This document shows positions 1 to 39,369 of a DNA stretch of 39,369 nucleotides, in pieces. The number at the start of each line of letters is the position of its first letter. The first letter of the stretch is position 1. Below the pieces are notes generated by a model. The model did not search any database. It worked only from the letters and a program-made list of their open reading frames with translations, and was not told the origin of the DNA. Source of the stretch: an uncultured Erysipelotrichaceae bacterium (GTDB taxonomy: Bacteria > Bacillota_I > Bacilli_A > RFN20 > CAG-826); NCBI GenBank assembly GCA_902797855.1, contig CADBUI010000010.1:1-39369 (forward strand), written 5' to 3'. A program made the position numbers and the translations under genes.

Positions 1-1
1 G

Positions 2-412
2 GTCCAAGAATCTGATCAACTTGAATGGCATGGCAAAAGGATGCTAACAAAGCTTAATTATTTAATTCAAACCGATGCAGTTAAAGAGCACCTTGTCCCT
101 ATCGAACTCTCTTATGAACAAAAGAGCTATATTTATGCAAGCGAAGCAGATCTTCTAAATGTTGCTTTATTTGGTCAAACAGCCAAAGAATGGAGAGAAG
201 TAAATCCGGATAAAGAAGGCAATCTCAGAGATTACGCTAACACAATTGAATTAGCAATTTTAAGTAATTTGGAGTTTATGAATGCTCAATTGATAGCAAA
301 CAAAATCTCACCAAAAGAGAGGTTAATTATTCTTAACAAAGAAGCTAATAGAGAAAAAGAATTGTTTAACAGAAACAACGAGAAACCAATTAAGAGAATA
401 GAAAAGAATTAA
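2..412 (+). CDS. KilA-N-type phage protein, C-terminal part (5' end outside window)
   Basis: The reading frame is open to the left window edge, so this is the 3' part of a larger gene; the ATG at 41 is probably internal. The stretch LNVALFGQTAKEWREVNPDKEG followed by NLRDYA and a segment around LSNLEFMNAQLI and SPKERLIILNKEA matches the C-terminal portion typical of KilA-N domain proteins from phages and mobile elements, as I remember the family. The KilA-N DNA-binding part itself would lie upstream and is not visible. The C-terminus is lysine and arginine rich. It marks a probable prophage or mobile remnant at the left end. Family assignment is from memory of sequence pattern; function is unknown. 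Confidence 0.6.
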   Translation, partial: VQESDQLEWHGKRMLTKLNYLIQTDAVKEHLVPIELSYEQKSYIYASEADLLNVALFGQTAKEWREVNPDKEGNLRDYANTIELAILSNLEFMNAQLIANKISPKERLIILNKEANREKELFNRNNEKPIKRIEKN

Positions 413-430
413 TTTAAATAACTATTTTGT

Positions 431-475
431 GGTTCCATTTTGGAACCTCAAGTTTGATATATGTTAAAAACATAT
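431..475. promoter_or_regulatory. Two tandem 7-3-7 inverted repeats upstream of the HTH-acetyltransferase gene
   Basis: The sequence GGTTCCATTTTGGAACC (431-447) is a perfect 7-bp dyad with a 3-bp centre. ATATGTTAAAAACATAT (459-475) is a second perfect dyad of the same 7-3-7 geometry, 28 bp centre to centre. Both lie between the KilA-N stop and the Shine-Dalgarno sequence AGGAGG (484-489) of the HTH fusion gene. They look like operator sites, most simply for autoregulation by that HTH protein. The binding protein is inferred. Confidence 0.5.
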
Positions 476-498
476 TAAGGATTAGGAGGATGGCGAAA

Positions 499-1389
499 AT
501 GCCAGTATATAAAGTATTAGGAGATAGAATTAAAAAGATTCGACTAGAAAACAATATGACTCAGCAAGCATTTGCAGAGGCATTAGGTTACACTCATAAA
601 TCAATGATTAATAAGATTGAAACAGGATTAACTGAAATGTCTTTTGATAAAGTTATAGCGTTAATCCTTACATTCAATGTAAACGCTGCTGAATTTTTAG
701 ATTTAAGCGATACTGAAACAGATAAGCTAATGGATATGGCGCATGACGCTGACAAACCAGATTGGCGAAAGATATATCCTCTTAAATCTAGAGATGAAAG
801 TGTTATTTATATCAAGCCGACATTAATTGCTTCGACAAAAAATATCGAAGTCGGTAAATATTCATATTATGATGGTCAAAACTTTGCTAGCAGAGTAACT
901 CATCATTATGACTTTTTAGGTGATAAGCTCATTATTGGTAAATTCTGTCAAATTGGTCATAATGTAGAATTTGTTATGAATGGGGCTAATCATCAAATGA
1001 ATAGTGCTTCCACTTATCCTTTTTATATTTTTAAAGGTTGGGAACAAAACCCACCAAAAATGAATGATCTACCATTTAAAGGAGACACAATAGTGGGAAA
1101 CGATGTTTGGATTGGCCAAAATGCTGTTATTCTTCCAGGTGTCCATATTGGTGATGGCTGCATTATTGGCGCTAACTCTGTCGTAGGTTCTGATATTCCT
1201 CCTTATTCAGTGGTTGTTGGTAATCCGGCCAAAGTCGTAAGAAAAAGATTTGATGATGAAATGATTGAATTATTAGAGAAGCTTGAATGGTGGAATAAAT
1301 CCGAAAAACAAATACAAAAGCTTATTCCAGTTCTTTCTAATGGCGATATCGATTATGTTAAAAAAGAACTCAAAACAATTCTCCAATAG
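499..1389 (+). CDS. XRE-type HTH fused to a Vat/CatB-like xenobiotic acetyltransferase
   Basis: This 296-aa protein combines two domains. Residues about 6-68 form an XRE/Cro helix-turn-helix ([20 protein letters not shown], then [11 protein letters not shown]). Residues about 100-280 are a left-handed beta-helix acetyltransferase of the xenobiotic (VatD/CatB) class: hexapeptide-like repeats ([30 protein letters not shown]), the NHQMN...STYPF segment that carries the catalytic His (about H165), and the [14 protein letters not shown] end. The start at 499 is preferred because AGGAGG (484-489) sits 9 nt upstream; ATG 490 is in frame but too close. Related enzymes acetylate streptogramins, chloramphenicol or unknown small acceptors with acetyl-CoA. 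The substrate here is unknown. Fusion to a DNA-binding domain suggests a regulator-enzyme, possibly autoregulated through the upstream dyads. Confidence 0.8.
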
Positions 1390-1403
1390 GATGGTATTTA
1401 AGT

Positions 1404-1868
1404 ATGAGATTTAATCTTAATGCAGAAGGCATAAACATCTTCTTTGAAATAAAAGGGTATAAAAAAACAAAAAATAGAGACGATCCAGATTGGTGCAAAT
1501 GTTCGTATTCTTTTGTCGCGGATAAGTGGCTTAATTATTCAGGAGAAAATGAGGAAGTTTTGACATGTGATGAAATTGAATATCTCCTTGAAGAAATCGA
1601 AAAACTATTAAATGATCAATTGGAGTCAGATGAAGAATTGGAATTCATCGAGCCAGATTTTAGTTTTGAATTAGTTACTAAAAAGGATTTAAGAAATGAT
1701 GAGAGAGTTATTTATATTGCTAAGGGACATGAAATTGTAGATATAAATATGTATTGGTGCGTACATTTTTGGGACAAAGGAGCATTAACGGATAATACTT
1801 TGAAAATAAGTCTATTTAGGGAAGACATAGTTAAACTAAGAGATTATTTTAATGAGATTGTTGGTTGA
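1404..1868 (+). CDS. WapI-family immunity-like protein (hypothetical)
   Basis: A 154-aa acidic soluble protein with no signal peptide or membrane segment. The layout (DDPDWCKCSYSF near 28-39, WLNYSGENEEVLTCDEIEYL, LEFIEPDFSFEL, and the end ISLFREDIVKLRDYFNEIVG) resembles the WapI-family immunity proteins, which protect against contact-dependent or polymorphic toxins. This is from pattern memory only. It starts 14 nt after the HTH-acetyltransferase with only a weak ribosome site (AGG at 1388-1390) and ends in TGA. No toxin gene is visible next to it, so if the assignment holds it is an orphan immunity gene or has another role. It shares the accessory patch with phage-like DNA, consistent with horizontal gain. 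Confidence 0.45.
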   Translation: MRFNLNAEGINIFFEIKGYKKTKNRDDPDWCKCSYSFVADKWLNYSGENEEVLTCDEIEYLLEEIEKLLNDQLESDEELEFIEPDFSFELVTKKDLRNDERVIYIAKGHEIVDINMYWCVHFWDKGALTDNTLKISLFREDIVKLRDYFNEIVG

Positions 1869-1973
1869 TTTTAACTAGTCTAGAAATCGGAAATTGAAAG
1901 GATTTAAAGAATACATTATGACGCTTAGGCAATTATAGTGATGGTAAAAAGTCGCTGTTTTTCTTGTTTTTGT

Positions 1974-2052
1974 GGTCACAAAATGTGACCTTAAACACGT
2001 TATCTTCCTTAGAAGATATGTTTTAAAAACTCTAAGGTGCCAAAATGTCACC
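1974..2052. promoter_or_regulatory. Two 17-bp GGT-N11-ACC dyads, related to the one at 431-447
   Basis: GGTCACA-AAA-TGTGACC (1974-1990) is a perfect 7-3-7 inverted repeat. GGTGCCA-AAA-TGTCACC (2036-2052) matches with one mismatched pair. Together with GGTTCCA-TTT-TGGAACC (431-447) they share ends GGT/ACC, an inner CA/TG and an A/T centre. The first copy and 431-447 also share the flank TTTTGT before and CT after. They flank the HTH-acetyltransferase and immunity-like genes. Confidence 0.5.
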
Positions 2053-2066
2053 ATTAATTATGACTG

Positions 2067-2132
2067 TTGTACGAAAAACATAAACTCTTGTACGATTGTG
2101 TCTAAATCGAACAATAAGCCCATTAAATCGAA
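2067..2132. repeat. Short direct repeats with 21-bp spacing
   Basis: TTGTACGA occurs at 2067-2074 and 2088-2095. TAAATCGAA occurs at 2103-2111 and 2124-2132. Both pairs are exactly 21 bp apart, and TAAA also recurs in the same phase in the first unit (2081), suggesting three degenerate 21-bp units. Spacing by two helical turns is typical of iteron or protein-binding arrays. Function is unknown. Confidence 0.4.
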
Positions 2133-2136
2133 AATT

Positions 2137-2162
2137 GCATTTTGTTATCAAAATGCTTTTTT
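2137..2162 (+). terminator. Rho-independent terminator
   Basis: An 8-bp stem GCATTTTG / CAAAATGC (2137-2144 and 2149-2156) with a TTAT loop is followed by six T residues. It would end transcripts from the acetyltransferase/immunity unit, or a short untranslated RNA starting in the gap. Confidence 0.75.
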
Positions 2163-2180
2163 ATTTATAAACTCTATGAA

Positions 2181-2209
2181 TTGAAGTGCTTGCTCTTTTT
2201 ATTTAAAAT
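2181..2209 (+). promoter_or_regulatory. Sigma-A-like promoter of the lipoprotein gene
   Basis: TTGAAG (2181-2186), a 17-bp spacer, then TAAAAT (2204-2209). AGAGG (2221-2225) provides the ribosome site for ATG 2234. Confidence 0.6.
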
Positions 2210-2233
2210 AAAATTAACATAGAGGCAAAACAT

Positions 2234-3061
2234 ATGAAATTTAACAAATTATTTTTGATTGGATTAACACCAATTTTCTTGTTGTCAGCATGTGGGACTA
2301 ATCAAGAGACAAATCCAACCCCATCTGAAAATAACTCTATCAATAGTAAGCTTTCTAACGCTTTTAAAGAGATGGGCGAAGAGGTTGCTTATGTTGCTGC
2401 ATCAAAACCAAGAACCAAATCTATGGTTAATATGTCCGAAACTGACAAAAAGATGCAACTTGGCAGTCCGAGCGGCATCATTTATACTGTTGGAAAACTA
2501 TACGAAAACGAAGACTTCGATTGTTCTAATAAAGTTGTGGAATTCCGTGAAGTCTATGACGTAGTAAATGGCTCGAGTCCTGTAATGGTTGAGGATATTA
2601 CATTATCTCTCATGATTGATGCAGACATAGCAAACAATAAAGCTAGGCTTTATGCAAGGGAATTTATTGACGCGACAGAAAGTATGCACATGAAAATTGA
2701 TGCGTATATGTTCTTAGAATTTGATTATAATTTTACAACCAATAGTCTTGGCGATTTCAAAGCGTGGTATACAGCTGATTCTTACATGGGTGGTAGTGAA
2801 ACACCAAACACTGGAATAAATTACGCTGTAAGACAAGGCGACGAACTAAAAAGACTAGATGTAAACACAAAAGATGAAGAATATAATACAGTAGTGAATC
2901 AAATTGAAACATTTGTTACATTCTTTAATTCTAAAGCTGAAACCAAAATAGTTGCGGATGCTACTACCGCAAGAAAATATGGTGAAAGCTTTATCGCGGG
3001 TCTAAATTATATTAACGAAATAACTAATTTATCTGGTTCTATTGATTTTCATAATAAATAA
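2234..3061 (+). CDS. Lipoprotein of unknown function
   Basis: A 275-aa protein with a lipoprotein signal: a basic start (MKFNK), a hydrophobic core and lipobox LLSAC with the modified Cys at residue 20. The mature part begins with a low-complexity Asn/Ser/Pro linker, then a mostly polar, mixed alpha/beta domain with no family I recognise. It is expected to be anchored on the outer face of the membrane. It has its own promoter and terminator, so it is a single-gene unit. It sits at the edge of the accessory patch, next to a ZIP metal transporter but separated from it by a terminator, so no functional link can be claimed. Confidence 0.8.
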   Translation: MKFNKLFLIGLTPIFLLSACGTNQETNPTPSENNSINSKLSNAFKEMGEEVAYVAASKPRTKSMVNMSETDKKMQLGSPSGIIYTVGKLYENEDFDCSNKVVEFREVYDVVNGSSPVMVEDITLSLMIDADIANNKARLYAREFIDATESMHMKIDAYMFLEFDYNFTTNSLGDFKAWYTADSYMGGSETPNTGINYAVRQGDELKRLDVNTKDEEYNTVVNQIETFVTFFNSKAETKIVADATTARKYGESFIAGLNYINEITNLSGSIDFHNK

Positions 3062-3082
3062 GGCTCTTTGAACTAAGATATA

Positions 3083-3116
3083 CCCCAAATCCTGGATGAA
3101 GGAGGAGGGGTTTTTT
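3083..3116 (+). terminator. Terminator after the lipoprotein gene
   Basis: CCCC (3083-3086) pairs with GGGG (3107-3110) and TCCT with AGGA inside, with a 3x3 internal loop between. Six T residues follow at 3111-3116. Confidence 0.65.
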
Positions 3117-3196
3117 AAATGTCAAAATTCATATTTGAATTCAAGCCTGAACGTATTGTATCAAATAACGTAAACAATAATCTTTTCGCATATTTG

Positions 3197-3255
3197 TTGA
3201 TAGAAAATATTTCTTTGCTATAATTCTACCATGGCTTAGTTAGTTAAGACTAACT
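3197..3255 (+). promoter_or_regulatory. Promoter and operator-like dyad of the ZIP transporter
   Basis: TTGATA (3197-3202), a 16-bp spacer and a perfect TATAAT (3219-3224). Starting about 14 bp later is a perfect 7-bp inverted repeat AGTTAGT-TAAG-ACTAACT (3238-3255), which lies just inside the predicted transcript. Its TTAG/CTAA character recalls DtxR-type metalloregulator boxes. Regulation by metal is inferred from the downstream transporter. Confidence 0.6.
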
Positions 3256-3280
3256 TCGCTAATGATGAAAGGAGTGAATT

Positions 3281-4075
3281 ATGCAAGATTATGTATATGC
3301 AATAATAGGAATTGCTCTTATCTTTGTTTGCACAACGCTTGGTTCTTTATTTGTCTTCTTTTTTAGGAAGAAAGTAATTAGTGAAAAACTTAACCGTATA
3401 TTTGTTGGTTTTGCAGCAGGGGTAATGTTTTCCGCTTCATTCTTTTCTCTTATTAAGCCAGCCTTAGAAGAAAATGTTAGCTACATGCCTAGTTGGGTAA
3501 TAGTCGCTATATCAATCGTGTTAGGCGCTGGGTTTTTGTGGCTTATTGATAAGATTCTTCCGCATTTCCATGCTTTAGAAAATAAAGATGAAGGATTAAA
3601 AAATAGTGGATTATCTAAAACAAGCAAGATGTTTTTAGCCGTCACAATTCATAATGTTCCAGAAGGACTTTCGGTTGGTATTGCCTTTGGTGTTGCTTTA
3701 GCAAATCCAGGAAATCATTCCTTACTTATAGGTGCATTACTACTCTCAATTGGTATTGGAATACAAAATATTCCAGAAGGGGCAGTAGTGGCCCTACCTA
3801 TTAAAGGAGAAACTGGTAGTTCACTAAAAGCCTTCTTATTTGGAATGTTTTCAGGAATTGTTGAACCAATCGCAGCTATCATTGGATTATTTCTTTCAAT
3901 GCAGATTCAAGCGATTATGCCTTGGGCACTTGCCTTCGCAGCTGGATGCATGATCTATGTAGTTGCAGAAGAGATGATTCCAGAGATATCTAAAGAAGGA
4001 CATGATCACTTTGGAGTCTGGGCATTTATCATAGGCTTCGTGATAATGCTAGCCTTAGATTCAATTCAATTTTAA
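3281..4075 (+). CDS. ZIP-family metal (zinc) transporter
   Basis: A 264-aa polytopic membrane protein of the GufA/ZupT branch of the ZIP family, which imports Zn2+ and sometimes Mn2+ or Fe2+ down a gradient. The metal-site motifs are visible: HNVPEGLSVGIAFG (about residues 122-135) in TM4 and NIPEGAVVALPI (about 162-173) in TM5. There are about eight membrane spans and a polar loop after TM3 containing HFH. The length is typical of the bacterial members. The ribosome site AAAGGAG precedes ATG 3281. It has its own promoter, a possible operator dyad and a shared downstream terminator. Metal preference cannot be read from sequence alone. Confidence 0.9.
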   Translation: MQDYVYAIIGIALIFVCTTLGSLFVFFFRKKVISEKLNRIFVGFAAGVMFSASFFSLIKPALEENVSYMPSWVIVAISIVLGAGFLWLIDKILPHFHALENKDEGLKNSGLSKTSKMFLAVTIHNVPEGLSVGIAFGVALANPGNHSLLIGALLLSIGIGIQNIPEGAVVALPIKGETGSSLKAFLFGMFSGIVEPIAAIIGLFLSMQIQAIMPWALAFAAGCMIYVVAEEMIPEISKEGHDHFGVWAFIIGFVIMLALDSIQF

Positions 4076-4083
4076 AATAGAAA

Positions 4084-4107
4084 AAGCACGCTTTATTAAG
4101 CGTGCTT
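4084..4107. terminator. Bidirectional terminator between convergent genes
   Basis: A perfect 10-bp stem AAGCACGCTT / AAGCGTGCTT with a TATT loop (4084-4107). On the minus strand it continues into TTTCTATTTT, and on the plus strand into a weaker T-rich tail. It serves the ZIP gene and the convergent small membrane protein. Confidence 0.85.
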
Positions 4108-4124
4108 ATTTCAATAAATCTCAA

Positions 4125-4457
4125 TTAGCGGCGAATAGCAACGACGCCAAAGATACCACCTAAGAAATAGAAAATATTCCAACCTAAGATGCCTAAGATG
4201 ATAAATAAGACATCCCAGAATTTGCTTGAATTTCTAGATTTTGCTTTTCTAACAAGCATGATGGTAAGAAGAGTGAAGAATAAAAGGATAGCAAATGTAA
4301 CAATTGATCCTACTCCATAGTTTTGAAGTTCTGGGAATAAATGAAAAACGTCTGCGACTGAAAGAATTGAAAAGACAAGTCCGGCAGCGTAGACAAGAGC
4401 TACTATCCATGAGAATACGTTAGCAATGCTATACATTACTCTTGAAGCTGTTTCCAT
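4125..4457 (-). CDS. Small membrane protein of unknown function
   Basis: A 110-aa protein with three clear hydrophobic segments (about residues 12-36, 48-70 and 80-105). A short basic loop (VRKAKSRNSSKF) sits before the last segment and the C-terminus is Arg-Arg. The reverse-strand ribosome site AAAGGAG lies 10 nt before ATG. I recognise no family. The gene stands alone between its promoter (4477-4504) and the shared terminator. Confidence 0.75.
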   Translation of the reverse strand: METASRVMYSIANVFSWIVALVYAAGLVFSILSVADVFHLFPELQNYGVGSIVTFAILLFFTLLTIMLVRKAKSRNSSKFWDVLFIILGILGWNIFYFLGGIFGVVAIRR

Positions 4458-4476
4458 GTTGATTATCTCCTTTACG

Positions 4477-4504
4477 ATAATATATTTTACATTCTTTAAC
4501 TCAA
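4477..4504 (-). promoter_or_regulatory. Promoter of the small membrane protein gene
   Basis: On the minus strand TTGAGT (4504-4499), a 16-bp spacer and TATTAT (4482-4477). Confidence 0.5.
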
Positions 4505-4546
4505 AAATAAATTAAATATTATTTATATTTTATAAACCTTAGATTA

Positions 4547-4561
4547 TGAGATAATTAAAGC
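4547..4561 (+). promoter_or_regulatory. Extended -10 promoter placing the msrA transcript start at its ATG
   Basis: TG-A-GATAAT (4547-4555) is an extended -10 box. The expected start, about 7 nt further, falls on the ATG at 4562. There is no Shine-Dalgarno sequence, so the mRNA is probably leaderless. Confidence 0.5.
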
Positions 4562-5050
4562 ATGAAAACTATATATTTAGCGGGTGGATGTTTCTGGGGA
4601 GTTGAAAAATACTTCTCACTTGTAAAAGGTGTAATCTCTACCAAAGTAGGATACGCGAACGGAACGAAAGATAACCCTAGTTACAGTGATTTAAAAAGTG
4701 GACTAGATGATGCATCTGAGACAGTTAAAATTGAATATGATGAAAGTGTTGTTTCTTTAGAAAAATTACTAGAACTTTATCTAAGAGTAATTGATCCATA
4801 TTCAGTTAATAAACAAGGTGAAGATATAGGTGTGCAATATCGCACTGGTGTCTATTATTTAGATAATAAAGATAAAGAAATTATTACTAGTTATTTATCC
4901 ACCCATTTAAAGAAAGATTTTAAAGTCGAAATTCTTCCGCTTTTTAAATTCTATTTAGCCGAAGAATATCATCAATCATATTTAGATAAAAATCCTGGTG
5001 GGTATTGTCATATTAATATGGCAGTACTACACGATGATGAACGAAAATAA
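4562..5050 (+). CDS. msrA: Peptide methionine (S)-S-oxide reductase MsrA
   Basis: A 162-aa cytoplasmic enzyme that reduces the S epimer of methionine sulfoxide in oxidised proteins, usually with thioredoxin. The GCFWG motif with catalytic Cys10 is at residues 9-13. Other family signatures are GYANG (30-34), the DPYSVNKQGEDIGVQYRTGVYY block and the AEEYHQSYL end. There is no resolving Cys pair at the extreme C-terminus; the only late Cys is in GGYCHI. It is a single-gene unit with a likely leaderless start and a strong terminator. No msrB is fused or adjacent. Confidence 0.95.
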   Translation: MKTIYLAGGCFWGVEKYFSLVKGVISTKVGYANGTKDNPSYSDLKSGLDDASETVKIEYDESVVSLEKLLELYLRVIDPYSVNKQGEDIGVQYRTGVYYLDNKDKEIITSYLSTHLKKDFKVEILPLFKFYLAEEYHQSYLDKNPGGYCHINMAVLHDDERK

Positions 5051-5080
5051 AAGACTGCTATTGCAGTCTTTCTCTTTTAG
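5050..5080. terminator. Terminator between msrA and the convergent Hc1-like gene
   Basis: A 9-bp stem AAAGACTGC / GCAGTCTTT (5050-5058 and 5063-5071) with loop TATT, followed by a T-rich run. The stem overlaps the end of the msrA stop codon. The nearby 16-bp palindrome AGAAATAATTATTTCT may help terminate the opposite transcript. Confidence 0.8.
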
Positions 5081-5089
5081 AAGAAATAA

Positions 5090-5260
5090 TTATTTCTTTT
5101 CAGCAAGGATTTCAGCGCGGCGAGCTTTGCAGAGTTTTGCAAGTTCGGAAAGAGCTTTACGTGCACGAGCTGCGGCAGCTTTGTTTCCTTTTTCGACGAA
5201 TTTCTCGTTGTTTTCAACGAAAGCCTCGTATTGAGCTTTGATTTGTTCAACTGTTGACAT
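5090..5260 (-). CDS. Histone H1-like Hc1-type nucleoid protein
   Basis: A 56-aa basic protein from ATG 5260. The core VEKGNKAAAARARKALSELAKLCKARRAEI is the hallmark of the small Hc1-like (histone H1-like) family found in chlamydiae, Bacteroidetes and some Firmicutes, which binds DNA non-specifically through Lys/Arg/Ala-rich helices. The in-frame GTG at 5274 has AAAGGA upstream at 12-nt spacing and is an alternative start adding five residues; the more distal ATG at 5317 lies very near the promoter and is unlikely. A promoter is visible at 5302-5331 (minus strand). A single Cys interrupts the basic helix. The role is inferred: chromosome compaction or RNA binding. Confidence 0.7.
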   Translation of the reverse strand: MSTVEQIKAQYEAFVENNEKFVEKGNKAAAARARKALSELAKLCKARRAEILAEKK

Positions 5261-5301
5261 ATTATCTTTTTCCACGTTATCTAGTGGTCCTTTGTAATTA
5301 A

Positions 5302-5331
5302 ATAATACCGAATACATCAGTTAAATTTCAA
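5302..5331 (-). promoter_or_regulatory. Promoter of the Hc1-like gene
   Basis: Minus-strand TTGAAA (5331-5326), an 18-bp spacer and TATTAT (5307-5302). Confidence 0.6.
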
Positions 5332-5343
5332 CTTTTTATTGAT

Positions 5344-5367
5344 AACTTATTTATTTATAAGTTTTTT
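5344..5367 (+). terminator. AT-rich hairpin followed by T run (uncertain role)
   Basis: AACTTAT / ATAAGTT (5344-5350 and 5357-5363) with a 6-nt loop, followed by more T residues. It has terminator form on the plus strand, but no plus-strand gene precedes it closely. It may insulate the next gene or be chance in AT-rich DNA. Confidence 0.35.
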
Positions 5368-5402
5368 AATTTTGAAAATGGATTTACAATTGAAATATAA
5401 AT

Positions 5403-5744
5403 ATGGCTACACTTAGAGAATATTGCGGTAGGAATCTACTTGAGATTACTGATCGCTACATCAAAGAATATTGTGGTAAATACCTCTATGAATTTGACGC
5501 GCATAACGTTAAAGAATATTGTGGTAAATACCTTTTTAGTTATGACCATAGATCTATCAAAGAATACTGTGGACGATATATCCTTGAATTCGATGGTAGA
5601 TATATTAAAGAATACTGCGGTAGATATCTCTACGAATTTGATGGTAGATATATCAAGGAATATTGTGGGAAATACCTATACGAGATTAGTGGGTTTATGT
5701 CTCACTATCAATTAATGGCTCTTTTTGCCATAATGTTTGCTTAA
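5403..5744 (+). CDS. Protein of six 16-residue EYCG repeats
   Basis: A 113-aa protein built almost entirely from six tandem 16-residue units with consensus EYCGKYLYEFDGRYIK. The units start at 5418, 5466, 5514, 5562, 5610 and 5658. Each has an invariant EYCG, an aromatic-rich strand (YLYEF) and a DG/DH turn, suggesting one beta-hairpin per unit and a small beta-flower, propeller or solenoid fold. The tail SHYQLMALFAIMFA resembles the conserved end of similar short repeat proteins I recall from Firmicutes. There is no signal peptide, so it is probably cytoplasmic. All six Cys are in register. There is no Shine-Dalgarno sequence; TACAAT (5385-5390) or TATAAA (5396-5401) would give a leaderless mRNA. 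Function is unknown. Confidence 0.8.
   Translation: MATLREYCGRNLLEITDRYIKEYCGKYLYEFDAHNVKEYCGKYLFSYDHRSIKEYCGRYILEFDGRYIKEYCGRYLYEFDGRYIKEYCGKYLYEISGFMSHYQLMALFAIMFA
5418..5705 (+). repeat. Six tandem 48-bp coding repeats
   Basis: The 48-bp period starts at GAATATTGCGG (5418) and repeats at 5466, 5514, 5562, 5610 and 5658. GAATA(C/T)TG(C/T)GG is the most conserved DNA word. The fourth and fifth units are the most alike, suggesting more recent duplication. Confidence 0.9.
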
Positions 5745-5769
5745 CAATTAAAAATTATTTTATTAAAAT
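5741..5769 (+). promoter_or_regulatory. Promoter of the HAD-MFS-GDPD operon
   Basis: TTAACA (5741-5746) overlaps the stop of the repeat protein. After a 17-bp spacer comes TAAAAT (5764-5769). The expected start is about 5776, two or three bases before ATG 5779, with no Shine-Dalgarno sequence. Confidence 0.6.
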
Positions 5770-5778
5770 AAAGTAGAT

Positions 5779-6567
5779 ATGAAGAAACTGATAATCTTCG
5801 ATATGGATGGTACAATCTATTTAGGAAAAGACCTAATAGATGGAGCCCTTGAAACATTTAATTATCTAAACAAAAACAAAATCGAATATGTTTTCTTCAC
5901 GAATAATTCTTCTCACTCACTAGAGTCTTACTACACAAAAATAAATAATTTTGGAATTAAGTGCTCTTTAGAGAAGAATTTTTATTCGACCACAGAAGTC
6001 TTAATCTCTTATTTAAAAAAGAATAATATCAAAGATATTTATGTTATTGCGAATAAGTTTCTAAGAGATAAACTTACTGATTTTAATTTGATCAAGACTT
6101 ATCAAAAAGACATCAAGATTGACGCGGTTGTTGCAGCATTCACCACTGAGCTAGTTTATGACGAACTTAGAAATGCTGCCTTATTTTTAGAAACCACAAA
6201 CGCTAAATTTATTGCGACTAATAGAGATTATCGTTGTCCAATAGAAGATGGACTATATATTCCTGATTGTGGGGGAATGTGTGAGTGGCTTAGACTCACG
6301 ACTGGAAAAGTCGCTCATGATTTAGGTAAACCTGATCCTGAAATTATTAATTATTTCTTAGATAAATATAATCTTAAAAAAGAAGATATCTTAGTGGTGG
6401 GAGATAGAATCTATACCGATATTTTAGTGGCCGTTAACGCTAACGTTGATTCAGTTATGGTTCTTTCAGGAGAAACTAAACTCGAAGATCTTAAAAAATA
6501 TGATTATTCACCAACTTATATAATAAGTTCTATTAAAGAATTACCAGACTTACTTAAAAAGATATAG
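5779..6567 (+). CDS. HAD-IIA family phosphatase (NagD/AraL-like)
   Basis: A 262-aa soluble hydrolase of the HAD superfamily, subfamily IIA. Motif I DMDGTIYLG holds the nucleophile Asp8 and acid Asp10. Motif II is FFTNNSS (about 39-45), and motifs III/IV are LGKPDPEII and VVGDRIYTDI. Members remove phosphate from sugar phosphates, nucleotides, p-nitrophenyl phosphate or glycerol phosphate (PGP/phosphoglycolate-like). It is first in an operon with an MFS carrier 11 nt downstream and then a glycerophosphodiesterase, so glycerol-phosphate dephosphorylation is a plausible but unproven role. The start is ATG 5779, leaderless. Confidence 0.88.
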   Translation: MKKLIIFDMDGTIYLGKDLIDGALETFNYLNKNKIEYVFFTNNSSHSLESYYTKINNFGIKCSLEKNFYSTTEVLISYLKKNNIKDIYVIANKFLRDKLTDFNLIKTYQKDIKIDAVVAAFTTELVYDELRNAALFLETTNAKFIATNRDYRCPIEDGLYIPDCGGMCEWLRLTTGKVAHDLGKPDPEIINYFLDKYNLKKEDILVVGDRIYTDILVAVNANVDSVMVLSGETKLEDLKKYDYSPTYIISSIKELPDLLKKI

Positions 6568-6578
6568 GAGGAATAAGT

Positions 6579-8093
6579 ATGGAAAACGTTAAGAGTAATG
6601 ATGGAGGATTTAAGCTAAATTATAAGCGCACAATGCTTATAGGTTTTGCTTTCTTTGGAATTCTTCTTCTTTGGCAAGTTTATGATTCATGGTGTCCAAC
6701 AATCCTAAGTGAACTTTTCGCTAGAGCATTCTACCCAGAATACGTTTCTCTTAGACAAGTGAATTCTCTTGAAGCCATTGCTAGATGTAATGAGATTGTC
6801 GAATCTAATCAATATCTCGTTGGTATTATGATGGCTATTGATAACTTAGCTGCTCTTATTCTTTTGCCAATATTTGGAAGACTCAGTGATAAAACGAGAA
6901 CTCCAATTGGTAAACGTATGCCATATATCTTAGTAGGTACTGCAGTATGTGCGATTACCTTCCCATTTATTCCTGTTATTTTCCATACTGTTGCTGATCC
7001 AGTTGGTAGCATCGTCGGAGTTGTTGTTTTAATGGCGGTTGTGGTCATTTTCTCAATGATGTATCGTAACCCTGCTGTTAGCTTAATGCCTGATATGACA
7101 CCAAAACCTCTACGCAGTAGAGCAAATGGTATTATCAATATCATGGGCTATATTGGTGGAGCATTTGCCACTATCGTTGGTGTCTTCTTCGCTATCAGTG
7201 AATATCTTGGCACAAAAATTGATAAAGAAACAGGACTATACGCGAAGCATACAGTCTTCTTTAATAACATTTGGACAATCGAAATTCCTTTCCTTGTTGG
7301 CTCCGTTCTTATGATTGTTTCCGCAATCGTTTTATTCTTAAAAGTTAGAGAAAACGAAATCGCTGCTGAAATGGAAGAAGAAATGAAACGCGGTGAAGAA
7401 TATTCCGCTACCGTTGATAAAGTCAGTGAAGATAAACCTCTTAGTAAAGCTAATAAGATTATGCTTATTCTTATTTTAGCGGCAGAATTCTTCTGGTTTA
7501 TGGCTGATAATGGTATCGCTACATTCATGGTTAACTATACTGTTTATTTCCTTGGTGCAAGTTCATCCGACATGATGATTGCCACTATCGTTGGTGGTGT
7601 TGGTTCAGTTATCGGTTTCGCTATAGGTGGAATGATTGCTAAGCGCATTGGAAGAAAATGGACACTCTTTGCAGGACTAGGTTTAACGCTTGCTTCATAT
7701 ATTGTTTGGATTATCCTCACCTTTGGTGTTGGTGGTCTAGCAGGCTCAGGAAAAATACCATTATGGATTTACTTTATCTGGGCAATTAAAGGATTTGGAA
7801 TGTCTTTAGTCCACGTTAACTCTTTCCCAATGGTCGTGGAACTTTGTCCAAGTTCAAAGATTGGTCGATATACCGGATATTACTATGCTTCTAGCATGGC
7901 CGCTCAAACAATTACACCTATCGCTCTTGGAACGCTTTTACTTGTTCCAAATATTTCATGGGAATATCTTCCAGTCTATGGAGGAATCTGTTTAATTATT
8001 TCTGCAGTTATCTTCTTCTTTGTTAAAAACGTTAAATCTCAAAAAGTTGAAATTAAAACTGGATTCCTAGAATCGATGGATCAAGATGACTAA
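6579..8093 (+). CDS. MFS transporter, SLC45/GPH-like
   Basis: A 504-aa membrane protein with about 12 hydrophobic segments. The loop PIFGRLSDKTRTPIGKRMPYILVG after TM2 is the signature of the SLC45/GPH group of the major facilitator superfamily, and the half-repeat RSRANGIINIMGYIGG lies near TM5. A charged cytoplasmic loop (about residues 260-290, EIAAEMEEEMKRGEE) joins the two halves. Relatives carry sugars or glycosides with a cation. A good ribosome site (GGAGGAA) precedes ATG 6579. It overlaps the downstream glycerophosphodiesterase by 8 nt, so the two are translationally coupled. The substrate could be a glycerophosphodiester or a sugar and cannot be settled here. Confidence 0.88.
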   Translation: MENVKSNDGGFKLNYKRTMLIGFAFFGILLLWQVYDSWCPTILSELFARAFYPEYVSLRQVNSLEAIARCNEIVESNQYLVGIMMAIDNLAALILLPIFGRLSDKTRTPIGKRMPYILVGTAVCAITFPFIPVIFHTVADPVGSIVGVVVLMAVVVIFSMMYRNPAVSLMPDMTPKPLRSRANGIINIMGYIGGAFATIVGVFFAISEYLGTKIDKETGLYAKHTVFFNNIWTIEIPFLVGSVLMIVSAIVLFLKVRENEIAAEMEEEMKRGEEYSATVDKVSEDKPLSKANKIMLILILAAEFFWFMADNGIATFMVNYTVYFLGASSSDMMIATIVGGVGSVIGFAIGGMIAKRIGRKWTLFAGLGLTLASYIVWIILTFGVGGLAGSGKIPLWIYFIWAIKGFGMSLVHVNSFPMVVELCPSSKIGRYTGYYYASSMAAQTITPIALGTLLLVPNISWEYLPVYGGICLIISAVIFFFVKNVKSQKVEIKTGFLESMDQDD

Positions 8094-8817
8094 AAGTAAA
8101 GTACTTTCTAAAATTAATCCCCTTATTCTAAAAGGTGTCGCTCATAGAGGTTTACACTCCAAGAGTGTTAGTGAGAATTCTTTAGAAGCTTTTAAGCTTG
8201 CTATAGAAAATAATGTCGCTATTGAGTTAGATATTCATGTTACAAAAGATGATCAATTAGTAGTAATTCATGATGAAAATTTAAAACGACTTACTGGTAA
8301 AGAAGGAATAGTGGAGCATCTAACTTATCCTGAATTAATGGAATATAAACTTTGGGATGGACAAAAGATTCCTCTTTTCCAAGAAGTTCTTGATTTAGTT
8401 CATGAACAAGTTCCTATCTTAGTAGAGCTAAAAGTTTATGAAAAAAACTATAAAAAAGTAGCGCAAAAAACTAAAGAGATTCTTGAGAAGAATATGATAG
8501 ATAAAAAGAATTTCGTTTTAATTTCTTTTGATCCTCGTAGTCTTTGGCCACTTAAGAAAATGGGACTAGTGAGACTACTTCTTGTCGCTAAATCACATTT
8601 TTACACATATAAATTAACTAGACACACTGTTGAAGGGGTCGATCTAGAAGATTGTTTATTTGACTTAAAGCGTATCCAAAGATACCACAAGAAACATTTT
8701 GTGAACTCATGGACTATCGAATCTATCGAACAATTAAACAAGATTCGTCCATATATTGACACAACGACTTATCAATACCTTTCACCTAAAGAAGTAAGCG
8801 ATATTTTAGCTAAATAA
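8086..8817 (+). CDS. Glycerophosphodiester phosphodiesterase
   Basis: A 243-aa TIM-barrel enzyme of the GDPD/UgpQ family, which splits glycerophosphodiesters into sn-glycerol-3-phosphate and an alcohol. The active-site elements are all visible: VAHRGLHS (His about 19), ENSLEAFKLA, ELDIHVTKDDQLVVIHDENLKRLTG with metal ligands Glu/Asp and the second His, and VELKVY later. There is no signal peptide, so it acts inside the cell on imported or recycled substrate. It overlaps the MFS gene by 8 nt. Together with the GlpA-like genes and plsC further on, it fits phospholipid-headgroup or glycerol-phosphate recycling. Confidence 0.93.
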   Translation: MTKSKVLSKINPLILKGVAHRGLHSKSVSENSLEAFKLAIENNVAIELDIHVTKDDQLVVIHDENLKRLTGKEGIVEHLTYPELMEYKLWDGQKIPLFQEVLDLVHEQVPILVELKVYEKNYKKVAQKTKEILEKNMIDKKNFVLISFDPRSLWPLKKMGLVRLLLVAKSHFYTYKLTRHTVEGVDLEDCLFDLKRIQRYHKKHFVNSWTIESIEQLNKIRPYIDTTTYQYLSPKEVSDILAK

Positions 8818-8856
8818 AATATTCATTTTGATATATAAAATAAATAATTAATGCGT

Positions 8857-8890
8857 ATTTGTTTACAAAGTTAACAAATCTTTGTATCTT
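8857..8890 (+). promoter_or_regulatory. Promoter and overlapping dyad upstream of the ABC transporter
   Basis: TTTACA (8862-8867), a 17-bp spacer and TATCTT (8885-8890). A perfect 7-bp inverted repeat ATTTGTT / AACAAAT (8857-8863 and 8873-8879, 9-bp centre) overlaps the -35 box and looks like a repressor site. The regulator is unknown. Confidence 0.5.
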
Positions 8891-8928
8891 ATCTTTACGA
8901 TTTTATCGTGAGAGATGGAGGTAGACAT

Positions 8929-11900
8929 ATGTTAAAACTTGTAAACATTAAAAAAGATTATGTCACCAAAGGTGTTCCTACCGTTCACGCTTTAAAAGGC
9001 TTAACCGTCAATTTTAGAAGAAACGAATTTGTCGCTATTTTAGGCGCTAGTGGATGTGGTAAAACAACTTTACTTAATATTATCGGTGGGCTTGATAGAT
9101 ATACTTCAGGCGATTTAAAAATCGAAGGAAAATCCACCAAAGATTATACCGATTATGACTGGGATACATATCGTAACCATTCAGTTGGTTTTGTTTTCCA
9201 ATCTTATAACCTCATCTCCCATCAAAGCGTTTTAGGAAACGTCGAACTCGCTCTCACGATAAGTGGTGTTTCTAAAGAAGAAAGAAGACAAAGAGCACTA
9301 GAAGCAATCAAAAGAGTCGGACTAGAAGGTATGGAAAAGAAAAGACCAAACCAACTTTCTGGCGGACAAATGCAAAGAGTCGCTATCGCTAGAGCTTTAG
9401 TTAATGATCCTGAAATCCTTTTAGCCGATGAACCTACTGGTGCGCTTGATAGTGAAACTAGTGTCCAAATCATGGACTTACTTAAAGATGTCGCTAGTGA
9501 CCGTTTAGTTATCATGGTTACTCATAACCCTGATTTAGCTTATAAATACGCCAATAGAATTGTCAAAATGAGTGATGGTCTTATCACTGATGATTCAAAT
9601 CCTTATAGTGGTGAAACGACTGAAGAACTTGAAAAGATTAAAGAGATTAGAACCACAAATAAAGGTTCAAAGAAGAAAACCTCAATGTCATTTTTTACTG
9701 CGACAGGACTTTCTTTCTTTAACTTACTTTCTAAACTAAAAAGAACGATTCTTATCATGGTCGCTGGCTCAATTGGTATTATTGGAGTTAGCTCAGTTTT
9801 AGCTGTTAGTAGTGGAGTGTCTAACTACATTGGTGACATGCAAGATGACATGCTTTCTCGTTATCCTCTCACTATTAGTGAGAAATCCATTGATACAGCT
9901 TCACTTATGAATGGACTCGCCACAATGGATAACAAAATTATTTCTGATTTTGATATCCGTACTGAAGTCGGTCTAGATTCCATGATTATGTATTTAATGG
10001 ATAAATATAGCGACTTCACAAATGTTAAAGTTAACGAAATTAATGAAGACTTAATTAAGTTTGTTAACGCTTCACCAACTGATGATGTCGCTGCGATTTC
10101 TTTAGACTATGGAGTGGACCTTACAAATAACATCTTTGCGAGCTGGAAAAGAAATTCAACTGATCCAGAAAGCGAGACAAAGATGATGTCATTAAACGGA
10201 CTTACTCAAATGTATATCGCTGAACTAAAAACAGTTGATGGTTTTAGTGAATACGCTAGATATGTGAATTTATTCACAAACTTCATGAAGCAAATCCCAG
10301 GAAGTGAAGAATATATCCTTTCTCAATATGATTTAGTGGGTCAAAATTCTCATTTCCCTCATAAAGAAAACGAAATCTTATTAGTCGCGGACGAAAATCA
10401 AACATTAACGGATTTAGTATACGCTCAACTAGGATTTTATTCTCAAGATGAATTCTTAAATATTGCTAAGAAAGCAATCGAGGAACAAAAAGAAAATCCA
10501 GATCCTGAATTACTCGCTAAATACACTTATCCAGAAAAATATAAAATCGATGATATTATTGGCAAGAAACTTGTCTATTATCCTCATGATTCAATTTATA
10601 ACTATAATGTCATCACTAAAGATGTTGTGACTGCTGAATTTAAAATTGGTACTACAGATGTCGCTAAAACAGATGATTTAACCTATAACAAAAAAGCTGA
10701 TACCCTTGATGGTCAAGTTACATTCTATCTTGAAGGAAACGCTATTCCGTTAGATACCTCATTCGTGAGGGTGGAGGACGAACCTGTTGATCCAAGTAAA
10801 CCTCTTATTGGAAACTGGATTTATACTTTAAAGTATAAAGAACAAGTAATTGACTTCACTCTTAACTTTATTGATGAAACTAATGTTCAATTGACAGTCA
10901 CCAATGTTCCTTTCCCACTAGGTGCTACTTATACAGTTTCTCCAAAAGATGTTGCGAAAGGATATATGTATGATGCCGAAGCTAAATCTTCTTGGACAAA
11001 CAAAAGAGAACTTAAAATCGCTGGTATTTTAAAAAGAAAAGAAGGCGTTAACTTTGGATGTCTAGATAGAGGTGTTTATTTCACTAAAGAACTCGCAAAT
11101 GTCTATATGGAGGATGCTAAAGATAGTCAGATTATCACTAATCCTACCCATGGTATTCGTTCATATATAGGCACAACTCCCGAAGAAGATGAAACATATA
11201 AAGCATATGTTCAATTTAAATATACTTCTTATAAGAAAGGTGAAGAAAAGAAGATTGATGATGTTGATGGTTATGCAATGTGTCTAAATTCAAGTACATC
11301 TTCATCTTTAACTAGTCTTTTCTCATTTATGGGCAGTGGAGCGAACTTCGATATCGATAAAGGTTACATTCGTTCATTAAGTGGAATATCCGCTAGATAC
11401 GATGATAACAATGTGATGCTCCTTTTTGATCAACTACCTGCTAAGATTTCTATTTACCCAAAGAACTTCGAAAGTAAGAAAAATATCACTAAATATCTTG
11501 ATACTTGGAACCAAGAAAGCGATATCACATTAAGTGATGGTAAAGTTCTTCACTTTGATGAAAGAAAAGAACTCACTTATGATGACACAATTGAGATTAT
11601 TATTAATATAATTAATACTCTTATCACAACTATCACAGTTGCCTTAGTAGCGTTTACATCATTATCATTAGTAGTTTCCTGCTTCATGATTGCGGTTATT
11701 ACCTATATATCAACAATGGAAAGAGTTAAAGAAATCGGTGTTATCCGTTCTCTTGGTGGTCGAAAGAAAGATGTCTCTAGATTATTTATTGCTGAATGTT
11801 TGATTATCGGCTTATCTAGTGGTGTATTTGGAATAATTATCACCTATGTCTTATCACTTATTCTAAATCTAGCACTTATACCTCTTGGAGTAGGTAACAT

Positions 11901-12030
11901 TGCTGCCTTACCAATCTGGGTTGCTGCTATCATGATTGGAGTCTCGATTGTGCTTAATGTACTAAGCGGACTTATTCCAGCTATGAAGGCCTCAAATCAA
12001 GATCCAGTTGTAGCGCTTAGAAGTGAATAA
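8929..12030 (+). CDS. MacB-type ABC transporter, ATPase fused to FtsX-like permease
   Basis: A 1033-aa protein. Residues 1-230 form an ABC ATPase: Walker [10 protein letters not shown] (about 40-48), signature [15 protein letters not shown] (about 142-156) and Walker [13 protein letters not shown] (about 163-174). A membrane span follows at about 272-297, then a large extracytoplasmic domain of about 590 residues, then three spans near 894-925, 957-985 and 997-1020 with the FtsX motif [22 protein letters not shown]. This is the MacB/LolCDE-type mechanotransmission architecture. It may export peptides, confer resistance to antimicrobial peptides or work on surface proteins; no partner protein lies nearby. 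Start ATG 8929 is chosen for GGAGG 5-10 nt upstream; GTG 8908 is in frame but lies before that site. Confidence 0.9.
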
Positions 12031-12033
12031 TGG

Positions 12034-12060
12034 AAAATGCGGTTCGTCCGCATTTTTCTT
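12034..12060 (+). terminator. Terminator after the ABC transporter
   Basis: A 9-bp stem AAAATGCGG / CCGCATTTT (12034-12042 and 12048-12056) with loop TTCGT and a T-rich tail. Confidence 0.9.
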
Positions 12061-12074
12061 TATTTTTAGCAATA

Positions 12075-12104
12075 TTGAAACAAAGATAACATATTTGTTA
12101 TAAT
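12075..12104 (+). promoter_or_regulatory. Promoter of the GT2 operon, leaderless
   Basis: TTGAAA (12075-12080), an 18-bp spacer and a perfect TATAAT (12099-12104). Only six bases separate the -10 from ATG 12111, so the transcript should begin at or beside the start codon. Confidence 0.75.
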
Positions 12105-12110
12105 TTAGTC

Positions 12111-13487
12111 ATGATACAACCACTAACTCAAGGGGCTGAATGGTTTCAAATTCTTTATGAAGTACTAACTAACATTAATAATGTTATTTTAGTTTTTATC
12201 GGAATCCCATTTGGACTCCAACTAATTTATATGCTTCTTTTCTGGCTTCCAAAGAAGAAATTTAAAAAGACTGAAAATATCAACCGCATCTGTGTTGTAA
12301 TACCTGCTCATAATGAAGAAGATGTTATCTATGATACGGTAAAGCTTCTATTTGAACGTCAACAATATCCCAAGGATATGTTTGATGTTTATGTCATTGC
12401 CGATAACTGCACTGATAAAACTGAAGAACTCGCTAAAAAAGCTGGAGCGACTGTTTTTGTTCACACCGATGATGATCCAAAACATCACATGGTTGGGTTT
12501 GCTCTTGAATACGGTTTAAAAGAACTTCTTAAGTATGATGAGAAGAAACATTATGACTACATGATTCGTCTAGATGCTGATAATCACATCAACGATGAAT
12601 TCTTCACCCTTATGAATGATGCGTATAACTCAGGAGCGAAGATTGCTAGACCTTATGAATCCGCTTTAAATATGACTCAAAGTGGATACACAAAAGCATG
12701 TGGACTATATTACATCTTTGATTCTAGATGTTCTTCTAGAGTGAGAGAAAGACTACATTTAGACGCTCACGTTAATGGTCCTGGCTCACTTACTGATATG
12801 GATATTATTCGTCGTATTGGTGGATATGATACAGTCACTATGTGCGAAGATACTGAATTCAATTTCAAACGTATGTTTGAGAAGATTCATCCTCATTATG
12901 TTGAAGATGCAGTGGTCTATGAAGATCTTCCATCCACTTTAAGTGATACATATGCTAGAAATAAGCGTTTAGGAGCGGGAAATACACGTCTTCTTATTAG
13001 ATATACCCCTAAGCTATTTTTCTATACATTTAGGAACTTAAATCTATCATTCCTTGAAAATTGGTTAACCTATATCTTTATTCCTATTTGCCCAATCCTC
13101 TGCTTATGGCTACCAGGATATTATATCTACGCTTATATCTATCACTTTATGAATTTGCCTGATGCGACTGATTTAAATAGTGGAATTTTCTCATTAGTTA
13201 AAGGAGCGATAGGGCACACTCCAACTTGGGTAGAAGGCACAACAATTATTATTGTCTTTGCAATTACGGTTTTATTTGTTTTCTGTGGATTACTTCAAGC
13301 CACACTTATGGTTTTATCTGATTATAAGAAAATGGGAGCAAAGAAGAGGAGAGAACTCATTAGTGGAATTCTTCTTTTCCCAGTCTTCTCAATTGTTTAT
13401 GTAATAACTATCACAATTGGTATTTTTACCAAACCAAAATGGAAAAAAGTTAGACGTAATCCAGTTAAAAAGGAGGAAAATAAATGA
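12111..13487 (+). CDS. Membrane-bound family 2 glycosyltransferase
   Basis: A 458-aa processive-type GT2 enzyme. After an N-terminal membrane span (about 18-45) comes the GT-A domain: VVIPAHNEEDVIYDT (about 63-77), VYVIADNCTDKT, the metal-binding RLDADNH (about 152-158), the acceptor-side GPGSLTDMDIIRRIGGYDTVTMCEDTEFN with the catalytic-base ED pair, and RNKRLGAGN in the position of the QxxRW motif of cellulose synthases. Three or four spans follow at the C-terminus. It probably uses a UDP-sugar and builds or extends an envelope glycan. It ends in TGA overlapping the ATG of the next gene (ATGA), so it is coupled to the phosphoesterase. The product is unknown. Confidence 0.9.
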   Translation: MIQPLTQGAEWFQILYEVLTNINNVILVFIGIPFGLQLIYMLLFWLPKKKFKKTENINRICVVIPAHNEEDVIYDTVKLLFERQQYPKDMFDVYVIADNCTDKTEELAKKAGATVFVHTDDDPKHHMVGFALEYGLKELLKYDEKKHYDYMIRLDADNHINDEFFTLMNDAYNSGAKIARPYESALNMTQSGYTKACGLYYIFDSRCSSRVRERLHLDAHVNGPGSLTDMDIIRRIGGYDTVTMCEDTEFNFKRMFEKIHPHYVEDAVVYEDLPSTLSDTYARNKRLGAGNTRLLIRYTPKLFFYTFRNLNLSFLENWLTYIFIPICPILCLWLPGYYIYAYIYHFMNLPDATDLNSGIFSLVKGAIGHTPTWVEGTTIIIVFAITVLFVFCGLLQATLMVLSDYKKMGAKKRRELISGILLFPVFSIVYVITITIGIFTKPKWKKVRRNPVKKEENK

Positions 13488-14449
13488 AAAAGTTTTTAAC
13501 TTCTTCTCTTCTACTAGCTAGTTTGCTTTTATCTAGCTGTGGAAAAGTAAGTTATGACATCTCGATGTATAAAAAAGAGATGACTTATCATGATAACTTT
13601 AAAATCATGCAGTTAACTGACTTACATTTCGGCATTGAAATGGATTCAGATAAAGAAATTAAACATCTAAATAAGATGCTTGATATCGCTAAAAACGAAA
13701 AATATGACCTTATTGTTATCACTGGTGATTCATTTTTAGACGCCAAAAAGGCTCATGTTAATTTGTTAATTAATACAATTGATAACGCAAATATTCCTTG
13801 GGCCTACACCTATGGTAATCATGATTTCCAAGGTCAATATGATTCACTATATATTAATGATCAAATAAAGAAAGCTAAAAATGCTGTCTTTGTGGATTAT
13901 GATAACGATAATATTCACGGATACACAAATTACTTCATCAACTTAAAAGAAGGTGATGCAATTAAGTATCGTTTATTTATTATTGATTCAAACTCATACC
14001 ATCCAACTGGCTTTAAATATGGTTATGACATCATTCATGATGAACAAATTGAACATATTAAAAATATTTATAAAGATGCGCCTGCAACCGCACTTGCTTT
14101 CTTCCATATTCCATTAACTGAATATCAAATAGCCTATGACTTATATAAAGATGGACAAATCATAGGACAAGGAGAAAATAATGAACCTTGTTGTCCAGGC
14201 TACACCGATAAAAATCATGCTTTTAACTGGCTTAAAAACTGTGGAGTAATCGCAACATTTACTGGTCATGACCATGTAAATTATTCTGATCTACTTTATA
14301 AAGATATGATTCTATCATATGGAGTGAAATCTTCAGATCTTGTTTACCATCAAGATGACAAGATTGGTTATAAACTAATCACTTTACCAAGCGATGTTGG
14401 TGAATTTGGACTAAATAAAATAGAAAGTAGGTTTGTCTTATATGAATAA
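13484..14449 (+). CDS. Calcineurin-like metallophosphoesterase lipoprotein
   Basis: A 321-aa surface lipoprotein. The signal peptide ends in lipobox LLSSC with the lipidated Cys19. The mature domain has all five metallophosphoesterase blocks: TDLHFG (Asp46, His48), VITGDSFLD, TYGNHDF, AFFHIP and TGHDHVNY. These bind two metals and hydrolyse phosphomono- or phosphodiesters outside the membrane. Ser in GDS replaces the more usual aromatic or Asn and is seen in the DUF-type purple-phosphatase-like branch. It overlaps the GT2 gene by 4 nt and the following membrane protein by 8 nt, suggesting one process such as trimming or modifying the glycan or its lipid-phosphate carrier. The ribosome site AGGAGG is strong. 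Confidence 0.9.
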   Translation: MKKFLTSSLLLASLLLSSCGKVSYDISMYKKEMTYHDNFKIMQLTDLHFGIEMDSDKEIKHLNKMLDIAKNEKYDLIVITGDSFLDAKKAHVNLLINTIDNANIPWAYTYGNHDFQGQYDSLYINDQIKKAKNAVFVDYDNDNIHGYTNYFINLKEGDAIKYRLFIIDSNSYHPTGFKYGYDIIHDEQIEHIKNIYKDAPATALAFFHIPLTEYQIAYDLYKDGQIIGQGENNEPCCPGYTDKNHAFNWLKNCGVIATFTGHDHVNYSDLLYKDMILSYGVKSSDLVYHQDDKIGYKLITLPSDVGEFGLNKIESRFVLYE

Positions 14450-15308
14450 ATTATCTAAACAAGCCTGGGTCAATATTATCTCAGTTATCGCGATTGTTGT
14501 CGTAGCATATTTTACATCGCATGCTTTAATTACTCTTGGAGCGATAATTACTAATTCATTTGGTACACTTTTCTTTAATTTACCAGTCGTAATTAGTGGA
14601 GCTTCACTTTATTTCCTCTTAATGTTTTATCTAAAAGATGCATATATAAGATATATTCCACAAAAAAGAAGAATCATCGAATTAGGAATTAATGCGTTAT
14701 TTAATCTAGTCGCTATCGTTTTATATCTAGTGAACATTAACGCCTTTATTTCTAATTTAGTGAATACTCTTTCTATTCAAGAATTATTCTTATTCATCTT
14801 TGCAATAGCTATGCTCACTTTTGATATTCTTTCAATAGTGTTTACCATCAGAGGTAAATATAATGAGGAATTCTTCAAAGATAATCGATTTTTTGCTAAG
14901 ACAAACACTCCTGATTTTGTCTTGTTAATTGTCTTTGGATTATTTGCTTCTTATGCGTTAATTGCAATCATCTATCAATTAATCGCAATTAGAAATATCT
15001 CAAACTCTCCATTTGGATATATCTTCTTATTACTTGCCTTAATAATGTCGGTCGTATCATTTATCACCATCATTATTGATAAGGCTAAAAATATCCCTGT
15101 ACTTAAAATAATTGTTACTTCATTTAATTTCTTCGCGATTATTTTAATGTTTGCCTTTGAAATAATTGAACCTGGTTATTTTGTCCAAGTTGCTAAGCCA
15201 ATTGGATTTATTGACTTTGCAATTTCAATCCCAGTTTTATTCTATCTTCTCTTTATTGATCTAGTGGCCAAAATGGTCTTTATTGTTCAACAATCTATTA
15301 AAAAATAA
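14442..15308 (+). CDS. Multi-spanning membrane protein of unknown function
   Basis: A 288-aa, very hydrophobic protein with about eight predicted spans and no motif I recognise. Start ATG 14442 overlaps the end of the phosphoesterase gene by 8 nt (ATGAATAA); TTG 14433 would add three residues and is less likely. It is the last gene of the GT2 operon, and no clear terminator follows. By context it could be a flippase, polymerase or scaffold for the same glycan pathway, but the sequence itself does not show that. Confidence 0.75.
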   Translation: MNKLSKQAWVNIISVIAIVVVAYFTSHALITLGAIITNSFGTLFFNLPVVISGASLYFLLMFYLKDAYIRYIPQKRRIIELGINALFNLVAIVLYLVNINAFISNLVNTLSIQELFLFIFAIAMLTFDILSIVFTIRGKYNEEFFKDNRFFAKTNTPDFVLLIVFGLFASYALIAIIYQLIAIRNISNSPFGYIFLLLALIMSVVSFITIIIDKAKNIPVLKIIVTSFNFFAIILMFAFEIIEPGYFVQVAKPIGFIDFAISIPVLFYLLFIDLVAKMVFIVQQSIKK

Positions 15309-15338
15309 TCACACTAATTAATTCTATTAAAATAAGAA

Positions 15339-15367
15339 TTGTAAGCGATTTCATTTTGGTATATCAT
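15339..15367 (+). promoter_or_regulatory. cre site overlapping the promoter of the sugar symporter
   Basis: TTGTAAGCGATTTCA (15339-15353) fits the CcpA catabolite-responsive element WTGNAANCGNWNNCW at every fixed position. Its left end is also the -35 box TTGTAA (15339-15344), with TATCAT (15362-15367) 17 bp downstream. Binding here would block RNA polymerase, so glucose-type repression of the symporter is expected. Confidence 0.65.
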
Positions 15368-15393
15368 TTCTACGTAAATAAAGGAGTTTTCAA

Positions 15394-17091
15394 ATGGGCT
15401 TTTTAAACGTAAATAGCACTTATAAAGGTAATAAAGTACCTAAACTCACTAAGTGGCTATTCCCTTTGTCAGGTATTTTTAGAGATGCCTGCTATGCTCT
15501 TGTTGGTTCATTCTTACTTCAATACGCCATTAACTCTGGCGTTTTAAGTAGTGATCCAGACCAATTTACTGCGCAATATGGTGTTATTACCATTGCAATG
15601 ATTATTGCGCTTATTTGGGATGGTATTAATGACCCTATCATGGGCTTTATAGTGGAGAAATTCCGCTTCAAAAAACTTGGTAAATTCAAACCATGGATTC
15701 TCATTGGTGCAATCGGTAACGCTATTGCGGTTGTCTGTATGTTTATCATTCGTCCAGGTGCATATGTTGATGGTGCTTGGGTCGCTAACGGATGGGCATT
15801 CGTTGGTGTTATGATTGCCTTCTATTTCCTTTGGGATTTATTCTTCACAATTAATGATATTGGCTATTGGTCAATGCTTCCATCATTAACTAATGATGAA
15901 CATGAAAGAGCTTCTATCACATCTTTAATGACAGTCTCTGCATCTATCGGTGGATTCTTAATGACTGCTGGATGTATGCTTCTTCCAACCCTCTTCAGTG
16001 GTATCTCATCAGCAACGATGTACATGATACTTGCTATAGTGGTCTCAATACTCTTCTTCTTATCTCAACTTGCAGTCTTCTTACTATGTAAGGAAAGAGA
16101 TGAAGGTGAAACAGTTGAAGAAGCTGCAGAAACTACTCACTTCTTAGACTTATTTAAAGTATTTTTCAAAAATAAAGAACTTAGAGTTGCTATCATCTCG
16201 ATGTTCCTTTATTACCTCGCTAGTGGAGTTCTCACTGGTGGTATTGGTCTAAACTATTTCTATCTCTCACTTGGTTATGGATCAGGTAAAGGTGGACTTG
16301 TTTCAACAATTATCTCAGTCATGTATGTTCTAGCGATGGTCTCTTCTCAAGCTATCTATCCAATGATTGCTAAGAAGATTTCAAAACAAAAAATTCTCAC
16401 CATTACATTCATCATTCAAATGGTCGGATTCTTAGGATTCTTCCTCTGCTGTATCCCATTATTCGGTGATAATCCACTTGCATACAACGCTCCTCTTGAA
16501 ACAGAAGCTAAAGATTTCTTCACCATGAACCTTGGTTGGGCGTTTGGAGGAACTATGTTCCTATACTATCTCTTCCCATTCATCTTCTTCTTTGGAATGG
16601 GTATGATGTATTTAGCCATCATGGTTATGTTCCAAGACGCTATCGACTATAACGAACTTGAATTTGGTGAAAGAAAAGAATCAATCATCTCTGCTTGGAG
16701 ACCTCTTGATGTTAAACTCTCAAGTGCATTACTTAGAGGATTCCAATATCTTATCTTCTTAGTTAGTGGGCTTCTTGTTGCAATTAATGGTATCTCTGAT
16801 GCTGAAAATGCACACAACATTGCTTCACAAGGAAAACCAGCTGATTGGGTTGATGATAACTTTGTTAATAGTGTTGTCGCCATTAAAAATGGCGTCCTTG
16901 CATCACAAATCCGTATTGCAGGTATCTTAATTGTTGTTATCTTAATTGGATCAATTGTTGGTGCATGGTTACTTATGCACTTCGGATACACAATCACTGA
17001 AGAAAAGCATCTTGAAATCGTTAAAAAACTTGAAGAAAAGCACGCTAAAAAAGATGCTAGTAAACCAGTAGAACTTCAAGAAGCTAAATAA
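15394..17091 (+). CDS. GPH-family sugar:cation symporter (MFS)
   Basis: A 565-aa, 12-span carrier of the glycoside-pentoside-hexuronide family. The loop after TM2, IWDGINDPIMGFIVEKFRFKK followed by GKFKPWI, is the family signature, and INDIGYWSMLPSLTNDEHERA matches the second conserved loop around TM5. It is longer than the usual 450-500 aa, with insertions near residues 350-385 and 445-490 and a charged C-terminal tail (KKLEEKHAKKDASKP). Relatives import melibiose, lactose, xylosides or glucuronides with Na+ or H+. AAAGGAG precedes ATG. The overlapping cre site supports a carbon-source role. It is a single-gene unit ending in a strong terminator, with no catabolic enzyme beside it to reveal the sugar. 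Confidence 0.9.
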   Translation: MGFLNVNSTYKGNKVPKLTKWLFPLSGIFRDACYALVGSFLLQYAINSGVLSSDPDQFTAQYGVITIAMIIALIWDGINDPIMGFIVEKFRFKKLGKFKPWILIGAIGNAIAVVCMFIIRPGAYVDGAWVANGWAFVGVMIAFYFLWDLFFTINDIGYWSMLPSLTNDEHERASITSLMTVSASIGGFLMTAGCMLLPTLFSGISSATMYMILAIVVSILFFLSQLAVFLLCKERDEGETVEEAAETTHFLDLFKVFFKNKELRVAIISMFLYYLASGVLTGGIGLNYFYLSLGYGSGKGGLVSTIISVMYVLAMVSSQAIYPMIAKKISKQKILTITFIIQMVGFLGFFLCCIPLFGDNPLAYNAPLETEAKDFFTMNLGWAFGGTMFLYYLFPFIFFFGMGMMYLAIMVMFQDAIDYNELEFGERKESIISAWRPLDVKLSSALLRGFQYLIFLVSGLLVAINGISDAENAHNIASQGKPADWVDDNFVNSVVAIKNGVLASQIRIAGILIVVILIGSIVGAWLLMHFGYTITEEKHLEIVKKLEEKHAKKDASKPVELQEAK

Positions 17092-17107
17092 TAATTACTA
17101 TGTAATT

Positions 17108-17134
17108 AGGACCTGAGCAAATCAGGTCCTTTTT
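17108..17134 (+). terminator. Terminator after the GPH symporter
   Basis: A 9-bp stem AGGACCTGA / TCAGGTCCT (17108-17116 and 17122-17130) with loop GCAAA and four or more T residues. Confidence 0.92.
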
Positions 17135-17170
17135 ATATTATAAAAAATCTTTATTATTTTTAGTGCGCTA

Positions 17171-17179
17171 TGTTATAAT
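17171..17179 (+). promoter_or_regulatory. Extended -10 promoter
   Basis: TG-T-TATAAT (17171-17179) is a full extended -10 box; no clear -35 is needed. The ribosome site AAGGAG lies before ATG 17205. Confidence 0.65.
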
Positions 17180-17204
17180 CATTATGTATATAAGGAGATT
17201 TCTT

Positions 17205-17780
17205 ATGGCCAAAAAAGAAAAAGAAGTTTTAGCTGAAGAAGAAGTTGTTAGTGAAGAACAACCAGTAGAAGAAAAGAAACTCTCACTTAAAGAAAGACTA
17301 CTTAACTTCAGATTTTTATCACTTTTAATCGCTATCGGTGGAGTTTGCTCCGCGATTGTATCAATTTTGTTCTTATTATTCTTCCAACTTTCCAGAATGT
17401 ATATGGGAAAAGCCGCTGGAGAAACTGGACAAGCTGTCGCTGATGATCAAGTTATTGGATTTGTTATGTTTATCTTTGCAGTTGCAGGTCTTGTTATCGG
17501 TATTCTTAATGCCTATACATCGCTTCCATTTATTCTTAACAAAGAAAAACTATCTCCAAAGAAATCTCATGGATGGCTTTCATTAGCTGGTGGAGCACTT
17601 GATTTATTACTTGTTATCTTCTCGTTATTAAATATTATTCTCCGTCCATCTACCCCAGTTATTTATTGGGTTGTCGTTATGGTTCTTGGAGTTATCGCTG
17701 CTGCTTATAGTGCACTTCTCTTATTCCCAGCCTTAAGCGTTAAGCTATATCAACCAAAACCAGTTGTAAAAGCTAAATAA
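17205..17780 (+). CDS. Four-span membrane protein of unknown function
   Basis: A 191-aa protein. The N-terminal 40 residues are charged and Glu/Lys rich (cytoplasmic), followed by four hydrophobic segments (about 47-70, 88-110, 130-148 and 152-175) and a short basic tail. ATG 17205 is chosen over upstream in-frame ATGs because AAGGAGA stands 9 nt before it and the extended -10 box lies upstream. No family is recognised. It has its own terminator, so it is monocistronic. Confidence 0.8.
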   Translation: MAKKEKEVLAEEEVVSEEQPVEEKKLSLKERLLNFRFLSLLIAIGGVCSAIVSILFLLFFQLSRMYMGKAAGETGQAVADDQVIGFVMFIFAVAGLVIGILNAYTSLPFILNKEKLSPKKSHGWLSLAGGALDLLLVIFSLLNIILRPSTPVIYWVVVMVLGVIAAAYSALLLFPALSVKLYQPKPVVKAK

Positions 17781-17795
17781 TTAGTTAACTAAATT

Positions 17796-17821
17796 AGCCC
17801 GTTCACAAAACGGGCTTTTTT
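17796..17821 (+). terminator. Terminator
   Basis: An 8-bp stem AGCCCGTT / AACGGGCT (17796-17803 and 17809-17816) with loop CACAA and a run of T residues. Confidence 0.92.
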
Positions 17822-17843
17822 ATTACCTTCAGAGATAGCAATA

Positions 17844-17877
17844 AACAAAAAAAGAAAAGACCTCACGAGAGATCTTT
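17844..17877 (-). terminator. Terminator of the minus-strand membrane protein gene
   Basis: Minus-strand stem AAAGATCTC / GAGGTCTTT with one T-G wobble (17856-17877), followed by TCTTTTTTTG on the minus strand. Confidence 0.8.
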
Positions 17878-17899
17878 GTCTTTATAGTTAACAAATTAA

Positions 17900-18334
17900 C
17901 TATTCTTTCTTGAAATCAAGTAATGCACCTAAGCATTCGAGTGCGCCTGCAACGATTGCAAGAACACCGGTTGCGATAAGTCCACCATTAACGGAATATT
18001 TGCTTACTTCACTTCCGAAATAGAAGTTTGGAAGAAGAAGAACGAATACTCCAGCGGCAATACTTACAAGTGCTGCACCAATAAGAATGAATTTTCTTAC
18101 CTTTAGTGGAAGAAGTCCACAAAGCACAAATAGTGGTGCAAAGCATAGTAAGAAGAAACCGACTATGTTTAAGGCATTAAGATTGTCTCCTTGCCATACA
18201 GCTTGATAGTAGCTAACTCCGACTACAGTGTCACTAGCAACACGTGTAGCGATCGATAAACTAGCAAGACCGAAGGCAATGCCTAATAATACAAGGGAGA
18301 CGAGTCCAAGAATTGGAACTAAAATTCTGCGCAT
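17900..18334 (-). CDS. Four-span membrane protein of unknown function
   Basis: A 144-aa protein with a short basic start (MRR), a first hydrophobic segment (about 4-27), a polar external loop (about 30-52) and three further spans ending in a charged DFKKE. Ala, Val and Leu dominate. AAAGGAG lies 9 nt before ATG. A promoter TTGATT-16-TATAAT is readable upstream on the minus strand, with -10 at 18367-18362. I recognise no family. It stands alone between two plus-strand units. Confidence 0.75.
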   Translation of the reverse strand: MRRILVPILGLVSLVLLGIAFGLASLSIATRVASDTVVGVSYYQAVWQGDNLNALNIVGFFLLCFAPLFVLCGLLPLKVRKFILIGAALVSIAAGVFVLLLPNFYFGSEVSKYSVNGGLIATGVLAIVAGALECLGALLDFKKE

Positions 18335-18417
18335 AATTTTTCTCCTTTATAGACAACGATAATTATATTTTAATTATTAATTTAATCAATACAATTTTAT
18401 GTGTAGATAAATATTTC

Positions 18418-18446
18418 TTGCAACTTAATAAATTATTTATTATATT
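18418..18446 (+). promoter_or_regulatory. Promoter of the rimP-nusA-infB operon
   Basis: TTGCAA (18418-18423), a 17-bp spacer and TATATT (18441-18446). The expected start near 18453 begins an untranslated leader of about 80 nt. Confidence 0.7.
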
Positions 18447-18453
18447 GTTTATG

Positions 18454-18520
18454 CTCAAGTAATTGAGTACTCTTAGTTTTATTACTTAGAGTGGCTAGTT
18501 GGCCACTCTTTGTGTTTTTT
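18454..18520 (+). promoter_or_regulatory. Attenuator-like leader of the rimP-nusA operon
   Basis: Three hairpins are readable. CTCAA-GTAA-TTGAG is at 18454-18467. ACTCTTAG pairs with CTTAGAGT (18469-18476 and 18485-18492, one T-T mismatch). The terminator AGAGTGGC-TAGTTG-GCCACTCT (18488-18509) is followed by TTGTGTTTTTT. The second and third share bases 18488-18492 and cannot coexist, so the layout is antiterminator versus terminator. The U tract is interrupted by two G, as in NusA-dependent terminators. Autoregulation by NusA through such a leader terminator is known in B. subtilis; it is inferred here. Confidence 0.65.
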
Positions 18521-18531
18521 ATGGGGGTTAT

Positions 18532-18990
18532 ATGGTAAGCGATCAAATTAAAGAACTTATTTCTAAAAAGGTTAGTGAACTTGGTTACGACTATCTTGAT
18601 GTTTCCTTTAAAAAGGAAAATGGAACATTAATTCTAAGAATCACAGTTGACAAAGATGATGCGATTTCATTAGAAGATATTGTTAAAGTTAACGAAGTTA
18701 TCTCTCCTATTATTGATGAAGCTGACTTAATTAAAGATAAATACATGCTTGATGTCACTTCTTTAGGAGCGGAAAAACCAATCAAACTAGATAAGTTAGA
18801 AAAATATGTAGATAAATACATCAATATTCACTTACTAAATCCATATAAAGGTGAGAACTATCTAGAAGGAACTCTCTTAGAAGTTAGTGAAAAAGTAATA
18901 GTTATCGAACTAAAAGATAAAGCTAGGAAGTTTAAAGTAAGCATAAATCGAGACAACATTGATAAAGCTCGATTAGCAATAAAATTCTAA
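18532..18990 (+). CDS. rimP: Ribosome maturation factor RimP
   Basis: A 152-aa cytoplasmic protein needed for 30S subunit maturation. The N-terminal alpha/beta domain includes LGYDYLDVSFKKENGTLILRITVDKD and the family run ISLEDIVKVNEVISPIIDEADLIKDKYMLDVTSLGAEKPIK, which matches the RimP signature LEVSSPGldRPL; the C-terminal Sm-like domain follows. Start ATG 18532 follows GGGGG with 4-nt spacing; the upstream in-frame ATG 18499 lies inside the leader terminator hairpin and is rejected. It is first in the operon with nusA 21 nt downstream. Confidence 0.92.
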   Translation: MVSDQIKELISKKVSELGYDYLDVSFKKENGTLILRITVDKDDAISLEDIVKVNEVISPIIDEADLIKDKYMLDVTSLGAEKPIKLDKLEKYVDKYINIHLLNPYKGENYLEGTLLEVSEKVIVIELKDKARKFKVSINRDNIDKARLAIKF

Positions 18991-19011
18991 AAATTAAGGA
19001 GAATATGCAAA

Positions 19012-20682
19012 ATGCGTAGAAAAATCAAAGTCGAAGAGCCAAAAATTGACGCCGTGGAATTCATGGCGGCTTTAGACGAGCTTGAAGAAAAGAAAGGTAT
19101 TTCCAAAGCAGATGTTATTGCTGCTCTTAGTGATGCCTTAAAAAGAGCTTATATTAAAGAGCTCGGTGGTGGAGATGATGCTGATGTTAGAGTCACTATC
19201 AGCGATAACCCACCAGAAATCAAAATGTGCAGAGTAAGAAAGATCGTTAAAGATGTCCAAGATGACTATCTTGAAATCTCTCTTGAAGACGCTAGAGAAG
19301 TTAACAAAGATTACGAAATTGGTGATGAATTTGTTGAACCTGTTAGCGTAGAAAAACTAAGAAGACACACTGCTGGCGTTGTTAAATCAGTTTTAAATCA
19401 AAAACTTGCTGAAGCTGAAAAGCAAGTTCTCTACTTATCCTATAAGGATAAAATCGGAGAAATGGTCACAGGTATTGTCGACCGTTGTGATGAACATGGT
19501 TGTTCAGTTAATATCGGTAGAAGCACCGTTTACCTTTCACGTCGTGATTTAATTGGAGACGAAATGTTTGCAACTGGTGATCCAATTAGATTATTTGTTA
19601 GCGATGTTTCCGCTAGTGAAAAAGGTTCAATGGTGCGTTTGTCACGTTCTGATGCCGGATTCTTAAAAAGATTATTTGAAGAGCAAGTCAGAGAAATTTA
19701 CGATGGCTCCGTAATTATCAAAAACATTGCTCGTGATGCTGGAATTCGTTCCAAGATTTCTGTCTACACCAATGATCCAAATATCGATCCTATCGGTGCT
19801 TGTATTGGTATGGGTGGAAAAGCAATCCAATCAATTCTCAACTCCCTTGGTAAAAAATCCCAAGAAAAAGTTGATATCGTTTTATATTCTCCTAATAGTG
19901 CTTTATATATCGTTGATGCACTTCGTCCAGCCCAAGTTCTTTCCATCTATGTTAATGATGAAGAAAAGAAGGCTATCGCGATTGTTGAAAACGGAAAACT
20001 TAGCCTCGCAATTGGTCGTAAAGGCGCCAATGCACGTGTCGCTTGCCATTTAACTGGCTATAACATTGATATTAAAGAAGAAAGCGAAAAAGCTTCTTTA
20101 GAAGCTGAAGGCTATGTCTTCAAAACTATCGATGAACTTAAAGAAGAAGATGAAAAACTTCGTAAGAAAGCTCAATATGATAGCTACCTTGCAAGCATCA
20201 AACTCGCTCGCGCTCAAGAAAGCGTTGTGGAAAGTGGAGTAGAAAAGAGCAAACCTCAACAAATCCTTGATGAAGATATCAAAGAAGAAAAACCAGCTCC
20301 AGAAGCTCCAAAAGCTGAAGAAAAGGTTGAAGAAGTCAAAGAGGTTAAAGAAGAAGTTGTTAAACCCGTCAGTGAACATAAAGAAGTTAAGACTACAACT
20401 ACTTTAGAAGACCTTGAACAATCTCTTGAAAGCGAAAAGAAACGCGAAGCGTTTAAAGCTACCAAGAAGACTTCACGTCGTCCAAAAACAATCACTGATG
20501 ACGAAGTCGCTCATGAACAACCAACTGAAGAAGTTAAGAAAGTTGTTCCTCAAATGGATATTTACACCCAAGAAGAACTTGAGGAACTTGAAAAAGAAGA
20601 ACAAGAATATTCTGATGAATCCTTCGACGATGATATCGATTACGATGATTACGAAGAATATTATGATGACGACGATCGTTAA
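19012..20682 (+). CDS. nusA: Transcription termination/antitermination protein NusA with long acidic tail
   Basis: A 556-aa protein, long for a Gram-positive NusA (usually 350-400). The RNA-polymerase-binding N-terminal domain (1-130) is followed by S1 (about 140-205, starting GEMVTGIVDRC), KH1 with GMGGKAIQ and KH2 with GRKGANAR, ending near 370. Residues about 395-556 are a charged, Glu/Lys then Asp/Glu rich tail ending EEYYDDDDR, with no folded motif. NusA modulates pausing, intrinsic termination and coupling to the ribosome. Acidic tails of this kind occur in mycoplasma NusA, where the protein bridges polymerase and ribosome. It is second in the operon; its level may feed back on the leader terminator. 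Confidence 0.96.
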   Translation: MRRKIKVEEPKIDAVEFMAALDELEEKKGISKADVIAALSDALKRAYIKELGGGDDADVRVTISDNPPEIKMCRVRKIVKDVQDDYLEISLEDAREVNKDYEIGDEFVEPVSVEKLRRHTAGVVKSVLNQKLAEAEKQVLYLSYKDKIGEMVTGIVDRCDEHGCSVNIGRSTVYLSRRDLIGDEMFATGDPIRLFVSDVSASEKGSMVRLSRSDAGFLKRLFEEQVREIYDGSVIIKNIARDAGIRSKISVYTNDPNIDPIGACIGMGGKAIQSILNSLGKKSQEKVDIVLYSPNSALYIVDALRPAQVLSIYVNDEEKKAIAIVENGKLSLAIGRKGANARVACHLTGYNIDIKEESEKASLEAEGYVFKTIDELKEEDEKLRKKAQYDSYLASIKLARAQESVVESGVEKSKPQQILDEDIKEEKPAPEAPKAEEKVEEVKEVKEEVVKPVSEHKEVKTTTTLEDLEQSLESEKKREAFKATKKTSRRPKTITDDEVAHEQPTEEVKKVVPQMDIYTQEELEELEKEEQEYSDESFDDDIDYDDYEEYYDDDDR

Positions 20683-20690
20683 TTAAGTTT

Positions 20691-20951
20691 ATGAAGAAGA
20701 TTTCTTTACGTAAGTGCCTTGTTAAAAAGATTATGCTTCCTAAGGAAGATCTTCTTCGCATCGTCAAAAATAAAGATGGAGAAATTAAAGTTGATCCATC
20801 ATTTGTTCTCCCAGGTAGGGGAGCATACTTATCAAAAGATAAGCAAGTAATTGAAATCGCTAAAAAAAGGAAAGCGCTTGATAGAGCGTTTTCTACTAAA
20901 GTAGACGAGAGTATATATGATGAACTAATTAAGTTAGTAGAAAGAAGGTAA
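20691..20951 (+). CDS. ylxR: YlxR/RnpM family RNA-binding protein
   Basis: An 86-aa basic protein of the DUF448 family. RKCLVKKIMLPKEDLLRIVKN, VDPSF and GRGAYLSKD are the family signature residues. B. subtilis YlxR (RnpM) binds RNase P RNA and modulates it. The CxxC-like zinc or turn region of some members is missing: only one Cys is present. It lies 8 nt after nusA and 3 nt before infB, and no clear ribosome site is seen before ATG 20691, so it may rely on coupling. The YlxQ (L7Ae-like) gene that often follows is absent. Confidence 0.9.
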   Translation: MKKISLRKCLVKKIMLPKEDLLRIVKNKDGEIKVDPSFVLPGRGAYLSKDKQVIEIAKKRKALDRAFSTKVDESIYDELIKLVERR

Positions 20952-20954
20952 ATT

Positions 20955-22778
20955 ATGGCAAAAAATCACGATAATAGAAGAAGTAACATTCCAGCTAATA
21001 ATTCAAGTAAAAAAGAAATGAATAAAGTTAACAATGGTGTCTTTGTTTATAGTGACACTTTAACCTTAGCCGATCTTTCTAAACAACTTAATATTCCTGC
21101 GACCGATATCATCAAATTCTTATTTATGAATAAGAAAATGGTCACAATTAACCAAACGCTTGATGATGAAACCATCGGACTTATTTGTCTTGAATTTGGC
21201 TTTGATTTTAGAAAAGAAAAAGCCGTCAGTGAAGAAAACTTTGAAGAGATGGAAATCGTTGATAAGCCAGAAGATCTTTCTCCTCGCGCTCCAGTGGTTA
21301 CAATCATGGGTCACGTTGACCATGGTAAAACTACATTAATTGATGCGATTAGAAATTCGCACCTTGTCGATAGTGAAGTTGGTGGTATTTCCCAAGCTAT
21401 CGGTGCTTATCAAAAAGAAATTAATGGTCAAAAGATTACATTTCTTGACACTCCAGGGCATGAAGCATTTACCGCTATGCGTTCCCGTGGAGCTTCTGTA
21501 ACCGATATTGTTGTCCTTGTTGTCGCTGCCGATGACGGAGTCATGCCTCAAACAATTGAAGCTATTAATCACGCTAAAGCAGCGGGAGTGCCAATTATCG
21601 TAGCAGTTAATAAAATTGATAAAGATGGTGCTAATCCAGAAAGAATCAGAAATGAACTCATGCAATATGACATAATTCCTGAAGAATATGGTGGAGACAC
21701 AATTTTCTGCGATATTTCTGCTAAAAAGAACATTGGTATTAAAGAATTGCTTGAAGCTATTTTAGTAGTTTCTGAAATGCTTGAACTTAAAGCTAACCCA
21801 AATCGTTATGCGATTGGTACAGTTATCGAAGCTAATCTAGATAAAGGCGAAGGTCCAAAGGCTACTTTACTAGTTCAAAATGGTACCCTTTCATTCCAAG
21901 ACTATGTTGTTGTTGGCTCTGCCTATGGAAAAATTAGACGTATGTCTAACGAACATAAAAAAGTCGTTAAGACTGCTGTTCCATCAACACCTGTTAGTGT
22001 TATTGGACTTAGTGAAGTTCCTAACGCTGGTGATAAATTCATGGCTTTCCCAACCGAAAAGCAAGCTAGAGATATCGCGTTTAAACGTGCTTTAGCGAAG
22101 AAAAATGAGGAACTCGCTGGTAATAGTGCTCGTTCTCTTTCTGATTTATATGACCGAATCCATGAAGGTGAAGTTCAAGAACTCGCCATCATTATTAAAG
22201 CTGACACTAATGGTAGTGCTGAAGCTGTTAAATCAACAGTTGAAAAACTTTCTAACGATCAAGTTAAGATTAAAGTTATTCACTCATCTACAGGTGCTAT
22301 CACTGAAAGTGATATTATGCTCGCAAGTGCTTCAGGAGCAATTATCTATGGCTTTAATGTTCGTCCAAGTGCATTAATTTCTCAAAAAGCTGAACAAGAA
22401 AAGATTGAAATTAGATTACATCGTATTATCTACGATCTTAAAAACGAACTTGAAGACGCTATGAAAGGCATGCTTAAAAAAGAAGAAGTTGAACAAGTTA
22501 CTGGTCAAGCCGAAGTTAGAACTCTCATTCATATTTCGAAAGTTGGTACAGTTGCTGGTAGCTATGTCACTAGTGGAGTTATTAAAGCTGGTGAAAAGAT
22601 TCGCTTACTCCGTAATGGTGTTATCGTTTACGAAGGAAAAATTGCTAGCTTAAAACGCTTTAAAGATGATGCTAGAGAAGTAAAAGAAGGTTTTGAATGT
22701 GGTATCACAATCGAAAACTATAATGACCTTAAAGAATTCGATATTATCGAAGGATATGAAATGGTGGAGAAAGAATAA
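20955..22778 (+). CDS. infB: Translation initiation factor IF-2, short form
   Basis: A 607-aa GTPase that places initiator tRNA on the 30S subunit and promotes subunit joining. A short polar start is followed by the IF2_N helix domain (about 35-90). The G domain has GHVDHGKT (119-126), DTPGH (165-169), NKID (219-222) and SAKK. Domains II, III and IV follow, ending [21 protein letters not shown]. The long, charged N-terminal region of Bacillus or E. coli IF-2 is missing, as in mollicutes. The ribosome site AGAAGG lies in the end of ylxR. It overlaps rbfA by 1 nt (TAATG). Confidence 0.97.
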
Positions 22779-23134
22779 TGGCAGATCGTACACAAAGAAT
22801 TCAGTCTATTATTTCTAAAAACATCTCTGAAATTATTCAGTTTGAGCTTAAAAATCCACGTATCGGATTTTGCACTGTTAGTGAAGTGAATGTTTCAACA
22901 GATTTTTCATATGCAAAAGTTTACGTTACTTTTTTAGGCGCTAAATATCCTAAACAAAATCTTGAAGAACTCAATAAATGTAAAGGATATGTCCGTTCTT
23001 CGCTTGCGAAGAAAATTGATATTCGTAAAACTCCAGAGATCACTTTCTATTTAGATGATACTTATGAAAGAAGTGAACGTCTTGAAGAAGTTCTTCGTAA
23101 AGAACAAGAAAAAATAGATTCACTTAAAAAATAA
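22778..23134 (+). CDS. rbfA: Ribosome-binding factor A
   Basis: A 118-aa KH-fold protein required for late 16S rRNA 5'-end maturation and cold adaptation. Family features: RIQSIISKNISEIIQFELKNPRIGFCTVSEVNVSTDFSYAKVYVTFLG, then IRKTPEITFYLDDTYERSERLEEVL. The length is typical. It is the last gene of the operon, overlapping infB by 1 nt. The convergent ttcA-like gene starts its 3' end 12 nt further on. Confidence 0.95.
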   Translation: MADRTQRIQSIISKNISEIIQFELKNPRIGFCTVSEVNVSTDFSYAKVYVTFLGAKYPKQNLEELNKCKGYVRSSLAKKIDIRKTPEITFYLDDTYERSERLEEVLRKEQEKIDSLKK

Positions 23135-23135
23135 A

Positions 23136-23156
23136 AAAGAGAAGTTTTACTTCTCC
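23136..23156 (-). terminator. Terminator overlapping the end of the ttcA-like gene
   Basis: A 6-bp stem GAGAAG / CTTCTC (23139-23144 and 23150-23155). On the minus strand it continues into a strong TTTTTTATTTT run, so it mainly serves the ttcA-like gene, whose stop codon lies in the loop. The plus-strand tail for rbfA is weaker. Confidence 0.65.
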
Positions 23157-24268
23157 TTTACATAAACTAGATGAGACAAGGCATTATATTCCTTGTCTTT
23201 TTTATATTTTAATTCTTTATATAGTTCTTTATGGTCTTTATCCAAAATAATAACTTTAATTGGATTAGCTCTCACGAGTGATTTTCTTTCAAAATATTTA
23301 ATAATTTGTTTTCTCACTGGTAGTGAATCTTTAATTAAAATTAATTCTTTAATAAAAGTTAATTCATTTTGATATTTTGTTTTCACGCTTCCAATCGCCT
23401 TATTATTTTTAATAATTAAATAATGATCAAAGTCATCATTAATAAAATTCTTAGTGATTTTTAACTCAGTTAATTTATCGTTACTAGTAAGGACAGGTTT
23501 AAGAGATAATTTAGTTTTTTCGATTTTCAGTTCGAGTGCTTCATCCCAGATTTTATTCTTTGAATAATTAGTGAGCATCGTAAGTAGATTAGATTTACTT
23601 TCCGGATATTTTTTATATAAAGAATTCACTAGTTCTTTAATTTCTTGTCTCATCGTATAGCCATCATTAGGGCAATGTGATTTCATAACCGGAATATTTT
23701 CTTCTTTAATGCAAGACTTAATTTCACTTTCTCTAACTAGAATAAGCGGACGAATGAAAGTTATATCCGCTCTTTCAAGTTTCATTTTTGGCTCAAAAGT
23801 CGCAATTCTAGCTCCAAAAAGTTCATTCATGAATAAAGTTTCAATCGCATCATCTGCGTGATGAGCAAAGGCAACTTTATTACATCCAAGTTTTTTAGCG
23901 AGTTGGTTCATTGCTGCTTTCTTCATTCTAGAGCAGATTGAACAAGGTAGTTTTCCATCGTTTTTGCGGTGTTTATCTAAAGCTTCAAACACCATTCTTT
24001 CATCAACAACTTCTAAAGAAGAACCTAAGCTTTCAATATAGTTTTTAATTTTAGAAGCATCAAAACTAGGAAATCCAAGATCCATAATGGCAGGAATTAC
24101 CTCAAAATTCACAACTTTAAATTGTTTATATCTAAGTAGTGAATATAAAAGTAACATCGAGTCTTTTCCACCAGAAACGCCAACGAGAATTATATCCCCA
24201 TCGTTAATGAGGTTAAATTCTTGATCTGCCTTTCTAATAGCGCCTAAAATTCCTCTTAATGAATTCAT
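23147..24268 (-). CDS. TtcA-like tRNA 2-thiolation PP-loop ATPase with extra C-terminal domain
   Basis: A 373-aa protein. Residues 1-240 are a TtcA-type PP-loop enzyme: SGGKDS (32-37) binds ATP, CSIC (Cys109, Cys112) and Cys199 in KSHCPND match the three Cys that hold the [4Fe-4S] cluster, and AFAHHADDAIETLFMNELFG is the family core. TtcA thiolates cytidine 32 of tRNA. Residues about 250-373 are extra; the order of strands and the segments NKAIGSVKTKY, ELILIKD and KVIILDKDHKELYKELKYKKD look like a degenerate GNAT fold without the acetyl-CoA loop. The fold guess is tentative. It is transcribed away from truB from a shared palindromic -10, with a near-leaderless ATG. Confidence 0.85.
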   Translation of the reverse strand: MNSLRGILGAIRKADQEFNLINDGDIILVGVSGGKDSMLLLYSLLRYKQFKVVNFEVIPAIMDLGFPSFDASKIKNYIESLGSSLEVVDERMVFEALDKHRKNDGKLPCSICSRMKKAAMNQLAKKLGCNKVAFAHHADDAIETLFMNELFGARIATFEPKMKLERADITFIRPLILVRESEIKSCIKEENIPVMKSHCPNDGYTMRQEIKELVNSLYKKYPESKSNLLTMLTNYSKNKIWDEALELKIEKTKLSLKPVLTSNDKLTELKITKNFINDDFDHYLIIKNNKAIGSVKTKYQNELTFIKELILIKDSLPVRKQIIKYFERKSLVRANPIKVIILDKDHKELYKELKYKKDKEYNALSHLVYVKEK

Positions 24269-24274
24269 AACTTC

Positions 24275-24288
24275 TATATTATAATATA
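24275..24288. promoter_or_regulatory. Palindromic divergent -10 element between ttcA-like gene and truB
   Basis: TATATTATAATATA is a perfect 14-bp palindrome. It contains TATAAT on the plus strand (24280-24285) and on the minus strand (24283-24278). Predicted starts are about 24292 for truB (13-nt leader without ribosome site) and about 24271 for the ttcA-like gene (3-nt leader). Confidence 0.6.
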
Positions 24289-24304
24289 AGCGTTAGATTT
24301 TTCT

Positions 24305-25150
24305 ATGAAAAGCGGTGCAATTTTACTCGATAAAAAAGTTGGATTAACTTCCAGAAAAGAAGTGAATAATGTCTCTTTTAAATTAGGCGAAAAGAAAGCC
24401 GGCCATATCGGCACTCTCGATCCATTCGCGGATGGTTTACTTATTATCTTGCTTGGAAAAGCTACGAAGATTTCTCCATTTCTAGAAAATATGGATAAAG
24501 AATATCTTGCTACTCTTAAGCTAGGTGAACTCACTGATAGTGGAGATAATACTGGTAACATTATTTCTAGAAAAGAAGTTCCTCTTCTTTCTAAAGAAAG
24601 AATTAATGAAGTGTTTTCCTCATTTATCGGTAAAAACAGTCAACTTCCTCCGATGTATAGCGCTATTAAAGTAAATGGAAAAGAACTATATAAATACGCT
24701 AGAGAAGGAAAAGAAATCGAACGCAAAGAAAGAGAAATAACGATTTATTCTTTATCTTTAATATCGTTTGATAAGGACTCAATTACTTTTCTTACTAAAG
24801 TATCAAAAGGAACATATATAAGAACTTTAGGAGAAGATATCGCTAGTAGACTAAATACAGTTGGGCATTTAACTAAATTAACAAGAACTAAAATTGGTGA
24901 ATATTCTTTAAATGATGCTGTTAATAGCGATAACGTAACTGATAAAGATTTGATTCCTGTTGAAAAAATGCTCTCATTTCTACCAATGGTAGAAGTAGAT
25001 GAAGAATTATCAAAAAAGATACAAAATGGGATGCATGTTAGACTTAATAGCAATGACGATTTAGTGCTTGTTAATGATAAAGATGGAGCGATTGCCATTT
25101 ATAAAAAAGATCATAAAGATATATACTCTTGTGTTAGAGGACTTAGATGA
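24305..25150 (+). CDS. truB: tRNA pseudouridine(55) synthase TruB
   Basis: A 281-aa enzyme that makes pseudouridine 55 in the T loop of tRNAs. KKAGHIGTLDPFADGLLIILLGKATK carries the catalytic Asp (LDP, about residue 38). KEYLATLKLGELTDSGDNTGNI, QLPPMYSAIKVNGKELYKYAREGKE and SKGTYIRTLGEDIA are the usual TruB blocks. There is no Shine-Dalgarno sequence ahead of ATG 24305. It overlaps ribF by 4 nt (ATGA, TGA stop), the common truB-ribF pairing of Bacilli. Confidence 0.96.
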   Translation: MKSGAILLDKKVGLTSRKEVNNVSFKLGEKKAGHIGTLDPFADGLLIILLGKATKISPFLENMDKEYLATLKLGELTDSGDNTGNIISRKEVPLLSKERINEVFSSFIGKNSQLPPMYSAIKVNGKELYKYAREGKEIERKEREITIYSLSLISFDKDSITFLTKVSKGTYIRTLGEDIASRLNTVGHLTKLTRTKIGEYSLNDAVNSDNVTDKDLIPVEKMLSFLPMVEVDEELSKKIQNGMHVRLNSNDDLVLVNDKDGAIAIYKKDHKDIYSCVRGLR

Positions 25151-26037
25151 AAACTATTGAACTAGATTATCAAAATATTCCTTCACTTAACGAAGAACTA
25201 TGCCTATGTTTAGGCTATTTTGATGGTGTTCATCGCGGTCATCAAAAGTTGCTTCTTGAAGCAAGAAAACATTCCTCTAAAAAGATTGGAGTGCTCACCT
25301 TTGATAGACCTGTTTCTTCATTACTTAATAATGGAAAATCTAAAGAAATTATCACCTCTAACAACGATAAAATCCGCATCATTTCTAGACTCGGAATTGA
25401 CTATCTATTTATCGTTAAAATCGATAAGAATTTTTTATCATTTTCACCCGAGGATTTCATTAATAAAATCCTTAAGAAATTAGGTGTCATAGAAGTCTAT
25501 GTTGGAGAGGATTATCGCTTTGGAAAAGCTGCTTTAGGTGATAACTCTCTATTAAGAAAATATTTCGATGTCACCGAAGTAAATCTTTTACTTGATAATG
25601 GTCAAAAACTCTCATCATCTAATATAATTAGCCATATAAAAAATGGAGAGATAATGTCCGCGAATAAAGAGCTTGGACATAACTATCAAATAAGTGGAAA
25701 AGTAGTGGAAGGACATCACCGTGGAATCTCACTTGGATTCCCAACTGAAAATATCGAATTATCATCAAATTATGTCATTCCAAAATATGGTGTTTATAAA
25801 ACGATAATTTATATCTCTGGCATTCCTCATTTATCTATCACAAATGTTGGTGTTCATCCAACCGTAGGAAAAGAAGATAAACCAGTCTTCGAAGTCCATA
25901 TTCCTAATTATAAAAGTGATGATTATGGTAAAACCGTTTATCTTGAATTTTTAGATTTTGTTAGAGAAGAGAAAGTTTTTAACACAGTTGAAGAATTAAA
26001 AGCACAAATTTCTAGCGATCTAAAATCTATTCAATAA
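25147..26037 (+). CDS. ribF: Bifunctional riboflavin kinase / FAD synthetase RibF
   Basis: A 296-aa enzyme converting riboflavin to FMN and then FAD. The N-terminal adenylyltransferase domain shows [16 protein letters not shown] (about 22-37) and [14 protein letters not shown]. The C-terminal kinase domain shows [15 protein letters not shown], with the PTxN metal/ATP motif, then YGVYKT and [11 protein letters not shown]. The length is normal. It is translated by coupling to truB and is followed directly by the rpsO leader. Its products would feed the two FAD-type oxidoreductases downstream of pnp. Confidence 0.96.
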
Positions 26038-26045
26038 TTAATAAA

Positions 26046-26159
26046 TACTTGTATCTTGATACTAAGTATGATAACTTACTAATTGCGACTTATCCTACGG
26101 CTTTCGATTTAATCCGGCGAATCTCGTGGAATAAGCTAAGAAACATAGGAGGATTAAAC
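26046..26159 (+). promoter_or_regulatory. Structured rpsO leader, candidate S15 autoregulatory RNA
   Basis: Two hairpins precede rpsO. TACTT-GTAT-CTTG-ATAC-T-AAGTA is at 26046-26068. A longer one at 26089-26135 pairs CTTAT/ATAAG and CCTACG-side bases with CGTGG across a C-A mismatch (U-G next to C-G), then TTCG/CGAA around a purine-containing loop. The G-U/G-C step resembles the S15 recognition motif. S15 represses its own mRNA through varied leader folds in many bacteria; that use here is inferred. Confidence 0.45.
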
Positions 26160-26426
26160 ATGCTTTCAAAAGAAAGAACTGCTGAAATCGTTAAAAAATA
26201 CGGCAAAAACGAAAAAGACACCGGCTCTGTCGAAGTCCAAATCGCTTTATTAACTGCTCAAATTAACGATTTAACTGCTCACTTAAAAGCCAACAAAAAG
26301 GATGCAAGTGGCAGACGTGGTTTATTCGTATTAGTCGGAAAACGTCGTGGTCTTCTTGATTACCTCAAGAAAAATGACTTCGATGGTTATGTTAGACTAA
26401 TCAGTGAACTTAAGATTCGTAAATAA
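26160..26426 (+). CDS. rpsO: 30S ribosomal protein S15
   Basis: An 88-aa primary binder of 16S rRNA helix 22. [59 protein letters not shown] is the unmistakable S15 core. Start ATG 26160 follows AGGAGG with 6-nt spacing; the longer frame from 26049 runs through the structured leader and is rejected. It is followed by a strong terminator, then pnp, the order seen in most bacteria. Confidence 0.98.
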
Positions 26427-26450
26427 TCTTGGTAAAATCACACCTATAAG

Positions 26451-26474
26451 AAATCGCGTTCGTCGCGATTTTTT
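26451..26474 (+). terminator. Terminator between rpsO and pnp
   Basis: An 8-bp stem AAATCGCG / CGCGATTT (26451-26458 and 26464-26471) with loop TTCGT and a T run. Downstream of it, TAACAC-TT-GTGTTA (26495-26508) is a perfect dyad in the pnp promoter region. Confidence 0.92.
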
Positions 26475-26545
26475 ATTTTATAGTATTATCTTTCTAACAC
26501 TTGTGTTAAACTAGAAATAGATTTTTATAAGGAGAAAAAATATCA

Positions 26546-28711
26546 ATGAAAAAAGTATTCGAATTAGATTTCGAAGGCCGTAAGATTGTTGTTGAATGTG
26601 GCGAAATCGCCAAACAAACAGCAGGTGCGGTTTTGGTACGTTATGGTGAAACAGTCGTTTTAAGTAACGCTACTATTTCAAACCATACTGTTGATTGGGA
26701 CTTCTTCCCACTCTCAGTTGAGTACCAAGAAAGAATGTATGCCGCTGGTAAAATTCCTGGCTCATTCCTTAGACGTGAATCTCGTCCAAGTTCTCACGCT
26801 ATCTTAGCAAGTAGAATTACCGACAGAACTATGCGTCCACTTTTCCCTGATGGATTCAGAAACGAAGTTCAAGTCGTTTCCCAAGTCATGTCAGTTGACT
26901 ATGACAATTCACCAGAAATCACTGCTATGCTTGCATCTTCATTAGCAGTTTCCATTTCCGATATCCCATTCAATGGTCCTATCGCAGGTGTCTATGTTGG
27001 TAGAGTAGATGGTAAATTCGTCATCAACCCAACCGTTGAACAAAGAGCCAAATCCGATATCGATTTAACCGTTGCAGGTACTGAAGAAGATATCAACATG
27101 ATCGAAGCTGGTGCAGCTGAAGTCAGTGAAGAAGATATGCTTGACGCTTTAATGTTTGGTCATGAAGCAGTCAAAAAGCTCTGCCGTTTTGAAAAAGAAA
27201 TTATCAAGGCAGTTGGTTTACCAAAACGTGAAGTTCAATTAAAGACAATTCCAGAAAATCTTAGAGCAGAAGTTACCGCTAAGATTGATAAGGAACTAAG
27301 AGCGGCTGTTTCCACCTTCGATAAACTCGAAAGAGAAGAAAAGATTGCCGCTATTGAAAAGGCTACTGAAGAAGAATACGCCGCTAAGGAATATGCTTCT
27401 GAAAAAGAAAAAGCCGTTACAGTTCAAAGAGTTCACGAAATTCAAGAAGACATCGTCCATAATGAAGTTCGTAGACTTATTATTGAAGAAAAGATTAGAC
27501 CAGATGGTCGTAAAGTTGATGAAATTCGTCCACTTGACGCTCAAGTTGATCTTCTTCCAAGAACCCATGGTAGTGCTATGTTCACCCGTGGACAAACACA
27601 AGTTATCTCTGTTACCACCCTTGGACCATTATCTGATGAACAAATCATCGATGATTTAACACCAATTGAAAAGAAGAGATTCATGCATCACTATAACTTC
27701 CCACAATGGTGTGTTGGTCAAACAGGTAAGATCGGTGTTCTCGCTCGTCGTGAAATCGGTCACGGTGCATTAGGTGAAAGAGCTCTTTCTTATGTTATTC
27801 CAAGTGAAGAAGACTTCCCATATACCATCCGCACTGTAAGTGAAGTTGTTGAATCAAACGGTTCATCTTCACAAGCTAGTATCTGTGCAGGATGTATGTC
27901 ACTTATGGCTGCTGGTGTGCCAATTAAAGGTATGGTCAGTGGTATCGCGATGGGTCTTATCGCTAATGGACCACTTAATGATCCAAAATCAAAATATACA
28001 ATTTTAACTGATATCCAAGGTCTTGAAGATCACTTCGGTGATATGGACTTTAAGGTCGCAGGTACCGCAAAAGGTATTACCGCCCTTCAAATGGATATTA
28101 AGATTGATGGTGTTACCAAAGAAGTTCTACGTGACGCTTTAGCGCAAGCTCATAAAGCACGTGAACAAATCCGTAACGTCATGAGCAAAGCTATTGCAGA
28201 ACCTCGTCCAGATGTTGCTAAATACGCTCCAAAACTCGACAAGATGCAAATTGAAGTCGATAAGATTAGAGAAGTTATCGGACAAGGTGGCAAAGTCATC
28301 AACGATATCATCGCAAAATGCGATAATGTCCAAATTGACATCGATGATGATGGCTCAATCGTCATCTATCACATGAATAGAGAAATGATCAACAAAGCCA
28401 AAGCAATGATTGAAGCAATCGTTCGCGAAGCTAAAGTTGGTGAAGTCTATGAAGGTAAAGTAACCCGTGTTGAAGAATATGGTGCGTTCGTTAACTTATT
28501 TGGTAATGTTGATGGATTATGCCACGTTTCAAGACTCGGCTGGGGCTTTATTGCTAAGGCAAGTGATGTCGTTAAAGTCGGCGATACTTTAAAAGTTATC
28601 GTCACTGAAATTGATGATCACGATAAAGTTAAAGTTTCTCACCGTGAATTCGTCGAAAAACCTTCTGGTTATGTTGAAAAGCCAGCTAAAGGTGGTAAAA
28701 AACACAAATAA
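26546..28711 (+). CDS. pnp: Polyribonucleotide nucleotidyltransferase (PNPase)
   Basis: A 721-aa phosphorolytic 3'-5' exoribonuclease, trimer in the family. It has two RNase-PH domains (about 10-215 and 310-530), an all-helical linker between, KH (about 550-610, IGQGGKVIND) and S1 (about 620-690, EGKVTRVEEYGAFVNLFGNVDGLCHVSRL). Active-site blocks GSFLRRESRPS, RPDGRKVDEIRPL and ESNGSSSQASICAGCMSLMAAGVPI are intact. AAGGAG lies before ATG 26546. No terminator separates it from the oxidoreductase genes, so read-through is possible. It works in mRNA decay, in this lineage with RNase J proteins such as the one encoded downstream. Confidence 0.97.
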   Translation: MKKVFELDFEGRKIVVECGEIAKQTAGAVLVRYGETVVLSNATISNHTVDWDFFPLSVEYQERMYAAGKIPGSFLRRESRPSSHAILASRITDRTMRPLFPDGFRNEVQVVSQVMSVDYDNSPEITAMLASSLAVSISDIPFNGPIAGVYVGRVDGKFVINPTVEQRAKSDIDLTVAGTEEDINMIEAGAAEVSEEDMLDALMFGHEAVKKLCRFEKEIIKAVGLPKREVQLKTIPENLRAEVTAKIDKELRAAVSTFDKLEREEKIAAIEKATEEEYAAKEYASEKEKAVTVQRVHEIQEDIVHNEVRRLIIEEKIRPDGRKVDEIRPLDAQVDLLPRTHGSAMFTRGQTQVISVTTLGPLSDEQIIDDLTPIEKKRFMHHYNFPQWCVGQTGKIGVLARREIGHGALGERALSYVIPSEEDFPYTIRTVSEVVESNGSSSQASICAGCMSLMAAGVPIKGMVSGIAMGLIANGPLNDPKSKYTILTDIQGLEDHFGDMDFKVAGTAKGITALQMDIKIDGVTKEVLRDALAQAHKAREQIRNVMSKAIAEPRPDVAKYAPKLDKMQIEVDKIREVIGQGGKVINDIIAKCDNVQIDIDDDGSIVIYHMNREMINKAKAMIEAIVREAKVGEVYEGKVTRVEEYGAFVNLFGNVDGLCHVSRLGWGFIAKASDVVKVGDTLKVIVTEIDDHDKVKVSHREFVEKPSGYVEKPAKGGKKHK

Positions 28712-28741
28712 TTAATTAACAATTTCTTAGGAGATAATCTT

Positions 28742-30178
28742 ATGAAAGATATCATTATAATCGGAGCAGGAGTAGTTGGCTCGCTTTTAGCGAGAAAACT
28801 TTCCTCCTATAATCTTGACGTTTTAGTCCTTGATAAGGAAAATGACGTTGGAAATGTCACATCAATGGCAAATTCAGCGATTGTTCATTCTGGATACGAT
28901 CCAATACCTGGCTCACTTAAGGCTAAGTTAAATGTTGAGGGTAATAGATTATTTCCTAATCTTTGTAAGGAGCTCGATGTATCTTTTTCTCAAATCGGTT
29001 CTCTTACTGTCGCAATTTTTGATGAACAACTTCCAATGTTAGAAGAGCTCGCTAATCGCTCTAAAGAAAATGGAGTGGAAGTGAAACTCTTAAGCAAAGA
29101 AGAAGTTCTCAAAATGGAACCAAATTTAACTAGTGAGGTAAAGGGAGCTTTACTTGCTCCAAGTGCAGGTATTGTTAATCCCTTTACCCTAGTTGTTCAC
29201 GCTATGGAAAATGCCGTTGATAACGGAGTTAAGCTTTGCTTAGGTGAAGAAGTAACTAGTATTAAAGATAACGGCGATTTCTTTAGCGTTATAACTAAGA
29301 AAAACACATACGAGGCAAAAGTTGTTATTGATGCAGCAGGAGTTTATAGCGATAAGATTCATTCCATGATTGAGAAAATTGATTACGAAGTAAAACCTCG
29401 TAAAGGTGAATATTATGTTCTTGATCATTATGGAAAAATGCTCGTTAATCACACAATTTTCCCTCTTCCAAGTGAAAAAGGTAAAGGAATACTTGTTTCA
29501 CCAACCACAAGTGGAAACTTTATTGTTGGTCCATCAAGTGAATGGGTAGATGATAAAGAAGATTTATCAACTGATAAACCAACACTTGTGAATGTTAAAG
29601 CACAAGCTCAAATGATGGTGCCAAATATTCCATTTAACGAAGTTATTCGTACTTTTAGTGGCCTTCGTCCAACTCCATCCACTCATGATTTTATTCTTGG
29701 AACAGCAAAATCTAATAACAGATTTATCCTTGCTAGTGGAATTGAGTCTCCTGGACTAGCTTCTAGCCCAGCAATCGCTAACTATCTAGTGGATAATTTT
29801 GTTTCTAAAGTAATCAAACTTACACCAAAGAAGGATTTTAATCCTTATGTTAGAAAGCGCTTCGTTCCTAGCAAGATGACTTCTAAAGAACGCAATGAAC
29901 TTATTAAAGCTCATCCAGAATATGGAAAAATCATTTGTAACTGTGAAAAAGTTTCACTTGGAGAAATCCTTGATGAATTTTCTAGAAGTGTTCCACCTCA
30001 CACTATTAAAGCGGTGAAGAAACGCACTCGTGCTGGATTTGGTAAGTGCCAAGGTGGTTTCTGTCAACCTCTTGTTTTAGCCCTTATCGCTAGTAACTAC
30101 AAAATGAAAAAGACCGATGTTCTTCTTGATAAAGATGGATCTTATATCGCTCACTATTTAACCAAGGAGGCTAAGTAA
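28742..30178 (+). CDS. GlpA-like FAD oxidoreductase with BFD-like [2Fe-2S] domain
   Basis: A 478-aa protein of the DAO/GlpA class. The Rossmann start DIIIIGAGVVGSLLARKLS (3-21) binds FAD, and NSAIVHSGYDPIPGSLKAK and FSGLRPTPSTHDFILG are typical of glycerol-3-phosphate or 2-hydroxy-acid dehydrogenases. The C-terminal part (about 395-460) has CNC and a later CQGGFC, the four-Cys pattern of a BFD-type [2Fe-2S] domain. Likely role: oxidation of glycerol-3-phosphate to dihydroxyacetone phosphate, passing electrons to the next gene's product. AGGAGA precedes ATG 28742. The next gene starts 1 nt after its stop. Confidence 0.85.
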   Translation: MKDIIIIGAGVVGSLLARKLSSYNLDVLVLDKENDVGNVTSMANSAIVHSGYDPIPGSLKAKLNVEGNRLFPNLCKELDVSFSQIGSLTVAIFDEQLPMLEELANRSKENGVEVKLLSKEEVLKMEPNLTSEVKGALLAPSAGIVNPFTLVVHAMENAVDNGVKLCLGEEVTSIKDNGDFFSVITKKNTYEAKVVIDAAGVYSDKIHSMIEKIDYEVKPRKGEYYVLDHYGKMLVNHTIFPLPSEKGKGILVSPTTSGNFIVGPSSEWVDDKEDLSTDKPTLVNVKAQAQMMVPNIPFNEVIRTFSGLRPTPSTHDFILGTAKSNNRFILASGIESPGLASSPAIANYLVDNFVSKVIKLTPKKDFNPYVRKRFVPSKMTSKERNELIKAHPEYGKIICNCEKVSLGEILDEFSRSVPPHTIKAVKKRTRAGFGKCQGGFCQPLVLALIASNYKMKKTDVLLDKDGSYIAHYLTKEAK

Positions 30179-30179
30179 A

Positions 30180-31439
30180 ATGATTAATCGTGATTTAGTT
30201 ATCGTTGGTGGTGGCTCTGCTGGTATGTCAGCAGCCCTTGAAGCCTATTCTTTAGGCGTTAAAGATATTCTCATTCTTGAAAAGAATGATTATTTAGGTG
30301 GTATTTTAAATCAATGCATTCATAATGGCTTTGGTTTACAAGAATTTAAAGAGGAACTTACTGGTCCTGAATTCATGACTCGTTTCTCGAAAGCTGTGAA
30401 TGAAAAAGGTATTGAATATAGACTTAACACAAATGTTATTAATATCTCTAAAGATAAAGTTGTTTCCTATTCAAATAGTGAAGAAGGATTTGTCGAAATA
30501 AAGGCTAAGGCCATTATTCTTACAACTGGATGCTATGAAAGAAATAGTGGAGCAATCCAAATTCCAGGCGATAGACCTAGTGGAGTTTATACCGCTGGAC
30601 AAGCTCAGCTATATTTAAATATCTATGGTCAACTCGTTGGAAAACGCGTCTTTATCCTAGGTAGTGGTGATATCGGACTAATTATGGCTCGAAGAATGAC
30701 ACTTGAAGGTGCCAAAGTCCTCGGTGTTGCTGAACTAAATTCTTATAGTGCAGGATTAAACCGTAATATCGTCCAATGCTTACAAGATTTTGATATTCCT
30801 TTATATCTATCTCACACTGTTAAAGAGATTGTTGGACCTAAAGGTCATATCGAAAAAATCGTACTCGCTAAGGTAGATGATCATTTCAATTTCATCCCAG
30901 GAAGCGAAATCGAATTTGAAGTTGACGCTTTACTTCTTTCAGTTGGTCTAGTTCCAAATGTTGATTTAATTTCCAGACTTGGAATTCCTTTTAGTAAAAC
31001 TAGAGGAGCAGTTGTTACTGAACATATGGAAACAGAAATTGAAGGATTATTCACTTCCGGAAACGTTTTACATGTTCATGATTTAGTTGATTATGTCGTT
31101 AGCGAAGCTAGGGAAGCCGCTAAAGGGGCATATCTATACTTAAATAACAAACTATCTCATAAAGGGCACATGTATAAAGTTTCACCTAAAGATGGTGTAA
31201 ACTATGTTGTCCCTCAAAAGATATATATTGATGATGCTGAAGATAAACTTATCTTTAAATTTAGAGTTGCTCATCCATTTAAAGATATTAATCTAGTTAT
31301 CTCCGAAGGAGATAGAGTCATCAAAAAGATCTATAAACCAGCGATTATTCCTTCTGAAATGGAAATCGTTAAACTTGATAAATCTTTATTTAATAAAGAA
31401 AACGAAAATATATTCGTATATGTGGAGGAAAGAAAATAA
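30180..31439 (+). CDS. FAD/NAD(P)-dependent oxidoreductase, partner of GlpA-like subunit
   Basis: A 419-aa two-dinucleotide-fold flavoprotein. FAD site DLVIVGGGSAGMSAALEA (5-22) and NAD site RVFILGSGDIGLIMARRM (about 157-174) are clear, and LLLSVGLVPNVDL is the usual third block. GCYERNSGAIQIPGDRPSGVYTAGQAQ resembles the small subunit of opine/sarcosine-type and HcnB-like dehydrogenases. It has no redox-active CxxC disulfide motif of thioredoxin reductases. It likely moves electrons between the GlpA-like subunit and NAD(H). The ribosome site AAGGAGG is in the end of the upstream gene, and it overlaps the DUF1667 gene by 1 nt (TAATG). Confidence 0.85.
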   Translation: MINRDLVIVGGGSAGMSAALEAYSLGVKDILILEKNDYLGGILNQCIHNGFGLQEFKEELTGPEFMTRFSKAVNEKGIEYRLNTNVINISKDKVVSYSNSEEGFVEIKAKAIILTTGCYERNSGAIQIPGDRPSGVYTAGQAQLYLNIYGQLVGKRVFILGSGDIGLIMARRMTLEGAKVLGVAELNSYSAGLNRNIVQCLQDFDIPLYLSHTVKEIVGPKGHIEKIVLAKVDDHFNFIPGSEIEFEVDALLLSVGLVPNVDLISRLGIPFSKTRGAVVTEHMETEIEGLFTSGNVLHVHDLVDYVVSEAREAAKGAYLYLNNKLSHKGHMYKVSPKDGVNYVVPQKIYIDDAEDKLIFKFRVAHPFKDINLVISEGDRVIKKIYKPAIIPSEMEIVKLDKSLFNKENENIFVYVEERK

Positions 31440-31783
31440 TGAAAGAACTTATTTGTATTACTTGTCCTCGTGGTTGTCATTTAAAAGTTGATGATGACCT
31501 TAACGTTACTGGAAATTTCTGTCCTCGTGGAGCGATGTATGCAAAAGCAGAACTCACTCATCCAGTTAGAACACTTACTTCCACAGTTAAAATTAATTCT
31601 AAAGTTGCGGATAGACTCCCAGTTAAATCCGCTCGTCCTCTTCCAAAAGAACTCATCTTTAAAGCTATGGAAGAGATTAATAAAGTAACTATGAACGCTC
31701 CAATTTCAATTGGGGACGTAGTTATTAAAAATATCTTTGATACAGGTATTGATATCGTCGCAACCAAAGATATCTTAAAATAA
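31439..31783 (+). CDS. DUF1667 small Cys-rich redox protein
   Basis: A 114-aa protein with the DUF1667 signature: ICITCPRGCHLKV gives Cys6, Cys9 and Cys13, and GNFCPRGAMYA gives Cys28, spacing that suggests a [4Fe-4S] cluster. VRTLTSTVKINS and LPVKSARPLPKELIFKAMEEI complete the family pattern. In Firmicutes and Thermotogae this gene regularly follows a GlpA-like and an FAD/NAD oxidoreductase, as here, implying an electron-transfer subunit. The biochemical role is unproven. It is the last of three tightly coupled genes. Confidence 0.85.
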   Translation: MKELICITCPRGCHLKVDDDLNVTGNFCPRGAMYAKAELTHPVRTLTSTVKINSKVADRLPVKSARPLPKELIFKAMEEINKVTMNAPISIGDVVIKNIFDTGIDIVATKDILK

Positions 31784-31809
31784 TACATTATTTTACATAA
31801 GGAGAAAAT

Positions 31810-33495
31810 ATGAACGATAAAGTCCGCATTGTTTGTCTTGGTGGACAAGACGAATTTAACAAAAAGATGACGCTTGTTGAAATAAACGACGACATTTTTG
31901 TGCTTGAATGCGGTGAAAAATCTCCTGGTATTACTCGTCCTGGAATTGACTATGTTATCGCTAACTTTAACTATTTAATTGAACACAAATCTCAAGTTAA
32001 AGGATATTTACTCACCCATGGATTTGACGCTAATATCGGTGGACTTCCTTATGTCTATCAAAAAGTGCCTGCACCAGTATATTGTTCTGATGTAACTCGT
32101 GCGGTTTTAGAAAGCTTCTGTGAACATAACCACATCGCTATTAATTTTGACTATCATATGATCCACGCGACTGAAGAAGTTGTGATTAGTGGTCATAGGG
32201 TGAATTTCTTCTCAGTTTGTTCATCAATGTCTCATTCTAGTGGGGTTAGTTTACATACTTCTATGGGAAACGTGATTCTTTTAGAATCATTTGTTATTGA
32301 TAATAACGCTGATGAAGACTTCCTTCATGATGGCAAAACCTTAGGTAAACTTTCTGAAGAGCCAACATTAGTCTTATTAACCGAATCAAGATATTCAACA
32401 AATTTAGGATACACAAATCCAAAATATAAACTCATTCCTCTTATTGAAAATGCTTTTAAAGAAGCACAAGGAAGAATCTTTATCGCTCTTGGTGTACCTG
32501 ATTTATATAACATCACTAAGATCATGCAATACGCCTTTAAAAAAGGTCGTAAAATTATCCCTTATGATAATGAATCAATGGAGGTATACGAGCGATTTGC
32601 TCATCTACATGCATCATACAAAAATATTCCGACTAATTCGGTACTTTCTTTAGATGAAATCAATCGTGTTTCTTCCAAAGATGCTCTTATTTTAGTCATT
32701 GGTTGGGGTGCAAAACTCTATCATAAAATTGCATTACTTGCTAGTGGAGAAAATCCAGATAAAAGATTCGCTCTTAATGAGACTGATACCTTCGTTGTTG
32801 GACTCACTCAAACTAATGAAACTGAAATCGATGCAGGGGAGGCAATTAACGAACTTTATCGCGCTAATGTGAAGGTGGCAACTTTCAATAAAAAAGAGTT
32901 CCTTAGAATGCACGCTAGTGAAGAAGATTTAAAGACAATTATTGCGCTACTTAGACCAAAATATTATATCCCTGTTTATGGAGCGCTTAGAGAGCTTTAT
33001 TCAAATGCTAAAGTAGCACTTTCGATGGGTACTGGACTAAATTATACAAATATATTTGTAATTGATAACGGAGACGCTGTTAGTTTCGATGAAGGAAAAG
33101 CTAAATTAATTCCTCACGCTGTCCTTTCTGGAGACGTTTATGTTGATGGAAAAGGTATTGGAGACGTCTCTCATGAAGTCATTGAAGAAAGACAACGCTT
33201 TAGTGATGATGGAGTGATCATTTTAGCGATCACATTAAGAGAAAGTGACCGCAGCATCGTTGCTGGTCCAGATATTCAAATGAGAGGATTTGTCTATTTA
33301 AAAGATTCTGAACAAATCTCCAAGGAAGTTAATAAAGCTTTAAACATTGTTGTTGAACAAGCTTTGAAAGATAGAACTCGTATTTTAGATGAGAAAATTA
33401 TCGCAAATAATATTCACGAAACTATCTTTAGATTAGTGAGAAGATTATCAGGAAAATCCCCATCAATCATTCCTTTTGTGAAAGTCCTTAAATAA
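31810..33495 (+). CDS. rnjB: RNase J2-like protein with degenerate metal site
   Basis: A 561-aa metallo-beta-lactamase/beta-CASP protein of RNase J length and order: MBL, beta-CASP (about 220-360), MBL return and C-terminal domain (VLSGDVYVDGKGIGDV, then VIILAITL). The metal motif HxHxDH is replaced by HGFDAN (70-75), the region around His142 reads SSMSHSSG, the TGDFKFD equivalent is LLESFVID, and PVHGEYRHL is PVYGALREL (Tyr390). Only His70 and His368 seem kept, so nuclease activity is doubtful. B. subtilis RNase J2 is also degenerate (HGHDEN as I recall) and lies between pnp and spoIIIE, the same order as here. It likely acts as the non-catalytic partner of an RNase J1 encoded elsewhere. Confidence 0.85.
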   Translation: MNDKVRIVCLGGQDEFNKKMTLVEINDDIFVLECGEKSPGITRPGIDYVIANFNYLIEHKSQVKGYLLTHGFDANIGGLPYVYQKVPAPVYCSDVTRAVLESFCEHNHIAINFDYHMIHATEEVVISGHRVNFFSVCSSMSHSSGVSLHTSMGNVILLESFVIDNNADEDFLHDGKTLGKLSEEPTLVLLTESRYSTNLGYTNPKYKLIPLIENAFKEAQGRIFIALGVPDLYNITKIMQYAFKKGRKIIPYDNESMEVYERFAHLHASYKNIPTNSVLSLDEINRVSSKDALILVIGWGAKLYHKIALLASGENPDKRFALNETDTFVVGLTQTNETEIDAGEAINELYRANVKVATFNKKEFLRMHASEEDLKTIIALLRPKYYIPVYGALRELYSNAKVALSMGTGLNYTNIFVIDNGDAVSFDEGKAKLIPHAVLSGDVYVDGKGIGDVSHEVIEERQRFSDDGVIILAITLRESDRSIVAGPDIQMRGFVYLKDSEQISKEVNKALNIVVEQALKDRTRILDEKIIANNIHETIFRLVRRLSGKSPSIIPFVKVLK

Positions 33496-33511
33496 TCTCC
33501 AAAAGATGAAT

Positions 33512-33537
33512 AAAGCGCATTAAATTGCGCTTTTTTT
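33512..33537 (+). terminator. Terminator after rnjB
   Basis: An 8-bp stem AAAGCGCA / TGCGCTTT (33512-33519 and 33526-33533) with loop TTAAAT, continuing into a T run to 33537. Confidence 0.9.
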
Positions 33538-33568
33538 ATTTTTTATTTCGTATTTGCCCTCGCACGTG

Positions 33569-33574
33569 TATAAT
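33569..33574 (+). promoter_or_regulatory. -10 box of ftsK, leaderless
   Basis: A perfect TATAAT ends 7 nt before ATG 33582. There is no Shine-Dalgarno sequence and no good -35 at normal spacing. A transcript start at or beside the ATG is expected. Confidence 0.55.
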
Positions 33575-33581
33575 TATTACG

Positions 33582-36326
33582 ATGGAAATGCCAAAACTTA
33601 AAATTAGTAAAGACCAAGTTGGTTTTGTTAAAGGATTATCAATTTGTTTATTAGCCCTTTTAATTATGTTATCAGGAAATGTTCCTGGACTTAGTTGGAT
33701 TGCGACTGGAATTTTAGCTTCTTTTGGCTTTATTGGTTTCTGGATTTTAGTGCCTGCAATTATCTTAGTAGGTATCTATGTCATGATTTATAAAAAAATC
33801 GCCAAGAAAGGAATTGGTATTTCTTTGATCGGTTTATTCATCATCGTGGCGTTTTTAGGAATTATGTCCACGAACTTTTTACTCACAAATATAAGCACAC
33901 TTGAAACTGGTGGAATGGTTCCTCATTCAACTTATTTAAAAGCTGAGACACCTTTCTTCTTAAATTTACAAACTGAAACACTTACTGATGGAACAGTCAT
34001 TAAACATTATCTAGAGATTGATTCAGCAATTCATTATTTCCAACAAGTTAGTGCGACTAATAGCGTAGTTGAAAACTTCCATTCAAATGGCGGATATATA
34101 ATCACTAATAGTGCTTTAGGTGGAGGATTCCTTGGATTTTTCTTTGCTGGAATGGCTAATAGCGCCTTTACCCCAAATGGCACAACTGCCTTATGCATCA
34201 TCATGATGGTTGTTGGTACATTCCTTGTCTTTAATATCCAAGTTAGAAAAATCTATCGACTTATTGTTCGTAAGATTAAAGGAAATAAATCTAGCGAAGA
34301 ATATCAAGATGCCTCTTCTCATGAAATTAAGGAAGAAAATCACGAAGTGATTCCATCCTATCAAGATAATTTATATCAAAGTGAAGAAACTATTAATATG
34401 GCTTCTAGTGAAGAAAATCTTTCTTTAGAAGAAAGTAATGTTAGAAGTGCTGAAGAAGTAGCAGAAATGAATTCGTTCAATGAATCTCATACGCTTAGAA
34501 AAGCTCATTTTTCAACAGAAATGGATGCTTCTAATCCAATTGTCCAAGAAAATAGATACAACAATTCTCTTAGACCTGCTAGTGCAGCCTTTGGAGCAAA
34601 TAATGATTTAAATACATATCATATTGAAGAAACTCCAAAACAAGATGAACGCATTATCTTACCTGATAAAGAAGTATTTGAGCCTACTAGTGAACCATTC
34701 GTAGAAGAAGAAGCTATCGCTACTGAAGCAATAAGTAAACCTGAAGTAAGTAACGAAATAAGCGCAACACCAGTAGATGATCCACTTATTCAAAAGAAAG
34801 CTAAACCTCTTTTACCATATTTCCTTCCAAGTTTAGATAATCTTGAACTTAGAGAAAAAGCCGAGGATGCTGAAGCTAATACTCAAAGCTGCAACGAAAG
34901 AGTCAATCAAATGAATAACATCCTTCAATCTCTTAATTTAGGTGCTCAAGTTACTGGCTATACCGTTGGTCCTAGCGTAACTAGATATGACTTACTTATG
35001 AATTCGGATAAATCCATTACCACAATGGAAAGATTTATTACTGACTTTTCAATTAGACTTGGTGGTATTCCAATTAGATTTGAAAAAGTTGTCAGTGGAA
35101 AATCAACATCTGGTTTAGAAATGGAAAACTCTGTCCGTACAATTGTCGGACTTCGTGAATGTCTTGAAAAGATGCCACCAGTAAGTGAAAAAACAAGAAC
35201 ACTTATTCCATTTGGTAAAAATATTACTGGTGAAGTTATCTATGCTGATTTAACTAAATTCCCACATATGTTAGTGGCAGGTACCACTGGAAGTGGTAAA
35301 TCAGTTTTCATTCACTCTCTTATAATCACTTTACTTATGAGGAATCGCCCAGAGGAACTTAAGCTCGTCTTAATTGATCCAAAGAAAGTTGAAATGGCTC
35401 GTTATAAAGACCTTCCTCATTTACTATGTCCAAATATCTCTGAAGCTAAAGAAGCTAATGTTGCCTTTAGAAAACTTGTTGATGAAATGGAATTTAGATA
35501 TGAATTGCTCGCTAAAGAGGGAGTAAGCGATATCAAAGACTATAACGAAATCATGAAAGAAAAAGGTCTTGAAAGACTTCCATATATCGTCTGTATTGTT
35601 GATGAATACGCTGATTTAAGCGAACAATGCAAAGAAATCCGTGAACCAATTCATAGAATTGCTCAAAAAGCACGTGCGGCTGGCATCCATTTAGTGCTCG
35701 CAACTCAAAGACCATCAGTTGATGTTATCGATGGTGTTTTAAAAGCTAATATCTCAACTAGAGTTGCTTTAATGGTTGGTAGCTACACTGATTCAACTGT
35801 TATCCTTGGAGAAGGTGGAGCAGAAAAATTATTACCAAATGGTGATATGATCGTCGATTCACCTGTTATTTCTCGTGGACTTAAGCCACGTGTTCAAGGC
35901 GCATATTGTTCTTCAAGCGAAATCATTAAAGTCATCCGCGCTATTAAAGAACAAATGGGTCCAATGTATGATCCAAAATTCCTTGATCTAAAAGATCAGG
36001 AACAAGAAAAAGCCGCTGAAGAAGCGCTTGCTCAACCAACCAAAGTCGATAAAGATATGGCTGAAGAACAACTTTATGAAATTGTTAAAGAAGACATCAT
36101 GCATAAAGAATTCTGCTCAATTAGCTATATTCAACGTAGTTATGGAGTTGGTTTCCCTAAAGCAGGAAGACTTTTTGGTAGACTCCAAAAAGAAGGCTAT
36201 GTTGAACTTAGTGGAGATGCAAAAGGCTGTAAAGTTATTAAGCGCGCAGTTGAAGAAAGTTCAAGCGACAATCTAGGTAGTGTAGAACAATCCACTCTCG
36301 TCATGAGTGATGATAACGAACAATAA
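33582..36326 (+). CDS. ftsK: DNA translocase FtsK/SpoIIIE
   Basis: A 914-aa protein. The N-terminal 160 residues hold membrane segments (about four), then an unusual extracytoplasmic stretch and a long acidic linker (about 220-400). The motor follows: alpha domain NNILQSLNLGAQVTGYTVGPSVTRYDL, Walker A GTTGSGKS (about 567-574), DPKKVEMARYKDLPHLLCP, Walker B YIVCIVDEYADL and LVLATQRPSVDVIDG. The C-terminal winged-helix gamma domain (about 825-890, FCSISYIQRSYGVGFPKAGRLFGRL) reads KOPS/SRS-like sequences. It moves chromosomes out of the closing septum. ATG 33582 is favoured over 33525 because 33525 lies inside the rnjB terminator. ATG 33588 is a close alternative. Confidence 0.93.
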   Translation: MEMPKLKISKDQVGFVKGLSICLLALLIMLSGNVPGLSWIATGILASFGFIGFWILVPAIILVGIYVMIYKKIAKKGIGISLIGLFIIVAFLGIMSTNFLLTNISTLETGGMVPHSTYLKAETPFFLNLQTETLTDGTVIKHYLEIDSAIHYFQQVSATNSVVENFHSNGGYIITNSALGGGFLGFFFAGMANSAFTPNGTTALCIIMMVVGTFLVFNIQVRKIYRLIVRKIKGNKSSEEYQDASSHEIKEENHEVIPSYQDNLYQSEETINMASSEENLSLEESNVRSAEEVAEMNSFNESHTLRKAHFSTEMDASNPIVQENRYNNSLRPASAAFGANNDLNTYHIEETPKQDERIILPDKEVFEPTSEPFVEEEAIATEAISKPEVSNEISATPVDDPLIQKKAKPLLPYFLPSLDNLELREKAEDAEANTQSCNERVNQMNNILQSLNLGAQVTGYTVGPSVTRYDLLMNSDKSITTMERFITDFSIRLGGIPIRFEKVVSGKSTSGLEMENSVRTIVGLRECLEKMPPVSEKTRTLIPFGKNITGEVIYADLTKFPHMLVAGTTGSGKSVFIHSLIITLLMRNRPEELKLVLIDPKKVEMARYKDLPHLLCPNISEAKEANVAFRKLVDEMEFRYELLAKEGVSDIKDYNEIMKEKGLERLPYIVCIVDEYADLSEQCKEIREPIHRIAQKARAAGIHLVLATQRPSVDVIDGVLKANISTRVALMVGSYTDSTVILGEGGAEKLLPNGDMIVDSPVISRGLKPRVQGAYCSSSEIIKVIRAIKEQMGPMYDPKFLDLKDQEQEKAAEEALAQPTKVDKDMAEEQLYEIVKEDIMHKEFCSISYIQRSYGVGFPKAGRLFGRLQKEGYVELSGDAKGCKVIKRAVEESSSDNLGSVEQSTLVMSDDNEQ

Positions 36327-36355
36327 ATAAATAATTAATTACAAGTATTTTTTAA

Positions 36356-38473
36356 ATGGAAAACAAAGTTTTAAAAGTTGAATTAATTTCGTGGAGAGAA
36401 ATGCACGTTACACTACAGTGTAACGCTTCTTTGACTTATTTCCATTTTGAACTCCTTAAAGATGGTGATAAACCAATGGGAGTGCGTCTATTTGATGTTC
36501 ATCCAATATCTAATGGATATTTATTAAAATATCGAATCGACGACTTCTTTGAACTCGGTCACGATTATCTACTTGTCTCTAGAGACTTTAATGTCGCTCA
36601 TCTAGATGTATCAAAAGCGGTGGACTTTGATGGATTTGATGAAGGATTTACTTATACAGGGAAAGATTTAGGTGCGACATATTTTTATGACCGTACAGAT
36701 TTTGCGTTATGGGCTCCTTTAGCAAATGACGTCTACTTAAAATATTTTGAAAATGGTGAACGCAAACTAGTTAAAATGCGCCGCAGCGATAAAGGAGTGT
36801 ATCGATATTCTCTTGAAGGAGATAGAGATGGAACACTTTATTCATATATCGTCTATTTAAATGGAGCAAACTTTGAAGTTATTGATCCATACGCTAAAAG
36901 CGCGAATACTAACTGTAAGTTAGGCGCGGTTATTAATCTAAACAAAATCTGGGTCGATTCCTTTATGGATTTCCTCCCACCTTTAAGAAATTATGTTGAT
37001 GCAACTATTTATGAACTAAATGTTCGTGATTTCACAATCCATCCAAATTCAAACATCGAACATAAAGGTAAATTTAAAGGCCTTGTAGAACCAGAAAGAG
37101 TAACGAGAGGAAATAATCCAGCGGGTATTGATTACATCGAGAAATTAGGTGTTAGTCATGTCCAGCTTCTTCCAGTTCAAAAAATCGCGACAATTGATGA
37201 AGAAAATCCAGATAAAACATATAACTGGGGATATGATCCTTATCATTATTTTGTCCTTGAAGGAAGTTATTCCACTAATCCAGAAGATCCATATTCCCGT
37301 ATTTTCGAATTCAAGAAACTCGTTCGTGAATTCCATAAAAGAGGAATTAGAGTTAATCTCGACGTGGTTTACAACCACGTTTATAAGGTTGAAACCTCAA
37401 TTTTAAATAAAATTACCCCATATTATTTCTTTAGACACGATAAAGATTATAAGTTTTCTAATCATTCATATTGCGGCAACGATATCGCAAGTGAGCGACC
37501 AATGGCAAGAAAACTCATCATCGATTCACTCATGTTTATATTAAAAACCTATGGGGTGGATGGTTTTAGATTTGATTTAATGGGTTTACTTGATGCGACA
37601 ACAATGAATGAAATCGCTAGAGTTACTAAAGAATATAAAAAAGAGATCATGCTTTATGGTGAAGGGTGGCACATGATGGATGTCGCTAGTGATGGCTCAA
37701 AGATGGCAAATATGGATAATGCTGATATTCTTCCTGATTATGCCTTCTTTAATGATAGATACCGCAATATCGCTCGTGGTAGTGGAGGAAATGCTAAACT
37801 TGACGATAATGGTTATCTGCTTATGAATAATGACCATTTTGAAGACTTTAAATATATCTATCAAGGGTCTACTGTTTCATATACTTTACCAATGCTGTTT
37901 AATTCACTTAATCAATCACTCAACTATGTTGAATGTCATGATAACGCGACACTATATGACGCGATTGAACATTCAACAAAAGATGACGAAAAAGAGATAC
38001 TTCAAAGAATAAAACTAATTAATAAATCACTAATTTTATCCTTTGGAATACCTTTTATTCACGCTGGACAAGAAATCGGTTTATCTAAAAGAGGTGAACA
38101 TAACACCTACAATATGGGAGATAAGTATAATTGGTTTAATTATGATGTTTTAGATGAAAGATATGAACTTTCACTTTCTTTTGCAAACTATATCAAGCAA
38201 AGAAAAGATATCCCATATTTTAAAATCACTTCTCCTAGTGAACTCGATTCACTTATTAGTTATAAACAAGTTGATGATTCAATGTTTATCTATTTAAGTG
38301 GTGAACATTATAAAGATTCATTCATTATTGCGATTAATCCAAGTAAAAACACCATTTATTACGATTTTAATGTTGAAGTCGAGCAATTTATCAAAAAAGA
38401 TAAAACTTCTCAAAAAATATACACAAAAAACGCGATGATATTCCCAGTATCATGTAAGACATTTAAATATTAG
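36356..38473 (+). CDS. pulA: Type I pullulanase (GH13)
   Basis: A 705-aa cytoplasmic enzyme cutting alpha-1,6 bonds of pullulan, glycogen or branched limit dextrins. There is an N-terminal beta domain, then a CBM48-like domain (about 105-180, FALWAPLANDVYLKYF), then the GH13 barrel with the type I motif YNWGYDPYHY (about 287-296), VNLDVVYNHV, the nucleophile in DGFRFDLMG (Asp about 406), the acid in YGEGWHM (Glu about 436) and VECHDNATLYD. There is no signal peptide, so it acts inside. No Shine-Dalgarno sequence is seen before ATG 36356 and no terminator separates it from ftsK. It is 8 nt ahead of plsC. Role: use of stored glycogen or imported maltodextrins. Confidence 0.94.
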   Translation: MENKVLKVELISWREMHVTLQCNASLTYFHFELLKDGDKPMGVRLFDVHPISNGYLLKYRIDDFFELGHDYLLVSRDFNVAHLDVSKAVDFDGFDEGFTYTGKDLGATYFYDRTDFALWAPLANDVYLKYFENGERKLVKMRRSDKGVYRYSLEGDRDGTLYSYIVYLNGANFEVIDPYAKSANTNCKLGAVINLNKIWVDSFMDFLPPLRNYVDATIYELNVRDFTIHPNSNIEHKGKFKGLVEPERVTRGNNPAGIDYIEKLGVSHVQLLPVQKIATIDEENPDKTYNWGYDPYHYFVLEGSYSTNPEDPYSRIFEFKKLVREFHKRGIRVNLDVVYNHVYKVETSILNKITPYYFFRHDKDYKFSNHSYCGNDIASERPMARKLIIDSLMFILKTYGVDGFRFDLMGLLDATTMNEIARVTKEYKKEIMLYGEGWHMMDVASDGSKMANMDNADILPDYAFFNDRYRNIARGSGGNAKLDDNGYLLMNNDHFEDFKYIYQGSTVSYTLPMLFNSLNQSLNYVECHDNATLYDAIEHSTKDDEKEILQRIKLINKSLILSFGIPFIHAGQEIGLSKRGEHNTYNMGDKYNWFNYDVLDERYELSLSFANYIKQRKDIPYFKITSPSELDSLISYKQVDDSMFIYLSGEHYKDSFIIAINPSKNTIYYDFNVEVEQFIKKDKTSQKIYTKNAMIFPVSCKTFKY

Positions 38474-38481
38474 AGGTTAGT

Positions 38482-39306
38482 ATGTCAAAGATTCGTAAAT
38501 TCTTCCAATATCTATATTTATTGATTATTTTCGCTCCTGTGATTATTTATAATCACATCTTTTACATAAGCAGATACGCAAAACATCCTGAAAAATATCC
38601 TCTTAGTGTTAGATACGCTAGACTTAGAAAAGAAATTAGAATTTTATTTAAACTTTGGAAGATTTCCTATCACACTATAGGCTGGAATAATTACGCTGAT
38701 AGCAATAAGAAATGTATCTTCTTATCAAATCATATGTCTGATATTGATCCGCTTTTACTTATCGCCATGAGTGAAAAGCCAGTTACATTTGTCGCTAAGA
38801 TTGAAATTAAGAAATATCCATTTATTGGTAAATGCTTAAAATCCATCAACGGAATATTTATTGATAGACACAATATCATGAACCAAATTGATACAATTAG
38901 AGAGATTGTTAGCAAAGCTAAAGATGAAAATATGCCAAATATTGCCATTTTTATTGAAGGTACTAGAAATAAGAATCCAGAAGGAAATGTTCTTGAATAT
39001 AAAGCAGGCACAGTTAAAACCGCATATATGTCAGGAGTGGACATTATCCCTGTCTCACTATATAGCACCTTCAGAGTTCTTAATTTAAAGAATTATCTTC
39101 ATAGATATCCGGTTTATTATCATTTTGATCAAAGAATATCTAAAGAAGAATATAAAGCTATCAATAATATCGAACTCGCGAATAGACTTGAAAATAATGC
39201 GAATAATATTATCAATAATAAGTTACGCGCGCTAGATAAAGAATTTATTAGTAAATCCAAAATTTCTAATCGCATTAAAAAATTAGAAATTAAAGTTGAT
39301 CGTTAA
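38482..39306 (+). CDS. plsC: 1-acyl-sn-glycerol-3-phosphate acyltransferase PlsC
   Basis: A 274-aa enzyme making phosphatidic acid from lysophosphatidic acid. An N-terminal membrane helix (about 8-30) is followed by SNHMSDIDPLLL, which carries the NHxxxxD catalytic pair. FVAKIEIKKYPFIGKCLKSINGIFIDR, IFIEGTRN (EGTR motif) and IIPVSLYSTFRV complete the four acyltransferase blocks. A basic C-terminal tail of about 60 residues is longer than in minimal PlsC. AGAGGT lies before ATG 38482. It is transcribed with pulA, an unexpected pairing of lipid and glycogen functions. Confidence 0.94.
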   Translation: MSKIRKFFQYLYLLIIFAPVIIYNHIFYISRYAKHPEKYPLSVRYARLRKEIRILFKLWKISYHTIGWNNYADSNKKCIFLSNHMSDIDPLLLIAMSEKPVTFVAKIEIKKYPFIGKCLKSINGIFIDRHNIMNQIDTIREIVSKAKDENMPNIAIFIEGTRNKNPEGNVLEYKAGTVKTAYMSGVDIIPVSLYSTFRVLNLKNYLHRYPVYYHFDQRISKEEYKAINNIELANRLENNANNIINNKLRALDKEFISKSKISNRIKKLEIKVDR

Positions 39307-39317
39307 TATCTAAAAAT

Positions 39318-39348
39318 AACGTTTATGTAAGTAATGTAAACGTTTTCA
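39318..39348. promoter_or_regulatory. cre-like site and inverted repeat at the right end
   Basis: ATGTAAACGTTTTCA (39334-39348) fits the CcpA cre consensus at every fixed position. AACGTTTA and TAAACGTT (39318-39325 and 39337-39344) form a perfect 8-bp inverted repeat around an 11-bp centre. The site probably controls the next gene outside the window. The hairpin followed by TTCATAATTTTC could also weakly terminate plsC. Confidence 0.55.
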
Positions 39349-39369
39349 TAATTTTCATAATTCACTTAT

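Follow-up and report, generated by a model that had tools for sequence, protein, structure and literature searches.

What decides whether a transcript that starts ahead of rimP continues into the genes behind it is the question raised by a leader of about 80 nt found in the window, that is, the whole stretch of 39,369 nucleotides from an uncultured Erysipelotrichaceae bacterium that was analyzed here. The leader lies between a promoter-like site and the rimP start, and Pfam matches confirmed the gene order rimP-nusA-ylxR-infB-rbfA on the forward strand: rimP at 18532-18990 (PF02576, 5.5e-17; PF17384, 2.1e-12), nusA at 19012-20682 (PF08529, 4.2e-29; PF13184, 2.4e-21), ylxR at 20691-20951 (PF04296, 9e-26), infB, the gene for IF-2, at 20955-22778 (PF11987, 1.1e-39, among other matches) and rbfA at 22778-23134 (PF02033, 9.4e-33). 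The C-terminal tail of the NusA encoded at 19012-20682 is long and charged and finishes with a run of acidic and tyrosine residues (DDDIDYDDYEEYYDDDDR). On the other side of the leader, a 144-aa ORF on the minus strand (17900-18334), divergent to rimP and without a Pfam match, has its own promoter-like site (18389-18362, minus strand), back to back with that of rimP.

Leaders of this operon have been described as attenuators in several bacteria. The rimP-leader, named by Naville and Gautheret (2010) and called the most ubiquitous attenuator, has tandem terminators with CCCg..cGGG in Gammaproteobacteria, outside of which no visible antiterminator was noted, and NusA has been proposed as its regulator (PMC2965389). 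Premature termination 31 nt past the start site was seen by RNA-seq in the leader of S. agalactiae gbs0413 (rimP-nusA-infB), for which NusA feedback was likewise proposed (PMC4448216). Terminators whose U tract is interrupted or whose base pairs are weak are targets of both NusA and NusG in B. subtilis (PMC8060035), where inhibition of the nusA (ylxS) operon by NusA has also been reported (Mondal et al. 2016, cited in PMC6504816). For the leader in the window, the initial annotation had proposed a terminator in competition with an upstream antiterminator hairpin.

The leader and its terminator

A consensus scan found the promoter-like TTGCAA-17-TATATT at 18418-18446 (forward strand), in a scan whose number of sites is not above that in shuffles, and we infer a transcript start at about 18452-18454. 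A promoter-like site is present in 49 of the 56 leaders read from the window's family, at a median of 36 nt before the terminator stem; in the window it lies 41 nt ahead of the terminator hairpin. The leader as a whole folds at -29.9 kcal/mol, compared with -15.8 (sd 2.2) for shuffles (z -6.3), and contains three helices, which we call P1, P2, and the terminator. P1 (18453-18468, forward strand) is a hairpin of the form GCTCAA-GTAA-TTGAGT in predicted folds, which adjoins P2 and would stand at the very 5′ end of the RNA.

The terminator (18488-18509, forward strand), recognized by folding, by comparison with relatives, and by the covariance model R1 of the family leader, consists of AGAGTGGCT-AGTT-GGCCACTCT with nine pairs, followed by TTTGTGTTTTTT, and its end is 22 nt before the rimP start. 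A Shine-Dalgarno-like GGGGG (18523-18527, forward strand) is located in between, inside 18522-18528. With model R1, the only convincing match in the genome of the window is the one at rimP (E 2e-7; next 1.1). Among 96 related genomes rimP was located in 92, and nearly all of the leaders read from them carry the terminator. Its core is GTGGC..GCCAC in the window and GTGGG..CCCAC, at the same stem position, in many members of the family and the order, from which the window's genus differs by one G-C pair turned round.

The initial annotation regarded the imperfect U tract as the feature that makes this terminator depend on NusA. The tract (18509-18520, forward strand, as read from the sequence) is indeed interrupted, and in 62 of the 64 leaders of the order that were scored the run of T that first follows CACTC has a length of exactly three. 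As a cue to NusA dependence the evidence is mixed. By the standards of this genome, a tract with eight T in ten positions is not T-poor, and the hairpin ranks at about the 83rd percentile among the terminator-like sites in 405 kb of it. With a hairpin this strong and a tract of this T content, the sequence does not reveal whether termination depends on NusA, in spite of the interruption, and both properties argue against a strict dependence.

A competing hairpin and its conservation among relatives

The upstream hairpin P2 (18469-18492, forward strand) pairs ACTCTTAGT (18469-18477) with ACTTAGAGT (18484-18492), where ACTCT (18469-18473) faces AGAGT (18488-18492), followed by one T-T mismatch and then by AGT/ACT. 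Its overlap with the terminator is exactly the five bases AGAGT (18488-18492), and since these are common to both, the two structures exclude each other, just as the initial annotation had claimed and as the predicted folds confirm. Among folds of the RNA without the terminator 3′ arm, P2 has the lowest energy. In the sequence of the window alone it is within chance: for that RNA z is -1.8, with 14 of 200 shuffles equally good, and an anchored P2 search confined to the window sequence gave p 0.11. A broader test, which compared the fold probability of the upstream pairing with shuffles, gave no signal, probably because this short upstream stretch is rich in P1 arms and its shuffles pair equally well.

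The significance of P2 comes instead from comparative data, on which we take it as real, because relatives keep it beyond shuffle expectation and with compensatory change. Anchored P2, requiring at least five pairs at the same bases, was found in 42 of the 56 leaders of the window's family, against 3.7 expected from dinucleotide shuffles; a clean P2 is missing from about a quarter of the family leaders. A P1-like hairpin of at least 5 bp within 6 nt of P2 accompanies it in 32 of 50 family members (3.1 expected), in as many as 23 distinct sequences, so the P1 sequence is free. In family f5, most of the six members read have a longer, A+T-rich P2. No P2 excess was seen in the other families of the order, yet two g42 leaders (G093 and G094) have the hairpin.

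Covariation in related leaders had been named by the initial annotation as a check on its proposal, and compensatory changes were found in several lineages. The P2 strands read ATTTCTTA/TAAGAAGT in G055, where the terminator 3′ arm has changed too, to ACTTCTT; ACTTCTA/TAGGAGT in G007 and G014; ACTCTA/TAGAGT in G029; and ACTTAA/TTAAGT and ACTTAT/ATAAGT in G093 and G094. Within f5 they are ATTCC/GGAGT in G085 and GCACTAAAT/GTTTAGGGC in G090, the latter with the terminator arm GGCTCGCCCT, and thus in some lineages all three strands are altered together. MAFFT could not bring the P1 and P2 strands of the family into register, and a covariance-model alignment placed P2 one base off in many rows; covariation was therefore scored by anchored search. 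When each genus was represented by a single leader, swapped partners beat the true P2 strand pairs in only 17 of 2000 permutations, which is the fair figure, the set that gave 1 in 2000 having held leaders picked after inspection. Family f1 alone gave a weak result (232 of 2000), because the P2 strand hardly varies there.

Relation to known rimP leaders

The leader resembles the rimP-leader attenuator in its operon, its position, and its type of stem, in which a G-rich 5′ arm and a C-rich 3′ arm precede a U tract, and it differs in that its P1-P2 module competes for the terminator 5′ arm. The general rimP-leader core is GGGc..gCCC, compared with GTGGC..GCCAC in the window. Rfam searches of the window, at the gathering cut-off and at E 10, returned nothing relevant, the rimP model RF01770 (cut-off 47 bits) giving no match; this model stayed below its cut-off in all of 91 genomes, and none of the sub-threshold hits listed is at the rimP leader.

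The terminator is widely shared. A stem AAGAGUGGG..CCCACUCUUU (AAGAGTGGG..CCCACTCTT and close variants) follows shortly after the promoter in 66 of the 95 class leaders scored, and the same rimP-leader stem occurs in 27 of 30 leaders from a Bacillus-group order. The initial annotation had held that the sequence differs from that of the B. subtilis operon; this does not hold for the terminator, whose stem is the rimP-leader one already known and occurs across the Bacilli. The distribution of P2 is another matter, for the anchored search found it in none of the 66 class leaders with the terminator stem and in only 3 of the 27 from the Bacillus-group order. Between the -10 element and the stem lie a median of 19 nt in the class sample, compared with 31 nt in the Bacillus-group leaders and 36 nt in those of the family, whose longer spacing therefore leaves room for the extra P1-P2 module. 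The S. agalactiae gbs0413 leader, with its stop 31 nt from the start, is too short for this module. The B. subtilis nusA leader is alike in that NusA represses its own operon by termination there, and it would share the terminator logic and lack the antiterminator present in the window. The element as such belongs to a kind already known; what is new is the conserved P1-P2 module, a lineage-specific addition to a published attenuator.

A scan of public genomes for the motif ACTCT..AGAGTGG..CCACTCTTT placed at least 69 of the 81 matches listed ahead of rimP or nusA, in many phyla; the scan demanded the exact motif and hence gives no frequency, for which the class and Bacillus-group samples serve. 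The matches listed also cover Bacillaceae, Clostridia, Verrucomicrobia, Lentisphaerae, and Armatimonadetes. Six loci from the last three groups (L128, L147, L164, L181, L144, and L148) have ACTCT..AGAGTGGG..CCCACTCTTT upstream of nusA, and no rimP match was found downstream of the motif in these six, which suggests that the motif goes with nusA. Two further observations concern other leaders. The small genomes of f11 (L321, L324, L341, L347, and L348) carry a different recurring terminator before rimP, of the type AGCAAGRC..GTCTTGCT. Bacillus-group leaders such as L383 and L395 start with TGGAAATACTAAGAATA or similar; this stretch, lying between the -10 element and the terminator, is conserved in leaders without P2 as well.

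A possible mechanism and its alternatives

With moderate confidence we favor the reading that the leader is a transcription attenuator of the rimP-nusA-ylxR-infB-rbfA operon, made of the rimP-leader terminator and a P1-P2 antiterminator in which P2 acts as a kinetic delay and NusA provides the feedback. RNA polymerase would start at about 18453, with P1 folding immediately; P2 would form at about nt 40 of the leader and sequester AGAGU; then, as the 3′ arm GCCACUCU emerges, it would nucleate on GGC/GCC and oust the upstream ACUCU. If the displacement is complete before the polymerase has left the interrupted U tract, transcription would stop after about 65-70 nt, and otherwise the operon would be transcribed. 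Such an order of events was predicted by stepwise folding, in which P1 comes first and P2 appears at leader nt 40-41, to be overtaken by the terminator at nt 57. In full-leader folds the terminator beats P2 by energy, in the window and in most relatives, so that the terminator would be the default and P2, which would not outlast it at equilibrium, could only delay or divert it; the delay would matter because the terminator must be complete while the polymerase is on the U tract. A slower polymerase or any help in terminator folding, from NusA foremost and perhaps from NusG, would then increase termination, and we infer that NusA could thereby act as the sensor. Negative feedback of NusA on its own operon is a plausible consequence, one already proposed in print (PMC2965389, PMC4448216).

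Attenuation could also work through the terminator alone, as in B. subtilis, with NusA-stimulated termination setting the read-through and P2 being a weak by-product of no regulatory effect. The B. subtilis nusA attenuator studied by Mondal and colleagues is reported to be independent of antiterminator structures. Most leaders of Bacilli place the terminator right after the promoter and have no P2 (the 0 of 66 above, with the 19-nt median spacing), and the folding energies of full leaders point the same way; a by-product, however, requires neither retention in 42 of 56 family leaders nor compensatory change, and we consider this explanation unlikely, though still to be taken seriously. A further alternative is a constitutive terminator whose sole task is to shield the operon from transcription arriving from upstream. 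The hairpin would suit such a task, being a good intrinsic terminator, but the promoter-like site is 41 nt ahead of it and the nearest upstream ORF is on the opposite strand, leaving little to insulate from, and we give the idea hardly any credence.

Other explanations invoke a factor that binds the leader. The RNA ligand of M. tuberculosis NusA contains ACUC, and the upstream ACUC(U) might be bound as a single strand by a protein, for which the KH domains of NusA are one candidate; the pairing of ACUC(U) with AGAGU would then be secondary, and bound NusA would free AGAGU for the terminator. ACTC is unusually constant, even in f3 leaders with a changed middle strand (G082 and G086); the finding that it is altered with the pairing kept in G055, G093/G094, G007/G014, and family f5 nevertheless makes this distinctly unlikely. 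P1-P2 might instead serve as a receptor for a different regulator, be it a ribosomal protein, RimP, or a small molecule, whose binding would stabilize P2 and so cause antitermination, as the resemblance of two stacked hairpins before a terminator to ligand-sensing leaders and the retention of P1 structure in 32 of 50 members could suggest. A P1 with 23 different sequences offers little for a ligand to read, however, and no Rfam match was obtained, and we regard a receptor as very unlikely.

The attenuator reading has one possible extension. In the full-leader fold the released 18469-18475 pairs with 18522-18528, covering the Shine-Dalgarno-like GGGGG, and more than two expected pairs between the Shine-Dalgarno region and the upstream strand were predicted in 46 of 56 family leaders versus 13 of 24 in other families. 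We treat this as a lead that is suggestive only, as CU-rich strands in general tend to pair with ribosome sites. The P2 5′ strand ACUCUU might then be a three-way switch: paired with AGAGU, it would leave transcription on and the ribosome site open; released, it would both permit termination and, in read-through RNA, pair with the Shine-Dalgarno region. Although we find this quite unlikely, if true it would mean that the level of NusA jointly controls how much of the operon is transcribed and how much RimP is translated. More generally, regulation by the rimP leader had been argued to need no antiterminator, and the family bearing one offers a natural comparison, in which the same terminator and operon occur with and without the competing hairpin; such a comparison can tell NusA sensing through hairpin competition from sensing through the U tract alone.
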